Source: Sphingopyxis sp. CCNWLW2 (GTDB taxonomy: Bacteria > Pseudomonadota > Alphaproteobacteria > Sphingomonadales > Sphingomonadaceae). Taken from it: a stretch of DNA of 64,000 nucleotides. Location: NCBI RefSeq assembly GCF_037095755.1, contig NZ_JBAWKJ010000001.1, positions 1,925,001-1,989,000 on the forward strand, written 5' to 3'. The notes beneath the pieces are model-generated. The model was not told the origin of the DNA. It made no database searches and worked only from the letters and a program-made list of their open reading frames with translations. Below, in pieces: positions 1-64,000 of the stretch. A program made the translations under genes and the position numbers. Position 1 is the stretch's first letter, and each line of letters starts with the position of its first letter.

Positions 1-310
1 GTGTTTGACAATTTTCACGAATTATTCGGCCGGTGCGTAGGCCTCCTAATATCGCGACGCGCTCGGAGGTTGGCCGAAGGCACTGAAACGGCAAAGAAAT
101 TATCGTGGATTATCGCTTGGAAAGGCGAGCGTCCTTTCGGAGCCTACCGGAACGACCCGACTTTCTGGGCGGCCGGTGCGGCGCCCACGGATGCGATGGG
201 CCTTAACTTGCATTCCGCGGCCCTCGCGCCGAACCGGCTGCTCCGGCGATGGCAAGGCCGCAATCACCAGCAGATACGGCAAAAGGGCGGCGCCGCGTAT
301 CGGGCGCAAC
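1..310. other. Window edge without a supported gene
   Basis: I find no convincing gene here. Open frames exist on both strands, but none has a recognisable protein family, a good ribosome binding site or consistent codon use. The most protein-like is a 78-residue minus-strand frame with a hydrophobic start (about 100-336), but it begins inside the terminator hairpin at 311-345, so I do not call it. The stretch probably holds the promoter side of a neighbour outside the window. Confidence 0.4.
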
Positions 311-345
311 AAAAGGCCCGCCGCGTGCCGGGGCACGGGCGGGCC
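311..345 (-). terminator. Intrinsic terminator of the gene at 368-916
   Basis: Read on the minus strand, a GC-rich hairpin with arms GGCCCGCC and GGCGGGCC around a second GTGCC/GGCAC stem is followed by TTTTG. It lies 23 bases past the stop codon of the secreted-protein gene. Confidence 0.75.
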
Positions 346-367
346 GATTGGTCAGGGGGCGAAAGGG

Positions 368-916
368 TTAGCCGAGGCCCGAGAAGCGGATGTCCTGGAC
401 GCGGCCGTAACGCACCTCGCAAGTGAACTTGCCCTTGTCGTAATAACCGCCGCGGCCCCAGCGGTCGCCATAGCCGTCGCGGACGATGACGCGGCCCTTG
501 ACGCGGTAACCGTCGCGCTTGCGGTCGATGCTGGTGACCTCGGTCACGTCGGTCCGGCCATAGCGGCGGCTGCCGCGCTCGACGGCGCCGACGCACTGGC
601 TGACCGCGCGGCGGCTGTTCCCATAGCGGTTATAGTCATAGCCATAGCCGTAACGGGGATCGTCATAGCGGCCGCGATAGCGATCGTCATAGCGGCCATC
701 ATAGCGGCGGTCGTAACGGTCGTAGCGGTCGTTGTCGCCGCTCGACAGGATTGCGGCGAGGCCGCCGATCACCACGGCGCCGGCGATGATTTCGCCTGCG
801 CTGATTCCGTCGCGGTCATAACGATCGCGCGCGGCCGCGGGGGCGGCGCTCATCAGCATCGCGCCGGCGGTGGCCGCACCAATTGCGGCCTTGGTCAGGG
901 TGGTCTTGATAGCCAT
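368..916 (-). CDS. Secreted or membrane-anchored Tyr/Arg/Asp-rich protein of unknown function
   Basis: The 182-residue product has a signal peptide (residues 1-29, ending in AAPAAA) and a second hydrophobic Gly/Ala-rich segment at about 42-58. A low-complexity stretch of repeated RYD/RYDD units follows at about 64-99. The C-terminal domain (about 105-182) has two cysteines, C108 and C166. It is a paralogue of the next gene (1099-1635): both share the pattern IS-x-GE before the hydrophobic segment, a C-x-x-AVE motif, and an ending F-x-C-x-x-R-x-GRV-x-D-x-x-F. The two cysteines could form a disulphide in the periplasm. I know no function for the family. An intrinsic terminator follows. Confidence 0.8.
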   Translation of the reverse strand: MAIKTTLTKAAIGAATAGAMLMSAAPAAARDRYDRDGISAGEIIAGAVVIGGLAAILSSGDNDRYDRYDRRYDGRYDDRYRGRYDDPRYGYGYDYNRYGNSRRAVSQCVGAVERGSRRYGRTDVTEVTSIDRKRDGYRVKGRVIVRDGYGDRWGRGGYYDKGKFTCEVRYGRVQDIRFSGLG

Positions 917-1044
917 GGTTCGGTCTCCTTAAGCGCAGGCGGCAGCTTCGCGGCCTGTTGCAGACGGTTTACCGATTCGGCTGTGACAGGGCGCTGAACC
1001 CTCCGCTTATCTGGGGTTCAGACTTGGTTTGCTGGCGTTCATAA

Positions 1045-1075
1045 AGAAAAGGCCCCTCGCCACGGGCGAGAGGCC
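1045..1075 (-). terminator. Intrinsic terminator of the gene at 1099-1635
   Basis: On the minus strand, an 11-bp stem (GGCCTCTCGCC with GGCGAGGGGCC, one G-U pair, 3-nt loop) is followed by TTTTCTTT. It lies about 25 bases past the stop codon. Confidence 0.85.
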
Positions 1076-1098
1076 ATTTATCGGTGTGTTGAATAGCG

Positions 1099-1635
1099 TC
1101 AGCCGAAATTGACGTCGACAACGCGGCCGTTGCGGTAGCTGCAGCCAAAGCTGCTCACCTCGCCGCCAAGGCGTGATGCGGTGCCGGTGACGTACCAGCC
1201 GCCATTGTTCGGTTCGGTGCCGGTGATGCTGTCGACGCGGGCGTCGTCGCCCATCTCGCCTTCGACCGCCCAGCTGCAGGCATCGGCGGCGCGGCCTTCG
1301 GCTTCGCCGCGGCCATAGGCGCCGGGGGTGACGTCGTTCTGCGCCTCGGGTTCGTAGCGCGGCACCTCCTGCCGCTCGTCGCCGCGATAGGGCGGCTCGT
1401 AACGATAATCGGGCGCGCGCTCGCGCTTGTTCTTGCTCACTGAGCTCGCGATGGCGGCGATGGTGCCGATGACAAGCAGCCCGCCGAGCACCTCGCCGGT
1501 GCTGATATTGTCGCGGTCGCGATACCCCCAGCCGCCATGATGATGGCGTCCGCGCGCTTCGGCGGGCACGGCGCTGAGGCCGACCGAGGTCAGGACGATC
1601 GCCGCGGCGGTGGTGAAGCTGGTCAGTTTACGCAT
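1099..1635 (-). CDS. Secreted or membrane-anchored protein, paralogue of the 368-916 product
   Basis: The 178-residue protein has a signal peptide (about 1-27, AVPAEA), a His/Gly-rich patch and a hydrophobic segment at about 47-65. A charged Tyr/Pro/Arg linker leads to a C-terminal domain with C120 and C165. The layout and key residues match the neighbour at 368-916, but the linker is quite different and lacks the RYD repeats. This points to an old tandem duplication in which the ends were conserved and the middle drifted. The function is unknown. It has its own terminator, so the two genes are probably separate transcripts. Confidence 0.8.
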   Translation of the reverse strand: MRKLTSFTTAAAIVLTSVGLSAVPAEARGRHHHGGWGYRDRDNISTGEVLGGLLVIGTIAAIASSVSKNKRERAPDYRYEPPYRGDERQEVPRYEPEAQNDVTPGAYGRGEAEGRAADACSWAVEGEMGDDARVDSITGTEPNNGGWYVTGTASRLGGEVSSFGCSYRNGRVVDVNFG

Positions 1636-1752
1636 CGAGGGAAACTCCCTTCGGCGGGCTCAGGATGGTCCAGCCCTAATGTGACCGCCCTACGCGCGCG
1701 ATGCTTTCGCGCCGCTGAACCGTGGCTGCCGCGCGGCAAGCCGAGCCCGGTA

Positions 1753-1790
1753 TGAAAAGGCCCGCCATCCGGGAGGACGACGGGCCTTGG
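1753..1790 (-). terminator. Intrinsic terminator of the glycine-zipper gene
   Basis: On the minus strand, an AAGGCCCG/CGGGCCTT stem around a 15-17-nt loop is followed by a short T run. It lies about 40 bases past the stop codon at 1826. Confidence 0.75.
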
Positions 1791-1825
1791 GATCAGTTAC
1801 AGGTGACCAGACCTATCCCCGGGTA

Positions 1826-2662
1826 TCAGCAGACGCAGCGCGGCTTGGGCCGGGGCTTCCACTTTTTCTTCGCGACATAGCGTTTCCGCACCGGCACGTT
1901 TTCATAATAGGTGCGCGTGCTCGTCTCGACCCTTTCGGTCACGACCGGCGCCCCGTTGATGATCGTCGTGACGACGACGCCGGGTGTGTAATAGCCGTAG
2001 CCATAGCCATAGCCGCTGTGCTGGTAAGTCGTCGCATAGCCACCGGGGTAGGTGCCGCCGGGATAATAGCCGCCCTGATAATGGCCACCCTGGTAACGCG
2101 CACTGCGGCTCGCCCAATATTCGTCGCATTTCTTCTTGTCGGCTGCATTGCCGATCGCGCTGCCCGCCAGCGCGCCGACCCCGGCGCCGATCAGCGTGCC
2201 CGCGGTGCGATCGCCGCGTCCGGCTATGCGGTTGCCGGCGATGCCCCCCACGAGCCCGCCGACAACCGCGCCGCCCACTGTGCCCCCCCGGCCACAGCGG
2301 CGTTCCATCTCTTCGTCGTAACGGGCGTCATACCCGCCGTGATAACGGGGATCGTAAGCGGGCGGCGGCGGATAGCCGGCGCCATGGCCCTCGACCGTGC
2401 CTTCATAACGGCCTTCGAAGCGGCGGCCGTCGGATGTCTCGTACGTGCCGTCCCAGGTGCCGGTCCAGCGGCCCTCGGCGTCATAGGTGCCGTCGACGTG
2501 GCGATAATCGACTTCGCTCGGCACGCGGTCCGGATAACCGGTGTAGACGCGGCTATCGGGATCGGCGGGAACGCCATAGTCCAGCGCCGGCTGTTCGGCG
2601 CGCGTATGGCTCGCCAGCAACAACGACCCTGCGGCCATTCCCAACAACACGAACGTGCGCAT
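1826..2662 (-). CDS. Glycine-zipper 2TM-type envelope protein
   Basis: The 278-residue product has a signal peptide (about 1-22). A region rich in charged and Tyr/Gly residues follows, with repeats of the type G-T/R-W/Y-x-G-T/R-x-x-G-T/R-Y (about 57-92). At about 126-172 is a classical glycine zipper, two hydrophobic helices with G-x-x-x-G spacing, as in the Rick_17kDa/SlyB-like family that inserts in the envelope. Next comes a Gly/Tyr-rich segment (about 190-226) and a basic Lys/Arg/Pro tail ending in CVC. Glycine-zipper proteins usually stabilise or bind the outer membrane; the exact role here is unknown. It is the third envelope gene in a row on this strand. Confidence 0.8.
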   Translation of the reverse strand: MRTFVLLGMAAGSLLLASHTRAEQPALDYGVPADPDSRVYTGYPDRVPSEVDYRHVDGTYDAEGRWTGTWDGTYETSDGRRFEGRYEGTVEGHGAGYPPPPAYDPRYHGGYDARYDEEMERRCGRGGTVGGAVVGGLVGGIAGNRIAGRGDRTAGTLIGAGVGALAGSAIGNAADKKKCDEYWASRSARYQGGHYQGGYYPGGTYPGGYATTYQHSGYGYGYGYYTPGVVVTTIINGAPVVTERVETSTRTYYENVPVRKRYVAKKKWKPRPKPRCVC

Positions 2663-2777
2663 GACTTACTCCCTGTTCCCTCGGCCGAACCGATTGGTTA
2701 ACAGTTTGTTAGCAAAATTAGCGCCTTTTCGCGAATCCGTTAACCGTGACTTATCTGTCCCGATTTGGGGCGGGGTT

Positions 2778-3266
2778 TCAGGCCGCGAGCGCGGCCGCGA
2801 TGCGCGCGACCAGCGCTTCGGCGCCCGCCTGGTCGGCGGCGGTGAAGCGGTCCGGGATCGGGCTGTCGAGGTCGAGCACGCCGACGAGGCGGTCGTTCGC
2901 AACCACCGGCACGACAAGCTCGCTGCGGCTGTCGGCGTCGCACGCGATATGGCCGGGAAAGGCGTGGACATCGTCGACGCGCTGCGTCGCACGCAGCCGC
3001 GCGGCGGCGCCGCACACACCTTTGTCCAGCGGAATGCGGATGCACGCCGCCTTGCCCTGGAACGGGCCGAGCACAAGCTCGGTCCCGTCGAAGCGGTAAA
3101 AGCCTGCCCAGTTGAGGTCGGGGATCGCCTGCCAGATCAGCGCAGCGACATTCGCCATATTGGCGATGCCGTCGGGTTCGCCCGCGACGAGCGCCGCGGC
3201 GGCATCGCCCGCCTCGGCCCAGCGTTCGGCGGGATCGGTCGCGGTGAAGGCGAGGGCATAGGACAT
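2778..3266 (-). CDS. msrC: Free methionine-(R)-sulfoxide reductase (GAF domain)
   Basis: The 162-residue GAF-domain protein reduces free methionine-R-sulfoxide in the cytoplasm, using thioredoxin. The three family cysteines are visible at C75 (GKAACIRIP), C85 (KGVCGAAA) and C109 (GHIACDAD), together with the SELVVPV and GVLDLDSP blocks of fRMsr. The start is the ATG at 3266: it overlaps the stop codon of the upstream prolyl oligopeptidase in the sequence TAATG, so translation is probably coupled. A longer frame starts at 3290 but adds no family sequence. The match to the family is strong; the symbol follows yeast and E. coli usage. Confidence 0.9.
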   Translation of the reverse strand: MSYALAFTATDPAERWAEAGDAAAALVAGEPDGIANMANVAALIWQAIPDLNWAGFYRFDGTELVLGPFQGKAACIRIPLDKGVCGAAARLRATQRVDDVHAFPGHIACDADSRSELVVPVVANDRLVGVLDLDSPIPDRFTAADQAGAEALVARIAAALAA

Positions 3267-5425
3267 TATTCGACGCTCAGTCCGGTCCACTTCGCCGCGA
3301 AAGCATATTTGTCGGCCGCCTCGGCGATGATCTTGTCGGTCGGCTTGCCCGACCCGTGGCCGGCGCGCGTTTCGACACGGATCAGATGCGGCTTGTCGCC
3401 CGCCTTCGCATGCTGGAGCGCGGCGGTATATTTGAAGCTGTGCCCTGGCACGACGCGGTCGTCGGTGTCGGCGGTCGTCACCAGCACCGCGGGATAGGCG
3501 GTGCCGTCCTTGATATTATGGTACGGCGAATAGGCGAGCAGATTCTTGAAATCGCCCTCCTTCGACGGATAGCCATAATCGTCGACCCAATAGCGGCCAG
3601 CAGTGAAGCGGTCGAAGCGCAGCATGTCCATCACGCCAACCGCGGGCAGCGCCGCGGCGAACAAATCGGGACGCTGGTTGGTCACCGCGCCGACGAGCAG
3701 TCCGCCGTTCGACCCGCCCTCGATCGCGATCTGGCCCTTGCCTGCGATGCCTTCGGCGATCAGATATTCGCCCGCGGCGATGAAATCGTCGAAGACATTC
3801 TGCTTCTTGTCGAGCCGGCCGGCGTCGTGCCACGCCTTGCCATATTCGCCGCCACCGCGCAGGTTCGCGATCGCGAGGACGCCGCCCTTGTCGACCCAGG
3901 CGAGCTTGGTCGGCGAAAAGCCGGGGGTCATCGAAACGTTGAAGCCGCCATAGCCATAGAGCAGCGTCGGCGACCCCTTGCTGCGGTCGAGACCCTTTTT
4001 CATCACGACGAACATCGGCACTTCGGTGCCGTCCTTCGACTTGTAGAAGCGCTGTTCGACGCTGAAGTCGGCGGGCTTGAAGGTCAGCTTCGGTTCGGCG
4101 AAAATCTCGCTTTTCCCCGTTGCGGTGTCGAAGCGATAGATCGTCGTCGGGCGCGCGTAGCTAGAGAAGCTGTAGAAGGTTTCGGGGTCGCTCGACTTAC
4201 CGCCGAAACCCGATGCCGCCCCGATGTCGGCAAGCTTGATGTTGGCGATCGGCTTGCCGTCGAGCGCGACCATCCGTGCCTCCGACTTCGCATCGCCGAG
4301 ATAGGAGAGGATCAGGCGGTTGCCGACGCGCGACGCGCCGACCAATGTCGCCTCATTCTCGCCGACCAGCTGCGTCAGCGCGGCCGGTTTTTTGATGTCC
4401 ATCGACACAATGCGTCCGCGCGGCGCGCCCTTGTTGGTGACGAAGGTAAAGCGCGGACCCTCGTTGGTCACATATTCCCAGTTGTTCGCGAAATCGTCGA
4501 CGAGGGTGATCGGCTTGGCGCTGGCCTTGCCGAGCGGATGGAGCGTCAGGCCATAGCGCTCGTCGGTCCCTTCGGACGAGACGACGAGCAGATATTGGCC
4601 GTCGTCGGTGACCACCGCGCTGTTGTTGAGCTTGGGCTTGTCGGGGGTCGCGTGGATCAGCACGTCGGCGCTCTGCGGCGTGCCGAGCTTGTGGAAATAG
4701 ACGCTGTGATTTTCGTTGAGCGACTGGAAAGCTTCACCCTGCTTCGGTTCGGGGAAGCGCGAATAATAAAAGCCGCTGCCGTCCTTCGCCCAGTCGAGCG
4801 CCGAGAATTTGACCCAGCGCACCTCGTCGGACAGATCCCGCCCGGTCGCGACGTCCTTGACGCGCACGATGCGCCAGTCGGTGCCGCCATCCTGCACTGA
4901 ATAGAGGAGGTGCTTGCCATCCTCCGACGGGTTCCATTCGCCGAGCGCGGTCGCGCCGTCCTTCGCCCAGGCGTTGGGGTCGATCAGTATACGACCCTCT
5001 CCTTTGAGCCCTTCGCGGACATAGAGCACCGACTGCGGCTGCAGCCCGTCGTTGCGGCTATAGAAATAGCGCGTCCCGGCCTTCGTCGGCAGCCCGAAGC
5101 GTTCGTAATTATAAAGCTCGGTCATCCGCTCCTTAAAGCTGTCGCGGCCGGGCAGCGTTTCGAGATAGGTGTCGGTGACCTTGTTCTGCGCCGCGACCCA
5201 GTCGGCGACCTTCGGATTGACGCGGACATCGTCCTCGAGCCAGCGATAGGGGTCGGCGACATCGACGCCGAACTGCGGATCGACCGTGTCGCCGCGCGCG
5301 GTGTCGGGATAGGTCAACGCCTTGGCCATCGCCGATGTCGCGGCGGCATCGGCCGCCGCTGCTGCGCCCGGGATCATCGTCAGGGCAACCAGCGCCAGCG
5401 GCGCGGACAGGGCTTTACGGGACAT
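3266..5425 (-). CDS. Prolyl oligopeptidase (S9A family), exported
   Basis: This 719-residue serine peptidase cleaves after proline in short peptides. It has a signal peptide (about 1-27), an N-terminal seven-bladed propeller region (about 80-440) and a C-terminal alpha/beta-hydrolase domain. The catalytic triad is readable: S572 in GGSNGG, D655 in ADTDDRVVPGHS and H690 in AGHGSG. The arginine after D655 that binds the substrate carboxylate is also present. The length is normal for the family. The signal peptide implies a periplasmic enzyme, as in other exported bacterial prolyl endopeptidases. The stop codon overlaps the start of the fRMsr gene. Confidence 0.95.
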   Translation of the reverse strand: MSRKALSAPLALVALTMIPGAAAAADAAATSAMAKALTYPDTARGDTVDPQFGVDVADPYRWLEDDVRVNPKVADWVAAQNKVTDTYLETLPGRDSFKERMTELYNYERFGLPTKAGTRYFYSRNDGLQPQSVLYVREGLKGEGRILIDPNAWAKDGATALGEWNPSEDGKHLLYSVQDGGTDWRIVRVKDVATGRDLSDEVRWVKFSALDWAKDGSGFYYSRFPEPKQGEAFQSLNENHSVYFHKLGTPQSADVLIHATPDKPKLNNSAVVTDDGQYLLVVSSEGTDERYGLTLHPLGKASAKPITLVDDFANNWEYVTNEGPRFTFVTNKGAPRGRIVSMDIKKPAALTQLVGENEATLVGASRVGNRLILSYLGDAKSEARMVALDGKPIANIKLADIGAASGFGGKSSDPETFYSFSSYARPTTIYRFDTATGKSEIFAEPKLTFKPADFSVEQRFYKSKDGTEVPMFVVMKKGLDRSKGSPTLLYGYGGFNVSMTPGFSPTKLAWVDKGGVLAIANLRGGGEYGKAWHDAGRLDKKQNVFDDFIAAGEYLIAEGIAGKGQIAIEGGSNGGLLVGAVTNQRPDLFAAALPAVGVMDMLRFDRFTAGRYWVDDYGYPSKEGDFKNLLAYSPYHNIKDGTAYPAVLVTTADTDDRVVPGHSFKYTAALQHAKAGDKPHLIRVETRAGHGSGKPTDKIIAEAADKYAFAAKWTGLSVE

Positions 5426-5576
5426 GGCAAGGCGATCCTCATTCTCTGGGGGATATTATCGTGCGCCGATATGTAAGCATCGGAAAGGGACGGGCAAGGG
5501 AGAATTAAACCGATGCCTTGGCGCAATCCGGGCAAGGAGGATGCCCGAATGCGACCGATTCCAGCCGTCGCCCGCA

Positions 5577-5612
5577 AAGAAAAAGGGCGGCTGTCCAACC
5601 GGACGCCGCCCT
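5577..5612 (-). terminator. Terminator of the rpsM-rpsK-rpoA-rplQ operon
   Basis: On the minus strand, the hairpin arms AGGGCGGC and GCCGCCCT with an inner GTCC/GGAC pair are followed by TTTTTCTTT. It lies about 25 bases past the rplQ stop codon. Confidence 0.9.
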
Positions 5613-5637
5613 TGATCTCTTAGCGAAGACGCGAAGC

Positions 5638-6060
5638 TCAGGCTTCGGCGAGTTCCTCGTCATACTGTTCGACCGGACCTGAATCCTGGCCCTTGGCATC
5701 GACGTCGCGGTCGACGAATTCGATGATCGCCATCGGAGCCGCGTCCGAGGCGCGGATGCCGGCCTTGATCACGCGGGTGTAGCCGCCGTTGCGGTCCTTG
5801 TAGCGCTCGGCCAGGACGTCGAACAGCTTCTTGAGCTGCGTGTCGTCGAGCAGGCGGCTGTTCGCGAGGCGACGGTTGGCAAGGCCACCGCGCTTGGCGA
5901 GCGTCACCAGCTTTTCGATATAGGGACGCAGTTCCTTCGCCTTGGCGACGGTCGTCGTGATCTGCTCATGCTTGATGAGCGAAGCCGACATGTTGCGGAA
6001 CAGGGCCGTGCGATGCGCGCTCGTGCGCTGAAGCTTCCGGCCACCCGATTTATGACGCAT
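5638..6060 (-). CDS. rplQ: 50S ribosomal protein L17
   Basis: The 140-residue product starts [17 protein letters not shown], the conserved L17 N-terminus, and keeps the LVTLAKRGG segment. It binds 23S rRNA near the exit tunnel. The C-terminus is longer and acidic, as in other alphaproteobacteria. It is the last gene of the alpha operon: it follows rpoA after 113 bases and is closed by an intrinsic terminator. Confidence 0.98.
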
Positions 6061-6173
6061 AATTCTTTCCTTCGTTCGTTAAGGGCCCGTGTGAGGTAGC
6101 CCAGACCAGGTCGATTGCGGGCCGACCCATTCCCGGTGTGATGACGCCCCGGCGAACCGGGGCGCTATCTCGA

Positions 6174-7232
6174 TTAGCCCAGCAGCTCTTGTTCGAGCTT
6201 CTTGGCCATTTCTTCGATGTTCTCCGGCGGCCAGCCGGGGATGTCCATGCCGAGGCGCAGGCCCATCGACGACAGCACTTCCTTGATTTCGTTCAAGGAC
6301 TTGCGGCCGAAGTTCGGCGTGCGAAGCATTTCGGCTTCGGTCTTCTGAACGAGATCACCAATATAGATGATGTTGTCGTTCTTGAGGCAGTTCGCCGAAC
6401 GGACCGACAGTTCGAGCTCGTCGACCTTCTTGAGAAGGAAGCGGTTGAGCTGGTTGACGTCCGACTCGTCGGCGGTGGTCGGCGAAGCCGCCATGCCGAT
6501 GAGGCCGCTGTCGTTCATCGCTTCTTCGAAGTGGACGAAGACCTGGAGCTGGTCCTGGAGGATGCGCGCGGCGTAAGCGACGGCGTCTTCCGGGGTGACC
6601 GTGCCGTCGGTTTCGACGGTCAGGTTCAGCTTGTCATAGTCCAGTTCCTGGCCGATGCGGGCATTGTCGACCTTGTAGGCGACCTGGCGCACGGGCGAGT
6701 AGAGCGAGTCGACCGGGATCAGGCCGATCGGCGCGTCGATCGGACGGTTGGCGGTCGCGGGGACGTAACCCTTGCCGGTGTCGGCAACGAGTTCCATGTT
6801 CAGCGTCGCGCCGTCGTCGAGGTGGCAGATGACGTGGTTCGGGTTCATCACCTTGATGTCGCCCGACACCATGATGTCGCCGGCCTTGACGGTCGCGGGA
6901 CCGGTCGCCGAAAGCTGGAGCCGCTTCGGGCCTTCGCCTTCCATCTTGAGCGCGATCTGCTTGACGTTGAGCACGATGTCGGTGACGTCTTCACGCACGC
7001 CGGCCAGGCTCGAGAATTCGTGGAGCACGTTCTCGATCTTGATCGACGTGATAGCCGCACCCTGGAGCGACGAGAGCAGCACGCGGCGCAGCGCGTTGCC
7101 AAGCGTCAGGCCGAAGCCGCGCTCGAGCGGTTCGGCGACGAAGGTCGCCTTGCGCTTGCCGTCGCTGCCAGCCTTGATTTCCAGGTTGCTGGGCTTCTTC
7201 AATTCCTGCCAGTTCCGGATATTGACAGTCAT
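6174..7232 (-). CDS. rpoA: RNA polymerase alpha subunit
   Basis: The 352-residue alpha subunit assembles RNA polymerase and contacts activators and UP elements. The N-terminal dimerisation domain (about 1-235) holds blocks such as [17 protein letters not shown] linker leads to the C-terminal domain (about 255-340) with [14 protein letters not shown] and [16 protein letters not shown]. The start is MTVNIRNW at 7232, with AAAGGGA as ribosome binding site; the open frame runs further upstream to 7367, but that part overlaps the end of rpsK and is not coding. The rpoA-rplQ spacer contains a perfect 8-bp GC hairpin (6145-6164) without a T run. Confidence 0.98.
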
Positions 7233-7332
7233 GGATTTCCCTTTGCTTTGGGCGGGACGGGCGGGGGTCGGCCACCTGTCCAGCGAGGAGTTTTGTACGG
7301 GCGGCGCTCCGGCGGAGCGCGCCCGAAAGACG

Positions 7333-7722
7333 TCAGACGCGGCGGCGCTTGGCCGGGCGGACGCCATTGTGCGGGATCGGCGTCACGTCGCGGATCGACG
7401 TGATGTGGAACCCGACAGCCTGCAGCGCGCGGAGAGCCGATTCACGACCGGCGCCGGGGCCCTTGACTTCGACTTCCAGCGTGCGGACGCCATGTTCGGC
7501 GGCCTTCTTGCCGGCGTCTTCGGCGCAAACCTGCGCCGCATACGGGGTCGACTTGCGGCTTCCCTTGAAGCCCATCATGCCGGCGCTCGACCAGGCAATC
7601 GCATTGCCCTGTGCGTCGGTGATGGTGATCATCGTGTTGTTGAAGGTCGCGTTGACGTGGGCGACGCCCGACGAGATGTTTTTGCGTTCGCGCCGACGAA
7701 GACGCTGCGGTTCACGAGCCAT
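7333..7722 (-). CDS. rpsK: 30S ribosomal protein S11
   Basis: The 129-residue protein has the typical S11 core: [19 protein letters not shown], the [11 protein letters not shown] segment and the C-terminal [18 protein letters not shown]. It sits in the platform of the small subunit next to 16S rRNA helix 23. It is preceded by rpsM and followed by rpoA, the usual alpha-operon order. Confidence 0.98.
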
Positions 7723-7823
7723 GATGTATTCCTAACCTAATCCAGAATGGCCGGTGGCGGGCGATGCGCCGCTGCCCCGGCAGGGGAAATAAGGAAGCGC
7801 GCCCGGATGGACGCGCTCAAACC

Positions 7824-8192
7824 TTATTTCTTCTTACCGGCGATCGCCTTGGCCTTGCCCTTGCGGGTGCGCGCATTGGTGTGCGTGCGCTGGCCGCGGA
7901 CCGGAAGGCCCTTGCGATGACGCAGGCCGCGATAGCAGGCGAGGTCCATCAGGCGCTTGATGTTCATCGCCGTGTTGCGGCGAAGATCACCCTCGACCGT
8001 GTGGTCGGCGTCGAGCGTTTCGCGGATCTGCAGGATTTCGGCATCCGAGAGATCCTGAACGCGACGCGTGTGGTCGATGCCCAGCTTGTTGGCGATGTCG
8101 ACAGCGCTCTTGCGACCGATGCCGTGGATGTAGGTGAGCGCGATGATTACGCGCTTGTTGGTGGGCAAGTTGACGCCCGCAATACGTGCCAT
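7824..8192 (-). CDS. rpsM: 30S ribosomal protein S13
   Basis: The 122-residue protein starts [14 protein letters not shown] and ends in the basic [16 protein letters not shown] tail that reaches toward the P-site tRNA. I chose the start at 8192 because this is the invariant S13 N-terminus. The longer open frame to 8330 reads through the promoter and leader. It is the first gene of this transcript; adk and secY, which often lie just upstream, are not in the window. Confidence 0.98.
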
Positions 8193-8327
8193 TGGTAACT
8201 TTCTCCTGCTCCACAGGGCCGTAGGCAATCGGCCCCATCTCAAAGCGTCTGATTTTCCAACGCAAAAAACGGACCACGATGCGCGCATGGCGCTTCGCCG
8301 TCCGGTCAGGCTGTCGGAATGGACGCG

Positions 8328-8356
8328 CAACTAAGGTGAGTCGGCCCGATTGTCAA
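8328..8356 (-). promoter_or_regulatory. Probable promoter of the rpsM operon
   Basis: On the minus strand, a perfect -35 box TTGACA (8351-8356) is followed after 17 bases by TAGTTG (8328-8333), a weak -10 typical of sphingomonads. The predicted transcript would carry a leader of about 125 bases before rpsM. The call rests on sequence pattern only. Confidence 0.5.
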
Positions 8357-8391
8357 GCGAAGTGCGGTGGTTTGAGGCCGTGGATTATTGC

Positions 8392-9183
8392 TCAGGATGG
8401 CGATGTAAGAGCGACCGCGCGGTCATGCAAGCGGTCGACGACGGCGGCATGGATTCCCGGCGCGCAGGCGATGACGCCGAAGGCTTGCGCGCGCGGCGTG
8501 TTGAAACGCAACGGCGCGCCGAACGCGTCGGTCACCGCAGCGCCCGCCTCGGTCGCGATCAACGCGGCGGCGGCGACATCCCATTCGAAACCCCAGCGCA
8601 GCGTCGCGACGAGATCGGCGCGGTCGTCGGCGACGAGCGCCATGCGCAGCGCGATGCTGTTCGGCTTGGTGACGATGACCAGATCGCTGTCGACCTTGGG
8701 CAGCGCATCGGCGGGAACGCGCGATCCGGCGAATGTCGTGCGCTGGCTGGCGTGCAGCGTTTCGCCGTTGAGCAGCGCGCCCTGGCCCTTTTGCGCCACC
8801 CACAATTCGTCGAGCGCGGGGGCATAGAGGATACCGAACTCGGGGGTGCCATCGATCACCAGCGCGACCGACACGCACCAGCCGGGCCGGCCGCGGATGA
8901 AGTCGCGGGTGCCGTCGATCGGGTCGACGCACCACATCGCGCGGCACGACAGGCGGGCTTCATTGTCGGCGGTCTCTTCGGACAGCCACCCCGCCTCGGG
9001 CACCATCGCGCCGAGCACCGCCTTCAGCCGCGCATCGACCGCGAGGTCGACGTCGCTGACCGGATTGTCGTGCGACTTGTTCCAGACATTGACCGCCTGT
9101 CCCTCGCCGCGCCAGCGCGCCATCGCCATGTCGCCGACTTCGCGGGTCGCGGCGATCGCGGCTTCGAGGTTGCGGCCGGGCAC
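8392..9183 (-). CDS. Inositol monophosphatase family phosphatase (CysQ/HisN-like)
   Basis: The 263-residue protein is a Mg-dependent phosphatase of the IMPase/FBPase superfamily. The metal site is visible as E69/E70 (WLSEET), D87-P-I-D90-G-T (CVDPIDGTRDF) and W201-D202 (WDVAAAA). This family includes inositol monophosphatase, histidinol phosphatase HisN and the 3',5'-bisphosphate nucleotidase CysQ; the sequence alone does not settle which substrate is used. The start is GTG at 9183, 12 bases past the stop of pmbA, with GGGACC as a possible ribosome binding site. It is probably co-transcribed with pmbA. Confidence 0.85.
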   Translation of the reverse strand: MPGRNLEAAIAATREVGDMAMARWRGEGQAVNVWNKSHDNPVSDVDLAVDARLKAVLGAMVPEAGWLSEETADNEARLSCRAMWCVDPIDGTRDFIRGRPGWCVSVALVIDGTPEFGILYAPALDELWVAQKGQGALLNGETLHASQRTTFAGSRVPADALPKVDSDLVIVTKPNSIALRMALVADDRADLVATLRWGFEWDVAAAALIATEAGAAVTDAFGAPLRFNTPRAQAFGVIACAPGIHAAVVDRLHDRAVALTSPS

Positions 9184-9195
9184 CGGCGCCGGTCC

Positions 9196-10539
9196 CTAGC
9201 TCGACGCGACGGTCATGCCGTCGATGCGCAGCGTCGGTGCGTTGGTGCCGTGACGGAATTCGAGGTCGCTCGCGGGGATCAGCGCGGCGAACATATCGAT
9301 CAGATTGCCCGCGATCGTGAATTCGGCGATCGGCCCGGCGAGTACGCCATCCTTGATCAGGAAGCCCGATGCGCCGCGGCTGTAATCGCCGGTCACGGGG
9401 TTGACGCCGTGGCCGATCAGTTCGGTGATATAGACACCATCGGCGATGCCTTCCATCAGCGCCGCGGGGGTCACGCTGCCCGCCGCGAGGTGCAGGTTGC
9501 TCGCGCCGACCCCCGACGCGCCGCCGCCGCGGCTCGCATGGCCGGTCGGGGTCAGGCCGAGCTGCTTCGCCGATGCGGTGTCGAGCAGCCAGCCGGTGAT
9601 CTTGCCATCGGCGACGATATCGCGCGCCGCGGTCGGCAGGGCCTCGCCGTCGAAGGCGCGGCTGCGCAAGCCGCGCGCGCGGTGCGGTTCGTCGCGGATC
9701 ACGATGCCGCTGTCGAACAACGCCCGATCTTCCTTGCCGAGCAGGAAGCTGGTGCCGCGTGCGATCGCGGGGCCGGCGATCGCGCCGAGCAGATGGCCGA
9801 CAATGCCGCCGCTGACGCGCGGATCGAGCAGCACGGGAAGCTTACCGTTCGGCGCCTTGCCCGGGTTCAGCCTTGCAACGGCGCGCGTACCGGCGCGGTT
9901 GCCGATGTCCGCAGCGCTTTCGAGGTCCGCCAGATGATGCGCGCTGTGCCAGCCATAGTCGCGCTGCATGCCTGCGCCTTCGCCCGCGATGACGCTCGCC
10001 GACAGGCTGTGGCCGCTCGACCCGTAGCCACCGGCAAAGCCGTGGCTGGTCGCGAGCGCGAAGCGCGTGCGGCTGTGGCTCGCGCTGCCACCTTCGCTGT
10101 TGGTGACGCCCGCGACGGCGCGCGCGGCTTCTTCGACTGCCAGCGCGGCGGAGCGCAGCGCGGCTGGGTCGGCCTCGCTGCTGTCGTCGAGGTCGAAATC
10201 GGGGATGGCACCCTTGAACAGCAGCGCTTCGGGCGCGAGCCCGGCATAGGGATCCTCGGGCGCCTCGCGCGCCATCGCGACGCAGCGTTCGACCAGCTTG
10301 GCGAGCTCGCCCGCATCCATATCGGCGGTCGACACGCTCGCGCTGCGCTGCCCGACAAAGACGCGCAGCGAAATATCCTGCCCCTCCGACCGCTCGACAT
10401 CCTCGAGCGCGCCGAGCCGCATCGAGACCGACGTCGCGGCGTTGCAGTAATAAAATGCGTCGGCGGCGTCTGCGCCGGCCTTGGTCGCGGCGTCGCACAG
10501 CATCTGTGCGCGGTCGAGGGCTTCGGAAACGGTCAGCAT
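9196..10539 (-). CDS. pmbA: TldD/PmbA-family metallopeptidase, PmbA (TldE) type
   Basis: The 447-residue protein is the PmbA/TldE partner of the TldD-TldE peptidase, which processes modified peptides and the CcdA antitoxin in E. coli. The diagnostic C-terminal block is present: GHGVNPVTGDYSRGASGF. TldE lacks the zinc-binding HExxxH motif of TldD, and none is seen here either. No tldD is in the window; the two are often unlinked. It lies upstream of the IMPase gene, separated by 12 bases. Confidence 0.93.
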   Translation of the reverse strand: MLTVSEALDRAQMLCDAATKAGADAADAFYYCNAATSVSMRLGALEDVERSEGQDISLRVFVGQRSASVSTADMDAGELAKLVERCVAMAREAPEDPYAGLAPEALLFKGAIPDFDLDDSSEADPAALRSAALAVEEAARAVAGVTNSEGGSASHSRTRFALATSHGFAGGYGSSGHSLSASVIAGEGAGMQRDYGWHSAHHLADLESAADIGNRAGTRAVARLNPGKAPNGKLPVLLDPRVSGGIVGHLLGAIAGPAIARGTSFLLGKEDRALFDSGIVIRDEPHRARGLRSRAFDGEALPTAARDIVADGKITGWLLDTASAKQLGLTPTGHASRGGGASGVGASNLHLAAGSVTPAALMEGIADGVYITELIGHGVNPVTGDYSRGASGFLIKDGVLAGPIAEFTIAGNLIDMFAALIPASDLEFRHGTNAPTLRIDGMTVASS

Positions 10540-10590
10540 CCCCGCGCCCTATACGGCGCGCGGGCCAGCGTCAAACCCGGCCAGGACGGC

Positions 10591-10989
10591 TTATTTGATG
10601 ATCGCGGCGATCGCGTCGGTGGCGGCCATCGCGCCGCTGGTCCACAGGAAGGGCAGTGTGATCGCGGCGACCCACAGGCGGCGGACGTCGCGCCGGAAGC
10701 GCGCGTGCAGGCCCCAGCTCGCGAGCGCCTGACGGCTGAGGCGATACCAGTGCCGTTCGGTCGAGCGCGCGACGGGCAGCGCGAGCGCGAGCAGCATGAC
10801 GAGCGCGACGATGATGAATGCGGACGGCGCCCCGGCTGAGACCGCGCTCATCACGAGCCAGATCTGCAAGGCGGCAAAAGCGAGGAGGGCGGAGGCGGCG
10901 TGCCACGTCATTCGGCGACCCAGACTCCGTGCCGGCGGCACGCTAACGGTCGTGCGCCTCCACAGGCGCGGTCCAAATGCTGATGCCAT
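10591..10989 (-). CDS. Small membrane protein of unknown function
   Basis: The 132-residue protein has a basic N-terminus, two clear transmembrane helices (about 29-50 and 55-73), a basic Arg-rich cytosolic segment (74-108) and a hydrophobic C-terminal segment (about 110-131). I chose the ATG at 10989; the frame continues upstream to 11238 but crosses an AT-rich, promoter-like spacer (TTGACT near 11053). No family is recognised. Confidence 0.6.
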   Translation of the reverse strand: MASAFGPRLWRRTTVSVPPARSLGRRMTWHAASALLAFAALQIWLVMSAVSAGAPSAFIIVALVMLLALALPVARSTERHWYRLSRQALASWGLHARFRRDVRRLWVAAITLPFLWTSGAMAATDAIAAIIK

Positions 10990-11165
10990 ATTACAGCCCC
11001 CTAGGCTGGCGATTCCCAGAACCGCACGTTTTGCCCCAAAAAATCCCAAGTCAAGACAGCTTGCCAGCGATTCGTTAATTTTTGCACTCGGTTCGGCGCG
11101 GATTTGCAACCAAATCGCGCCGGGCTGCAAAAATGCCGGAAAATTAAGGCTTTCGCGTCGTTCGA

Positions 11166-12167
11166 CTATATGATCGCGCCTTCGCGATAGCGGGGGGACA
11201 ATTCCGTGATGATGTCCTCGACCGAAACGAGCCGCCATTCCGCGCCGCGAAGATCCATAGGGATTTGCGTCGCGTGAAAGAAGCGGACGCGCAATTGGGC
11301 CTCATAGCCCGAATTCTGGTCGAAGGGGGGAATGTATCCGCCCGAGACATGGGTGGTGCGAGTAAGAGCGATGCGGCTTAGTACGAGCAGCCGGTCGAAG
11401 CCTTCTTTGCGTGCGGTTTGCGCCGCCCCCAGCAAAGCGAGTTCCTCGACGGCCGCTTTGGGCGCAAGCGCGTGGGTATAGCGGATCGTCCATGTGTCGC
11501 TGTCGCCCTCGCGATTGCGCGACAGCCCCGTATCGCTAAGGAAATAGCCATCGCCCGCGGGCTTGAGCACGGGGACGACCTTCGGGGTCTCGGGCTTTGG
11601 AAGCATTTCCATAAATTCGTCGAACGACAGGTCGAGTGCCGCGCTGCGCTCCTGCGCATTTCGCATCTCGATCGCAGCGATCGCGCGTTCGACATCCGCC
11701 TTGTCATCGGGCCCCATCTGGGGAGTCAGGCGCAATACGTCGATGGCGATCGGCAATTCGACGAGGCGTTTTTTCCTCATCTCGGCGTGCGATTGCTCGA
11801 TCGGCTTGATCGCGATCATCGGGCGATAGGCAATGGCCGCAGCCCATAGATTCAGCTCGTCCCGCGCCTTGCGTGCGTGCGGCTGGCGTCGGGCATGGGC
11901 TTCGACATCCTTTTTCCGAGGCGGTCGTCCATCGGTCCGCGGGGGTGGCGGGGCCATGATCTCGTCGAGTTCCACCCCGGCAAGGGTGATCAACGCTTTC
12001 GCTTCCTCGCTATTGCCAGCGACGTTTTCGGCATAGGCCCACGCACCATAAAAGCCTGTTCGAACGCCGATTTCCTTTAGTTCCGCTTCGGCGGCGTCGG
12101 TGAGGGTCCAGCCGCCGCGTTGTTTGGGCAGGTCGAAACTGACCGCAGGGGCGATGTCGCGGGCGGC
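11166..12167 (-). pseudogene. C-terminal part of a TPR-like secreted protein, cut off by an amber codon
   Basis: This is the downstream part of the gene whose N-terminal part lies at 12168-12920. The reading frame continues unbroken after the TAG at 12168-12170 for 333 codons. The first 58 codons contain no ATG, GTG or TTG, yet have normal coding character (for example FDLPKQRGGW and GFYGAWAYAENVAG); the first possible start is a TTG at 11993. The segment has a Pro/Arg-rich linker and a C-terminal domain of unknown function. It would be translated only by readthrough or re-initiation. What is seen is the shared frame; that it is a broken gene is inference. Confidence 0.65.
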
Positions 12168-12920
12168 CTAATACTGCCCGGACAGAAAATCCATCCAGAA
12201 AAGACCGATGCTCTTTTCGGGAGCGAGGGCAATTCGCGAGCGCAGTTCTACCACTTGGGCCGGGAGGCTGTGATCCATGTCCAGCGTCAGTCGCGTTGCA
12301 AGATCGGCAATTGATTGCGACCATCGTCGTTGATTACGGAATTTCGCGATCGCGGCGATCGCCTCTTCTTTACGGCCCAGTTTGCTCAAGGCGTAGGCGC
12401 GGACCGCCTGATTGCCGATTCCTATGCTCCGCGCGAAATAGGGGTCATTGTTCGCCGCGCCCAATGCATCGCTGTCGTCGGCAAGTTTGAGCGCGGCGTC
12501 GGCATTCCCTGCCGCAATCTTTTGTACTGCCTGGCCTTGCAACAGGCTGGCGCGGCGTAGCCAAAAATTATCGACCAGCCGCGAATCGACGAGCGCACGG
12601 CTACAGGCGGAGACGCCGGTCTCCCCAAAAATCCGCATCCCGCCGCGGCGCAGGTCCGCCGAACGCGTCGTGGCACCGAAGAGGAAGGATTCGCGCGCGA
12701 TGCCGTCCGATTTACCCTTGGGTGCGGCATAGCCATCGCAAATACGGAAATCATTGTCGCTGGCGCCACCGTCTTGGCCGACGGGTAACGGCGGGGCGGT
12801 CTTCGCCGCACTCATCCCTGCGCCTGGAACCTTCGCCAGCTTGTCGTTTTCAACCGCAAGGGCTGGACAAGCGGCCAAGCCGATCGCGAGCGGCAGCAGC
12901 GCCGAAAAACAAAACTTCAT
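12168..12920 (-). CDS. Secreted TPR-like protein, N-terminal 250 residues before an in-frame amber stop
   Basis: The product has a signal peptide (about 1-22, ending in CPALA) and a helical, Ala-rich body. Two segments resemble tetratricopeptide repeats: about 128-160 (LQGQAVQKIAAGNADAALKL) and about 172-195 (AVRAYALSKLGRKEEAIAAI). The frame ends in GQY-TAG-AARD. A Glu (GAG) at the TAG would restore a normal TPR phrase, GQYEAAR, and the frame then continues for 333 more codons. The intact protein would have about 584 residues. This is either a recent nonsense mutation, a sequencing error, or a truncated but still exported protein. Confidence 0.7.
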   Translation of the reverse strand: MKFCFSALLPLAIGLAACPALAVENDKLAKVPGAGMSAAKTAPPLPVGQDGGASDNDFRICDGYAAPKGKSDGIARESFLFGATTRSADLRRGGMRIFGETGVSACSRALVDSRLVDNFWLRRASLLQGQAVQKIAAGNADAALKLADDSDALGAANNDPYFARSIGIGNQAVRAYALSKLGRKEEAIAAIAKFRNQRRWSQSIADLATRLTLDMDHSLPAQVVELRSRIALAPEKSIGLFWMDFLSGQY

Positions 12921-13011
12921 GATATCCCCCCGGACTTTTCCCCAACCTGTTGGCTATTGGACCGTCACCGGTCGATCAATGGGAAAAGCATCCGGGGCCG
13001 GAACTTGCCCT

Positions 13012-13617
13012 TCAGTTCTGCGGCGGGGTAGGCAACGGCGCGGCGTCGGCTTCGTCGGGAGCGGTCTGCGCGGGCGCCTGGCCGTTCGCCTGACGCTCGA
13101 GTTCCTCGGCCGCTTTCTGCCGTTCGGCGAGCGCGCGTTCCTCGGCGACGACCGCGGCTTCGACTTCGTCCGCCGCGGCGTCGATGCCCGCGATGCGCTT
13201 GGCGCGTTCGTCGGCGATCATCGTCTGCCAGTCGGTCTTGTTCGCAGCCTGGCGTTCGGCCTTCGCCCCCGCGACGAGTGCCTGCGTACAGCCGGTGAAG
13301 CCGCCAAGGCCCGTCGGCGAGCAGCTGTCGGTGCCGAAGCGGCCGACGCGTTCGAGCGCGACCACCTTGTTCGCCCACGCCTCGTTGCGCACGTCAAGCG
13401 GATTGCCGCGCAGCATTTGGGGAACGCGATAGCGTTCGGTTTCGGGCAGGCGGTTACAGACGACGATTTCGTCAGGGCTCGACTGCTCGCACTTGTCGTC
13501 GCCATAGATGATGACCTGGTTGATCTTTTCGGCATCGACCGTCTGCTGCTGAGCTGCGACGGGCATGGCGGCGGCACTGCCGGCGAGAATCAGCGCGAAC
13601 AGGGGGAGGCGGGTCAT
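13012..13617 (-). CDS. Secreted Cys-containing protein of unknown function, sphingomonad type
   Basis: The 201-residue protein has a signal peptide (about 1-22, MPVAAQ). A conserved-looking block around residues 39-70 contains CEQSSPDEIVVCNRLPETER, with two cysteines nine residues apart, then a GRFGTDSCSPTGLGGFTGC segment with two more. The last third (about 115-201) is a charged helix, probably coiled coil, ending in a Pro/Ala-rich tail. The start is the ATG at 13617 with AAGGAAG as ribosome binding site. Proteins with this PDEIVVC pattern are common in sphingomonads, but I know no function. Confidence 0.75.
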   Translation of the reverse strand: MTRLPLFALILAGSAAAMPVAAQQQTVDAEKINQVIIYGDDKCEQSSPDEIVVCNRLPETERYRVPQMLRGNPLDVRNEAWANKVVALERVGRFGTDSCSPTGLGGFTGCTQALVAGAKAERQAANKTDWQTMIADERAKRIAGIDAAADEVEAAVVAEERALAERQKAAEELERQANGQAPAQTAPDEADAAPLPTPPQN

Positions 13618-13697
13618 CGTATCTTCCTTTGTCGTTTCAGGCGGCATGGCAGCCGCTACCTGCATCCGTCGTGAACGGCGCGCCGGCGATCATTCTA

Positions 13698-14213
13698 TCA
13701 GATACGTTTCGACAGCGCGATGGCTGCACGGCAACCCGCGCGGATCGCGAAGCTCAGGACCGGGTAGCCGGGGGCGCTCTCGGCACCCGCCGCAAGCGCG
13801 GCTTCCTTATGCTCCAGCTCCTCGGCGCGGAATTCGTCGACCGCGGCGCTGAGTTCGGGATCGCGGTCGCCGAGCTCGTCGAGCTGGTGCTGGTAATGGC
13901 GATCGATCTCGGTCTCGACCGCGGCGGTGCACGCCATCGCGGCGCGCGGGCCCATCGCGGCGGTCACCGCGCCCAAGGCAAAGCCCGCGACCTTCCAGAA
14001 GGGCTGGAGCGCGGTCGGGCGCACCCCGCGCCGCGCGATCATGGCGTCGAAGAATTTGCGGTGCCGCTCTTCCTGCTCGGCCATATGCGCGATTTCGCGC
14101 GCCATCGGGTGGCGGTCACCCATCACCGCCAGCTGGCCGGCGTAGATGCGCGTCGCGCCATATTCGCCCGCCTGGTCGACGCGGATCATCGATGCGGTGC
14201 GTTTGTTCCTCAT
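13698..14213 (-). CDS. coq7: Demethoxyubiquinone hydroxylase Coq7
   Basis: The 171-residue di-iron monooxygenase hydroxylates 5-demethoxyubiquinol in ubiquinone synthesis at the inner membrane. The carboxylate-bridged iron site is complete: E17 (DQAGEYGA), E48-x-x-H51 (EQEERH), E100 (AAVETEID) and E132-x-x-H135 (EELEH). A hydrophobic membrane-binding stretch lies at about 74-95. The ATG at 14213 overlaps the dsbB stop codon by 4 nt (ATGA), which decides the start against the longer frame. It is last in the run ctpA-dsbB-coq7. Confidence 0.95.
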   Translation of the reverse strand: MRNKRTASMIRVDQAGEYGATRIYAGQLAVMGDRHPMAREIAHMAEQEERHRKFFDAMIARRGVRPTALQPFWKVAGFALGAVTAAMGPRAAMACTAAVETEIDRHYQHQLDELGDRDPELSAAVDEFRAEELEHKEAALAAGAESAPGYPVLSFAIRAGCRAAIALSKRI

Positions 14214-14692
14214 GCCGCCGATGTGGTCTTCCGGCGCAGCAAGGTCAAGACGAGCGCTGCGGCGCCGAGCGAGAAGATCGCGTTGAAGCCCGCGAGCGAG
14301 ATGCCGAAGAGCGTCCATTGCGCAGTGTCGCAGCGGATCAGCGGCGCGTTCATTATCGAATCGAGCGACACTGGACCGGCGCCGCCGGTCGCGCAGGTGG
14401 TGATGCCTTCCCAGAAGCCATATTCGACCCCGGCGTGAAAGATACCGATCGCCCCGCTGATTGCGATCGCGACGGCGGCGAGCAGGGTGAGAGCGCGCAT
14501 CGCCTTGTCATTGCGGCGGAGGAGCAGCGCGAGCAGCGCCAGTATGATCGCCGCTTGATGCGGCCAGCGCTGCCAGTAACAGATTTCGCACGGGTGCAGG
14601 CCAAAGCCATATTGCGACACGAGCGCGCCGCCATAGAGCAGCAGCGGCGCAAGGAACGCGGCGACGGGCGCGGAAAGCCGCGAGTTCAGCAT
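14210..14692 (-). CDS. DsbB-family disulfide bond formation protein
   Basis: The 160-residue inner-membrane protein has four predicted helices. The first periplasmic pair C35-x-x-C38 (HPCEICYWQRWPH) and a second pair C100 and C121 match the two redox pairs of DsbB, which re-oxidises DsbA and hands electrons to quinone. The CEICYWQRWPH motif is typical of alphaproteobacterial DsbB homologues. It is sandwiched between ctpA (12-base gap) and coq7 (4-nt overlap). The link to ubiquinone synthesis fits DsbB's use of quinone. Confidence 0.92.
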   Translation of the reverse strand: MLNSRLSAPVAAFLAPLLLYGGALVSQYGFGLHPCEICYWQRWPHQAAIILALLALLLRRNDKAMRALTLLAAVAIAISGAIGIFHAGVEYGFWEGITTCATGGAGPVSLDSIMNAPLIRCDTAQWTLFGISLAGFNAIFSLGAAALVLTLLRRKTTSAA

Positions 14693-14704
14693 GTCCCGCG
14701 CCCC

Positions 14705-16102
14705 TTAGTTGCGTGCGGTCGGCTTGGCGGGCTTGACCGGCGGCTTGCCGCTCTGCGCCATGCGCGGCGCGACCGGGCCGATGCGGCCGATCGTCTGCAG
14801 CGCATAGTGGAGTTGGAAGTCCTCGATGCCCTTCGCCTTCAGGTCGGCGGCGGTCGCGGTGAAGCGCGGATCGGCCTTTTCGTCCTTTTCGAGCAGGCCG
14901 TTGTCGACCTTCTTTTCGTTGATCAGGTGGCGGCGCAGGTCGCTCTCGCGGAACTTCGGCCGCGACGCATAATCGGGATCCGAAATCTGCGGCACGCGAA
15001 TATCGGGCTCGATCCCGCCCTCCTGCACGCTGCGGCCCGACGGGGTGTAGTAACGCGCGGTTGTCAGGCGGAGCGCGGTGGTGTCGGTCAGCGGCAACAC
15101 CGTCTGCACCGATCCCTTGCCGAAACTGCGTTCGCCCATCACGACCGCACGGTGCTGGTCCTGCAGCGCGCCCGCGACGATTTCGGAGGCCGAGGCCGAT
15201 CCCGAGTCGATCAGCACGACGACCGGAGCGCCGCCGGCGAGGTCGCCGGGTTCGGCGAAGTAGCGTTCGATATCGCCCTTCTTGCGGCCGCGCTGCGAAA
15301 CGATCTCGCCGCGTTCGAGGAACAGGTCGCTGATCCCGACGGCTTCGTCGAGCAGCCCGCCGGGGTTCGAGCGGAGGTCGAGGATCCAGCCGCGCGGTTT
15401 CTTGCCGAGCGATTTTTCGACCGCCATCATCGCGGCCTTGAGGTCGGTGGTCGCGTCGGCCGAGAAGCTGGTGACGGTGAGCACGCCGACATCGCCGCTG
15501 ACTTCCCACTTCACGGGCTTCAGGTCGATGATCTCGCGCGTCAGCGTCATTTCGATCGGTTTGTCCTGGCCTTCGCGGACAACGGTGATCCCGATCTCGG
15601 TGCCAGGACGCCCGCGCATCTGTTCGACCGCCTCGTCGAGCGTCAGGCCGAAGATCAGTTCCTTGTTGATGTGGGTGATATAATCGCCCGCCTTGATCCC
15701 CGCCTTGTCGGCCGGGGTGTCGGCGGTCGGCGCGATCACCTTCACGACGCCGTCTTCCATCGTCACGGACAGGCCGAGCCCGCCATATTCGCCGTCGGTC
15801 TGGGTGCGCAGGTTCGAAAAGCCGCGCGCGTCGAGATAGCCCGAATGCGGGTCGAGGCTGGCGAGCATGCCGTTGATCGCGCCCTCGATCAGCTTCGAAT
15901 CGTCGACCGGTTCGACATAGTTGGACTTGACCTCGAGATAGACGTCCATGAAGCGCGAAATTTCTTCCTGCGTCTTCGAATCGACGGTCGCCATCGCGCC
16001 GGTCGCGAGCGGAACGAGCGCCAGCGTCGAGAGCGCGGCGGCGCCCTGCCACAAGGCGAAGCGGCGCTTCGGGGACACGGCGGTCTTGGTCGATTCGGTC
16101 AT
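14705..16102 (-). CDS. ctpA: Carboxy-terminal processing peptidase, S41 family
   Basis: The 465-residue serine peptidase has an N-terminal membrane anchor or signal segment (about 18-39). A PDZ domain lies at about 105-185 (GLGLSVTMEDGVVKVIAP) and the S41 catalytic domain at about 200-380. The Ser-Lys dyad is readable: S304 in GSASASEIVAGA and K329 in FGKGSVQ. Enzymes of this class trim C-termini of periplasmic proteins, often cell-wall hydrolases. Its position directly downstream of the EnvC-like gene (134-base gap) is a common alphaproteobacterial arrangement and suggests a shared role in cell-wall remodelling. Confidence 0.95.
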   Translation of the reverse strand: MTESTKTAVSPKRRFALWQGAAALSTLALVPLATGAMATVDSKTQEEISRFMDVYLEVKSNYVEPVDDSKLIEGAINGMLASLDPHSGYLDARGFSNLRTQTDGEYGGLGLSVTMEDGVVKVIAPTADTPADKAGIKAGDYITHINKELIFGLTLDEAVEQMRGRPGTEIGITVVREGQDKPIEMTLTREIIDLKPVKWEVSGDVGVLTVTSFSADATTDLKAAMMAVEKSLGKKPRGWILDLRSNPGGLLDEAVGISDLFLERGEIVSQRGRKKGDIERYFAEPGDLAGGAPVVVLIDSGSASASEIVAGALQDQHRAVVMGERSFGKGSVQTVLPLTDTTALRLTTARYYTPSGRSVQEGGIEPDIRVPQISDPDYASRPKFRESDLRRHLINEKKVDNGLLEKDEKADPRFTATAADLKAKGIEDFQLHYALQTIGRIGPVAPRMAQSGKPPVKPAKPTARN

Positions 16103-16236
16103 GGGCGTCTTTCAGTCACGCGAGAGCAATCCCGCCTTATAATCCCCGGCCCGCCATCCTCCTACGCAAATCTGCGGGCGTCAAGCGGTGCATCCCTATG
16201 CAAGACAGCGGCCGAACGGGCGATTAACGGCGCCGC

Positions 16237-17451
16237 TCAGCCGATCATCGCGACAATATCGACGGGACGGCCGGCGCGGCGGAGCTCGACGGTGATGCGG
16301 CTGTCGTCCGATCCGGCGCGGCCGATCGGCGCTCCGGCGTCGAGAGTGTCGCCGACACTGACCGACAGCGCGATCATGCCGGTGAGCAACGACACCCAGC
16401 CGCCGCCATGGTCGATGATGACGATCTTGCCATAGCCGCGATAATCGCCGGCAAAGCCGACGCGGCCGGGGGCGGGGGCGACGACCTGGCCGCCGGGGCG
16501 TGCTGCGATGGTGACGCCGCGCGAACGCACGCCGCTTTCGTTGACCTCGCCCAGCCCCGCGACGATGCGCCCTACGACGGGCAGGCGATAGGCGCCCTGT
16601 GCCAATTCGGCTTCGGCCGCGGCGGGCGGCGCGGCACTGGCGATGCTGCCCGCGGGATTGCGCGGGCGCGGTAGCGGGCCGGCGAGCTGCGCGAGTTCGG
16701 CGCGTACCGCGCTATCGGCTTCGAGCGAGTCCATCAGGTCGACGATGTCGCGCGCCTTTTCGCCGAGTCCGAGCGCACGGTCGGCCTCGAGCTGCGCGCT
16801 GCTCATCAATTCGCGCGAGCGGAGCCGGCCTTCATTTTCGAGCCGCGTGAGCGCATCGCGGCGCTGCGCGAGCTGCGTCTTGCTGGTCGAAAGCGCCTTC
16901 AATGCGATCGCCTGCTGCTGCCGTACCGTCTGCAGCGCGCCGAGTTCGCGCCGCGCCCCGGCGGTGCGGCGTTCGATCACCGGCATCGCGGCGTCGATCA
17001 CCGCGCGCGCGTGGACCATGTCGGTCAGCGATCCCGGCTGCGCGAGGACGCTGACCGGCGGCTGGCGGCTGAGCTGCTGGAGCGAGGCGGCAAGTTCGAG
17101 CAAGGGCTGCTGCTGCTGCGCCAGCCGCGCGCGCTGACCCGCGAGACGGCGGCTGACGAGCGCGACGCGCGCTTCGCCGGCGCTGATGTCGGCCTCGGCC
17201 GATTGGATGCGCGCGGCGAGCGCTGCGCTACGTTTCTTCAGCCGGTCGGCCTCGCTGCTCGCCGCCACTGCCTGTTTTTCGAGCAATGTGCTGCGCGCCA
17301 TTGCCGCCGCCGACTGTTGCTTGGCATCGATCAGCTGTGCGCGCTCATGCGCCGCGATCGCCTGCGGATCGAAGATGTCGCTCGGTGCCAGCGCGAGCGC
17401 CGCGCCGCCGAAAACGGCGGTGATCGCCAGCGCGGCAAGCGCGCGCCTCAC
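16237..17451 (-). CDS. EnvC-like LytM-domain murein hydrolase activator (degenerate M23)
   Basis: The 404-residue exported protein has a signal segment (about 1-22), a long coiled coil (about 28-250) and a C-terminal M23/LytM domain (about 290-404). The fold markers are present (VVAPAPGRVGFAGDYRGYGK, VIIDHGGGW, VSVGDTLDAG), but the zinc ligands of active M23 enzymes are not: the first His/Asp motif reads GVTIAARPG and the HxH strand reads RITVELRRAG. Like E. coli EnvC it should therefore activate an amidase at division sites rather than cut peptidoglycan itself. Its start overlaps the rlmH stop by 4 nt. Confidence 0.88.
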   Translation of the reverse strand: MRRALAALAITAVFGGAALALAPSDIFDPQAIAAHERAQLIDAKQQSAAAMARSTLLEKQAVAASSEADRLKKRSAALAARIQSAEADISAGEARVALVSRRLAGQRARLAQQQQPLLELAASLQQLSRQPPVSVLAQPGSLTDMVHARAVIDAAMPVIERRTAGARRELGALQTVRQQQAIALKALSTSKTQLAQRRDALTRLENEGRLRSRELMSSAQLEADRALGLGEKARDIVDLMDSLEADSAVRAELAQLAGPLPRPRNPAGSIASAAPPAAAEAELAQGAYRLPVVGRIVAGLGEVNESGVRSRGVTIAARPGGQVVAPAPGRVGFAGDYRGYGKIVIIDHGGGWVSLLTGMIALSVSVGDTLDAGAPIGRAGSDDSRITVELRRAGRPVDIVAMIG

Positions 17452-17876
17452 TGACGGCCCTCACGGTGATAGGGATGGTTCGCGACGATGCTCGTCGCGC
17501 GCCACAATTGTTCGGCGAGCATCGCGCGCGCCATCAGATGCGGCCAGGTCGCGCGGCCGAAGGCGATGACCTTGTCGGCGCCCTCGCGCTCCTCGGGGGT
17601 GAAACCGTCGGCGGCGCCGAGGCAGAAGCGCGCCTCGCGCACCCCGCCGTCGCGCCATTTTTCGAGCAATTTGGCAAATTCGAGCGACGACATCTGGTCG
17701 CCGCCTTCGTCGAGCAGGATGGTGCGGCTATTTTCTGCCGCGGCGGGCATGCGGCCGCCCGTATCGGGAAGTTCCGAAATCTTCTGCGCCCAGGTCACGC
17801 GCTTCATATAGCGCTCGACCAGCTCGGCCTCGGGCCCGCGCCCGATGCGCCCGCGCGCGATGATGTGCAGCAACAT
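17448..17876 (-). CDS. rlmH: 23S rRNA (pseudouridine1915-N3)-methyltransferase
   Basis: The 142-residue SPOUT methyltransferase modifies pseudouridine 1915 in helix 69 of 23S rRNA on assembled 70S ribosomes. It has the GGRMPAAAENSRTILLDEGG segment, the SAM-binding loop (FCLGAADGF) and the C-terminal motif ANHPYHREGRQ. It sits in the classical order nadD-rsfS-rlmH, 33 bases after rsfS, and overlaps the EnvC-like gene by 4 nt. Confidence 0.97.
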   Translation of the reverse strand: MLLHIIARGRIGRGPEAELVERYMKRVTWAQKISELPDTGGRMPAAAENSRTILLDEGGDQMSSLEFAKLLEKWRDGGVREARFCLGAADGFTPEEREGADKVIAFGRATWPHLMARAMLAEQLWRATSIVANHPYHREGRQ

Positions 17877-17909
17877 GAGCGTCCGCCTAGCCGGTAGGCG
17901 GGGCGGACG

Positions 17910-18320
17910 TCAATTTGCCGCGGTAACCGGCGGCGCGTCGCCGAACGACCACATGCGCTCGAGGTTGTAGAAGCTACGCACCTCGGGGCGGAACAAGTGG
18001 ACGATGACATCGCCCGCATCGATCAGCACCCAATCGGCATTGGGCAGCCCTTCGACGCGGACCAGCCGGCCCGCTTCCTGCTTGATCCGCTGTGCCAGTT
18101 TCTCGGCAATCGCCGAGACATGGCGCGTCGACCGGCCGCTCGCGATCACCATATGATCGGCGATGCTGCTTTTGCCGGCAAGCGGGATGGAGATGGTTTC
18201 CTGGGCCTGGTCCTCATCCAGCTGGTGGAGGATCAGAGCGTGGAGCGCGTCCACGTTATCGCCAGAAGGCTTTGGGGCGGATGCGGCGCCACTGGCGGCA
18301 TCCTGGGTTGCGGAGATCAA
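17910..18320 (-). CDS. rsfS: Ribosomal silencing factor RsfS
   Basis: The 136-residue protein carries the RsfS domain (about 25-125), with ADHMVIASGRSTRHVSAIAE and DWVLIDAGDVIVHLF. It binds L14 and blocks subunit joining in starvation. An N-terminal extension (about 1-22) is Ala/Ser-rich. The ATG overlaps the nadD stop codon (ATGA). Confidence 0.96.
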   Translation of the reverse strand: MISATQDAASGAASAPKPSGDNVDALHALILHQLDEDQAQETISIPLAGKSSIADHMVIASGRSTRHVSAIAEKLAQRIKQEAGRLVRVEGLPNADWVLIDAGDVIVHLFRPEVRSFYNLERMWSFGDAPPVTAAN

Positions 18321-19012
18321 ATGCGTCCTTTCCTAGTCGGGTCCACAAGGCGTGAACGGGTCAGCGGGTCGCGCAGGACGCGGCCTTCATAGCGTTCGAA
18401 CCAGCGGGGGTTGGCCTGCCGTATCGCAGTTGCGGATCGCACATCGGGCGAAAATCGCAGGAACACGAGGGCGGGCGGTCTCCAGTCCGTCCAATGTAAT
18501 TTCTGGTCCACGGGCCGGACGAAGCGCCGAAGCCAACCCATCGCACGCCTTGCATGGGCACGGTCATTATAGCCCGGACGCGCGATAACCGCAATCGGCA
18601 TGAGTCGCGCGATCCCCCGCCAGTCGCGCCAATGGGGCAATTGGACCAGATTGTCGGCCCCCATGATCCAGATGAACTGGCTGTTCGGGTAACGCCGGAC
18701 TAGCTTTTTGAGCGTGTCGATCGTGTAGCGCGTGCCGAGTTCTGTTTCGATTCCCGTCGCGCGAATCGGTGAGCGCCGCGCCATGCGCTGCGCCGAACCG
18801 AGGCGCGCGGGGAGCGAGGCCATGCCCGCCTTGGGCTTCAGCGGATTGCCCGGCGAGACGAGCCACCACAGCTCGTCAAGGCCGAGCGCGTCGATCGCGT
18901 TCAGGCTGATCGCGCGATGCCCGCCATGCGCGGGATTGAAACTGCCGCCGAGGAGGCCGGTGGGGATTCGGCGCGTCAGGGCCGGACCTGTCCCGTACCG
19001 CGTACCAGCCAT
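18317..19012 (-). CDS. nadD: Nicotinate-nucleotide adenylyltransferase
   Basis: The 231-residue enzyme transfers AMP from ATP to nicotinate mononucleotide in NAD synthesis. The nucleotidyltransferase motif GGSFNPAHGGH is at residues 22-32 and the WIMGADNLVQ segment follows; the C-terminal helix motif reads RSATAIRQ. The only available ATG overlaps the end of proA by 37 bases, so the N-terminus is about 15 residues longer than usual; a non-ATG start inside it cannot be excluded. Confidence 0.95.
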   Translation of the reverse strand: MAGTRYGTGPALTRRIPTGLLGGSFNPAHGGHRAISLNAIDALGLDELWWLVSPGNPLKPKAGMASLPARLGSAQRMARRSPIRATGIETELGTRYTIDTLKKLVRRYPNSQFIWIMGADNLVQLPHWRDWRGIARLMPIAVIARPGYNDRAHARRAMGWLRRFVRPVDQKLHWTDWRPPALVFLRFSPDVRSATAIRQANPRWFERYEGRVLRDPLTRSRLVDPTRKGRI

Positions 19013-20262
19013 TTATAGGTCGTAAGCCCCTCGAGTGCGACCGGCCCGCGCGCGTGGAGGCGGCCGGTGGCGATGCCGATTTCGGCGCCGAGGCCGAATT
19101 CGCCGCCATCGGCGAATTGCGTCGAGGCATTGTGCATGACGATCGCGCTGTCGACGCCGGTCAGGAAGCGCTCGGCCGCGGCGGGATCCTCGGTGACGAT
19201 CGCGTCGGTGTGGCGGCTCGAATGCGCGTCGATATGCGCGAGCGCGCCGGCGAGGCCGTCGACCATGGCGATCGATACGATCGCGTCGAGATATTCGGTG
19301 TCCCAGTCGCCGGTGGAAGCGGGTTCGACATGCGGGCTGAGCGCCACGACGCCTTTGTCGCCGCGCACTTCGCAGCCCGCCTTGACCAGCGCATCGACGA
19401 TAGCGAGCGGCGCGGGATAGGCGCGGTCGATCAGGATCGTCTCGGTCGCGCCGCAGACGCCGGTGCGGCGCATCTTTGCGTTGACCGCGAGTTCAACGGC
19501 CTTTGCGGGATCGGCGGCGCCATCGATATAGAGGTGATTGATGCCATCGAGATGCGCGAGCACGGGCACGCGGGCTTCGTCCTGCACGCGCGCGACCAGC
19601 CCCTTGCCGCCGCGCGGGATGATGATGTCGATCAGCCCCTGTGCGCGGAGCATCGCGCCGACCGCGGTGCGGTCCTGCGTCGGGACGAGCTGCACCGCGT
19701 CGGCGGGCAGGCCGGCTTCGACGAGACCCGCCGCGAACGCCGCATGGATCGCGCGGTTCGAATACACCGCCTCGCTGCCGCCGCGCAGGATCACAGCGTT
19801 GCCCGACATCAGCCCGAGCGCCGCGGCATCGGCGGTCACATTGGGGCGGCTTTCATAGATGATGCCGACGACGCCGAGCGGCACGCGCACGCGGCTCAGC
19901 ACCAGCCCGTTGGGGCGCGTTACGCGGTCGATCTCGGCGCCCGACGGATCGGGAAGCGCTGCGACATCGTCGATCGCATCGGCGATCGATGCGAGGCGGC
20001 CTTCGTCGAGCCGCAGCCGATCGAGCATCGCGGCCGACAGGCCGTTCTTCTGTCCCGCCGCCATGTCCTCCGCGTTGGCCGCAAGGATATCCGCCGACCG
20101 CGCACGAATCTGCGCCGCCGCAGCAACCAGCCCGGCGGCCTTGTTCGCCGTTGGCGCCAGCGCGAGCGCCTTCGACGCGGCGCGCGCGCGCGCGCCCATG
20201 TCGGCGATCAGGGCGGCGGCATCGCCGGGCAGCGGCGGCGCGGAGAGGGCTTCGGCGTTCAT
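18976..20262 (-). CDS. proA: Gamma-glutamyl phosphate reductase
   Basis: The 428-residue enzyme of proline synthesis reduces gamma-glutamyl phosphate with NADPH. The aldehyde-dehydrogenase fold is intact: the IIYESRPNVTADAAAL and GNAVILRGGSEA blocks, and the catalytic cysteine C270 in MRRTGVCGATET. Length is normal. proB is not adjacent. It is the first gene of the proA-nadD-rsfS-rlmH run. Confidence 0.97.
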   Translation of the reverse strand: MNAEALSAPPLPGDAAALIADMGARARAASKALALAPTANKAAGLVAAAAQIRARSADILAANAEDMAAGQKNGLSAAMLDRLRLDEGRLASIADAIDDVAALPDPSGAEIDRVTRPNGLVLSRVRVPLGVVGIIYESRPNVTADAAALGLMSGNAVILRGGSEAVYSNRAIHAAFAAGLVEAGLPADAVQLVPTQDRTAVGAMLRAQGLIDIIIPRGGKGLVARVQDEARVPVLAHLDGINHLYIDGAADPAKAVELAVNAKMRRTGVCGATETILIDRAYPAPLAIVDALVKAGCEVRGDKGVVALSPHVEPASTGDWDTEYLDAIVSIAMVDGLAGALAHIDAHSSRHTDAIVTEDPAAAERFLTGVDSAIVMHNASTQFADGGEFGLGAEIGIATGRLHARGPVALEGLTTYKWLVRGTGQVRP

Positions 20263-20340
20263 GGCGCCGCCCTATCACGCTTTGCTCGGGGGACGAAAGT
20301 CCCGTTGCGCCGCACCTCGCACCTCTTTAGGCAGGGCGCC

Positions 20341-21465
20341 ATGAGCGGGGACATCGAAGGCATCGGGGCGGCGGTGACCGCCGGGTTGGCAGGGCATGCG
20401 GTCGAACCGCGGCATGGGGGCACGGGCGCGCCGCATGCCGGCGCGCGCTGCCTCAATTGCGGCACCAGCCTTACCGGCTCGCATTGCCATTATTGCGGAC
20501 AGCGCGCCGATGTGCACCGCAGCTTTGGCGCGATCGGGCACGATCTCGTCCACGCGATCTTCCATTTCGAAGGCAAGGTCTGGAACACGCTGCCGCTGCT
20601 CAGCTGGCGGCCGGGCGACCTGACGCGGCGCTATATCCACGGCGAACGCGCGCGCTTTGTCTCGCCGCTTGCCTTGTTCCTGTTTGCGGTTTTCCTGACT
20701 TACGCGGTGCTCGCCATCGTCGGCAGCGGTGGCGGGGTGGGTGAGGGAATCGCCAAGGCAGCGGCCGAGCAGACGCGCTCGAACGCGCTCAAGGAAAGTT
20801 TCGAGGAGGAGGTCAAGCGCGTCGACGCGAGCCTCGCGGTCAAGGACCTGAAGGCGGCCGAACGCCGCCTGCTCATCGAAGAGCGCGAAACGCTCCAGAA
20901 AAGCGCCGACTATCTCGGCGTCGCGCGCAGGATGAGCAAGGAAGAGCGTGCCAAGGGGCCGCCGGTGCTCGACGATCCGGGCAAGCAGATGATGACCAGC
21001 GTCGAATTCGTTTCACGCACCAATTTCAATACCGGAGTGCCGTTCATCGACGAGGGCCTTGAAAAGGCGAACGCGAACCCCGCGCTCATATTATACAAAT
21101 TACAGGCGAACGCCTATAAATTCGCCTGGGCGCTGATCCCGCTGTCGCTGCCCTTCATGTGGCTGCTCTTTCCGTTCAGCCGCCGCTTTCACACCTACGA
21201 CCATTTCGTCTTCGTCACATATTCGATCAGCTTCATGCTGCTTTTGTTCGTCGTCGTGCGCTTGTTCAACCTGACGATATTCGGCGACATCGCGACCGCG
21301 TTCGCGATGCTCTATGTGCCCTTCCATATGTACCGCCAGCTTCGCGGCGCCTATCGTTCGTCGCGCTTCGGGGCGCTCGTGCGAACGAGCCTGCTGCTCT
21401 TTTTCAGCCTGTTTTCGGTCATCACCTTCATGCTGCTGCTGCTCGCGCTCGGGGTGATGGGATAG
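20341..21465 (+). CDS. DUF3667 membrane protein with N-terminal zinc ribbon
   Basis: The 374-residue protein starts with a zinc ribbon, C37-x-x-C40 and C49-x-x-C52 (CLNCGTSL, CHYCGQR). A DUF3667-type region (about 55-110, SFGAIGHDLVHAIFHFEGK) follows, then a membrane helix (about 117-138), a charged helical stretch (about 145-260) and three or four more helices (about 265-372). The family occurs in many sphingomonads and bacteroidetes and has no known function. A longer open frame upstream runs antisense through proA; I use the ATG at 20341, just after the proA gene, because the zinc ribbon begins there. Confidence 0.85.
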   Translation: MSGDIEGIGAAVTAGLAGHAVEPRHGGTGAPHAGARCLNCGTSLTGSHCHYCGQRADVHRSFGAIGHDLVHAIFHFEGKVWNTLPLLSWRPGDLTRRYIHGERARFVSPLALFLFAVFLTYAVLAIVGSGGGVGEGIAKAAAEQTRSNALKESFEEEVKRVDASLAVKDLKAAERRLLIEERETLQKSADYLGVARRMSKEERAKGPPVLDDPGKQMMTSVEFVSRTNFNTGVPFIDEGLEKANANPALILYKLQANAYKFAWALIPLSLPFMWLLFPFSRRFHTYDHFVFVTYSISFMLLLFVVVRLFNLTIFGDIATAFAMLYVPFHMYRQLRGAYRSSRFGALVRTSLLLFFSLFSVITFMLLLLALGVMG

Positions 21466-21522
21466 CACCCGAATCGTCACAAAGGCGGGGCAAAGACCCG
21501 GCCAAAGAGGAGGAGATTCGCG

Positions 21523-23154
21523 ATGCATCATCATTGGGGCGAGATCGACCGGCGTCATCTGATCAAACTGGGCACGGTCGGGCTGGCGGCGCTGTCGCTG
21601 CCCGGTGCCGCGCGCGCGATGATGGCGCAGGGTTTCACCCATGGCGTTGCGAGCGGCGAGCCGGGGCCCCATTCGGTGCTGCTGTGGACGCGCTACGCCG
21701 CGGCGAATGATGCGACGCTGACCGCCGAACTGTCGGAAAGCGAGGATTTCTCCAAAGTCGCCGCGGGCGGCAGCGTCGTCGCGGCGGGCGAACGCGATCA
21801 TACCGCAAAGCTCGTCGTCGACGGGCTGAAACCCGGCCGCTGGTATCATTATCGCTTTGTCGCTCCCGACGGCACCAGGTCGGTGACGGGCCGCACGCGC
21901 ACCTTGCCGCAGGGGTCGACCAAGGCGTTCAATCTCGCGCTCTTCTCCTGTTCGAACATGCCGTTCGGCTGGTTCAATGCCTATGGCCATGCGGCGGCGC
22001 GCGGCGACATCGACCTCGTCGCGCATGTCGGAGACTATCTGTACGAATATAAGGCGGGCGACTATCCTTCGGCGAAGCAGGCGCTGCCCGGGCGCGAGAT
22101 CCAGCCCGCGCACGAGATCGTCGCGCTTGCCGATTACCGCCTTCGCTATGCCGCCTATCGCGCCGATCCCGACCTGCAGAAGCTGCATCAGCTGTTCCCC
22201 ATGATCGCCCAGTGGGACGACCATGAATTCGCGAATGACGTGTGGAAGGGCGGTGCCGAAAATCACAATGAGGGCGAAGGCGATTGGGCGGCGCGCATGG
22301 CAGCCGCAGAACGCGCCTATCGCGAGTGGATGCCCGTCGCCGACACGCGCTGGCGCCAATATCAGGTCGGCGACCTCGCGACGATCTTCCTCCCCGAAAC
22401 GCGGGTGACGGCGCGCGACCGGCAGTTCGAGGTCGACGAGATCATCGCCGGTGGGGGCGACGCCGCGGCGAAGCTCAAGCAGTTCGCCGAAACCGGCTAC
22501 CGCGAGCCCGCGCGCCAGATGCTCGGCGCGGAGCAGGAGAAATGGCTGTTCGACGGGCTCGCCGCCTCGACCAGGGCGGGAACGCGCTGGCAGGTCTGCG
22601 CGCAGCAGGTCGTGATGGGCACGCTCTTCACGCCGCCCGAGACGCGCGATTGGTTCGCGGGCGAACAACCCGACTATATCCGCCGCCGCGTCGAGGCGGG
22701 GCAGCTTGCGGCGAAGGCGGGCCTGCCGCTCAACCTCGACGCGTGGGACGGTTATCCCGCCGCGCGCAGCCGCCTGCTCGCCGCGGCGCAGCGCGCCGAC
22801 GCCGACCTCGTCACGCTGACCGGCGACACGCACAACGCCTGGGCCTTCGACCTCGCCGAGGACGGCCGGCCGGCGGGAATCGAGATCGCCGGACAGAGCG
22901 TCACCTCGCCGGGATATGAAAGCTATATCAAGGGCGTGACCGACGAGGCGCGCGTGACGGCGCTGCGCCGCTCGTCGCCGCAGCTCAAATGGGCGAATAC
23001 CGCGGATCGCGGCTATGTGACCGTGCAATTCTCCCCCGAGCGGGTGACCGCGAACTGGCACAGCGTCGAAACGATCCGCACGCGTTCGCTCGCGCTGAAG
23101 AATACGCACAGCATGACCGCGAGGCGCGGGCGGCGCGTCTACGACGCCGCCTGA
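21523..23154 (+). CDS. PhoD-type alkaline phosphatase / phosphodiesterase
   Basis: The 543-residue exported phosphoesterase has a Tat-like signal (RRHLIKLG at 10-17, cut near residue 31-34), a PhoD N-terminal domain and a calcineurin-like metal domain. Metal-site motifs are readable: LFSCSNMP, HVGDYLYEY, QWDDHEFAND and LTGDTHNAW. PhoD enzymes release phosphate from phosphodiesters and use Fe/Ca. The ribosome binding site is strong (GAGGAGG). The 3' end overlaps the convergent lipoprotein gene by 16 bases. Confidence 0.93.
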   Translation: MHHHWGEIDRRHLIKLGTVGLAALSLPGAARAMMAQGFTHGVASGEPGPHSVLLWTRYAAANDATLTAELSESEDFSKVAAGGSVVAAGERDHTAKLVVDGLKPGRWYHYRFVAPDGTRSVTGRTRTLPQGSTKAFNLALFSCSNMPFGWFNAYGHAAARGDIDLVAHVGDYLYEYKAGDYPSAKQALPGREIQPAHEIVALADYRLRYAAYRADPDLQKLHQLFPMIAQWDDHEFANDVWKGGAENHNEGEGDWAARMAAAERAYREWMPVADTRWRQYQVGDLATIFLPETRVTARDRQFEVDEIIAGGGDAAAKLKQFAETGYREPARQMLGAEQEKWLFDGLAASTRAGTRWQVCAQQVVMGTLFTPPETRDWFAGEQPDYIRRRVEAGQLAAKAGLPLNLDAWDGYPAARSRLLAAAQRADADLVTLTGDTHNAWAFDLAEDGRPAGIEIAGQSVTSPGYESYIKGVTDEARVTALRRSSPQLKWANTADRGYVTVQFSPERVTANWHSVETIRTRSLALKNTHSMTARRGRRVYDAA

Positions 23155-24041
23155 TCGCCGCACGTCGGCGGCCACGACCGGTCGGGATCGGGCACCAGAT
23201 CGATCAGGAACATCTCGCCCGACTGCTCGCCGTGCCGCTGCGCGAAGAGCAGCCGGTCGCCCTTTGGCGACAGCAGCGGGCCGACCTGGAACTGGCCGGG
23301 GTCGGCGGGAATGCGCCCAACCTCGACCCAGCGGTCGCCCTCGCGGCGGTAGCGGTAGAGGTGCGACCTGTCCCCGCGATCGGACACGGTGATCAACGTC
23401 TTTCCGTCGCGCGAAATCTCCGCTTCATACTCATAGGCTCCGGCGCTGACCGGCGGGCCGAGGTTGGCGACCGTCCATTCGCCCGGTCGGACTTCGGTCG
23501 CGACATAGATGTCGCCGCCGCCAGCGCTGCCCTTGCGGCTCGACCCGAAGTAGAGGCGGCCGTCGGAATCGGTGCGCGGCAGCAGCTCGGCGGCGGGTGA
23601 GTTGACCGGTTCGGGCAGGCGCTGCGGCTCGCCCCAGCCGCCACCCGCGGCGCGCTCGACATACCAGATGTCGAAATCCTCCTTCGCGGGCGCATGGCGC
23701 GACGAGATATAATAGAGCCGCTTGCCGTCGGTCGTGACGAAGGGGTCGGCTTCGATCACCGGCAGCGGCATCGCGAAGGACGGCGGCACGGGTTTGCCCC
23801 ATGCGCCGTTGTCGCACTGCGACTGCATCAGCCGGTAGCTCCGAAAATCCTTGTCGGCCGCGAGGTAGACCATCGTTCTCCCATCGGGGGTGAAGGTAGG
23901 CGAGGATTCATAGCCCGGCCCCGAGATGGCGGCGGGGGTCCACAGACTCGCGCTTCCCGGCACGGGTGTGTCCGCCGCCGCGGTGCATCCCGCAAGCATC
24001 GCGAGGCAGACGAGGGCCGGCGCGCGGTTGGCGAACATCAT
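23139..24041 (-). CDS. PD40 (TolB-like) beta-propeller lipoprotein
   Basis: The 300-residue protein starts with a lipoprotein signal (LAMLAGC, lipidated Cys at residue 18 counting from the first ATG). PD40/WD40-like repeats follow, of the form S-P-x-F/L-T/S-x-D-G-x-x-x-x-F/Y (for example SSPTFTPDGRTMVYLA and EAEISRDGKTLITVSD). Such proteins resemble TolB and other exported propellers; the ligand is unknown. The doublet ATGATG at 24041 is preceded by GGAGAGAAAG. Confidence 0.85.
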   Translation of the reverse strand: MMFANRAPALVCLAMLAGCTAAADTPVPGSASLWTPAAISGPGYESSPTFTPDGRTMVYLAADKDFRSYRLMQSQCDNGAWGKPVPPSFAMPLPVIEADPFVTTDGKRLYYISSRHAPAKEDFDIWYVERAAGGGWGEPQRLPEPVNSPAAELLPRTDSDGRLYFGSSRKGSAGGGDIYVATEVRPGEWTVANLGPPVSAGAYEYEAEISRDGKTLITVSDRGDRSHLYRYRREGDRWVEVGRIPADPGQFQVGPLLSPKGDRLLFAQRHGEQSGEMFLIDLVPDPDRSWPPTCGDQAAS

Positions 24042-24156
24042 GGACTTTCTCTCCGGCAAGACGTTAGCAGGCGTGCGGTGAATTTTGCCGGAGTGCGGGC
24101 GCTTGGCCATCGTCCGATCGGCGGCGGCGCCGCCGAAAGGGCGGCGGGGAGAGGAT

Positions 24157-24573
24157 ATGGACGCGATCGACCGGCAAATCGTGGCGATGCTGCGCGGCAA
24201 TGCCCGCCTGCCGTTGAAGACGCTCGCCGCGACCGTGGGTCTCGCGCGCAGTTCGGTGCGCGAGCGATTGTCGAAGCTGGAGGCCGCGGGGACGATCGGC
24301 GGCTATCACGCGCGCATCGTTGACGAGGGCGGGATCGCGGCGATCCTGCAACTGCGGCTGGCGCGCACGCCTTCGCCCGACATCGTCGCGGCGGTGACCG
24401 GCATGGCGGAGGTCGCGCGCTGCTATTCGCTGAGCGGCGAGATCGACCTGCTCGTCGAGATCGAGGCGGCGGATGCGGCGCAGCTCAACACCGTGCGCGA
24501 CCGGATTGCGCTGATTGCGGGGGTCGAGGACACAACGACCGCCTTGATCCTGAAACGCGACAAGGATCGCTAG
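24157..24573 (+). CDS. Lrp/AsnC-family transcriptional regulator
   Basis: The 138-residue regulator has an N-terminal winged helix-turn-helix (MDAIDRQIVAMLRGNARLP, then LARSSVRERLSKLEAAGTI) and a C-terminal RAM ligand/oligomerisation domain (about 60-138). GEGAGAGGAT-type spacing precedes the ATG at 24157 (GGGGAGAGGAT). Its target is unknown; it diverges from the PD40 lipoprotein gene and converges with a RidA gene, so either could be regulated. Confidence 0.9.
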   Translation: MDAIDRQIVAMLRGNARLPLKTLAATVGLARSSVRERLSKLEAAGTIGGYHARIVDEGGIAAILQLRLARTPSPDIVAAVTGMAEVARCYSLSGEIDLLVEIEAADAAQLNTVRDRIALIAGVEDTTTALILKRDKDR

Positions 24574-24938
24574 GCGGCGGCGATCGCCTCGATTTCGAGC
24601 AGCCAGGCTTCGTCGTAGATGCCAGCAATGATGATCGTCAGTGCGGGCGAGTGGCCGCCCAGCACTTCGTGCCGCACCTTGTAGTTCGCCGCGCGATACT
24701 GGCGATCCGACAGGAAAACGGTGACCTTGACCAGATCCTGCAAGGTCATCCCGCCCGCATGAAGCTGTTTTTCGATATTGCGCCAGATGAGCCGGCATTG
24801 ATCCTCGACGCCAGTGGGCACCTCGTCCTTCTCGTCGACCGGAATCTGGCCGCTGACGAACAGCCATCGCGTCGGCGCTTCGACAAGATGCGCCTGCGCA
24901 TAGGAAACGCCGGTGGGATTGATCGCGCGATTGGGCAT
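24570..24938 (-). CDS. RidA/YjgF-family protein (enamine/imine deaminase-like)
   Basis: The 122-residue RidA-fold protein contains the family segments WLFVSGQIPVDEKDE and LVKVTVFLSD. RidA proteins hydrolyse reactive 2-aminoacrylate; the conserved catalytic Arg of the RidA core, usually in a C-x-R pattern, is not seen (the corresponding strand reads AWLLEIEAIAAA), so this is another subclass. I prefer the ATG at 24938 (MPNRAINPTG) because it gives the usual length and has GCGAGG before it. An ATG at 25043 would add a signal-like segment (RRFVCAGVLAGMTVPSIAIA) and make it exported. The gene overlaps the convergent Lrp gene by 4 bases. Confidence 0.8.
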   Translation of the reverse strand: MPNRAINPTGVSYAQAHLVEAPTRWLFVSGQIPVDEKDEVPTGVEDQCRLIWRNIEKQLHAGGMTLQDLVKVTVFLSDRQYRAANYKVRHEVLGGHSPALTIIIAGIYDEAWLLEIEAIAAA

Positions 24939-25116
24939 GGCGGGCCTCGCAATTGCAATGGATGGGACGGTCATTCCTGCCAGCACCCCGGCGCAGACGA
25001 AGCGGCGCGAAGGGTGGACGGAAGGTGAGCGCGGAGGATTCATTCCCGCATCTAGCCAGAAGGCAAACGCCGGCTCCAGCGTCCGATGGGCGGTGGTGCC
25101 GTCACGATGGCGGCGC

Positions 25117-25144
25117 TTGACATCCATAACTATGTGGTTATGAG
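25117..25144 (+). promoter_or_regulatory. Promoter with an internal palindromic operator for the ArsR operon
   Basis: A perfect -35 TTGACA (25117-25122) is followed after 16 bases by TATGAG (25139-25144). The spacer and -10 are covered by the inverted repeat CATAAC-N6-GTTATG (25125-25142). A second half-like site, CATAGC...GTTATG, follows at 25151-25168. The location and symmetry fit autorepression by the ArsR protein encoded just downstream. Confidence 0.65.
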
Positions 25145-25172
25145 AAAATGCATAGCCAGTGAGTTATGGATT

Positions 25173-25499
25173 ATGACGCAACCCTCACCCGATCTTCTCT
25201 TCAAGGCGCTCGCCGATCCCAGCCGGCGCGCGCTGTTCGAACGGCTTTGCCTGGACGGCGAGCAGACGGTCGGCGCGCTGACTGCGGGCGCGGGGATTTC
25301 GCAGCCCGCGGTGTCGAAGCATCTCGGCATCCTCAAGCAGGCGGGTCTCGTGCTCGATCGGCACGAGGGCCGTCAGACGCACTATAGCGCGCAGCAGCGC
25401 GCGCTCGCGCCGCTGGTCGACTGGACCGGGCGCATGAACCGCTTCTGGGAGGCGCGGTTCGACGATCTCGAAAATTTGCTCAAAAGGATGGATCAATGA
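25173..25499 (+). CDS. ArsR-family winged-helix repressor
   Basis: The 108-residue regulator has the typical core LLFKALADPSRRALFERL and the recognition helix GISQPAVSKHLGILKQAGLV. It lacks the ELCVCDL metal site of arsenic-sensing ArsR; it belongs to the SdpR-like group that pairs with SRPBCC proteins. It overlaps the next gene by ATGA. The ATG at 25173 fits the promoter and palindrome just upstream, which the longer frame (25086) would translate. Confidence 0.92.
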   Translation: MTQPSPDLLFKALADPSRRALFERLCLDGEQTVGALTAGAGISQPAVSKHLGILKQAGLVLDRHEGRQTHYSAQQRALAPLVDWTGRMNRFWEARFDDLENLLKRMDQ

Positions 25500-25927
25500 C
25501 CGATACCGACGTGCGCACCGTAACCGTCGAGCGCGAAATCCCGCACCCGCCCGAAAAGATCTGGCGCACGCTGACGACGCAGCATCTGATCGAGGAATGG
25601 CTGATGAAGAACGATTTCGGCCTCGGCCTCGACCTTGGCCATCGCTTCCAGCTGCGTGGAGATTGGGGGAATGTCGATTGCGAGATCCTCGAGGTCGAGC
25701 CGGAGCGCAGTCTCTCCTACTCATGGAATTATGCGCATGACGATCCGGCGTACCGGCTCGACAGCACGGTGACATTCACGCTCGAACCGACGCCCGCCGG
25801 AACGCTGCTGCGCATGGAACAGGTCGGTTTCCGTCCCGACCAGAAGCAGGCCTTTGGCGGCGCCAGGGGCGGCTGGAAGATCCACCTCGAAAATCTCGAG
25901 AAGGTCGTCGCGGGTCTCGACGCATAA
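25496..25927 (+). CDS. SRPBCC (AHSA1-like) domain protein
   Basis: The 143-residue single-domain protein has the START/Bet v1-like fold of activator-of-Hsp90 homologues: an opening strand VEREIPHPPEKIWRTLT, central LRGDWGNVDCEILEVEPERS and a long C-terminal helix (GWKIHLENLEKVVAGL). Family members bind hydrophobic ligands. In many bacteria they are encoded immediately after an ArsR repressor, as here (4-nt overlap), and are thought to be its effector or response partner. The ligand is unknown. Confidence 0.9.
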   Translation: MTDTDVRTVTVEREIPHPPEKIWRTLTTQHLIEEWLMKNDFGLGLDLGHRFQLRGDWGNVDCEILEVEPERSLSYSWNYAHDDPAYRLDSTVTFTLEPTPAGTLLRMEQVGFRPDQKQAFGGARGGWKIHLENLEKVVAGLDA

Positions 25928-25945
25928 TCAAGCAGGGAGAATGTT

Positions 25946-26161
25946 ATGAACTGGAGTCTGTGGATCCGGCAATTTCACCGCTGGGTATCGATCCTCTTCT
26001 CGGTGATCGTGCTCGCGATTTTCGTGATGCTCGGCGCGGGGCAGGAGCCCGCCCAGTGGGTCTATTACCTGCCGCTGCCGCCGCTCTTCCTGCTGATATT
26101 CTCGGGCCTCTACATGTTCTTCAGGCCCTATTTCAGAAAGCGCGGCGGCGTGGCGGGTTGA
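25946..26161 (+). CDS. Two-helix membrane protein of the ArsR-SRPBCC operon
   Basis: The 71-residue protein starts MNWSLWIRQFHRWVSILF and has two transmembrane helices (about 14-31 and 39-58) joined by a short GAGQEPAQWV loop, with a basic C-terminus. It lies 18 bases after the SRPBCC gene with AGGGAGA as ribosome binding site, so it is surely in the same operon. Small proteins of this type recur behind ArsR-SRPBCC pairs; no function is known. Confidence 0.8.
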   Translation: MNWSLWIRQFHRWVSILFSVIVLAIFVMLGAGQEPAQWVYYLPLPPLFLLIFSGLYMFFRPYFRKRGGVAG

Positions 26162-26165
26162 GCCC

Positions 26166-27089
26166 TCAGCTATAGGGGGGCGCATCCTCGAACTCGGCGA
26201 ACCAGGGATAGTCGTTCGCGACGCTGACGGTGAAGTTCGCGGGGCGCTTTTCGAGGAAGCTCGACACGCCCTCGGCGGCATCGGCGCTGCGTCCGCGCGC
26301 GAAGATCGCGCGGCTGTCCCAGCGATGCGCGCTCATCGGGTGCGGCGCGCCGAGCATCCGCCACAGCATATGGCGGGTGAGCGCGACCGAGACCGGCGCG
26401 CTGTGATCGGTGAGCTCGCACGCCTTGGCGATCGCGGCATCGACCAGTTCGCCGGGGGCGTGGACCGACTGGACGAGGCCCTTTTCATGCGCTTCGGCAG
26501 CATCGATCAGCCGCCCCGAATAGCACCAGTCGACCGCATTCTGGATGCCGACGAGGCGCGGCAGGAACCAGCTCGACGCGGCCTCTGGCACGATCCCGCG
26601 CCGCGCGAAGACAAAACCGTAGCGCGCGGTCTCGCTCGCGAGCCGTGCGTCCATCGACAGCGTCATCGTCGCGCCGATGCCGACCGCGGCGCCGTTGATC
26701 GCCCCTAATACGGGCTTCTTGCAATCGAAGATGCGCATCGACACGCGCCCGCCCGAATCGCGGATCAGCGGGTGCGACCAGTCGATCGTGCCGTCTTCGG
26801 CCACCGGGCTCGCCGTCATGCCGTCGGGCAACAGCGCCGCCTTGTCGGTGCGCTTGTCATAATCGAAGGTCGCGGCGCCCTGGCCCAGGTCAGCGCCCGC
26901 GCAATAGGCGCGGTCGCCCGATCCGGTGAAGATCACCGCGCGCACGCCGTCGTCGGCATCACATTCGTCGAGCGCGGCGACGATCTCCAGCATCATCTCG
27001 GTGGTAAAGGCGTTCATCCGGTCGGGCCGGTGGAGCGTCAGCAGCGCGATGCCTTCATGCTTGTCGAGGCGAATCTGGTCGAAGCTCAT
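26166..27089 (-). CDS. Enoyl-CoA hydratase/isomerase family protein (crotonase)
   Basis: The 307-residue crotonase has the oxyanion-hole segments SGDRAYCAGADLGQGA and NGAAVGIGATMTLSMD and a C-terminal helical part. The longer middle loop (residues about 75-115, with DYDKRTDKAALLPDG) is seen in acyl-CoA hydratases of fatty or aromatic acid breakdown. The substrate is not clear. The start is the ATG at 27089 with GAGAGAGATGG before it. A LiuR-like box lies about 60 bases upstream. Confidence 0.88.
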   Translation of the reverse strand: MSFDQIRLDKHEGIALLTLHRPDRMNAFTTEMMLEIVAALDECDADDGVRAVIFTGSGDRAYCAGADLGQGAATFDYDKRTDKAALLPDGMTASPVAEDGTIDWSHPLIRDSGGRVSMRIFDCKKPVLGAINGAAVGIGATMTLSMDARLASETARYGFVFARRGIVPEAASSWFLPRLVGIQNAVDWCYSGRLIDAAEAHEKGLVQSVHAPGELVDAAIAKACELTDHSAPVSVALTRHMLWRMLGAPHPMSAHRWDSRAIFARGRSADAAEGVSSFLEKRPANFTVSVANDYPWFAEFEDAPPYS

Positions 27090-27150
27090 CCATCTCTCTC
27101 CTTGGTTTTGGGGCAGCGTCGCAAGCGCGGCGGAGGAGTGCAAGCTCTAC

Positions 27151-27166
27151 TTGACGTAAACGTAAG
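27151..27166 (-). promoter_or_regulatory. LiuR-like operator upstream of the crotonase gene
   Basis: The site reads TTGACGTAAACGTAAG, two ACGT cores two bases apart with AT-rich flanks. It resembles the TTnACGTnnACGTnAA pattern of MerR-type LiuR regulators of branched-chain amino acid and fatty acid breakdown in proteobacteria. The link is by pattern only, and no liuR gene is in the window. Confidence 0.4.
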
Positions 27167-27300
27167 TCAGCGCGTGCGATGCCGGGGATGACGCGCCCGA
27201 CCTTTGTCGCTATAGGCGCCCCATCGCCCCGGCGGCGCGCCTCCGTCTGAGTCGCTTTGCCGGGGTCATTCATTTGGTTCCGACAGAAAGTTTGCACGCC

Positions 27301-28080
27301 ATGTCCCGTCGCCGCCAGATTTACGAAGGCAAAGCGAAGATCCTGTACGAGGGCCCCGAACCGGGCACGCTGATCCAGTATTTCAAGGATGATGCGACCG
27401 CGTTCAATGCCCAGAAAAAGGGCACAATCAGCGGCAAGGGCGTGCTCAACAACCGGATTTCGGAGCATGTCTTCACGCTGCTCGGCAATATCGGCGTGCC
27501 GCACCATTTTATCCGCCGCCTCAACATGCGCGAGCAGCTGATCCGCCAGGTCGAGATCGTGCCGATCGAAGTGATCGTGCGCAACGTCGCCGCGGGCACG
27601 CTGTCGAAGCGCCTCGGCATCGAGGAGGGGACGCAGCTTCCGCGCACCCTGATCGAATATTGCTACAAGGACGACGCGCTCGGCGATCCGCTCGTTGCCG
27701 AGGAGCATATCGCCTGCTTCAACTGGTGCAGCCAGGATGAGCTTCACGATATTCAGGACATGGCGATCCGCATCAACGACTTCATGAGCGGAATGTTCGC
27801 CGCGGTCGGCATCCGCCTCGTCGACTTCAAGCTCGAGTTCGGGCGTCTTTATGAAGGCGACTTCAGCCGCATCATCCTCGCCGACGAGATCAGCCCCGAC
27901 GGCTGCCGCCTGTGGGACATGACGACGAACGAAAAACTCGACAAGGACCGCTTCCGCCGCGACCTCGGCGGCGAAGTCGAGGCCTATCAGGAAGTCGCGC
28001 GCCGGCTTGGTCTGCTTCCCGAGGGCGGCGAGAATGCGGTGCTCGACCTTGAGAGCCACCGAAAGAAAAAGGGCAGCTGA
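27301..28080 (+). CDS. purC: Phosphoribosylaminoimidazole-succinocarboxamide synthase
   Basis: The 259-residue SAICAR synthetase joins CAIR and aspartate in purine synthesis. The N-terminal [15 protein letters not shown], the [16 protein letters not shown] block and FKLEFGR are conserved. The ATG at 27301 gives the standard N-terminus. purS and purQ follow on the same strand only at 36.1 kb; in many alphaproteobacteria they come directly after purC. Confidence 0.97.
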
Positions 28081-28084
28081 GCCC

Positions 28085-28158
28085 ATATGCACTCCGGCGA
28101 AAGCCGGGGGCCAGCTAAGCGACAATGAACCCCGGCTTTCGCCGGGGTTCGCATATGC
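28085..28158. repeat. REP-type inverted repeat between purC and the lipoxygenase gene
   Basis: Two 16-bp arms, CCGGCGAAAGCCGGGG and CCCCGGCTTTCGCCGG, lie about 20 bases apart. An outer CATATGC / GCATATG pair extends the symmetry. Each arm is also nearly self-complementary. It separates two convergent genes and may end both transcripts, though there is no T run. Confidence 0.75.
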
Positions 28159-28161
28159 GCC

Positions 28162-30150
28162 TCAGATATTGATGCTCGTCGGGATCAGGCTTGGCTGCAG
28201 ATAGGGATAAGGCTGCATCCGTTCGCTGTTGCGCTGGACGATCTCGGCCTCGACGCCCTGCAACGCCGCCTGGAACCACGCAAGCGGCCCTTCGGCCCCC
28301 GTCACGCGCGGGTCCTGAAACCACAAAGGATAGGGAAAGGCGTTGCTGCGGTAATCGCCGAGGGGGCGGTAGTGCACCGACCCCAGCAGCTCGAGCACGT
28401 TCAACTGTTCGAGCGCGAGCGCCATCGGCGGCATCATCGCGAGCCAGCCCGCCTTGTCATGCCCGCGCTGCCCGTTCGGCGCCGCCTGCCAGCCCGCGCC
28501 GGTGACCGCGGGAGCAAAGGCCATGATGTCCTTTTGCGGGAAATTGACCGCGGCATGCTGCGCGCTCGCGGTGAACATCACCATCGTGCAGATGTCGGCA
28601 AGCTGTGCGCGCGTCGTCACGGGTCCGAAGCCCTTGATCTTCGCTTCGCCCGCAAGGCATGCCGCCCACGCGCTAAGCTCGGTATCGGCGACGACGTCGG
28701 CGTCGTGCGCATAATAAAGGTCGACATATTGCCGCGCCCATTCGTGGATCGCGTCCCATACGAGCAGCGCATCGTCGCGATACGGATAGTCGGCGAGCGT
28801 CGAATCGATCCCGACCCCGCGTGCGGCGAAGTCGACGTGCGGCATCTTGCCATAAAAATCGAACGCCAGCCGCGCGTCGACCGCGGCAAGCTGGCTCGAC
28901 GTGATCGTGCCCGCGAAAATATGGTCGATCGGGCCGCCCGCGGCGATGAGCGAGGTCGCCGCCTGTTCGTTGATGAACAAAGTCCCTTCGAAATGCGGGA
29001 CGAGCAGCGCCCAGATCGGGTGCACTTCGGCGAGGTGGCGGTGCGTCGCGACGGCAAAAGCCTCGATCACCAGATGCGTGCGCGCGAGATGCGCGAACAG
29101 CTCGTGATAATTGCCGTCGGCGACCTGCACGACGAACTTCGCCATTTCCCATCCCCAGATCTTGTCGGCGACAGGCGAGGGTGTGAAGATCGGAGTGTCG
29201 GCCGGGTCCTGACCGCACTGGATCGCGACGGGCACGAGCGACGACCCACCCGGTGGCACCGCGAACAGCGCCATCGGCTGCCATATATATTTGGCGAGTG
29301 AGCCGTAGGTGCCGGGATCGAGCACTTCGAGCGGCTTGTAGTCGAGCATGAACAGGCGCCCGTCGGCGAGCGCGGCGGCGAGCGTGTCGCTATTGACGAC
29401 GGCGGCATATTTGGCGGCGCTGAGCGGGAAATTGGCGGGCAGCGCATCGCCGACCGCGGTGATCAGCATGCAGTTCGGTCCCTGCACGCGCAGCCGCGCA
29501 AACTCGCTGTCGTCCTGAAACATATAGCTGACGCCCGGAACGGGCAGCGTGGCGAAGAGCGCGCGATACGCCTCGATGCTGCGCGGGGTTTTCCCGCCAA
29601 GCCCATCGGCGTCCTCGACCTTCATCAGCTCTTCGAGCCGGTCCTTGTAACCCTGAAGCAGCGCGACATGCGCGTCGCGCTCGGCGGCGGCGACGGCGTT
29701 TTCGACATCGCAGATCATCCGTTCGAAAATGTTGCCGCCGGTATGCACGCCATGTTCGGCCGCGATCTTTGTCGCCGAGGCTTCGATCGCGTCGCATTCG
29801 GCGAGCGCGGCTTCATATTTGGCGCGCGGGCTGTCGAGCTCACCCTTGTTGACGCCGCCGAGCTTCACCGTCAGCGCGTTGCGCACGATGCCCAGCCCGA
29901 CGCCGATCAGGATCACGAACCAGGCGATCGTCGGCTCGTCATTCTTCGGCACGCTGGTCGCGAGCGGCACGCCGGGCAGGGTCGGGACGTCGGTCGTCCA
30001 TGTGTAGACCGCCTGCGTCGCGGTCAGCTGCGCCGCGCGCGCGGCCTGCTGCGCGGGCGTGTCATCCTGCGGCAGCGTGGGATCGGCCGGCGGCATCGGC
30101 GCTGCCGGCGCGGGATTGGCTGCGGTCAGCTGCGGCGTCGGATAAGACAT
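28162..30150 (-). CDS. Lipoxygenase (non-heme iron, bacterial type)
   Basis: The 662-residue protein matches the lipoxygenase catalytic domain (about 190-662). The iron ligands are all placed: H354 and H359 (HLARTH), H532 and N536 (QHAAVNFPQ), and the carboxylate of the terminal isoleucine I662 (PTSINI). Lipoxygenases add oxygen to polyunsaturated fatty acids such as linoleate. The N-terminus is Pro/Ala-rich (1-45) and has a hydrophobic segment at about 75-91, perhaps a membrane anchor in place of the plant PLAT domain. Bacterial lipoxygenases are uncommon; one from Sphingopyxis has been studied as a 9S enzyme. There is no export signal at the very N-terminus. Confidence 0.92.
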   Translation of the reverse strand: MSYPTPQLTAANPAPAAPMPPADPTLPQDDTPAQQAARAAQLTATQAVYTWTTDVPTLPGVPLATSVPKNDEPTIAWFVILIGVGLGIVRNALTVKLGGVNKGELDSPRAKYEAALAECDAIEASATKIAAEHGVHTGGNIFERMICDVENAVAAAERDAHVALLQGYKDRLEELMKVEDADGLGGKTPRSIEAYRALFATLPVPGVSYMFQDDSEFARLRVQGPNCMLITAVGDALPANFPLSAAKYAAVVNSDTLAAALADGRLFMLDYKPLEVLDPGTYGSLAKYIWQPMALFAVPPGGSSLVPVAIQCGQDPADTPIFTPSPVADKIWGWEMAKFVVQVADGNYHELFAHLARTHLVIEAFAVATHRHLAEVHPIWALLVPHFEGTLFINEQAATSLIAAGGPIDHIFAGTITSSQLAAVDARLAFDFYGKMPHVDFAARGVGIDSTLADYPYRDDALLVWDAIHEWARQYVDLYYAHDADVVADTELSAWAACLAGEAKIKGFGPVTTRAQLADICTMVMFTASAQHAAVNFPQKDIMAFAPAVTGAGWQAAPNGQRGHDKAGWLAMMPPMALALEQLNVLELLGSVHYRPLGDYRSNAFPYPLWFQDPRVTGAEGPLAWFQAALQGVEAEIVQRNSERMQPYPYLQPSLIPTSINI

Positions 30151-30309
30151 GGCGTGGCTCCTTTCGGGCGCGGGAATTACGGCCGCGCTTGTCCCCGAAC
30201 ATGGTTAATATTTCGCAAGCCATGCGCCCGCGCGGCGCTGTTAGGTAAGTGATAAGACAGGTTTTCATTCCTTAACCCCTGCTTTACTCGCGCTTGCTAT
30301 CCCGCCGTT

Positions 30310-31455
30310 ATGACGGGGGTCTATCACTGGCTGCGCAGGCGTTTCTTTCCGCCGATTCCGGACGCGATTCGGGACGACGTCGCCTTGCTGCGCGCCAATC
30401 GCGTCGAAACGCTGACCCCGATGCTTTTCCTGATGCTGGCGGCGACGACGCCGACCGCCATCTATGCCGGGGTGCAGACGGTCCACCCGATCGTTCGCAT
30501 CGGTTTCCCGGTCACGCTCGCCCTCATCGGCGTGCTCGGCTTCGTCTTCCTGATCCACAATCGCGGCCGGCGGATGAGCCTGCGCCGCGCACGGCGGATG
30601 ATCAAAGAATCGATGTGGCTGTCGGGGACGACGGGCGCGATGTGCAGCGCCTGGACGGTGATCAACTGGCTCGCCGCGCCGCCGTCGACGCATAGCTATT
30701 ATGCGATGATCATGGCGATGGGTTCGCTCGCGACCGCCTATTGCCTGTCGTCGATCCGCCTTGCGACCTTCATCAACCTGCTGATCGGGCTGGTGCCGAT
30801 CTCTTTCCTGATGCTGACGTCGGGCAACCCGCCCGAAATCGCCGCGGGCACGAGCCTCGTCGTCGCGACGATCTTCCTGCTGCGCATGATCCTGCAACAG
30901 CACGACCAGCTGATCGACCTGCTCCAGCTTCAGCATCAGATGCGCGACCTGGCGCACACCGATCCACTCACCGGCCTTGCCAATCGCCGCGAGTTCGACA
31001 TGCGGCTCGACGAAGAGATTGCGAAGGGCGACGCGGCCAACCCGTTCGCGATCGCGCTGCTCGACCTCAACGGCTTCAAACCGATCAACGACCAGCACGG
31101 CCATGCGATCGGCGATGGCGTCTTGTGCGAACTCGCCGAACGCCTGCGCCGTGCGTGCGGCGATCATGCCGTGGTCGCGCGGCAGGGCGGCGACGAGTTC
31201 GCGATCCTCGTGCCCGCCGGTTCGATCCTGCTTAACACCTCGCTTGCCGACCATGTCCTCGCCGCGCTCGCCGCGCCCTACCGCATTGGCGGCCGCTCGA
31301 TCGGCGTCGGCGCGGGCGTCGGCACCGCCAGCTGGCCCGAGCATGGCGACAGCGCGCGTAAATTGCTCGAGGTCGCCGACCGCGCGCTCTATGCGGCAAA
31401 AGCCGCGGACCGCGAGAAGACGTCGTCCGTCGAAAGCATCGGCCGGGTCGCGTAA
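30310..31455 (+). CDS. Membrane diguanylate cyclase (GGDEF)
   Basis: The 381-residue protein has an N-terminal membrane region with about five helices (about 36-55, 63-82, 106-122, 131-148, 152-170 and 178-192), then a GGDEF domain (about 212-375). The active-site loop RQGGDEF is intact (GGDEF at 293-297) and the HGHAIGDGVL segment binds GTP, so it should make cyclic di-GMP. The inhibitory RxxD site expected about five residues before GGDEF is absent (the region reads RACGDHAVVA). The signal sensed by the membrane part is unknown. Confidence 0.92.
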   Translation: MTGVYHWLRRRFFPPIPDAIRDDVALLRANRVETLTPMLFLMLAATTPTAIYAGVQTVHPIVRIGFPVTLALIGVLGFVFLIHNRGRRMSLRRARRMIKESMWLSGTTGAMCSAWTVINWLAAPPSTHSYYAMIMAMGSLATAYCLSSIRLATFINLLIGLVPISFLMLTSGNPPEIAAGTSLVVATIFLLRMILQQHDQLIDLLQLQHQMRDLAHTDPLTGLANRREFDMRLDEEIAKGDAANPFAIALLDLNGFKPINDQHGHAIGDGVLCELAERLRRACGDHAVVARQGGDEFAILVPAGSILLNTSLADHVLAALAAPYRIGGRSIGVGAGVGTASWPEHGDSARKLLEVADRALYAAKAADREKTSSVESIGRVA

Positions 31456-31497
31456 CACTGGCTTGACCGCCCGAAGGGCGGTGGCCACATCGGACGC

Positions 31498-34392
31498 ATG
31501 ACCAAATCCTTTGTCCGGCGCGCCTCGACCGCGCTGTCGCCCTTTGTCTTCCTCATCGCCAGCACCGTCCCGGCTTGGGCCAGGGAAACGCCCGCAACGG
31601 TTGCAGCGCCCGCGGCGGTCAATCCGCAGAGCGAAGCGGCCAAGGCGTGGAATTTCGCGGCGAGCGATGTCCCGGTCGATCCGAACATTGTCTTCGGCGT
31701 GCTGCCCAACGGGATGAAATATGCGCTGCTGAAAAACAGCACGCCCAAGGACAGCGTCGTGCTGCGCATGCGCTTTGCGGTCGGCAGCTTTGCCGAGGCG
31801 GACGACCAGCGCGGCCTCGCGCATTTCCTCGAACATATGGCGTTCAACGGATCGACCAATGTGCCCGAGGGCGAGATGATCAAGCTGCTCGAACGCAAGG
31901 GGCTGGCGTTCGGCGCCGACACCAACGCGTCGACCGGCTTTGATGAGACGGTCTACAAGCTCGACCTGCCCAACGCATCGGACGATCTGATCGACACCGG
32001 GCTGATGCTGATGCGCGAAACGGGGGGCAATCTCACCATCGATCCTGCCGCGGTCGACCGCGAGCGCGGGATCATCCTGTCCGAACGCCGCGCGCGCGAC
32101 ACCTATCAGCTGCGCAGCCTGATCGATCAGCTCGACTTCCAGATGAAGGGGATGAATGTCGCGAACCGCATCCCGGTCGGCACCGAGGAGGTGATCAGGA
32201 CCGCCCCCGCATCGCGGCTCCGCGATCTCTACGACCGCTATTACCGTCCCGAACGCGCAACGCTGGTGATGGTCGGCGATTTCGACCCCGCGGCGGTTGA
32301 GGCGAAGATCAAGGCGCGCTTTGCGGACTGGAAGGGCGTCGGTCCCGCGGGCGCCGACCCCGAAATCGGCAACGTCGATTACAAGCGCGCCGCGGCGGCC
32401 GACGATTTCGTCGATCCGGCGATCCAGGATTCGGTGACGATCGCGAGCTTCAAGCAGTGGGTGGACGAGCCCGACACCAAGGCGAAACGCGCGCGCAAGC
32501 TCGCCGAGAATGTCGGCGAGGCGATCGTCAGCCGCCGGCTCGCCAAGATCGCGCTGAACGAGGATTCGCCGATCCTGACCGGCTATTTCAGCGATGCCGA
32601 AGGCTGGAAGAAATTCGACCAGATCACCGTCGGCGCGGTCGCCAAGGAAGGCGCGTGGAAGGAGGCGCTCGCGCTCGCCGAACAGGAGCAGCGCCGCGCC
32701 GTCGAACATGGCTTCACGCAAGCCGAGGTCGATGAACAGCTCGCGAACCGCCGCACCGCGCTCAGGAACGCCGTTGCCGGGGTGACGACGCGGCGCAGCG
32801 AAGGGCTTGCCGACGCGCTGATCTTGGCTGCCGATGGCGATTTCGTTCTCGTCCGGCCCGAAACCTCGCAGGCGTTGTTCGAGGCCACGGCGCCGTCGCT
32901 GACCGCCGCGGCGGTCACTGCGGCGTTCCAGAAGCGCATGGAAGGGTTCAGTGCCCCCCTCGCGCGCGTCACGGCGAAGAAGCCGATCGAGGGCGGCGCG
33001 GACGCGATCCTTGCCAGCTTGCGTGCCTCGACACAGGTCGCCGTTGCGGCGCCGGTTGAGGCCGCGAATGCCGTCTTCGCGTACGACAATTTCGGCACGC
33101 CCGGAAAAATCGTCAGCGACGAGCGTGTCGACGATCTCGGCATCCGCCGCATCCGCTTTGCCAACAACGTGATGCTCAACATCAAGACGACCGATTTCCA
33201 GAAGGACAAGGTCATGCTGTCGCTGCGCGTCGACGGCGGCAACCTGCTCGCGACGCGCGATGATCCGACCAGGGTGTCGCTCGCCGGTTCACTGATGTTG
33301 GGTGGCCTCGAGGCGCACAGCCTCGACGATCTGCGTTCGATCCTCGCGGGCAAGACGATCAGCCCGGTGTTCGGCACCTCCACCGACGCGTTTGGCGGAT
33401 CGGCGCTGACCTCGCCCGAGGATTTCGCGCCGCAGGCCAAGCTGATGGCGGCATACCTCACGCACCCCGGCTATCGCCCTGACGGGCTTGCGCTGATCCG
33501 CCGTGTGCTGCCGCAGCAATATGCCGCGAACGATGCGACCCCGGCGGCGGTGCTCGGCCGCGACGTCGGCGGCATCCTCGCCAACAATGATCCGCGCTCG
33601 CAGACGCCGCCGCTTGAAAAGGTCATGGCGCTCGACTGGGCGCAGCTGAAGCCTGTCGTCGCCGACAGCTTTGCCCATGGCGCGATCGAGATCGGCGTCG
33701 TCGGCGATATCGGCGAACAGTCGGCGATCGATGCAATCGCGGCGACGTTCGGGGCGCTGCCTGAACGCCGCGCCGCTTTTGAACCGCGCATCGACGCGCG
33801 CATCCGCCAATTTGCGACCGACCGCAGCGAACGCACGCTGATCCACAAGGGGCCCGCCGAACAGGCGGAACTCCGCGTCTATTGGCCGGCGCGCGACGAC
33901 AGCGACCTCGCCGAGGCGATGCAGCTCACCCTGCTGTCGCGCGCGATGCAGCTGATGCTGACCGAGGAGCTGCGCGAAAAGCTCGGCGAAAGCTACAGCC
34001 CCGGCGCCGCGGCTAGCCTGTCCGACGAATTCCCCGGCTATGGCCATCTCTTCGCCGCGAGCAATGTCGACTATAAGGATCTCGCGACCACGCGCGCGGC
34101 GATCTTCGCGATCGCGAAAGAACTGCGCGACAAGCCCGTCGACGCCGACCTGCTCGACCGCGCGCGGAGGCCGCTCGTCGAGGCGATGGTGAAATCGCGG
34201 CGTGAGAACAGCTATTGGCTGAACTATGTCGCCGAAGCCGCGAGCCACGCCGATCGCCTCGACCGCAGCCGCAAGGGGATCGGCGCGGTCGAGGCGGCGA
34301 CGCCGGCCGAGTTGCAGGCGCTCGCGAAGCGCTACCTCGTCGACGACAAGGCGCTGGTGATCAAGGCGGTAAGCGACAAGGCGGGGAAGTAG
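31498..34392 (+). CDS. M16-family zinc metallopeptidase, exported
   Basis: The 964-residue protein has a signal peptide (about 1-28), two M16 halves and the inverted zinc motif H109-F-L-E112-H113 (HFLEHMAFNG), with the distal glutamate in RERGIILSERRARD. The second half (about 540-960) is the inactive partner domain. It resembles periplasmic pitrilysin-like peptidases (PqqL type) that degrade peptides in the envelope. Length is normal. It starts 42 bases after the diguanylate cyclase gene and could share its transcript. Confidence 0.93.
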   Translation: MTKSFVRRASTALSPFVFLIASTVPAWARETPATVAAPAAVNPQSEAAKAWNFAASDVPVDPNIVFGVLPNGMKYALLKNSTPKDSVVLRMRFAVGSFAEADDQRGLAHFLEHMAFNGSTNVPEGEMIKLLERKGLAFGADTNASTGFDETVYKLDLPNASDDLIDTGLMLMRETGGNLTIDPAAVDRERGIILSERRARDTYQLRSLIDQLDFQMKGMNVANRIPVGTEEVIRTAPASRLRDLYDRYYRPERATLVMVGDFDPAAVEAKIKARFADWKGVGPAGADPEIGNVDYKRAAAADDFVDPAIQDSVTIASFKQWVDEPDTKAKRARKLAENVGEAIVSRRLAKIALNEDSPILTGYFSDAEGWKKFDQITVGAVAKEGAWKEALALAEQEQRRAVEHGFTQAEVDEQLANRRTALRNAVAGVTTRRSEGLADALILAADGDFVLVRPETSQALFEATAPSLTAAAVTAAFQKRMEGFSAPLARVTAKKPIEGGADAILASLRASTQVAVAAPVEAANAVFAYDNFGTPGKIVSDERVDDLGIRRIRFANNVMLNIKTTDFQKDKVMLSLRVDGGNLLATRDDPTRVSLAGSLMLGGLEAHSLDDLRSILAGKTISPVFGTSTDAFGGSALTSPEDFAPQAKLMAAYLTHPGYRPDGLALIRRVLPQQYAANDATPAAVLGRDVGGILANNDPRSQTPPLEKVMALDWAQLKPVVADSFAHGAIEIGVVGDIGEQSAIDAIAATFGALPERRAAFEPRIDARIRQFATDRSERTLIHKGPAEQAELRVYWPARDDSDLAEAMQLTLLSRAMQLMLTEELREKLGESYSPGAAASLSDEFPGYGHLFAASNVDYKDLATTRAAIFAIAKELRDKPVDADLLDRARRPLVEAMVKSRRENSYWLNYVAEAASHADRLDRSRKGIGAVEAATPAELQALAKRYLVDDKALVIKAVSDKAGK

Positions 34393-34409
34393 CGGCGCAG
34401 TCCTTAGAT

Positions 34410-34497
34410 CGTCATTGCGAGGAGCCGAAGGCGACGCGGCAATCCAGGAGCTGCGCAAGGTAGCTCTGGATTGCTTCGCTACGCTCGCAATGACGAG
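34410..34497. repeat. Long REP-type inverted repeat (CGTCATTGCGAG family)
   Basis: The arms begin CGTCATTGCGAG on the left and end CTCGCAATGACG on the right. Inner matches AATCCAG and CTGGATT surround a short loop. The whole can fold into one long interrupted hairpin. Elements of this family are scattered between genes in sphingomonad genomes. It lies between convergent genes. Confidence 0.8.
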
Positions 34498-34505
34498 CTT
34501 AGGGT

Positions 34506-34925
34506 CTAAACCCGCCCCGGCGCGCGGGCACGAATGAAATTCTCGAGCGCCACGAACAGCATCTCGCGTGCGTCGCCGCCGAGCATCTCGGCGGTCAGCC
34601 AGTCGAAATGGACGCGGTCGCGGCGCGCGGCGGCGCCGACGATCGCGGCGAGCAACGCCTCGTCGAAGCTGACGCGCGGGCAGCAGGGCGGGGCGACGGC
34701 AAAGGGGTCGGGCCAGACATGGCCGATCGCCTCGACCACCAGCCGATAGCGCCGCGCCGCGAGGATATTGCCCCAGCGGCGTTCGAGTTCGGGCATCGGG
34801 TCGCGTTCGCTGCGACGGCAAAGAATGCAGTAACGAAGGGCCAGGACCGCCTGCGCCGCTTCGACCGGCAAATCGCGCACCAGCGGCTGCTCGGTCAATT
34901 GGCGGATCAGCTCGCTGCTTTGCAT
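34506..34925 (-). CDS. Unknown 139-residue protein behind an iron-box-like site
   Basis: The protein is mostly helical and cytosolic in composition, with no signal peptide. It has a C-x-x-C (residues about 35-38, YCILCRR) and an adjacent CC pair (about 83-84, PPCCPRVS) that might bind metal. The ATG at 34925 is chosen because upstream sequence holds a terminator and regulatory box. About 120 bases upstream is a box shared with the bfd promoter, and the next gene upstream is bfr, so a role in iron is plausible. I do not recognise the family. Confidence 0.65.
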   Translation of the reverse strand: MQSSELIRQLTEQPLVRDLPVEAAQAVLALRYCILCRRSERDPMPELERRWGNILAARRYRLVVEAIGHVWPDPFAVAPPCCPRVSFDEALLAAIVGAAARRDRVHFDWLTAEMLGGDAREMLFVALENFIRARAPGRV

Positions 34926-35047
34926 GAGGTTTTTCTCTCCCGGCCCGTGCGGTCCGTCCGTTCTCCTTTTCGAAAAAGATGCCGGCCGCTTTAAGCGCAG
35001 CTTTAAGTTGCAGCGGCCGGCAGGAGGGGACTGCCTCGCCTTGCTAT

Positions 35048-35063
35048 TGAGAATTATTCGCAA
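35048..35063 (-). promoter_or_regulatory. Fur-like box upstream of the 139-residue protein gene
   Basis: On the minus strand it reads TTGCGAATAATTCTCA, close to the alphaproteobacterial Fur-type pattern TTGCGAAnnnnTTCGCAA. It shares TTGCGAA-N4-TC-N-CA with two boxes upstream of bfd (35960-36000). Confidence 0.6.
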
Positions 35064-35071
35064 ATACAAGC

Positions 35072-35100
35072 AAAAAAAGAGGCGCCCGAAAGCGCCCCTG
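35072..35100 (-). terminator. Intrinsic terminator of bfr
   Basis: On the minus strand, an AGGGGCGC/GCGCCTCT stem with a 6-nt loop is followed by seven T. It lies about 65 bases past the bfr stop codon. Confidence 0.8.
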
Positions 35101-35123
35101 AAAACCGCGTTTTTGTCCCGTCT

Positions 35124-35152
35124 CGTCATTCCCGCGTTCGCGGGAATGACGA
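35124..35152. repeat. Short REP-type palindrome (CGTCATTCCCGC family)
   Basis: The nearly perfect 29-bp palindrome has arms CGTCATTCCCGCG and CGCGGGAATGACG. It sits directly behind the bfr stop codon. A degraded copy is at 47850-47875. Confidence 0.75.
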
Positions 35153-35164
35153 AGGTCCATGGCC

Positions 35165-35647
35165 TCAATCGTCGCCGACAGGCTTCGACTGGAGCTGGAT
35201 ATAATTTTCGATTCCCATGCGCTCGATCATCTCGAACTGCTTTTCGAGCTCGTCGACATGATGCTCTTCGCTTTCGAGGATGTCGGCGAACAGGTCGCGG
35301 CTGACATAGTCGCGCACGCTTTCCGAATGCGCGATCGCATCCTTGAGCAGCGGGATCGCCTCTTCTTCGAGCGCGAGGTCGGCCTTCAGGATCTCCTCGA
35401 CCGTCTCACCCACGCGCAGCCGGCCGAGCATCTGGAAATTGGGGAGGCCGCCGAGGAAGAGGACGCGATCGGCCAGCTTGTCGGCATGCTTCATCTCGTC
35501 GATCGATTCTTCGCGCTCGAACGCGGCGAGCTTCGCGACGCCCCAATTGTCGAGCATGCGATAGTGCAGCCAGTACTGGTTGATCGCGGTCAGCTCGTTC
35601 TTGAGCGCCTCGTTTAGAAAATCGATGACCTTTTCGTCGCCCTTCAT
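35165..35647 (-). CDS. bfr: Bacterioferritin
   Basis: The 160-residue subunit of the 24-mer iron-storage shell. The di-iron ferroxidase ligands are all present (E18, E51, H54, E94, E127, H130) and M52 is the axial heme ligand between subunits. It stores iron as ferric mineral in the cytoplasm. It has its own promoter and terminator. The bfd gene for the iron-release ferredoxin lies 100 bases upstream on the same strand. Confidence 0.97.
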   Translation of the reverse strand: MKGDEKVIDFLNEALKNELTAINQYWLHYRMLDNWGVAKLAAFEREESIDEMKHADKLADRVLFLGGLPNFQMLGRLRVGETVEEILKADLALEEEAIPLLKDAIAHSESVRDYVSRDLFADILESEEHHVDELEKQFEMIERMGIENYIQLQSKPVGDD

Positions 35648-35689
35648 GGTGTTGTTCCTGTCATTTTTGTCTTGGAATGGAGTGGGCGC

Positions 35690-35719
35690 ATTATACGCCC
35701 CCGAACCCCATCAGGCCAA
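35690..35719 (-). promoter_or_regulatory. Probable bfr promoter
   Basis: On the minus strand there is a perfect -10 TATAAT (35690-35695), and 18 bases before it a weak -35, TTGGCC (35714-35719). It lies 43 bases before the bfr start codon. The TTGCGAA boxes are upstream of bfd, not here. Confidence 0.5.
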
Positions 35720-35748
35720 GGTCAAAAATGGCGGAAAACCAAGAAAAA

Positions 35749-35922
35749 TCAGGCGGTCGCGGCGACGTCGCTGATGATATTGCGAGCGAATGGCAGGCAC
35801 TGTCCGCACTTGGGTTTGCGACCCAATTGCGCATAGGCGGCCTTGGCGCACCGCAATTGGCCATCGCGCGCGACATCGCGCAGCTGGCTTTCTCTTATTG
35901 CGTTGCAGACACAGACGACCAT
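35749..35922 (-). CDS. bfd: Bacterioferritin-associated ferredoxin
   Basis: The 57-residue [2Fe-2S] protein has the Bfd cysteine pattern C4-x-C6 (VVCVCNAIRE) and C39-x-x-C42 (KCGQC). In known systems it binds Bfr and passes electrons in to release stored iron when cells are iron-starved. The ATG at 35922 gives the standard N-terminus; a longer frame reads through the promoter. Two iron-box-like repeats precede it, which fits induction at low iron. Confidence 0.95.
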   Translation of the reverse strand: MVVCVCNAIRESQLRDVARDGQLRCAKAAYAQLGRKPKCGQCLPFARNIISDVAATA

Positions 35923-35959
35923 GTGCGAATCCTTCTCAACAAGGCTGATGTAGGGATAG

Positions 35960-36000
35960 TGCGAGCGATTCGCAACAGGAAAGATGCGACTGGTTCGCAA
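35960..36000 (-). promoter_or_regulatory. Two tandem Fur-like boxes upstream of bfd
   Basis: On the minus strand the two 16-mers TTGCGAATCGCTCGCA (35960-35975) and TTGCGAACCAGTCGCA (35985-36000) lie 25 bases apart. Each has perfect TGCGA/TCGCA arms around 5 bases. They end about 40 bases before the bfd start. Confidence 0.6.
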
Positions 36001-36116
36001 TCCGAACAGCGGTATTTTTCGCCGCTCGCTTGGCCCGCCGCCCCTTGCCCCCAAAGTGATTCGCGGGCATAGGCGCGCCCATCTTCCCCGCCCGCCAAAA
36101 AGCAAAGGTCCGCCCC

Positions 36117-36347
36117 ATGAAAGTGAATGTCTATGTGACGCTCAAGCCGGGGGTGCTCGATCCGCAGGGCAAGGCGATCCATCATGCACTCGAGGGCCTC
36201 GGCTTCGGCGGCGTCGCAGACGTCCGCGCCGGCCGTTTCATCGAGCTCGATGTCGCCGACGGTACGAGCGATGCCGACCTCGACGCGATGTGCGCCAAGC
36301 TGCTCGCCAACACGGTGATCGAAAACTACCGCATCGAACGTCCGTAA
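36117..36347 (+). CDS. purS: Phosphoribosylformylglycinamidine synthase subunit PurS
   Basis: The 76-residue small subunit starts [20 protein letters not shown], the PurS signature. It bridges PurQ and PurL in the FGAM synthase complex and helps ammonia transfer. It lies 14 bases before purQ. Confidence 0.97.
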
Positions 36348-36361
36348 AGGGAGCGCACGCC

Positions 36362-37027
36362 ATGAAGACCGCCGTCATCGTCTTTCCGGGCTCCAACTGC
36401 GATCGTGACATGGCGGTCGCGCTGGAACAGGTCACCGGCCGTGCGCCCGCGATGGTGTGGCACCGCGAGACCGAGCTGCCCGATGGCACCGACTTTATCG
36501 CGCTGCCCGGCGGCTTTTCCTATGGCGACTATCTGCGCTCGGGCGCGATGGCCGCGCGGTCGCCGATCCTGCGCAGCGTTGCCGATGCCGCGGCGCGCGG
36601 CGTGCCCGTGCTCGGCGTGTGTAACGGTTTCCAGGTGCTGACCGAGGCGCTGCTGCTGCCGGGCGCGCTGATGCGCAATGCCGGGCTCAACTTCGTCTGC
36701 CGCACCGTGCCGCTCAAGGTCGAGAACAGCCAGTCGCTGTTCACGGCGAGCTATGATGCGGGCGAAACGATCAACATCCCCGTTGCGCACCACGACGGCA
36801 ATTATTTCGCCGACGCGGCGACGCTCGACCGCATCGAGGGCGAGGGGCGCGTCGCGTTCCGCTACGCCGATGCCGTCAACGGCTCGGCGCGCGACATCGC
36901 GGGCGTGCTCAACGATGCGGGCAATGTCCTGGGCATGATGCCGCATCCCGAACGCGCGATCGACCGCGCGCACGGCGGCACCGACGGGCTACGCCTGTTC
37001 GAGGCGGCGCTCGGCGTCCTCGCCTGA
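36362..37027 (+). CDS. purQ: Phosphoribosylformylglycinamidine synthase subunit PurQ
   Basis: The 221-residue glutaminase subunit supplies ammonia to PurL. The class I amidotransferase triad is C87 (GVCNGFQ), H195 and E197 (PHPERA). The GSNCDRD N-terminus is conserved. purL is not next to it: the following gene is on the opposite strand and overlaps the purQ end by 39 bases. Confidence 0.97.
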
Positions 37028-37384
37028 TAGCTCTCCCGCGGCATCGCTCTCCGGCCTTGCCTCGGGATGCAGCCAGCGTCCGATCAGCAACAGGATCGTC
37101 GGCCAGAACATCGTGTTCCAGATGTCGTGCCAATGCGCGGCGTCGGGCTGGATCGCCGATCGTTGCGCTTCGAGCGACATGTCGAGCCATTCGCCGCCCG
37201 CCGCCATCGCCAGCACCGCGAGCCACGCGACCAGCCATCCTCCGCGCCAGCGCCACATAAGCCGCACCGCCACGAACAGCGCCAGCCCGAAATAGATATG
37301 AAGCGCATCCTTGCTGAGATCGGTCGAGGTGACGAGCCAGGTCTTGCGCTCGGTGAACAGCGCGGCGAATTCGATCAATGTCAT
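36989..37384 (-). CDS. Small membrane protein, unknown function
   Basis: The 131-residue protein starts [18 protein letters not shown] and has three hydrophobic helices (about 26-42, 46-62 and 88-104). The last two are separated by a loop with [13 protein letters not shown], and the C-terminus is acidic. It begins 4 bases after the transporter gene at 37389, so the two are likely co-transcribed. Its 3' end overlaps purQ on the other strand. Confidence 0.7.
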
Positions 37385-37388
37385 GCCG

Positions 37389-38177
37389 TCAGACCTTGGC
37401 TCCAAAAGGGTTGAAGTCGGTGCCTTCGTCGAACACGTCGACACCTTCGCGCCGCTTCAACGCCCCCACCACCAGATAAGTTGCCGGGGTCAGCGCGGCT
37501 TCCCAGGCGACCTTCATCGCCCAGTTCGTGGTCAGAACGAGCAGCACCTGTTCGGTTTCCCAGATGCCGAGGAAGGCGATGGGATAGAAGATCAGGCTGT
37601 CGATGCCCTGTCCGACGACAGTCGACCCGATCGTGCGCATCCACAAGAAACGCCCGCCGGTCGCCAGCTTCATCCGCGCAAGGACATAGCTGTTCACGAA
37701 TTCGCCGGCCCAGAAGGCCACCATCGAGGCGAGGACGATACGCCACGCGCTGCCGAACACGCTTTCATAACTCGCCTGACACACCGCGCCCGTCCCGCCC
37801 GCGTCGCCCGATTTGAGAGTCAGCGCGTCGGCGCCGCTGCACCACCAATCCTGTGCGGGCGGCATCGCGAGCACGATCCAGCTCATCACCGCCATGAACA
37901 GCAGCGCGCCGAACCCCGTCCAGATGACGCGGCGCGCGCGGGCGTAGCCATAGACTTCGGTCAGCACGTCGCCGATCACATAGCTGACCGGGAAGAACAG
38001 GATGCCGGCGCCAAAGGTGAACCCGCCGACCATCGACAATTTCGACGCACCGATGATGTTGCTGAGCAGCAGGACCGCGACGAATGCCGCCATCACCAGG
38101 TCATAATAGCGAAAATGCCGGATGCTCGCGGCGCTGACATGGGCGGGTTTAGCGGGCGGGGCATCGGAATCGATCAT
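37389..38177 (-). CDS. yhhQ: Queuosine precursor transporter (YhhQ/VUT family)
   Basis: The 262-residue membrane protein has about six helices and the family segments FRYYDLVMAAFVAVLLLSNI and FPVSYVIGDVLTEVYGYARARRVIW. YhhQ takes up preQ0/preQ1 for the queuosine modification of tRNA. It lies next to a tRNA gene by position only; tRNA-Arg is not a queuosine substrate. Confidence 0.92.
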   Translation of the reverse strand: MIDSDAPPAKPAHVSAASIRHFRYYDLVMAAFVAVLLLSNIIGASKLSMVGGFTFGAGILFFPVSYVIGDVLTEVYGYARARRVIWTGFGALLFMAVMSWIVLAMPPAQDWWCSGADALTLKSGDAGGTGAVCQASYESVFGSAWRIVLASMVAFWAGEFVNSYVLARMKLATGGRFLWMRTIGSTVVGQGIDSLIFYPIAFLGIWETEQVLLVLTTNWAMKVAWEAALTPATYLVVGALKRREGVDVFDEGTDFNPFGAKV

Positions 38178-38248
38178 GGGCCGCTGCTTAACCCGCTTTG
38201 CAGCCTACGCAAACCGCGCTATTCGCCGCGCGACGCAAGCAGCGCTGC

Positions 38249-38325
38249 GCGCCCGTAGCTCAGCTGGATAGAGCACCCGCCTTCTAAGCGGGTGGTCGCA
38301 GGTTCGAATCCTGCCGGGCGCGCCA
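38249..38325 (+). tRNA. tRNA-Arg (anticodon TCT)
   Basis: All parts fold: acceptor GCGCCCG with CGGGCGC, D arm with AGCTGGATAGAGC, anticodon arm CCCGC-CTTCTAA-GCGGG with TCT at 38283-38285, T arm GCAGG-TTCGAAT-CCTGC, discriminator G and encoded CCA. It reads AGA codons, which are rare in such a GC-rich genome. Confidence 0.97.
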
Positions 38326-38454
38326 ATTCCATTCGACGCCTCGAAGGCGCAGCAGAGAGCCCTGACCCTGAATGGGCGGTCGTAAAAATGCGAGCGGTGG
38401 CCGGCGGCATGCGCCGGCCACCGCTCGCTGCGGTACGGTTTCCGCTTCGTGCGC

Positions 38455-39453
38455 TCAGCGATCCGCCACTTTGCGATCGAGGAACGTGCGGATGAGCGGC
38501 GCCATCTCGTCGAGCTTGTCCTCAAGCGCGAAATGGCCCGTGTCGAGCAGGTGAAGCTCCGCGCTCGGCAGGTCACGCAGATAGGGGTGCGCACCCTCCA
38601 CCGGAAAGATCACGTCATTCTTGCCCCACACGACCAGTGTCGGCGGTTTGTGCTCGCGGAAGAACGCCTGGAACTGCGGATAGAGCGGTACGTTGGTCCG
38701 ATAGTCGTAGAACAGGTCGAGTTGGATATCCTTGTTGCCCGGCCGGTCCAGTCCCGCCTGATCGATCACCCAATTGTCGGGGCTGATCCGGCTTGGGTCC
38801 TTGACGCCATGCGTATATTGGAACTTGGTGGTGTCGAGCGTCAGGACGCCCGCAAGCGCCTTGCGGTGCTCGGCCGAACCGTCGCTCCAATAGGCTTTGA
38901 TCGGGTTCCAGAATTCGCGCAGGCCTTCGGCATAGGCGTTGCCGTTCTGGACGATCAGGCCGCTAACCCGCTCGGGATGCTTCAGCGCGAGCCGGTAGCC
39001 GACGGGCGCGCCGTAATCCATCACGTACATGGCGTATTTCCGCGCGCCGACCTGGCCCATCAGCGCGTCGACGATGTCGGCATAGTGGGCGAAGGTATAG
39101 GCGAACTTCGCACGATCGGGCGCGTCGCTCTGGCCGAAGCCGGGATAGTCGGGGGCGATCACGCGATAGCGGTCGGCCAGTTGCGGAATGAGGTTCCGGA
39201 ACATGTGCGATGACGTCGGGAAGCCATGGAGCAGCAGAACTACGGGGCCGTCGGCCGGACCGGCTTCGCGGTAGAATATCTTCACGCCGTCGATCGTCGC
39301 GCTGCGATGGTGAATGGTGATCGGCGCGGGGGCGGTGGTTCGCGCAGCGGCGGCGGTGACCTTTGTCGGCTCGGTGGGCGCGGCAATGGCGGTGCCGGAC
39401 AGCGCGACGCTCGCGGCACTTGCAAGCAGCGCGGAAAGGACAAAATGCTTCAT
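38455..39453 (-). CDS. Exported alpha/beta hydrolase, epoxide hydrolase/dehalogenase-like
   Basis: The 332-residue protein has a signal peptide (about 1-24) and an alpha/beta-hydrolase fold. The oxyanion motif is [12 protein letters not shown] (about 82-93) and the nucleophile elbow reads [10 protein letters not shown], with Asp instead of Ser; together with the late DTGHFALED histidine, this fits epoxide hydrolases or haloalkane dehalogenases. Periplasmic members act on xenobiotics or lipids. It faces away from the molybdo-enzyme gene across an AT-rich spacer. Confidence 0.85.
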
Positions 39454-39544
39454 AATCCAAAACTCCTTGAACGACTGTCGATGGCCCAATGGCCTTCGTG
39501 CTCAAGAGATATTCTTTCCCATAAAGATTATAATTGGCGAAAGT

Positions 39545-39576
39545 TGGAATATTTTATTCCATTTATTGCAATAAAT
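39545..39576. promoter_or_regulatory. Two adjoining perfect palindromes in an AT-rich divergent spacer
   Basis: TGGAATA-TTT-TATTCCA (39545-39561) is followed at once by the perfect 16-mer ATTTATTGCAATAAAT (39561-39576), sharing one base. The spacer between the hydrolase and FdhF-like genes is far more AT-rich than its surroundings. These are good operator candidates for one or two unknown regulators. Confidence 0.6.
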
Positions 39577-39670
39577 CCGCTCAGCTGGGACTCCGCTTGG
39601 AAGTGGCAGGTGGGCCATCCGCCAAAGACCGATGGATATGCGTCGTCCGCTATGCTCTAATCGGGTTGCG

Positions 39671-41944
39671 ATGGCGCACAACAAACCCCGCTACCAGCCC
39701 TACAACAGTCCCGCCGGCGGCTGGGGCGCGGCGGCCGCGACCGCCAAGGTGCTGCTCGAACAAAGCGTCGTCACCAAGGGGTCGCGCGCGTTGCTGTCGA
39801 TGAACCAACCGGGCGGCTTCAAATGCCCGAGCTGCGCTTTTCCCGACGCCAGCTGCACCAAGAAGCTGGAATTCTGCGAAAATGGCGCCAAGGCGCTCGC
39901 GCACGAGGCGACGAAGTTTCGCGTGACGCGCGAATTTTTCGCGCAGCACAGCGTGTCCGAGCTGATGGCACAGTCGGACTATTGGCTGGAGATGCAGGGG
40001 CGGCTGACCGAGCCGATGCGCTACGACGCTGCGACCGACCATTATGTGCCGGTGAGCTGGGACGATGCCTTCGCGCTGATCGGCGCGCACCTCCGCGCAC
40101 TCGCCAGCCCGCACGAGGCCGAATTCTACACCTCGGGCCGCACCGCGAACGAGACGGCGTTCCTCTATTCGATCTTTGTGCGCGAGTTCGGCACGAACAA
40201 TTTCCCCGACTGTTCGAACATGTGCCACGAACCGACGAGCCGCGGGCTGCCGCACTCGATCGGGGTCGGCAAGGGCACGGTGATCCTAGACGATTTCGAG
40301 CATGCCGAAGCGATCTTCCTGATCGGGCATAATGCCGGCACCAACGCGCCGCGGATGATGACGCCGCTGGTCGAAGCGCGTAAGCGGGGGGTGCCGATCG
40401 TCGCGGTCAACCCGATGCCCGAGCGCGCGCTGATCAAATTCACCGAGCCGCAGGACATCGTCCAGATGGCGACCTTCGGCTCGACCGAAGTCACCAGCGA
40501 ATTCGTCCATATCCGGATCGGCGGCGACCTCGCGCTGCTCAAGGGCATGATGAAGGTCATGTTCGAACGCGAGGCGGCGGGCGAGGCCGTGCTCGACCAC
40601 GACTTCATCGCCGAACATACGTCGGGCTTCGCCGCGCTGAAGGCAGATATCGAGGCGCAGAGCTGGCCCGACCTCGTTGCCGCGGCTGGCATCGGCGAGG
40701 CGCAGATCCGCCGCTGCGCCAAAATCTACATCCGCTCGAACGCGACGATCATCTGTTACGGCATGGGGGTGACCCAGCATCAGCAGGGGTCGCAGCTGGT
40801 CCAGCAGATCGCGAATATCCTGCTCCTCAAAGGCAATTACGGCAAGCCGGGGGCGGGCATCTCGCCGATCCGCGGCCATTCGAACGTGCAGGGCGACCGC
40901 ACCGTCGGGATCGACGAGAAACCGGGCCAGGCCTATCTCGACAAGGTCCGCGACGTCTTCGGTTTCGAACCGCCGCGCGGGCACGGCCATCATAGCGTCG
41001 AGTCGGTCGAGGCGATGATGGCGGGCACCGCCAAGGTCTTCATCGGCCTCGGCGGCAATTTTGTCCGCGCGGTTCCCGACACCGACCGCGCCTATGCCGC
41101 GATGCGCCAGCTGCACCTGACCGTCGGCATCGCGACGAAGCTCAACCGCGGGCATCTGGTGCATGGCAAGGATGCGCTGATCCTGCCCGTCGTTGCACGC
41201 TCCGAGCGCATCGAAACCGCCGCCGGCGAACAGTTCGTCACGATCGAGGATTCGATGTCGAACGTTACCGCCTCGCGCGGCGTGCTCGATCCTGCGAGCG
41301 CCGATCTGATGCCCGAGACCGAGATCGTCTGCCGCATGGCGATGGCGACGCTCCCGCACAGCAAGGTCGATTGGCCGCGCTATATCGACGATTATGGCCT
41401 GATCCGCGACAAGATCGCCGAAGTCTATCCCGCGCTCTACGAGGGTTTTTCGGAGCGCATCAAGGCGCCGACGGGTTTTCACCTCGACATCCCGCCGCGC
41501 CGCCGCGCGTGGGCGACGCCGAACGGCAAGGCCAATTTTCTCATCCTGCCGGGGCTCGCGGTCAATGCGGCGGTCGACGATCCCGACATGCTGCGGCTGG
41601 CGACCGTTCGCTCGCACGACCAGTTCAACACGACGATCTATAGCTATAACGACCGCTATCGCGGCGTGTATAACGACCGGATGGTCCTGTTCCTGAACGC
41701 CGACGATATCGCCGCCCGCGGGCTGGAGGCGGGAATGAAGGTCGCGCTCGAAACGATCAGCGCCGACGGTATCGTGCGCCGCGTAGAGGGGCTGACGATC
41801 CTCGACTATCCGATGTCGCGTGGCTCGGTCGCGGGCTATTATCCCGAGCTCAACCCGCTGCTGCCGCTCGCCCACTACGACAAGACGAGCGGCTGCCCCG
41901 CGGCGAAGTCGATCCCGGTGCGCGTCGTCCGGGCCGCGGACTGA
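39671..41944 (+). CDS. FdhF/YdeP-family molybdopterin oxidoreductase
   Basis: The 757-residue protein belongs to the formate-dehydrogenase-like YdeP family. Four cysteines near the N-terminus (C52, C55, C62, C69: KCPSCAFPDASC, FC) suggest an iron-sulfur site, although spacing differs from a normal [4Fe-4S] ferredoxin motif. The molybdopterin domains follow (about 85-610: SWDDAFALIGAHL, GHNAGTNAPRM, YGMGVTQHQQG) and end in a C-terminal cofactor-binding domain (about 630-750, VRSHDQFNTTIYSYNDRYRG). E. coli YdeP is linked to acid resistance; the true substrate is unknown. DUF1345, mobA and fdhD follow, the last two serving its cofactor. Confidence 0.92.
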   Translation: MAHNKPRYQPYNSPAGGWGAAAATAKVLLEQSVVTKGSRALLSMNQPGGFKCPSCAFPDASCTKKLEFCENGAKALAHEATKFRVTREFFAQHSVSELMAQSDYWLEMQGRLTEPMRYDAATDHYVPVSWDDAFALIGAHLRALASPHEAEFYTSGRTANETAFLYSIFVREFGTNNFPDCSNMCHEPTSRGLPHSIGVGKGTVILDDFEHAEAIFLIGHNAGTNAPRMMTPLVEARKRGVPIVAVNPMPERALIKFTEPQDIVQMATFGSTEVTSEFVHIRIGGDLALLKGMMKVMFEREAAGEAVLDHDFIAEHTSGFAALKADIEAQSWPDLVAAAGIGEAQIRRCAKIYIRSNATIICYGMGVTQHQQGSQLVQQIANILLLKGNYGKPGAGISPIRGHSNVQGDRTVGIDEKPGQAYLDKVRDVFGFEPPRGHGHHSVESVEAMMAGTAKVFIGLGGNFVRAVPDTDRAYAAMRQLHLTVGIATKLNRGHLVHGKDALILPVVARSERIETAAGEQFVTIEDSMSNVTASRGVLDPASADLMPETEIVCRMAMATLPHSKVDWPRYIDDYGLIRDKIAEVYPALYEGFSERIKAPTGFHLDIPPRRRAWATPNGKANFLILPGLAVNAAVDDPDMLRLATVRSHDQFNTTIYSYNDRYRGVYNDRMVLFLNADDIAARGLEAGMKVALETISADGIVRRVEGLTILDYPMSRGSVAGYYPELNPLLPLAHYDKTSGCPAAKSIPVRVVRAAD

Positions 41945-41952
41945 CGCCGCCG

Positions 41953-42585
41953 GTGTCCGTCGGCAAGCATATCGCGCCCGTCCGTTTCCTGATCTTTCCG
42001 TTCGTGCTGGTCACGGCGATGGGGGCAGCGCTCGCATCGGACATCGATCCGCGCGCCGCGTTCCTGATCGGCTTCGACGTCGCCGCCTTTGTCTTTCTTT
42101 GCACCGTCGTGCCGCTCTTCCGCGCCGACGCCGATCAGATGCGTCGCCGCGCCGAATTTAATGACGCGAACCGCGTCGGGCTGCTCGCGATCACGGTGCT
42201 GCTGTCGCTCGTCATCCTGTTCGCGGTCGGCACGTTGATCGCCAGTCCCGGCAAGCTCGATCGCTGCGACGTCATACTGATCGTCGCGACCCTCGCGCTC
42301 GCATGGCTGTTCGCGAACATGGTGTTCACGCTCCACTATGCGCATCTCTATTATCTGCAAAAGGAGGGACGCGACCAGCGCGGGATCGAGGTTCCGGGGA
42401 TGCACGAGCCCGGCTATTGGGACTTCCTCTATTTCGCCTTCACGCTCGGCATGACCTTTCAGACCTCGGATGTCACGATATCGGGCGCGCATATGCGGCG
42501 GGTCGTGCTCGGCCACTGCATGGCGGCGTTTGTCTTCAACATGGGGATTTTGGCGTTCACGGTGAACGCCATCGGCGGATCATAA
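41953..42585 (+). CDS. DUF1345 membrane protein
   Basis: The 210-residue protein has five to six helices (about 10-26, 31-51, 76-97, 107-128, 150-170 and 184-206) and the DUF1345 segments FANMVFTLHYAHLYY and DFLYFAFTLGMTFQTSDV. The function is unknown. GTG at 41953 is the start, 8 bases after the oxidoreductase stop codon, so the two are translationally linked. The end overlaps mobA on the other strand by 6 bases. Confidence 0.85.
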   Translation: MSVGKHIAPVRFLIFPFVLVTAMGAALASDIDPRAAFLIGFDVAAFVFLCTVVPLFRADADQMRRRAEFNDANRVGLLAITVLLSLVILFAVGTLIASPGKLDRCDVILIVATLALAWLFANMVFTLHYAHLYYLQKEGRDQRGIEVPGMHEPGYWDFLYFAFTLGMTFQTSDVTISGAHMRRVVLGHCMAAFVFNMGILAFTVNAIGGS

Positions 42586-43089
42586 ACCCGTCAGGCGGTC
42601 GAGGTCGGCTGTGCTGTTGATGTTCGGTGGCACGAAGTCGCCGGAGACCGGCCGTGCGCCGATCCGGCGGGCATAGGCCCGGACGGCGAGGTCGTGTCCG
42701 TCCTCGAGAATGGTCCGCAGGTCATTGATCGAGGTAATCGGCCACAGGCCGATTACCGGCTGCGCCTCGAGGAAGGCCGGCGCCGGTTCGAGAAGCGCGC
42801 GAAGATCGTCGGGCAGGCGCACGCAATCGACCGGCGCCGTCAGCAGCTGATCGAAGCCATTGTCCGCCGCTTGGATAAGCGCACCCGCAATTCCGCCGAG
42901 TGGGCCCATGTCGGGGCGCGGCCAATCGGCGATTTCGTCCCTGCCGACGACGACCACCGCATCGCAATGCGGACGCAGCGCCGCCAGCGCATGGTCGAGC
43001 AGCGTCTGCCCGGCGAGCATCGCGAGCGCCTTGTCAGACCCAAAGCGGCTCGACCGCCCGCCCGCGAGCACGGCGCCGAGCGTCCTCAC
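42580..43089 (-). CDS. mobA: Molybdenum cofactor guanylyltransferase
   Basis: The 169-residue enzyme attaches GMP to molybdopterin to form the bis-MGD cofactor used by formate dehydrogenase-type enzymes. The nucleotide-binding signature LAGGRSSRFGSDKALAML is intact. It is slightly shorter than typical MobA. GTG at 43089 overlaps the fdhD stop codon (GTGA), so both are made together. Confidence 0.92.
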   Translation of the reverse strand: MRTLGAVLAGGRSSRFGSDKALAMLAGQTLLDHALAALRPHCDAVVVVGRDEIADWPRPDMGPLGGIAGALIQAADNGFDQLLTAPVDCVRLPDDLRALLEPAPAFLEAQPVIGLWPITSINDLRTILEDGHDLAVRAYARRIGARPVSGDFVPPNINSTADLDRLTGL

Positions 43090-43907
43090 GCGATCATTCC
43101 GTGCGGATCGCTGACAACGAGCGCCGAATCCGCCCGCGCCAGCGTCACGAGCGTCAGCCCGGCCTGCGCGGCGCGTGTCGCAGCGAGGCTGGTCGGCGCC
43201 GAGATGGTGACGAGCATCGGGCAGCCCGCGCGCACCGTCTTTTCGACGAGCTCATAACTGCACCGCGCCGACAACAGGACAAAGCCGGTGGCGGGATCGA
43301 TGCCCGCGCGCGCCAGGGCCCCGATCAGCTTGTCGAGCGCATTGTGCCGCCCCACGTCTTCGCGCACCAGCCGGATGGCACCCGCGGGCGAGCAGAAGGC
43401 AGCGGCATGGACCGCACCCGTGGCGCGGCCGAGCGGCTGTCGATCGGGCAGGGCCGCGAGCGCCGCCGCAATGGCGTTACGATCTGTACCGATGCGCGCG
43501 GTCACTGGCGGCAGCGGCCGCAGCACCTCTTCGATATTCTCGATCCCGCAGAGGCCGCAGCTGCTCTCGCTCACGCGCTTGCGCGCGCGTTCGAGCGCGA
43601 TCGCGTTGCGTTCGGGGGGGAGCCAGATACGCAGCGCCCATCCGCCTTCGATGGGATGGGCGTCGACGCGCCGTATCTGCGCGGCCGCTTCGACCAGGCC
43701 TTCGCTTAGTGCAAAGCCCAGCGCATAATCTTCAAGGTCGGCGGGCGTCGCCATCATCACCGCATAGCCGATGCCGCCAACCTCGATCGAAACCGGCGCC
43801 TCGACCGGAACGCTGCGGGTGAGGGCGTCGTCGCCGGGCTCGTCAAGCCCCAGCCGCTGCACCGGAAGGTCGATCATCGCGTCATTCATCTTCGCATCGT
43901 AACGCAT
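43086..43907 (-). CDS. fdhD: Formate dehydrogenase accessory sulfurtransferase FdhD
   Basis: The 273-residue protein passes sulfur from IscS to the molybdenum cofactor of formate dehydrogenases. The catalytic cysteines C-x-x-C lie in SSCGLCGIENIEEVL, and TPADLEDYALGFALSEGL and EDVGRHNALDK are typical. ATG at 43907 or 43889 (MNDAMID) could be the start. Its presence supports a formate-dehydrogenase-like role for the YdeP-family protein encoded opposite. Confidence 0.94.
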   Translation of the reverse strand: MRYDAKMNDAMIDLPVQRLGLDEPGDDALTRSVPVEAPVSIEVGGIGYAVMMATPADLEDYALGFALSEGLVEAAAQIRRVDAHPIEGGWALRIWLPPERNAIALERARKRVSESSCGLCGIENIEEVLRPLPPVTARIGTDRNAIAAALAALPDRQPLGRATGAVHAAAFCSPAGAIRLVREDVGRHNALDKLIGALARAGIDPATGFVLLSARCSYELVEKTVRAGCPMLVTISAPTSLAATRAAQAGLTLVTLARADSALVVSDPHGMIA

Positions 43908-43922
43908 CTGCCTTGGCTTGTC

Positions 43923-44837
43923 TCAGCCGGCACGGCCGAGCCGCTCGGCGAGGAAGTCGACGAACACCCGCACCCGCGCCGGCGTGTTTGCGCCTCCCGC
44001 GAATACCGCGTGGATCGCCTCGACATCGCCCGGATTATAGTCCTCCAATATCGGGACGAGCGCGCCGCTCGCGATCTGGTCGGCGATGCTGAAGGCGCCG
44101 ACGCGCGCAATGCCGACCCCGGCGGCGGCGAGCTGTCCCAGCGTCTCGCCATTGTTCGCCTCGATATTGCCTTGCACCGAAAGCGCGAATTCACGCTCGC
44201 CGTCGCGGAAGGGCCATGTCGGTTCGGCGCGGCGGAAATTGAAGTTCAGGCAATTATGGCCGTGCAGATCCTCGGGCACGCGCGGCGTGCCATGTGCTGC
44301 CAGATAGGCTGGCGAAGCGATGATGACGCGGCGGCTTTCGCCCAGCTTGCGCGCGGTGAGCGGGCTGTCGGCGAGCGGGCCGAAGCGGATGGCGACGTCG
44401 GCCTGGCCTGCCGCAATGTCGACCAACCGGTCGGCAAGGCTGATGTCGACGAGGATATGCGGATGCAGGCGGACGAAGTCGCCGAGCATAGGCACGATGG
44501 TCAGCCGCCCGTGCGCCTGCGCTGCGCTGACGCGGAGCCGCCCGCGCGGCGCGCCCTGATCGGCGATCGCCTGTTCGGCGTCGCCGAGGTCGGCAAGGAT
44601 GCGCCGCGCCGCGCGCAGATAGGCTTCGCCCTCGGCGGTCAGTGCCAGCGCGCGCGTCGAGCGCAGGAGCAGCCGCACGCCGAGCCGCGCCTCGATCCGG
44701 TCGATCGTGCGGCTCACCGCCGATGGCGTGAGCCCGAGACAGCGGCCGGCGGCCGAAAAACTGCCCTCGGCGATCGTCGCGGCGAACACTTCCATCGATC
44801 GCGCGCGGTCGCCGCCGCTATCTATCTTTGCGTTCAT
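43923..44837 (-). CDS. LysR-family transcriptional regulator
   Basis: The 304-residue regulator has the N-terminal helix-turn-helix (SMEVFAATIAEGSFSAAGRC, LTPSAVSRTIDRIEARLG) and a periplasmic-binding-like effector domain (about 95-300). It diverges from the aldo/keto reductase-MFS pair with an 86-base spacer, the normal arrangement for a LysR regulator and its target. Confidence 0.93.
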   Translation of the reverse strand: MNAKIDSGGDRARSMEVFAATIAEGSFSAAGRCLGLTPSAVSRTIDRIEARLGVRLLLRSTRALALTAEGEAYLRAARRILADLGDAEQAIADQGAPRGRLRVSAAQAHGRLTIVPMLGDFVRLHPHILVDISLADRLVDIAAGQADVAIRFGPLADSPLTARKLGESRRVIIASPAYLAAHGTPRVPEDLHGHNCLNFNFRRAEPTWPFRDGEREFALSVQGNIEANNGETLGQLAAAGVGIARVGAFSIADQIASGALVPILEDYNPGDVEAIHAVFAGGANTPARVRVFVDFLAERLGRAG

Positions 44838-44923
44838 TTCAAAAATCCTTCGCCTGTGCTGACGCTACCCGGGTAAGGATGTCGTGTCCATCTATGCGTT
44901 CAACGCAATCGAAAGGGTGGATT

Positions 44924-45958
44924 ATGGAATATCGCCAACTGGGATCATCGGGGCTTCGCGTCCCCGCCTTGAGCTTCGGTACCGGGACCTTCGGCGGTCA
45001 AGGCCCGCTGTTCAGCGCCTGGGGTACCAGCGACGCCGCCGAGGCGCGGCGCCTGATCGACATCAGCCTCGATGCCGGGGTCACGCTGTTCGACACGGCC
45101 GACGTCTATTCGAACGGCGCGTCCGAAGAGATATTGGGCGAAGCGATCAAGGGGCGCCGCGATGCGGTGCTCATCTCGACCAAGACCGGGCTGCCGATGG
45201 GCGACGGGCCGCAGGATTGGGGCGCCTCGCGCGGCCGGCTGATTCGCGCGATTGAGGATGCACTGCGGCGGCTCGGCACCGACCATATCGACCTGCTCCA
45301 GCTCCACGCGTTCGACGCCTCGACCCCGGTCGACGAACTGATGGGCACGCTGGACATGTTGATCGCCGCGGGCAAGCTGCGGTACGCGGGCGTCTCCAAC
45401 TATCCGGGCTGGCAATTGATGAAGGCGCAGGCGGTCGCCGACCGCCTCGGCACCCCGCGCTTCGTCGCGCACCAGGTCTATTATTCGCTGATCGGGCGCG
45501 CCTATGAGGCCGATCTGATGCCGCTTGCCGCCGATCAGGGAGTCGGTGCGCTGGTGTGGAGCCCGCTCGGCTGGGGCCGCCTGACCGGCAAGATCGGGCG
45601 CGACCGCCCGATTCCCGCGGGCAGCCGCCTGCACGAAACCGAACAATTCGCGCCGCCCGTCGACGAAGACTTGCTCTACCGCGTGATCGACGCGCTCGAA
45701 GCCGTCGCCGCCGAAACCGGCAAGACGGTGCCGCAGATCGCGATCAACTGGCTGCTCCGGCGCCCAACCGTCTCGTCGGTGATCATCGGCGCGCGCAACG
45801 AGGAACAGCTGCACCAGAATCTCGGTGCGGTCGGCTGGGCGCTCACCGCCGAACAGGTGGCCGCGCTCGACGCCGCGAGCGACGTGCTGCCGTCCTATCC
45901 GCACACCCCCTATCGGCAGCAGGCAGGGTTCGCCCGCCTGAACCCGCCACTCGTCTGA
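44924..45958 (+). CDS. Aldo/keto reductase
   Basis: The 344-residue NADPH-dependent oxidoreductase has the (beta/alpha)8 signature and catalytic residues in place: D and Y in FDTADVYSNGASEEILG, K in LISTKTGLPMG and H in DLLQLHAFD. The C-terminal NADPH-binding motif is SVIIGARNEEQLHQNL. It resembles YajO/YakC-type reductases. AAAGGGTGG precedes the ATG at 44924. The MFS gene follows after 14 bases. Confidence 0.93.
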   Translation: MEYRQLGSSGLRVPALSFGTGTFGGQGPLFSAWGTSDAAEARRLIDISLDAGVTLFDTADVYSNGASEEILGEAIKGRRDAVLISTKTGLPMGDGPQDWGASRGRLIRAIEDALRRLGTDHIDLLQLHAFDASTPVDELMGTLDMLIAAGKLRYAGVSNYPGWQLMKAQAVADRLGTPRFVAHQVYYSLIGRAYEADLMPLAADQGVGALVWSPLGWGRLTGKIGRDRPIPAGSRLHETEQFAPPVDEDLLYRVIDALEAVAAETGKTVPQIAINWLLRRPTVSSVIIGARNEEQLHQNLGAVGWALTAEQVAALDAASDVLPSYPHTPYRQQAGFARLNPPLV

Positions 45959-45972
45959 TCGGAAGAACCGAC

Positions 45973-47136
45973 ATGAAAATCAACTTTCCCCTCCTTGCGC
46001 TCGCGACCGGTGCCTTTGGCATCGGCATCACCGAATTCGCGCCGATGGGCCTCTTGCCCGATATGGCCGAGGGGCTGGGGGTCTCGATCCCCGCCGCCGG
46101 GCTGCTCGTCTCGGCCTATGCGCTCGGCGTGCTGATCGGTGCGCCATTGATGACGCTCACCACCGCAAGGATGAACCGGCGCACCCTGCTGATCGGCCTG
46201 ATGGCGATCTTCACGCTCGGCAATTTCCTGTCGGCGATCGCGGGCGACTACACGACGCTGATGGTTGCGCGCGTGATCACGTCGCTCAACCATGGCGCCT
46301 TTTTCGGCGTCGGCTCGGTCGTCGCGGCGAGCCTCGTCGCGCCCGAAAAGCGCGCGAGCGCGGTCGCGGCGATGTTCATGGGACTGACGCTCGCCAATGT
46401 CATCGGCGTGCCGCTCGCGCCGTGGATCGGCGAGACCTTCGGCTGGCGCACCGCGTTCGGCGCGATTGCGATCTGGGGCCTGATCACGATGGCCGCGCTC
46501 CGTTTCGCACTCCCCGATATCCCGCGTGCCGAGGGCGGCAACATGCTCGCGGAGCTGGGTGTATTGAAGCGCCGCGAGGTGCTCGTCGCGCTCGCGCTCA
46601 CCGCGATCGGTTCGGCCGCGATGTTCACCGTCTTCACCTATATCGCGCCGATCCTGACCGAAGCGACGGGGGCAGGGACCTTGTTCGTCACCGCGATGCT
46701 GGTGATCTACGGGCTCGGGTTGACCATCGGCAACTGGCTCGGCGGTATCTTCGCCGATCGTTCGATCGACCGCACCTTGATCGTCTCGCTCGCCGGGCTT
46801 GCGGCGATGCTAATCCTGTTTGCTGTCACAATGTATTCGCCGATCGCGGCGGCGGTCACGATCTTCCTGTGGGGCGTCGCGACCTTCGCCATCGTCCCGC
46901 CGCTCCAGATGCGCGTTATGGAGGCGGCCTCCGATGCGCCCAACCTCGCCTCGGCGGTCAATATCGGCGCGTTCAACCTCGGCAATGCGATCGGTGCCGC
47001 GGTCGGGGGCGGGGTAATCGGCCTCGGCCTTGGCTTTCCGGCGGTGTCGATCGCCGGCGCCGCGATGGCGGTCGCCGGGCTAGCAATCGTGCTCGCGTCA
47101 CGGCAACGCGCTGCCCCGGCGCTCGCGCAGGCCTGA
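45973..47136 (+). CDS. MFS transporter, AraJ/YdhP-like efflux type
   Basis: The 387-residue membrane protein has twelve helices. TEFAPMGLLPDMAEGLGVS in helix 1 and the loop with TARMNRRTLL are typical of the AraJ/chloramphenicol-efflux (DHA1) group. It is 14 bases after the aldo/keto reductase gene under the same likely LysR control, which suggests detoxification and export of one compound. Confidence 0.92.
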   Translation: MKINFPLLALATGAFGIGITEFAPMGLLPDMAEGLGVSIPAAGLLVSAYALGVLIGAPLMTLTTARMNRRTLLIGLMAIFTLGNFLSAIAGDYTTLMVARVITSLNHGAFFGVGSVVAASLVAPEKRASAVAAMFMGLTLANVIGVPLAPWIGETFGWRTAFGAIAIWGLITMAALRFALPDIPRAEGGNMLAELGVLKRREVLVALALTAIGSAAMFTVFTYIAPILTEATGAGTLFVTAMLVIYGLGLTIGNWLGGIFADRSIDRTLIVSLAGLAAMLILFAVTMYSPIAAAVTIFLWGVATFAIVPPLQMRVMEAASDAPNLASAVNIGAFNLGNAIGAAVGGGVIGLGLGFPAVSIAGAAMAVAGLAIVLASRQRAAPALAQA

Positions 47137-47175
47137 CGATTGCCATTTCGGCGGCAGAGCCTATGCCATCGCGGT

Positions 47176-47838
47176 ATGAAAGCCGAAATTCTCGCTGTCC
47201 TGCTTGGCAAGGTCCGCCCTTTCCGCGGTGACGATGAACCGAGCGCCATCGGCAAGCTGCCGGTCGCGGACTTGGTCGCCGTCGGCGCGATGGGCCTTGC
47301 CGGCGACGAGCAGGCCGACCGGACGGTGCATGGCGGTATCGACAAGGCGATCCATCATTATCCCGCCGATCATTATGACTGGTGGCGCGGGTATCTGGGC
47401 GATGCGCCGCTGCTCGACGCGCCCGGCGCGTTCGGCGAAAATATTTCGACGACCGGTTTCGATGAGGAAAATGTCTTTCTCGGCGACCGCTTCCGCCTCG
47501 GCACCGCGCTCGTCGAAGTGACGCAGGCGCGCCAGCCGTGCTGGAAACTCGACCACCGGTTTCAGGCCAAGGGGGTAATGGCGCAGGTCGTGAAGACGCG
47601 GCGGACGGGCTGGTATTACCGCGTGCTCGAACCCGGACAGGTGCGGGCGGGCGATGCGCTCGACCTCGTCGAACGGCCCTATCCCGAATGGCCGCTGGCG
47701 TCGCTGTTCGCCTTGCTGATCGGCGGCGAGGCAAAGGATCGTCCCGCGGACCTGCGCGCGCTCCGCGACGTGCCCGTGCTCGCCGAAACATGGAAGGTAA
47801 GGCGTGCCAAGCTCGCCGAGCAGTTCGGCGCGGATTAG
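47176..47838 (+). CDS. MOSC domain protein, YiiM-like
   Basis: The 220-residue protein has a MOSC domain (about 25-160) with the conserved cysteine in QARQPCWKLDHRF, and a C-terminal helical part as in YiiM. YiiM-type proteins use molybdenum cofactor to reduce N-hydroxylated compounds such as 6-hydroxylaminopurine. The ATG at 47176 follows the MFS stop after 39 bases. It may depend on the cofactor genes a few kb upstream. Confidence 0.9.
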   Translation: MKAEILAVLLGKVRPFRGDDEPSAIGKLPVADLVAVGAMGLAGDEQADRTVHGGIDKAIHHYPADHYDWWRGYLGDAPLLDAPGAFGENISTTGFDEENVFLGDRFRLGTALVEVTQARQPCWKLDHRFQAKGVMAQVVKTRRTGWYYRVLEPGQVRAGDALDLVERPYPEWPLASLFALLIGGEAKDRPADLRALRDVPVLAETWKVRRAKLAEQFGAD

Positions 47839-47849
47839 ACCATCGCTCA

Positions 47850-47875
47850 TTCATTCCGGCTTTCGCGGGAATGAC
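47850..47875. repeat. Degraded REP-type palindrome
   Basis: Arms TCATTCC and GGGAATGA around CGGCTTTCGC form an imperfect copy of the palindrome at 35124-35152. It lies between convergent genes. Confidence 0.55.
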
Positions 47876-47885
47876 GAAATCAGGG

Positions 47886-49403
47886 CTATGCGGACTGCGC
47901 GAGGGGGCGTTTGGCTTCGAGCCAGGCGGCGAGCTTCGCGACCTCATCGTCGCTGAAATGCAGCCCCAGCTTGCTTCTCCGCCATAATATATCGTCGGTC
48001 GTGCGCGCCCATTCGCGGCCAACCATCCACTGCACCTCGGCGGCGCTGAGCCCATGCGCGATCTCGCCGCCGAGTGCATCCCAATCCTCGGCCTGGCCGA
48101 GCCAGGCGCACGCATCGGTGCCATAGGCCCGGGTGATGCGGTCGACCGTCGCCGCGGTCAGGAAGGGGTAAGCGAGCTTATATTCGGCCTTGAGCGCCGC
48201 CACGCCGTTCGTCGGGAAATCGCCGCCGGGAAGCGGCGCCTTGGCGGTCCAATGCTTGGCCGACAGCGCCTCAACATGATCGACAAGTTCGTCGACCGCG
48301 GCCTCGGCGACATGGCGATAACTGGTGATCTTGCCGCCATAGATGGTGAGCAGCGGAGCGCCCTCGGTGAGGTCGAGGTCGATGCGATAGCCGCGCGTTG
48401 CGGCTTCGGGGCGGCCCGATCCGTCCTCGATCAGCGGCCGCACGCCCGAATAGGTCCACACGACATCGGCCGGGGTGACGGAGGTTCGAAAATAGAGGCT
48501 GGCACCTTCGCACAGATAGGCGATTTCCTCGTCGCTCGCCTTCGCCTCGCTCGCCGGCCCGTCATGGTCCTGATCGGTCGTCCCGATCAGCGTGAAGTCG
48601 CGCTCATAGGGGATGGCGAAGAAGATGCGTCCGTCGGGAAGCTGGAAGAAATAGGCATAGTCATGCTCGAAGACCTTGCGCACGACGATATGCGAGCCGC
48701 GTACCAGCCGCATCTGATGGTCGGGTTCGGCGTCGGCGCGCTTCAGCAGGTCGAGCACCGCTGGACCCGCTGCATTCACGACACTGCGCCCGGTGAATCG
48801 ATATTGATGCCCCTGATCGTCGCTCGCGTCGACGATCCACAGGCCATCCTCGCAGCGCAGCATGTCTGCGCGCGTCCGCGTGCGGACGCGGGCGCCATGC
48901 TCGGCGGCATCGCGCGCGTTGAGCGCGACCAGCCGCGCATCGTCGGCCCAGCCGTCCGAATATTCGAAGCCGTGCACATATTGCGGCTGCAGCGGTCCGC
49001 CCGCAATATGGCGACGCAGGTCGACCGAGCGCGTCGCGGGCAGTTTCTTGCGGCCCCCGATATGGTCGTAGAGGAAGAGGCCGAGCCGCAGCAGCCAGCG
49101 CGGACGCAGCCCGTCGCGATACGGCAGGACGAAACGCAGCGGGCGGATGATGTGCGGCGCGATGCCCCACAATATTTCGCGTTCCTTCAATGCCTCGCGG
49201 ACGAGGCCGAATTCATAATGTTCGAGGTAGCGCAGCCCGCCGTGGATCAGCTTGGTCGACTTCGACGAGGTGCCTTGAGCCAGATCGCCCGCCTCGAGCA
49301 GCAGCACCCGCGCGCCGCGTCCGGCGGCGTCGCGCGCGACCCCCGCGCCGTTGACGCCGCCGCCGACGACGATGACATCATAGGGCGAGGGAACGTCGTT
49401 CAT
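47886..49403 (-). CDS. glpD: Glycerol-3-phosphate dehydrogenase, aerobic FAD type
   Basis: The 505-residue membrane-associated flavoenzyme oxidises glycerol-3-phosphate to dihydroxyacetone phosphate and reduces quinone. The FAD-binding motif GGGVNGAGVARDAAGRG is at 14-30, and GTSSKSTKLIHGGLRYLEHYEF is the family signature. Start chosen at MNDVPSPYDVIV (49403); the frame upstream crosses the spacer. It diverges from zwf and lies near the lipid operon that contains gpsA, the enzyme of the reverse reaction. Confidence 0.96.
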   Translation of the reverse strand: MNDVPSPYDVIVVGGGVNGAGVARDAAGRGARVLLLEAGDLAQGTSSKSTKLIHGGLRYLEHYEFGLVREALKEREILWGIAPHIIRPLRFVLPYRDGLRPRWLLRLGLFLYDHIGGRKKLPATRSVDLRRHIAGGPLQPQYVHGFEYSDGWADDARLVALNARDAAEHGARVRTRTRADMLRCEDGLWIVDASDDQGHQYRFTGRSVVNAAGPAVLDLLKRADAEPDHQMRLVRGSHIVVRKVFEHDYAYFFQLPDGRIFFAIPYERDFTLIGTTDQDHDGPASEAKASDEEIAYLCEGASLYFRTSVTPADVVWTYSGVRPLIEDGSGRPEAATRGYRIDLDLTEGAPLLTIYGGKITSYRHVAEAAVDELVDHVEALSAKHWTAKAPLPGGDFPTNGVAALKAEYKLAYPFLTAATVDRITRAYGTDACAWLGQAEDWDALGGEIAHGLSAAEVQWMVGREWARTTDDILWRRSKLGLHFSDDEVAKLAAWLEAKRPLAQSA

Positions 49404-49433
49404 GGTGCGGTTTCCTAAGCCAAGTCGGCCGCG

Positions 49434-49473
49434 CTTGCCAATGGCAAGACATCGTATGCGGCTTACGTATGCG
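49434..49473. promoter_or_regulatory. Palindrome and direct repeat between glpD and zwf
   Basis: The spacer holds a perfect 15-bp palindrome CTTGCCA-A-TGGCAAG (49434-49448), then two copies of CGTATGCG (49453-49460 and 49466-49473). Their place between divergent carbon-metabolism genes suggests operator sites. I cannot assign a regulator. Confidence 0.45.
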
Positions 49474-49530
49474 CGTTGCATTCGCTTCGTGTATCGCCCA
49501 ATTCTTTGCAGATAATCCAAGGGGACGAAT

Positions 49531-50994
49531 GTGAGCGTGAAAGTCGAAACATTGGTGTTGTTCGGCGCGACGGGCGACCTGGCGCAGCGCATGCTCTTTC
49601 CCTCGCTTTACAATCTCCACCTCGACGGGCTGCTTGCCGATGCGCTGACGATCATCGGATCGGGGCGCTCGAAGATGGATCGCGCGGCGTTTCAGGCGCA
49701 GGTCCGCGACGCGCTGACCGAGCATTTGCTCGCCGACCGGATCGAGGAAACGGGCGTCGCGGCGTTCCTCGATCGCATCGATTATTGCGCGATCGATGCC
49801 GGTGCCGGCACCGGATATGATGAACTTGCCGCGCTGCTCGGCGACCGCATGGGCCGCCCGATCGGTGTCTACCTCTCGACCCCGCCGTCGATGTTCGGCC
49901 CGATCGCGCAGGGGCTGAAGGCCGCAGGCATCGCCTGCGCCGAATGCCGCATCGCGATGGAAAAGCCGATCGGCCACGACTTGGCCTCGTCGCGCGACGT
50001 CAATGCGCAGGTCGGCGATGCCTTTGCCGAGGACCGCGTCTTCCGCATCGACCATTATCTCGGCAAGGAAACGGTGCAGAACCTGCTGGCGCTGCGCTTT
50101 GCCAATATGCTCTTCGAGCCGCTGTGGAACGCGCAGGCGATCGATCATGTCCAGATCACCGTCGCCGAAACCGTCGGGCTCGAAGGCCGCGTGTCCTATT
50201 ATGACGGCGTCGGCGCATTGAAGGACATGGTGCAGAACCATATGCTCCAGCTGCTCGCGATCATCGCGATGGAGCCACCGTCGAGCGTGTCGTCGACCGC
50301 GGTGCGCGACGAGAAGGTGAAGTTGCTCCGCAGCTTGCGCAAGATGACCGCCGCCGACGTCAAGGCGCATAGCGTCAAGGGCCAGTACACCAGCGGTGCG
50401 GTGAACGGCGGCGCTGTCGCGGGCTATGCCGACGAACTCGGCAATCCGTCGAACACCGAAACCTTCGTCGCGCTCAAGGCCTATATCGACAATTGGCGCT
50501 GGAAGGGTGTGCCCTTCTACCTGCGCACGGGCAAGCGCATGCCGCAGCGCAAGTCGGAGGTGCTGATCCAGTTCAAGCCGGTGCCGCACAATATCTTCGC
50601 GCGCGTCGGCGCGGGCAAGCTCGATGCGAACAGCATGATCATCAACCTCCAGCCTGAGGAGAATATCCGCGTCAAGGTGATGGCGAAACAGCCCGGGCTC
50701 GACCGCGACGGCGTGAAGCTGAAAGAGGTGACGATGGACGTCTCGCTCTCGCACAGCTTTGCCGGCGAGCGGCGGCGGATCGCGTACGAGCGCCTGCTGC
50801 TCGACTTCATCGAGGGCGACCAGACTTTGTTCGTGCGCCGCGACGAGGTCGAGGCGCAGTGGCAGTGGATCGATTCGATCCGCGACGCCTGGGCCGAAGT
50901 CGACATGGCGCCGCAGAATTACACCGCGGGCAGCTGGGGCCCGTCGAGCGCAATCGCGCTGATCGAGCGCGATGGAGCGAGCTGGCATGACTGA
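49531..50994 (+). CDS. zwf: Glucose-6-phosphate 1-dehydrogenase
   Basis: The 487-residue enzyme starts the Entner-Doudoroff route by oxidising glucose-6-phosphate with NAD(P). The cofactor motif GATGDLAQR is at 12-20 and the active-site peptide RIDHYLGKE at 172-180. The start is GTG at 49531, with AAGGGGA a few bases before it. The 3' end overlaps edd by 8 nt. Confidence 0.97.
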
Positions 50995-52828
50995 TCTGAA
51001 CCCCGTAATCGCCAAGGTTACCGACCGCATCATCGAGCGCAGCGCACCGCGCCGCGCCGCCTATCTGGACCTGATGGACCGCCAGCGCGAGGCGGGAACC
51101 AATCGCGGCAATCTGTCGTGCGGCAACCTCGCCCACGCCTTTGCCGCGGCGGGTGAGGACAAACCCGTCATCCGCACCGGCGCGGCGATGAATATCGGCA
51201 TCGTCACCAGCTACAACGACATGCTCTCGGCGCATCAGCCGTACGGCCGCTATCCCGAGCAGATCAAACTCTTCGCGCGCGAAGTCGGCGCCACCGCGCA
51301 GGTCGCGGGCGGTGTTCCCGCGATGTGCGACGGGGTGACGCAGGGGCAGGCGGGCATGGACCTGTCATTGTTCAGCCGCGACAATATCGCGCAGGGTACG
51401 GTGATCGCGCTCAGCCATGCGATGTTCGAGGGCGCGCTGCTGCTCGGCATCTGCGACAAGATCGTCCCCGGCCTGCTGATCGGTGCGCTGCGCTTCGGCC
51501 ATCTGCCGCAGATCCTGATCCCGGCGGGGCCGATGCCGTCGGGGCTCGCGAACAAGGAAAAGCAACGCGTCCGCCAGCTTTATGCCGAGGGCAAGGCGAC
51601 CCGCGACGAATTGCTCGAGGCCGAGGCTGCCTCCTATCACGGTGCGGGCACCTGCACCTTCTACGGCACCGCGAACTCGAACCAGATGATGATGGAGCTG
51701 ATGGGGCTCCACGTCCCCGGCAGCGCCTTCACCAACCCCGGCACCAAGCTGCGCCAGGAACTGACGCGTGCCGCGGCGCATCGCGTTGCCGCGATCGGCT
51801 GGGACGGCGACGATTATCGTCCGCTGGCGCGCTGCATCGACGAGAAGGCGATCGTCAACGCCGCGATCGGCCTGCTCGCGACCGGCGGCTCGACCAACCA
51901 TGCGATCCATCTGCCCGCAATCGCGCGCGCGGCGGGGATCATCATCGACTGGCAGGATTTCGACGAGCTGAGCCACGCGGTGCCGCTGCTCGCGCGTGTT
52001 TATCCGAACGGGGCGGGCGATGTGAACAATTTCCATGCCGCGGGCGGCATCGGCTATGTCGTGCGCGAACTGCTCGGCGCGGGTCTGCTGCACGGCGATG
52101 TGCTCACCGTCGGCGGGACGATGGCCGATTATGCGTCGGAGCCGGTGCTGGTGAACGATGAACTCCACTGGCAGGCCGCGCCCGCCGAGAGCCGCGACGA
52201 CACCATGCTCCGCCCCGCTGCGGCGCCTTTTTCGCCCGACGGCGGGATGCGGTTGCTCGCGGGCAATCTCGGCCGCGCGATCATCAAGACGAGCGCGGTT
52301 GCCGAGGACCGCTGGACGATCGAGGCGCCGTGCCGGATCTTCGACACGCAGGACGCGGTGCTGGCGGCGTTCAAGGCGGGCGAACTCGAACGCGACGTCA
52401 TCGTCGTCGTGCGCTTCCAGGGGCCGCGCGCCAACGGCATGCCGGAACTGCACAAGCTCACCCCCGCGCTCGGCGTTTTGCAGGACCGCGGTTTCCGCGT
52501 CGCCCTGCTCACCGACGGCCGCATGTCGGGCGCGAGCGGCAAGGTGCCCGCGGTGATCCATCTCTCGCCCGAAGCCTTGCCCGGCATCGACGGCGTCAGC
52601 GGCCCGCTCGCCTTCCTCGTCGACGGTGACATCGTCCGCGTCTGTGCCCGCAAGGGCGAAGTGCTCGCGCTCGTCGATCCCGATGTCTGGGCCGCGCGCA
52701 GTCCGGCCGTCCCGCCGCCGCCCGCGGTCGGCGTCGGCCGCGAACTGTTCGCGCTGTTTCGCCACCATGCCGACGAAGCCGAAAAAGGCGGATCGGCAGT
52801 GCTCGCGGCGATGGAAACGGTCGTCTGA
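50987..52828 (+). CDS. edd: Phosphogluconate dehydratase
   Basis: The 613-residue IlvD/Edd-family iron-sulfur dehydratase turns 6-phosphogluconate into 2-keto-3-deoxy-6-phosphogluconate. Conserved blocks include [39 protein letters not shown] and [18 protein letters not shown]. The ATG sits 8 nt inside zwf. No gene for 6-phosphogluconolactonase lies between them. Confidence 0.97.
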
Positions 52829-52837
52829 GACCAACCC

Positions 52838-52922
52838 GCTTGTCCTGAGCTTGTCGAAGGACCGTCCTTCCCGTTGAACGGGTCGAGAAAAGAACAGCCC
52901 TTCGACAAGCTCAGGGCGAACG
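52838..52922. repeat. REP-type inverted repeat inside the edd-eda spacer
   Basis: Arms GTCCTGAGCTTGTCGAAGG and CCTTCGACAAGCTCAGG are about 40 bases apart, with a small inner CCGTTGAACGG hairpin. This sequence family is frequent in sphingomonads. It lies within what should be one transcript, so it may tune eda expression or mRNA decay. Confidence 0.8.
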
Positions 52923-52931
52923 GAGATTGAA

Positions 52932-53555
52932 ATGTCGGATTCAGGTATCGAGCAAATCATGCGTTTGGCGCCGGTAATCCCGGTGATCGTCATCGACCGC
53001 ATCGAGGATGCGGTGCCGATGGCTGAGGCGCTCGTTGCGGGCGGCCTCAAGGTGCTCGAAGTGACGATGCGCACCCCCGCCGCGCTCGACGCGATCGCCG
53101 CGATGAAGACGGTGCCGGGCGCGGTGGTCGGCGCGGGGACGGTGCTCAACCCCCGGATGCTGAAAGACGCCATCGACGCGGGCTCCGAATTCATCGTCTC
53201 GCCGGGCCTCACCGACAGCCTCGGCGAAGCGGCGGTGGCGAGCGGCATTCCCTTCCTGCCCGGCGTCGCCAATGCGTCGAACATCATGGCGGGGCTCGAC
53301 CTCGGGCTCGACAGCTTCAAATTCTTTCCTGCCGCGACGAGCGGCGGCATCCCGGCGCTGAAGGCGCTTGCCGGCCCCTTCGGCGGGATCAATTTCTGCC
53401 CCACCGGCGGAATCAGCGCCGCGACCGCGCCCGAATGGCTCGCGCTGGGTCCGGTACTCTGCGTCGGGGGCAGCTGGGTCGTCCCGTCGGGTCCGCTCGA
53501 TCCGTCCAGAATCGAAGCACTTGCGCGCGAGGCGGCTGCACTTTCGCGCCATTGA
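52932..53555 (+). CDS. eda: 2-keto-3-deoxy-6-phosphogluconate aldolase
   Basis: The 207-residue class I aldolase splits KDPG into pyruvate and glyceraldehyde-3-phosphate. The catalytic residues are visible: Glu in [10 protein letters not shown] and the Schiff-base Lys in [12 protein letters not shown]. Together with zwf and edd it completes the Entner-Doudoroff pathway, apart from the lactonase. Confidence 0.96.
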
Positions 53556-53617
53556 TAAACGCCATCTTTACTGCCATCGTGCAGAGAAAGGCGGCAATAT
53601 AGCCGCTTGGTGGGGAG

Positions 53618-55201
53618 ATGCGCGTGCCGAGGCCTCAGCCGCATTTGGAAGAAGTCCTGGCGTCCGAACCCGGACCGCATATCGCCGCGCTGTTCGATTT
53701 CGACGGCACGATCATCTCGGGCTATTCGGCGACCGCAATGCTGCGCGAGAAATTCCAGCGCCGCGAAATGTCGGTCGAGGAGATTGCCGAAACCGCGCAG
53801 GTCATCGCGCAACACAGCCTTGGCACCATCGGTTTTTCGGGGCTGATGTCGGGCGCCGCGAAATTCATGCGCGGGGTCGACGAGGAAAGCTTCATCGAGT
53901 TCGGCGAAGAACTCTACAAGAAGCATATCGCGCGCAAGATCTATCCCGAGACGCGCGCGATCATCGAGGCGCATCAGGCGAAGGGACACCGCGTCGCGAT
54001 CATCTCGTCAGCGACAATCTACCAGATCGAACCGACCGCGCGCGACCTGGGCATCGAGGACATCAAATGCTCGGCCTATGAGATCGAGGATGGCGTCTTC
54101 ACCGGCGAGATCATCCGACCCTTGTGCTTCGGCGAGGGCAAGGTGCTCGCCGCCGAGGAACTCGCCGCCGAATATGGCCTCGATCTCGACCAGAGCTTTT
54201 TCTATTCGGACAGCGACGACGACATCGAACTGCTCGAACGCGTCGGCAAGCCGCGCCCGCTCAACCCGAATTTGAAACTCAAGGCCATCGCCGAAGAAAA
54301 TGGCTGGCCGGTGCAGCGTTTCGCGAGCCGCGGGACGCCGAGCTGGGTCGATTATACGCGCACCATCTATGCCACCGGCTCGCTCGTCGGTGCCTTCGCC
54401 GCGGGGCTGCCGATCTGGGCGCTCACCCGTTCGCAGCGCGAGGCGGCGAATTTCTCGATCGGCCTGTTCGGCGACTTCGCGACCGCGATCACCGGGGTCG
54501 AGCTGGAGGTTGAGGACGAGAAGAACCTGTGGTCCTCGCGCCCCTGTGTCTTCATCTTCAACCACCAGAGCAAGGCGGATGTGATGATCCTCGCCAAGCT
54601 CATCCGCCGCGACATGGGCGGGGTGGGCAAGAAGGAGATCAAGGACATCCCCATCCTCGGCAAGCTGATGGAATGGGGCGGCACCGTCTTCGTCGACCGC
54701 GCCGACGGCAAGAGCGCGATCAAGGCGATGGAGCCGCTGGTCGACGCGATCAAGGTCGAGGGCAAGTCGATCTGCATCTCGCCCGAGGGCACGCGCAGCC
54801 TGACCCCCAAGCTCGAGCCGTTCAAGAAGGGCGCGTTCCACCTCGCGATGCAGGCGGGCGTGCCGATCGTCCCGATCGTGATTCATAATGCCACGGACGT
54901 CGCGCCGAAGAACGAGTTCGTGATGCGCCCCGCGACGGTGCGCGTCACCGTGCTGCCGCCGGTCGATACATCGAAGTGGAGTCCGCGGACGATCAATAAT
55001 CATGTCCGCGACGTGCGGAACATGTTCCTTCGCACGCTAGGCCAGCCCGAGGAAAGCGCGGCAGAATCGGTCGCGGCCGAAACGCCTTCCGAAGCGAAGG
55101 CCGAAAAGCCGAAGCCGAAGAAGGCGGCCGAAAAGAAGCCGGCGGCGAAAAAGAAGGCGCCGCCCAAAAGGCCGGCCGCCCGCAAGGGAAAGACCGGCTA
55201 A
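53618..55201 (+). CDS. HAD-phosphatase / lysophosphatidate acyltransferase fusion (PlsC type) with basic tail
   Basis: The 527-residue protein has two enzymes. Residues about 20-235 are a HAD-IB (SerB-like) phosphatase: D27-x-D29 (FDFDGTIISG), the SSATIYQIE motif and YSDSDDDIELL. Residues about 280-470 are a PlsC acyltransferase: N315-H-x4-D321 (NHQSKAD), FVDRADGKSA and EGTRS (390-394). A hydrophobic patch at about 252-270 may contact the membrane. The tail (about 485-527) is Lys/Ala/Pro-rich. The acyltransferase should make phosphatidate from lysophosphatidate; the HAD domain might dephosphorylate it to diacylglycerol. This domain order is known from mycobacterial proteins. It begins the lipid operon, 62 bases after eda. 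Confidence 0.9.
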   Translation: MRVPRPQPHLEEVLASEPGPHIAALFDFDGTIISGYSATAMLREKFQRREMSVEEIAETAQVIAQHSLGTIGFSGLMSGAAKFMRGVDEESFIEFGEELYKKHIARKIYPETRAIIEAHQAKGHRVAIISSATIYQIEPTARDLGIEDIKCSAYEIEDGVFTGEIIRPLCFGEGKVLAAEELAAEYGLDLDQSFFYSDSDDDIELLERVGKPRPLNPNLKLKAIAEENGWPVQRFASRGTPSWVDYTRTIYATGSLVGAFAAGLPIWALTRSQREAANFSIGLFGDFATAITGVELEVEDEKNLWSSRPCVFIFNHQSKADVMILAKLIRRDMGGVGKKEIKDIPILGKLMEWGGTVFVDRADGKSAIKAMEPLVDAIKVEGKSICISPEGTRSLTPKLEPFKKGAFHLAMQAGVPIVPIVIHNATDVAPKNEFVMRPATVRVTVLPPVDTSKWSPRTINNHVRDVRNMFLRTLGQPEESAAESVAAETPSEAKAEKPKPKKAAEKKPAAKKKAPPKRPAARKGKTG

Positions 55202-55204
55202 GCG

Positions 55205-57556
55205 GTGGCCGACGGAACACGCCGCACCTCGATCGTGGCGGAGCAGGCGGCCGACCGGCTCTATATCATAGACGCGCGCAACGGGATCGAGCGGCGGCTG
55301 TTGCTTGACTGGATTCATGCGACGTCGAACGATATTGGCGGCGATGACGAGCCGGCGTGGGCGAGCCTCGATATCGAGGACGGCGACCATGCGCTGCCCG
55401 TCGACGTGCTGCAGGCGCGGCTCGGCGGCGCGCCGTCGCGACAGATCGTGCCGCTGCGCGTCGCCTGGCGCATCCCGGGTTTCGACAAGAACCGCGCGCT
55501 CAAGTTCCGCCACCTGATCTTTGGCGACCCGCGCCATCCGGGGCCGCTGCGCGCGCGGCTGATCCTGCTTCGCGATCGGCGGCGTGCGCAGATATTGGTC
55601 GGCGAGGCGGCAACGCTCGATGCGCTGCGGATGCGCTTCTGCGCGCAGACCGGCGGCGGCGATGGCGAGGGCGCCGACAGTCCCGAATTCGCGGGCTTCG
55701 TCGCGCGGCAGGCGGCGCTTGCGCTCGACGTTGCCGAGCGCGGTATTCGAGGCACACGCTATAAGGTCCCGCGTTTTGTCGCGGATGGGCTGCGCACCAG
55801 CCCGAAATTCCGCGCGGCGCTCGCCGAGCTTGCGGAGAAGACGGGGCGCCCGGTCGCCGACCTCTATCGCGAGGCGCGGCCGCTGATGAAGGAGGTTATC
55901 GCGCGGCCGTCGGCGCTGTTCCTCGACCTGCGGGCAAGGCTCGATCGCATGATGTTCGGTGGCTACGCGCCCGAAATGGAAATCGACGCCGCCGAACTCG
56001 CGAAGCTTCGGTCGATCCTGCGCGAGCATCCGACCGCAATCCTCTTCACGCACAAAACCTATATCGACGGTGCGACGCCCAGCCGGCTTGCCTATGAGAA
56101 CGACCTGCCGATGCTGCACAGCTTCGGCGGCGCGAACCTCGATTTCGCGGTCATGGGCGAATTCTTCCGCCGTTCGGGAATGATCTTCATCCGGCGCAGC
56201 TTCCAGGATCAGCCGGTCTACAAGCTCGTGCTGCGTCATTATATCGCCTGGCTGCTTGCTAAACGCTTCCCGTTGTCGTGGGCGTTTGAGGGCACCCGCT
56301 CGCGGCTCGGCAAGCTGATGCCGCCCAAATACGGCCTGATGAAATATGTCCTCGACGCGGCGCATGCGACGGGGACGAAGGACGTGCATTTCGTGCCCTT
56401 CGTCACCAGTTTCGACCTGATCCGCGACGTCGAGGAATATGCGGCCGAACAGACGGGCCGGAACAAGAAGCCCGAGAGCCTGTCGTGGTTCCTCGGCTAT
56501 ATGAAGAGCCTCAAGGAACCCTCGGGCCGCATCCGCCTCGACATCGGCAACCCCGTGGTGATCGACGTGGCGCCGGCCCCCGACGACAAGCGCGCGCTCG
56601 AAACGATTGCCTTCGCGGTCGCGGTCGAGGCGAACCGCGTCACCCCGCTGACCGTCACCTCGGTCATGTGCCTGATCCTGCTCGGCATGGCGCCGCGCGG
56701 GGCGACGTCTGCCGAACTGCTCGGCGCGATCGGCGCGGTGACCGATTGGGCAAGGGCGCGCGATATCCGCCTCAGCAGCGAACTCGAAAGCGGCGACGAC
56801 GCCGCGTTCTCGGCGACGGTCGACACGCTCGTCGCGAGCGGGTTGCTGACGCGCTACGAGGCGGGCAGCGAGAATGTCTATTCGATCGACCCCGCCAAAC
56901 ATCCGATGGCGAGTTACTACCGCAACATCATCGCGCATCATTTCCTCGACCGCGCGATGATCGAACTCGCGCTGTTCGAGCTGCGCGACGCCGACAGCGG
57001 CGATGCGACCGCGGCCTTCTGGGCGAAGATCGACCGGCTGCGCGACCTGTTCAAATTCGAATTCTTCTACCCGCCACGCGACGAACATCGCGCCGCGATC
57101 GAGGCCGAGCTTGCGCGTATCGACCCCGTATGGGACCGCCGCCTTGCCAGTGGCGATCGCGGTATCGCGCAGCTCCTCCGGCGGTGCCAGCCGGCGGTCG
57201 GTCACGCGATATTGCTTCCCTTTGCCGAGGCTTATTCGGTCGTCGCCGAACTGCTCGCGCGCGCGAAGCCCGGCGACGCCGTCGACGAACAGGCGCTGCT
57301 CGATGCTGCGCTGGCCGAGGGCAGGCAGGCGTATCTACTGCGCCGGATCAGCAGCGAGGCGGCGATCGGCAAGCTGCTCTTCGCCAACGGCCTGTCGCTG
57401 ATGCGCCATATGGGGCTGACAACCGATGCGACCCCGGTGAGCCTCGCCGCGCGCCGCGCGCTGCTGATGGAACTGCGCGGCCTCGCCAACGTCATGGAAA
57501 CGATGCGCCTTTCAACCGTGGCGCTTGCCGACCGGTTGCCGGGTTCAGGAGGATAG
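55205..57556 (+). CDS. plsB: PlsB-like glycerol-3-phosphate acyltransferase
   Basis: The 783-residue protein has the PlsB acyltransferase core (about 275-480). Block I reads H283-K-T-Y-I-D288 (FTHKTYIDG), block II GGANLDFAVMGEFFRRSGMIFIRR (about 308-331), and block III FEGTRSRLGKLMPPKYG (361-377). It acylates glycerol-3-phosphate at sn-1 at the inner membrane. The start is GTG at 55205, 3 bases after the stop of the fusion gene. The first 230 residues are family-poor. Sphingomonads normally use PlsX/PlsY for membrane lipids, so this PlsB may serve storage lipid. Confidence 0.93.
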   Translation: MADGTRRTSIVAEQAADRLYIIDARNGIERRLLLDWIHATSNDIGGDDEPAWASLDIEDGDHALPVDVLQARLGGAPSRQIVPLRVAWRIPGFDKNRALKFRHLIFGDPRHPGPLRARLILLRDRRRAQILVGEAATLDALRMRFCAQTGGGDGEGADSPEFAGFVARQAALALDVAERGIRGTRYKVPRFVADGLRTSPKFRAALAELAEKTGRPVADLYREARPLMKEVIARPSALFLDLRARLDRMMFGGYAPEMEIDAAELAKLRSILREHPTAILFTHKTYIDGATPSRLAYENDLPMLHSFGGANLDFAVMGEFFRRSGMIFIRRSFQDQPVYKLVLRHYIAWLLAKRFPLSWAFEGTRSRLGKLMPPKYGLMKYVLDAAHATGTKDVHFVPFVTSFDLIRDVEEYAAEQTGRNKKPESLSWFLGYMKSLKEPSGRIRLDIGNPVVIDVAPAPDDKRALETIAFAVAVEANRVTPLTVTSVMCLILLGMAPRGATSAELLGAIGAVTDWARARDIRLSSELESGDDAAFSATVDTLVASGLLTRYEAGSENVYSIDPAKHPMASYYRNIIAHHFLDRAMIELALFELRDADSGDATAAFWAKIDRLRDLFKFEFFYPPRDEHRAAIEAELARIDPVWDRRLASGDRGIAQLLRRCQPAVGHAILLPFAEAYSVVAELLARAKPGDAVDEQALLDAALAEGRQAYLLRRISSEAAIGKLLFANGLSLMRHMGLTTDATPVSLAARRALLMELRGLANVMETMRLSTVALADRLPGSGG

Positions 57557-57557
57557 G

Positions 57558-59114
57558 ATGCTCAAACAGCTCAGCGCGCAGGACGCCCAGTTCCTCTACA
57601 CGCAGACCGCGAACAATCTGACGCACATCATGGGGGTCTATATCTACGACCCCTCGACCGCACCGGGCGGCTTCGTGCGTTTCAAGGACATCATTCGCCA
57701 CGTCGAAAGCCGCGTTCACACCTCGCCCTTGTTCAAGCGCCGGCTGCACCGCCTGCCTTTCGACATGGACCATCCCTATTGGGTCGAGGACGAGCATTTC
57801 GACATCGAGGCGCATATGAGCCATGCGCGGCTGCCCGAGCCCGGCGACTGGCGGCAATTCTGCATCGCGGTCGCGCGCTGGTTCTCGAAGCCGATGGATA
57901 TGAACCGCCCGCTCTGGGACATCTATATCATCGAGGGGCTTGATCGCATCCCGGGCATCCCGAAGGGCAGCTTCGCGATGCTCCACCGCGTCCATCACGC
58001 CGCGGTCGACGGTGCCTCCGGCGCGCACGCCTTCATTGCGATGAGCGACATCGATGCGAAGGGCACGCCCGCGATTGCCGAACCGCCGCCGGTCGAGGAG
58101 CTGGGCAAGGCGCCGTCGAGCACCGAAACGCTCTCGCGCGCCTGGTCGGCGTCGATGCAGTCGCCGGTCAAATTCATGAACGCGCTGATGAAAATGTCGC
58201 CCGCGATCATCTCGTCAGCGCGCAAGTCGATCGCCGAGGGCGGCATGACCGCCGGTGTCCCCGAAACGCGCTTCAACGTGCCCGTCGGCCCGCACAAGAT
58301 GTTCGACGCGACGACGGTCGCGCTCTCCGACGTCGCCGAGATCCGCAAGAAGGTGCCCGGCGCAACGGTCAACGACGTCGTGCTCACCACCGTTGGCGGG
58401 GCGCTCAGGAAATATCTCGCGAAGCACAAGGAATTACCGAAAGACAGCCTCGTCGCGGTCGCGCCGATCAATTTGCGCGGGAAGGGCGGAAAAGCCTCGA
58501 AGCCGGGTAATCAGGTGTCGGCGATGAGCGTGCCGGTGCGCACCGACATCGCCGACCCGCTCGCGCGCCTCGCGGCGATCCGCGACTATACGGTCGAGGC
58601 GAAGGAGGCGAAGGCGGGGGTCAGCGCGCGCATTATGACCGACCTGTCACAGCATATTCCGGGCGCGACGATGGCGGCGGTCGCGCGCCTCGTCACCAGC
58701 GAGCGCTTCGCGGTGCGCGGCACCAACCTGTTCATCTCGAACGTGCCCGGCGCGCAGGTACCGCTCTATCTTGCGGGCGCACAGCTCGTGCAGCAGCACG
58801 GCATGGCGCCGCTCGCGAACAATATGGGGCTGTTCGTCGCGACCCCCAGCTATAATGGCCGCATCGCCTTTTCGCTGATCTCAGAGCGTGCGGTGATGCC
58901 CGACATCGCCTTTTTCCGCGAATGCATCGAGGAAAGTTTCGCCGACCTGATGGCAGCGGTGCCGAAGCCCGAAAAGCCCAAAGCCGCTACGGCAGAGCCG
59001 AAACCCGTGGCCAAGACCAAGCCGAAATCCAAAGCCGTCCCGAAACCTGCTGCGAAGGCCAGGGTGAAACCGGTTGCTAAAGCGAACGCAACCGGCAAGA
59101 ATCCGAAAAAATAA
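57558..59114 (+). CDS. Wax ester synthase / diacylglycerol O-acyltransferase (WS/DGAT) with basic tail
   Basis: The 518-residue acyltransferase makes triacylglycerol from diacylglycerol, or wax esters from fatty alcohols, with acyl-CoA. The catalytic motif H146-H147-A-A-V-D151-G152 (HRVHHAAVDG) and the PLW motif (RPLWDIYIIEGL) are intact, and the C-terminal block SNVPGAQVPLYLAGA is typical. Residues about 469-518 form a Lys/Pro/Ala-rich tail not needed for the fold. A strong AGGAGG precedes the ATG, 1 base after the plsB stop codon. Confidence 0.95.
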   Translation: MLKQLSAQDAQFLYTQTANNLTHIMGVYIYDPSTAPGGFVRFKDIIRHVESRVHTSPLFKRRLHRLPFDMDHPYWVEDEHFDIEAHMSHARLPEPGDWRQFCIAVARWFSKPMDMNRPLWDIYIIEGLDRIPGIPKGSFAMLHRVHHAAVDGASGAHAFIAMSDIDAKGTPAIAEPPPVEELGKAPSSTETLSRAWSASMQSPVKFMNALMKMSPAIISSARKSIAEGGMTAGVPETRFNVPVGPHKMFDATTVALSDVAEIRKKVPGATVNDVVLTTVGGALRKYLAKHKELPKDSLVAVAPINLRGKGGKASKPGNQVSAMSVPVRTDIADPLARLAAIRDYTVEAKEAKAGVSARIMTDLSQHIPGATMAAVARLVTSERFAVRGTNLFISNVPGAQVPLYLAGAQLVQQHGMAPLANNMGLFVATPSYNGRIAFSLISERAVMPDIAFFRECIEESFADLMAAVPKPEKPKAATAEPKPVAKTKPKSKAVPKPAAKARVKPVAKANATGKNPKK

Positions 59115-59116
59115 CG

Positions 59117-60586
59117 ATGCTCTCGCAGGATTACCGAATGCTCTTCACCTCGACGCTCAGCGCCGACCGCGATCTGGTGATCGCGCCCGATTATGCCGCA
59201 TGGAGCAACGCCGCACGCGAACATGACCGGAAATCGGGATTGCAGGCGTGGCGCGACGCCGACGAAAGCAAGCATTTCGATTATAAGGCGATCCGCGCGC
59301 GGCTCGAAAAGCTGCGCAAGCTGTCAGCGGCGGGTGACGTCAAGGGGCTGCTCTTCGTCCTCAACGAGGGCATCCACGGCAATATCGACGGCATGGGGCA
59401 CGAGCGCCTCTATCAAAAGGCCCGCTTCGGCACAAAGAAGCTGGTCGAGGATTATGTCGCCGAGGTCGTCGCGTCGCTCGACAAGATCGCGACCGCGCGC
59501 AGCATCACCCGCGAGGAAAAGCGCGATTTCTTCCGCCGCGCGCAGCATTGCTATGGCCGCTCGGCGCTTTTGCTTTCGGGTTCGGGCAGCTTCCTGTTTT
59601 TCCACATCGGCGTGGTGAAGGCGCTCTGGGAAGAAGGCGTGCTGCCCGCGATCATGTCGGGCGCGAGCGGCGGGTCGATCGTCGCCGCCATCGTCTGCAC
59701 GCGCAAGAACGCCGACATCGGCGCCTTCCTCGAAAGCAACCGCCTCGCCAACCCCGACCGCGATCCCGAACAAAGGCGCCTCGCGCCCGACGAGGTGCGC
59801 GAGCGCCTCGCCGATCTGATCCCCGACCTGACCTTTCAGGAAGCCTATGAGGTCAGCGGCCGCCACCTCAACGTCTCGGTCGCGCCCGCCGAAAAGCATC
59901 AGAACGGCCGGCTATTGAACGCGATCACCGCGCCGAATGTGCTGATCCGTGAAGCCGTGCTCGCGTCGTGCGCGGTACCTGGCGTGTTCCCGCCGGTGAT
60001 GCTGATGGCGCGCGACGACAAGAGCGAACGCATCCCTTACCAGCCCGACCGGCGCTGGGTCGACGGCTCGGTGACGCACGATATCCCGACCAAGCGGCTC
60101 GAACGCCTTTACGGGGTCAACCATCATATCGTCAGCCAGGCGAACCCGATCGCGCTGCCCTTCGCGACCGACACGCGCAAGCAGATGGCGCCGATCGAGG
60201 CGATCCAGCATGCGTCGATGGCGACGTTCAAGGCGTGGCTCAACGCGAATATGGTGATTTTCCAGAAGCCGCTCGAGCTGATCCCGCCGCTCAATAGCAT
60301 TGCGAACATGGCGCGCTCGGTGATCAACCAGGAATATACCGGCGACATCAACATCATCCGCCCGCCCAAATTCTGGTCGCCGACCAAAATTCTGAGCGAT
60401 CTGGGGCAGGAGGATATCGACGAATTGATTGACACCGGCGAGCGCACCGCATGGCCCAAGGTTGAAATGGTCCGCACCCAGACCGCGATCAGCCGCGCGC
60501 TCGAAGCGATCCTCGCCAAGATCGACAAGGCAGGCGACGACGGTCCCGGGCACCGCAGCGCCGCGCTGAAGAAGGCGGTTCGCTGA
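59117..60586 (+). CDS. DUF3336/patatin-like phospholipase (TAG-lipase-like)
   Basis: The 489-residue protein has an N-terminal DUF3336-type region (about 25-140) and a patatin domain (about 150-350). The oxyanion motif SGSGSFLFFHIG, nucleophile S184 in G-A-S-G-G and catalytic D316-G317 (RRWVDGSVTHD) are present. This architecture matches yeast triacylglycerol lipases Tgl3/4/5 and bacterial relatives. It likely mobilises stored acylglycerol. It starts 2 bases after the WS/DGAT gene. Confidence 0.9.
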   Translation: MLSQDYRMLFTSTLSADRDLVIAPDYAAWSNAAREHDRKSGLQAWRDADESKHFDYKAIRARLEKLRKLSAAGDVKGLLFVLNEGIHGNIDGMGHERLYQKARFGTKKLVEDYVAEVVASLDKIATARSITREEKRDFFRRAQHCYGRSALLLSGSGSFLFFHIGVVKALWEEGVLPAIMSGASGGSIVAAIVCTRKNADIGAFLESNRLANPDRDPEQRRLAPDEVRERLADLIPDLTFQEAYEVSGRHLNVSVAPAEKHQNGRLLNAITAPNVLIREAVLASCAVPGVFPPVMLMARDDKSERIPYQPDRRWVDGSVTHDIPTKRLERLYGVNHHIVSQANPIALPFATDTRKQMAPIEAIQHASMATFKAWLNANMVIFQKPLELIPPLNSIANMARSVINQEYTGDINIIRPPKFWSPTKILSDLGQEDIDELIDTGERTAWPKVEMVRTQTAISRALEAILAKIDKAGDDGPGHRSAALKKAVR

Positions 60587-60588
60587 GC

Positions 60589-61449
60589 ATGGCGGCGGGT
60601 GCCGTAATCCTGCCTGCCGGTTCCGCGGGGGCGGGGGCAAAGCTGCACGTCACCCATTGGCTGCCCGAGGGCCGCCCGCGCGCGATCATCTTGCTCGCGC
60701 ACGGCTATGCCGAACATGCTGGGCGCTATGAACATGTCGCGAAGCGGCTGACCGGTGCGGGTTACGCCATCTATGCGGTCGACCATTGGGGACATGGCAA
60801 TTCGGATGGCGAGGGTGGTTTCGTCCCCCGCTTTTCGGCGTTTCTCGACGGGATGAGCGAATTGTTGACACTCGTCGAAATCAACCATGCCGATACGCCG
60901 CGCCTGCTGCTCGGCCACAGCATGGGCGGGCTGATCGCGACCCTGTTCCTTATCGAGCGCCAGAATGCCTTTGTCGCAGCCGCGGTCTCGGGCCCGGCGA
61001 TCCTGCCCGCCGAACCGCCATCGCGCTTCACCGTCTGGATCAGCCGCTTCCTCTCGCGCTTCTTCCCGCGCCTCGGCGTGCTTTCGCTCGATGCCACCGG
61101 CGTCAGCCGCGACGCGCGGGTTGTCGCTGCCTATCAAGCCGACCCGCTCGTCTATGGCGGGAAGATCGGCGCGCGGCTGGGCAAGGAATTCATGGACGCG
61201 ATGGCGGTTGCGCAGGCCGACGCGCCGAAGATCCACCTGCCGATCCTGATCCAGCATGGCGAAGCCGACCGGCTGACCGCGCCCGCGGGCTCGCGCTACC
61301 TGTTCGCCAATGTCGCGTCGAAGGACAAGCGCCTCGAAATCTACCCCGGCCTGTTCCACGAAATCTACAACGAGCCCGAACGCGACGCGGTGCTCGACGA
61401 TCTGATCGGTTGGTTCGACGCGCATGTGAAAGGCGCGCCCGCCGCATGA
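60589..61449 (+). CDS. Monoacylglycerol-lipase-like alpha/beta hydrolase
   Basis: The 286-residue hydrolase has the triad S111 (GHSMGG), D227 (QHGEADRLTAP) and H257 (GLFHEIYNEPE). HGYAEHAGRYEH (39-50) is the oxyanion segment characteristic of monoacylglycerol lipases (MGLL family). It should release the last fatty acid from glycerol. It lies 2 bases behind the patatin gene and overlaps the next by ATGA. Confidence 0.92.
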   Translation: MAAGAVILPAGSAGAGAKLHVTHWLPEGRPRAIILLAHGYAEHAGRYEHVAKRLTGAGYAIYAVDHWGHGNSDGEGGFVPRFSAFLDGMSELLTLVEINHADTPRLLLGHSMGGLIATLFLIERQNAFVAAAVSGPAILPAEPPSRFTVWISRFLSRFFPRLGVLSLDATGVSRDARVVAAYQADPLVYGGKIGARLGKEFMDAMAVAQADAPKIHLPILIQHGEADRLTAPAGSRYLFANVASKDKRLEIYPGLFHEIYNEPERDAVLDDLIGWFDAHVKGAPAA

Positions 61450-62378
61450 GAATCCTGCTCGTCCTGATCTTCGCGCCGCTGATCGCGCTTGCGCTGATGT
61501 ATTTCGTCTTTCCCGGACGCCTCGTGGCGATCGGGCGCGCGCTGCTGCGCCGTCGCGGCGGGACGGTGCAGAAGAGCGTCGTCGTCGACGGCCGCACCTG
61601 GCCCTATCTGGAGGGCGGCGATCCGTCGAAGCCGCTGCTGCTGCTCGTCCACGGTTTTGCGGGCGACAAGGATAATTGGTCGATGATCGCGCCCTATCTG
61701 ACACGCGATTATCATATCATCGCGCCCGACCTGCCGGGGTTCGGTGAGAATGAGCGCAATCCCGACCTCGCCTATGACCTGCAGGCGCAGACCGCGCGGC
61801 TGAAGGCCTTCGCCGACACCCTCGGCCTCCAGCGCCCGCATGTCGCGGGCAACAGCATGGGCGGCTGGATCGCGCTGCGCTATGCGATCGATTGCCCCGA
61901 CGCGCTCGCCAGCCTGAGCCTGCTCGACAATGCGGGCGTCAATGGCGCGAATGAAAGCGAGCTTCAGAAACTCGCGGCAAACGAGGATTATAATCCGCTC
62001 ATCCTCGCCAATCTGGACGATGCCGACCGGCTGGTGGCGATGGTCGTCCACAAACCGCCGTTTATTCCCGCACGGCTGAAACCCGTGCTCTACGCCGACG
62101 GCCTCAAATATCGCGACCAACTCGACAAGATCTTCTGGGTGATCGCGACGGAGGGGCGCGACCATCCGCTGAACGGCCGCCTCGGCGAGGTGAAGGTGCC
62201 GACGCTGATCATCTGGGGGCGTCACGATAAGCTGCTCGACGTCAGCTGCGTGCCCGTACTCGAAGCGGGGATCGCGGGGAGCGAGAGCCATATCTTCGAA
62301 CATGTCGGCCATGTCCCGATGATCGAGGATCCGAAGGCGACCGCCGCGGTGATGAAGGGCTTCCTTGCCAAGCATTGA
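61446..62378 (+). CDS. Membrane-anchored alpha/beta hydrolase, lipase-like
   Basis: The 310-residue protein has one N-terminal membrane helix (about 2-22) and a hydrolase fold: oxyanion LLLVHGFAGDKDNW, nucleophile S137 in GNSMGG, acid in WGRHDKLLDV and H in HVGHVPMIED. The architecture recalls ABHD6-type monoacylglycerol lipases. With its membrane anchor it may act at the bilayer or droplet surface. Overlap ATGA with the preceding gene. Confidence 0.9.
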   Translation: MRILLVLIFAPLIALALMYFVFPGRLVAIGRALLRRRGGTVQKSVVVDGRTWPYLEGGDPSKPLLLLVHGFAGDKDNWSMIAPYLTRDYHIIAPDLPGFGENERNPDLAYDLQAQTARLKAFADTLGLQRPHVAGNSMGGWIALRYAIDCPDALASLSLLDNAGVNGANESELQKLAANEDYNPLILANLDDADRLVAMVVHKPPFIPARLKPVLYADGLKYRDQLDKIFWVIATEGRDHPLNGRLGEVKVPTLIIWGRHDKLLDVSCVPVLEAGIAGSESHIFEHVGHVPMIEDPKATAAVMKGFLAKH

Positions 62379-62416
62379 AATGCGCGTCAGTCTCCCCCCA
62401 AAACAGGGAGAGTGGA

Positions 62417-63418
62417 ATGCGGTTGAAGGTGGGGCTGCTCGGCGGGGGCAGCTGGGGGACGACGGTTGCCTCGGTGGTGTCGCGCAACGCGCCGATCACC
62501 TTGTGGGCGCGCGACGCCGAGACCGTCGGCGACATCAACACGCACAACGAAAATCGCAAATATCTGCCCGGCATCGCTTTGCCGCCGACGCTGCGCGCCA
62601 CCGCCGACATGGCCGAGGTCGTCGCGGGCGCCGATGTGCTCGTCATGGGCGTCCCCTCACACAGCTTTCGTGCCGTGCTTGAGGAAGCACGCAATCATCT
62701 CCGTCCGTGGGTCCCCGTCATCAGCCTGACCAAGGGTCTCGAACTCGCGTCGGGCAAGCGGATGACCGAATTGATCGAGGAGGTGCTTCCCGGCCACCCC
62801 GTTGGCGTGCTCACCGGGCCGAACCTTGCGCGCGAGATCATGACGGGGCAGGCGGCGGCAAGCGTCCTGTCGATGGAGGACGAGATCGTTGTCCGCGCGC
62901 TCCAGCCCGTGTTCCATTCGGGTCTGTTCCGCGTCTACACCAACACCGACCTGCTCGGCTGCGAACTCGGCGGGGTGCTCAAGAATATCATCGCGATCGC
63001 GGTCGGCATGGGCGACGGGCTCGGCGCGGGCGACAATACCCGCTCGGCGCTGATGACACGCGGGCTTTCGGAAATCACCCGGCTCGGCGTCGCGATGGGC
63101 GGACGGGCCGAAACCTTTGCCGGGCTCACCGGCATGGGCGACCTGATCGCGACCTGCACCAGCCCGTTGTCGCGCAACCGCCACGTCGGGGTCGAACTCG
63201 GCAAGGGGCGCCCGATCGAGGAGATCATCGCGGGCATGAACATGGTCGCCGAGGGGGTGAAGAGCGCGCCGACCGTCATCGCGCTCGCAGAAAAGCATGG
63301 TCTCGACATGCCGATCGCACGCGATGTGTATGATGTAACGCAGGGAAAACGCAGCGCGCAGGACGTGTTTCGCGGCCTGCTTCGCTCCGCTGTTGGTGAC
63401 GAAGCCCACCCCGGCTGA
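62417..63418 (+). CDS. gpsA: Glycerol-3-phosphate dehydrogenase [NAD(P)+]
   Basis: The 333-residue enzyme reduces dihydroxyacetone phosphate to glycerol-3-phosphate, the start of glycerolipid synthesis. The NAD-binding motif GLLGGGSWGTTVA (6-18), GVLTGPNLAREI and LGGVLKNIIAIAVGMGDGLG are conserved. It is last in the lipid operon, 38 bases after the second hydrolase, and supplies the PlsB substrate. Confidence 0.97.
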   Translation: MRLKVGLLGGGSWGTTVASVVSRNAPITLWARDAETVGDINTHNENRKYLPGIALPPTLRATADMAEVVAGADVLVMGVPSHSFRAVLEEARNHLRPWVPVISLTKGLELASGKRMTELIEEVLPGHPVGVLTGPNLAREIMTGQAAASVLSMEDEIVVRALQPVFHSGLFRVYTNTDLLGCELGGVLKNIIAIAVGMGDGLGAGDNTRSALMTRGLSEITRLGVAMGGRAETFAGLTGMGDLIATCTSPLSRNRHVGVELGKGRPIEEIIAGMNMVAEGVKSAPTVIALAEKHGLDMPIARDVYDVTQGKRSAQDVFRGLLRSAVGDEAHPG

Positions 63419-63530
63419 GCGTTTCCACCGCGACCCGTGCCATTTCGGCGTTCAGCCGGGAATAAAAGCACGATCTGTTTCGTTGACTCCCCTGACCGCC
63501 CCGAACGGGCGGGCAATCAGGAGATGGACG

Positions 63531-63869
63531 ATGAAAAAATGGACCACCCTCGCTGCTATGATGGCGCTCCCCGCGACGGCCGCCGTCGCTGCCGTTCCCT
63601 ATCGCGCGATGCCCCCGGGTTTCGAGGCGCCGCACATCCGCACCTCCCCGATCGCGGGCGTCGTCAACCAGCAATGGTATAATTACAAGGCCGACATTCT
63701 GGAGGCGGAGAAGGAGCTGACCAGCGACCTTCGCCATTCGACCGACCGCGAGGATCGCTGGGACGCGTGGGATGAATGGCAGACCGAGGTGGTCGATGCC
63801 GACAAGGATTATGTGAAGGAAATGCGCGAGAAGGGCTATCGCACCGGCCGCGTGACCGTCGGCGGCTAA
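63531..63869 (+). CDS. Small secreted protein of unknown function
   Basis: The 112-residue product has a signal peptide (about 1-20, ending AAVAA) and an acidic/basic helical body (about 50-105, WYNYKADILEAEKELTSDLR) that looks like a short coiled coil. Ribosome binding site AGGAGATGG lies just before the ATG. No family recognised. A terminator follows. Confidence 0.7.
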   Translation: MKKWTTLAAMMALPATAAVAAVPYRAMPPGFEAPHIRTSPIAGVVNQQWYNYKADILEAEKELTSDLRHSTDREDRWDAWDEWQTEVVDADKDYVKEMREKGYRTGRVTVGG

Positions 63870-63910
63870 GTCCTGTGGAGTTCCCCGGAGCCTTGCTCTG
63901 GGTCGTAGGG

Positions 63911-63943
63911 AAGGGCGGACGTCATGGGGAGTCCGCCCTTTCT
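63911..63943 (+). terminator. Intrinsic terminator
   Basis: A hairpin with perfect 10-bp arms AAGGGCGGAC and GTCCGCCCTT around a 10-base loop is followed by TCTT. It ends the small secreted-protein gene and, read the other way, may also end the gene entering from the right. Confidence 0.75.
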
Positions 63944-63947
63944 TGCG

Positions 63948-64000
63948 TCAAGACGCAGTTTCGGCCAGCAGCGCTTGCGCTTCCTTGCCCTGCCAGTCGA
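63948..64000 (-). CDS. Possible C-terminal end of a minus-strand gene (partial)
   Basis: On the minus strand, the last 16 codons read DWQGKEAQALLAETAS and end in TGA at 63948-63950, directly beside the terminator. The frame is open to the window edge. It is too short to name a family. Confidence 0.35.
   Translation of the reverse strand, partial: DWQGKEAQALLAETAS

Follow-up and report, generated by a model that had tools for sequence, protein, structure and literature searches.

The seven-gene row described here is a variant of the known WS/DGAT (wax ester synthase / diacylglycerol acyltransferase family) Kennedy-pathway cluster, real and conserved, in which a DUF3336-patatin lies beside WS/DGAT and tracks it across genomes. 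The fat-building part is of a known kind; what is new is the patatin-type lipase next to it, a pairing that has been little studied and is also seen elsewhere among bacteria. The row spans positions 53618-63418 of the window, the whole stretch of 64,000 nucleotides from Sphingopyxis sp. CCNWLW2 that was analyzed, and its seven genes are all found on the + strand in the ORF list of the window. It probably encodes a dedicated pathway that uses acyl-CoA and leads from dihydroxyacetone phosphate to triacylglycerol (TAG), together with breakdown enzymes. To our knowledge, an intracellular TAG lipase has yet to be established in these Gram-negative bacteria. The bacterial enzyme that converts phosphatidate to diacylglycerol in storage lipid synthesis is likewise unsettled, according to the portions of the two papers used here (PMC4850399, PMC10351704). 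With one fusion protein and one patatin, the row is a compact test case for both questions, and it is nearly universal in Sphingopyxis. Its genes can probably be deleted, since the genus has further copies of the phospholipid enzymes.

The first gene (53618..55201) encodes a 527-aa fusion of a HAD-IB phosphatase and a 1-acylglycerol-3-phosphate acyltransferase (AGPAT), with Pfam matches to HAD (5.9e-34) and Acyltransferase (2.2e-31) and with both halves passing NCBIfam cut-offs (TIGR01490 and TIGR00530). HAD catalytic motif I is intact in the window protein and kept in 114/115 full-length homologs, and is degenerate in the Nocardia fusion; the AGPAT HX4D motif was found in 115/115. It should be noted that all homolog motif counts in this study cover full-length homologs only, use loose patterns, and include some genomes twice. 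The structure model of the fusion is too weak to point to a substrate (mean pLDDT 70.3, pTM 0.47; the other four models were below 50), and a fold search with it matched 3fvv (HAD) and 5kym (PlsC), which supports a predicted two-domain protein. Plant GPAT4/6/8 enzymes also combine a phosphatase-like domain with an acyltransferase, converting glycerol 3-phosphate to monoacylglycerol; the likeness is one of domain order, the phosphatase-like domain of the fusion standing ahead of its acyltransferase domain. Two other identities for the HAD half were rejected because the scores fell under the equivalog cut-offs: histidinol phosphatase (NF052360, 111 of 280 bits; NF052359, 88 of 400) and phosphoserine phosphatase (TIGR00338, 31 of 144). 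The histidinol phosphatase models, although below cut-off, are the nearest equivalogs to this half.

The second gene (55205..57556, GTG start) encodes a glycerol-3-phosphate acyltransferase (GPAT) of the NF002886 type, with a GPAT_C domain (2e-63) and a score of 950 bits against a cut-off of 721; its HX4D motif is present in 99/103 full-length homologs. The same model gives 1091 bits for the Nocardia farcinica GPAT and 532, below the cut-off, for a Mycobacterium paragordonae plasmid copy, and judged from these two scored actinobacterial copies the GPAT type appears common to the Sphingopyxis row and Actinobacteria. The WS/DGAT gene follows (57558..59114), its start being the ATG at 57558 within a longer ORF listed from 57525. 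The protein matches WS_DGAT_cat (1.5e-52) and WS_DGAT_C (2.8e-29), passes the TIGR02946 cut-off, and has PDB relatives 6chj and 7nxg; HHxxxDG was found in 77/77 full-length homologs. The last gene of the row encodes GpsA (62417..63418, with its ATG at 62417), which matches the NAD_Gly3P_dh_C and _N domains of Pfam and passes the NF009098 cut-off, its motif being found in 81/84 full-length homologs.

Three putative lipid hydrolases are encoded between WS/DGAT and GpsA. The first (59117..60586) is a probable TAG lipase with DUF3336 (5.8e-33) and Patatin (6.6e-22) domains; both domains and the catalytic motifs are present in the window protein, and GxSGG and DG were found in 60/60 full-length homologs. 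A sequence search of the PDB found no relative of this protein. DUF3336-patatins of eukaryotes include the TAG lipases Tgl3/4/5 of yeast and SDP1 of plants. The row protein is likened to them by domain order alone, DUF3336 and then patatin, and it differs from them in being a bacterial, putative lipase encoded beside a presumed synthase. The next gene (60589..61449) encodes a monoacylglycerol lipase of the MGLL type (Hydrolase_4, 1.5e-76), whose best PDB match is the monoglyceride lipase 6eic of M. tuberculosis (6e-58), with human MGLL at about 6e-44; it carries GHSMG, a form of GxSxG, and GxSMG was found in 59/66 full-length homologs. The sixth gene (61446..62378) encodes an alpha/beta-hydrolase (Abhydrolase_1, 9.3e-28) with a hydrophobic N-terminus, read from its sequence, and with its motif in 54/55 full-length homologs. 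Its best PDB match is 6i8w (1.6e-60), human ABHD6 (7ots) scoring lower (4.8e-31).

A preliminary description of this DNA, made from its letters and ORFs, had already named all seven proteins, and the Pfam, NCBIfam, and PDB matches bear these identities out. ORF coordinates confirm the place and order that it gave, as well as the gaps of 3, 1, 2, 2, and -4 nt between the first six genes; a further 38 nt precede GpsA. It also called the catalytic motifs of every enzyme intact, and those looked for here were present in all seven window proteins.

In the route that we propose, GpsA would supply glycerol 3-phosphate, the GPAT would acylate it to lysophosphatidate, and the AGPAT half of the fusion would form phosphatidate, from which the HAD half would probably remove the phosphate to give diacylglycerol; WS/DGAT would then produce TAG. 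The DUF3336-patatin would cut acyl chains from TAG, the MGLL-type enzyme would carry out the final step on monoacylglycerol, and the membrane hydrolase may clear lyso- or monoacyl-lipids. We infer these reactions, and TAG as their product. As no PAP2 is encoded in the row and the HAD motif is so widely kept, the HAD half is the natural candidate for a phosphatidate phosphatase, as far as gene content and motif retention can indicate. The preliminary description called the row a self-contained operon. Its synthesis and lipase genes are indeed present, but a separate phosphatase is lacking, and completeness depends on the HAD half taking over that step. Synthase and lipases made together would maintain a continuously turned-over acyl buffer and not a pure reserve.

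Analyses of related genomes revealed that the gene order is not specific to this strain; among homologs with a name, the closest ones come from Sphingopyxis. The GPAT was detected in 73/80 genomes of the genus (71 over the cut-off), in 6/149 genomes of the family (3/96 genera), and over the cut-off in 2/398 genomes of a phylum sample, both Sphingopyxis; another 114 of the phylum sample matched below the cut-off, and these are probably mostly ordinary PlsB. Thirty-seven Sphingopyxis loci were fetched out of the 73 GPAT-positive genus genomes. In 37/37 of them, the first five genes (fusion to MGLL) follow one another as in the window; in 36/37 the row is whole, with order and strand unchanged, one locus (L088) being without hydrolase and GpsA. 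The zwf-edd-eda genes lie upstream in 36/37 (absent in L080). One genome of another genus of the family (L104) carries all seven genes in order, at 50-80% identity and without the sugar genes. In two other family genomes (G065 and G135), the GPAT is distant and is accompanied only by fusion and MGLL on the other strand, with GpsA added in G065. A common role of the row in neutral glycerolipid metabolism is supported.

A wider scan with an alignment of the fusion kept 80 named loci of 554 confirmed, many of them on contigs that end early. All seven genes were found in 16/80: eight in Sphingopyxis, with some genomes also in the set of 37 loci, and eight in Parasphingorhabdus, Sphingorhabdus, and uncultured Sphingomonadaceae. 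The order of the first five genes recurs in a Kordiimonadaceae MAG (L208). Another 24/80 encode fusion, GPAT, and GpsA (23 in that order) and have no WS/DGAT in the fetched stretch; they are titled Halieaceae or other Gammaproteobacteria. In trees of the fusion (46 chosen rows) and the GPAT (40), the ten sphingomonad copies form one fully supported group, which sits beside a Kordiimonadaceae copy for the fusion (93/72) and beside Kordiimonadaceae and Lysobacterales MAG copies for the GPAT (100/99). The G065 and G135 copies are far from this group. These trees, which are midpoint-rooted and have several long branches, fit a lateral spread of fusion and GPAT. A search of viral contigs found no relative of either protein; on plasmids, the GPAT has matches in 24 records, and in one of these (Nocardia) the match covers at least 80% of its length.

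The patatin was found to follow WS/DGAT well beyond this genus. In the phylum sample of 398 proteobacterial genomes, WS/DGAT was detected in 44 and DUF3336 in 12, and all 12 DUF3336 genomes also encode WS/DGAT (hypergeometric P of 8e-13, or 7e-8 by genus, values that ignore shared ancestry and our own choice of the 30 genomes of the fusion set). This fusion set was hand-picked from the fusion loci; GPAT adjoins the fusion in 27 of its genomes, and WS/DGAT is in the locus in 5 and not in the other 25. Encoded anywhere in the genome, WS/DGAT was found in 27/30 (22/25 of those without an adjacent one) and DUF3336 in 27/30, to be set against 44/398 and 12/398 in the phylum sample; both were found in 24/30. 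The coupling is not absolute, since exceptions occur both ways: three genomes (G622, G629, and G631, all titled MAGs, 2.2-2.9 Mb) have DUF3336 and no WS/DGAT anywhere, and three have WS/DGAT and no DUF3336. The two genes lie within 5 kb of each other in 6/12 DUF3336 genomes of the phylum sample and 8/27 of the fusion set, and such pairs are on the same strand in 3/6 and 8/10 cases, respectively. By a rough expectation, 0.12 genomes of the 12 would show this proximity, compared with 6 observed, two of these being Sphingopyxis and the genomes not being independent. Lipases and synthase together, which the preliminary description considered unusual, are thus not a one-off. No report of a DUF3336-WS/DGAT link was found among open-licence papers. 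As a testable general prediction, we tentatively propose that bacterial DUF3336-patatins may be dedicated TAG lipases of WS/DGAT-bearing proteobacteria, and that in Sphingopyxis and related bacteria one of them may have joined, in a single operon, a full Kennedy pathway running on acyl-CoA, with the HAD half of the fusion as its phosphatidate phosphatase; simultaneous synthesis and cleavage of TAG would then provide a regulated acyl buffer.

The row could instead serve membrane-lipid remodelling, with the acyltransferases rebuilding phosphatidate, the patatin, MGLL-like, and membrane hydrolases trimming phospholipids and lysolipids, and WS/DGAT merely parking surplus acyl chains. The structure 6i8w, to which the sixth protein is closest, is PlaF, a membrane phospholipase A, and patatins frequently act on phospholipids. 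The JGI names of close patatin homologs also point this way, reading 'NTE family protein' with a composite name that includes TAG lipase, phospholipase A2, and LPA acyltransferase. So do the 24/80 named loci with no nearby WS/DGAT, which count against the proposed TAG route, as do the loose junctions of many relatives and the separate position of gpsA. At the genome level, however, WS/DGAT and DUF3336 go together and with the fusion, and the closest matches of the fifth protein are monoacylglycerol lipases; we regard remodelling as unlikely.

A still poorer explanation is ordinary housekeeping glycerolipid synthesis, in which the row would be the main supply of phosphatidate and the lipases chance neighbors. 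The genome encodes PlsY, three further PF01553 proteins, a second GpsA, and one PAP2 over the cut-off outside the row, as well as a second WS/DGAT (near position 1844838 of contig C1) that is 29% identical to the row's own. Because PlsY, the second GpsA, and other acyltransferases lie elsewhere, the row looks dedicated, duplicating phospholipid enzymes; from the enzyme families, it is presumably an additional, acyl-CoA-dependent set. A GPAT match is moreover absent from 143/149 family and 7/80 genus genomes, and the patatin and MGLL genes stay with fusion, GPAT, and WS/DGAT in every one of the 37 Sphingopyxis loci, making the housekeeping role very improbable. A wax ester as the main product is the least probable of all, as the row is made of glycerol-backbone enzymes and Pfam detects no fatty-acyl reductase among the seven proteins, so that TAG is likelier, even if the TIGR02946 family model covers both wax ester and TAG synthesis.

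The proposed TAG route has several described counterparts. In Rhodococcus jostii RHA1, atf9-plsB-plsC form one operon by RNA-seq and were proposed to encode all Kennedy steps, and the HAD domain of the predicted AGPAT-HAD fusion was proposed as the phosphatidate phosphatase (PMC4850399, in part), an idea also discussed for marine clusters (PMC10351704, in part). Like this operon, the Sphingopyxis row has WS/DGAT, GPAT, and a HAD-AGPAT fusion adjacent on one strand; unlike the row, the RHA1 operon, known here by description, is given without a patatin, an MGLL-type lipase, or GpsA in the portions of that paper used (PMC4850399). The actinobacterial copies compared are distant (Nocardia, 34% identity for GPAT and 35% for the fusion). 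In M. tuberculosis, Rv2482c-Rv2485c place a GPAT, a PlsC-type enzyme, a TAG synthase, and the carboxylesterase LipQ side by side according to partial accounts (PMC10699116, PMC3503283). The resemblance is by description, LipQ standing where the row has its patatin, MGLL-type, and membrane hydrolases; this adjoining carboxylesterase gene (PMC10699116) is a further reason not to call the lipase-synthase link a one-off.

Closer to Sphingopyxis, complete Kennedy genes adjoin WS/DGAT in Sphingomonadaceae scaffolds, including Parasphingorhabdus halotolerans JK6, and genes for lipases, alpha/beta-hydrolases, and glycerol-3-phosphate dehydrogenase occur near some gammaproteobacterial and actinobacterial Kennedy-WS/DGAT scaffolds; the portions of that paper used here do not describe the seven-gene order, and the word 'patatin' is absent from its main text (PMC10351704). 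The same source reports that Sphingomonas sp. EGY1 stores TAG. A search of open-licence papers for Sphingopyxis triacylglycerol gave nothing relevant among the matches listed. With nitrogen in excess, the Rhodococcus atf9 transcript was high; under nitrogen limitation, the condition in which TAG accumulates, its level was 5.4-fold lower (PMC4850399, in part). Gene content is therefore no proof of a storage function. The fall of the transcript as TAG builds up also counts against the proposed TAG route. Turnover over simple storage, as suggested in the preliminary description, gains from the atf9 pattern, which leans that way; growth-phase turnover would be a better reading of the row than a pure reserve.

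The close spacing in the window, from which the preliminary description concluded that the first six genes are surely co-expressed, is suggestive of a single transcript, as far as the gene coordinates can indicate. Among Sphingopyxis loci, leaving out L107 (a frameshift-ridden assembly), gaps of at most 30 nt were found at the fusion-GPAT (15/36), GPAT-WS/DGAT (15/36), WS/DGAT-patatin (23/36), patatin-MGLL (31/36), MGLL-hydrolase (15/35), and hydrolase-GpsA (0/35) junctions. Since short gaps are not kept throughout the genus, the essential feature of the row is not its close packing; the window, with its genes almost abutting, shows one of several states. GpsA is set apart from the hydrolase in every locus measured; its start codons in some relatives are possibly 6 nt off, and no gap reaches 30 nt even so. 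The MGLL-hydrolase gap exceeds 1 kb in three loci (L089, L091, and L100). Strong hairpins (z below -4 versus mononucleotide shuffles) occur in gaps of 60-210 nt at the same six junctions in 20/21, 15/21, 1/11, 4/5, 12/14, and 11/20 cases, respectively, and hairpin elements seem to have been repeatedly inserted into the junctions of the row.

Promoter and terminator scans gave results at chance level. The leader between eda and the fusion gene (53556..53617, +) holds a small hairpin and is alike by eye in 19 other Sphingopyxis loci, namely those with a gap below 75 nt (no control was run), which hints at a possible promoter or 5' region of its own. In the gpsA leader (62379..62416, +), an alignment showed no clear covariation, and we therefore claim no RNA structure. 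TCTC and GGGAG arms lie there next to the start codon, and this pattern was counted in 32/35 loci, which are related and not independent, compared with 78/22464 control tiles.

At the gpsA end of the row, the gpsA leader (window 62379-62416) carries a pair of arms, TCTC and GGGAG, adjoining the start codon. These arms were found in 32 of 35 loci, which are relatives of one another rather than independent cases, versus 78 of 22464 control tiles. The arms possibly form a hairpin that covers the ribosome site.

At the other end, the Entner-Doudoroff genes zwf, edd, and eda (window 49531-53555) lie directly upstream of the row, and this arrangement was shared by 36 of the 37 Sphingopyxis loci. No match to zwf, edd, or eda was detected beside the row in other genera having all seven genes. 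The intergenic stretch between eda and the gene coding for the HAD-IB phosphatase/AGPAT fusion (window 53556-53617) contains a small hairpin 5' of the start codon; judged by eye and without a control, this stretch is similar in 19 other loci. An inverted repeat is located between edd and eda (window 52836-52923). Several row junctions in other Sphingopyxis species (L070-L109) carry REP-like hairpin elements of about 100-130 nt each, and the row junctions of the window are too short for such an element.

Within the row, between-species identity to the window (L070-L109) ranged from 65 to 98% for the monoacylglycerol lipase-type protein (MGLL) and the membrane hydrolase, versus approximately 82-98% for the remaining five genes. 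The spread looks as if alleles had been swapped. The MGLL-hydrolase spacing exceeds 1 kb in three loci (L089, L091, and L100), where an additional gene may be inserted.

HAD motif I is degenerate in the Nocardia farcinica fusion (L110:12382-13779). A proteobacterial MAG (L205) retains the fusion, GPAT, patatin, MGLL, and hydrolase, and no WS/DGAT was seen there between GPAT and patatin. The window genome itself encodes a second WS/DGAT, in a stretch between the IF-2 and TruB genes (L171:8260-9744), that is 29% alike to that of the row.
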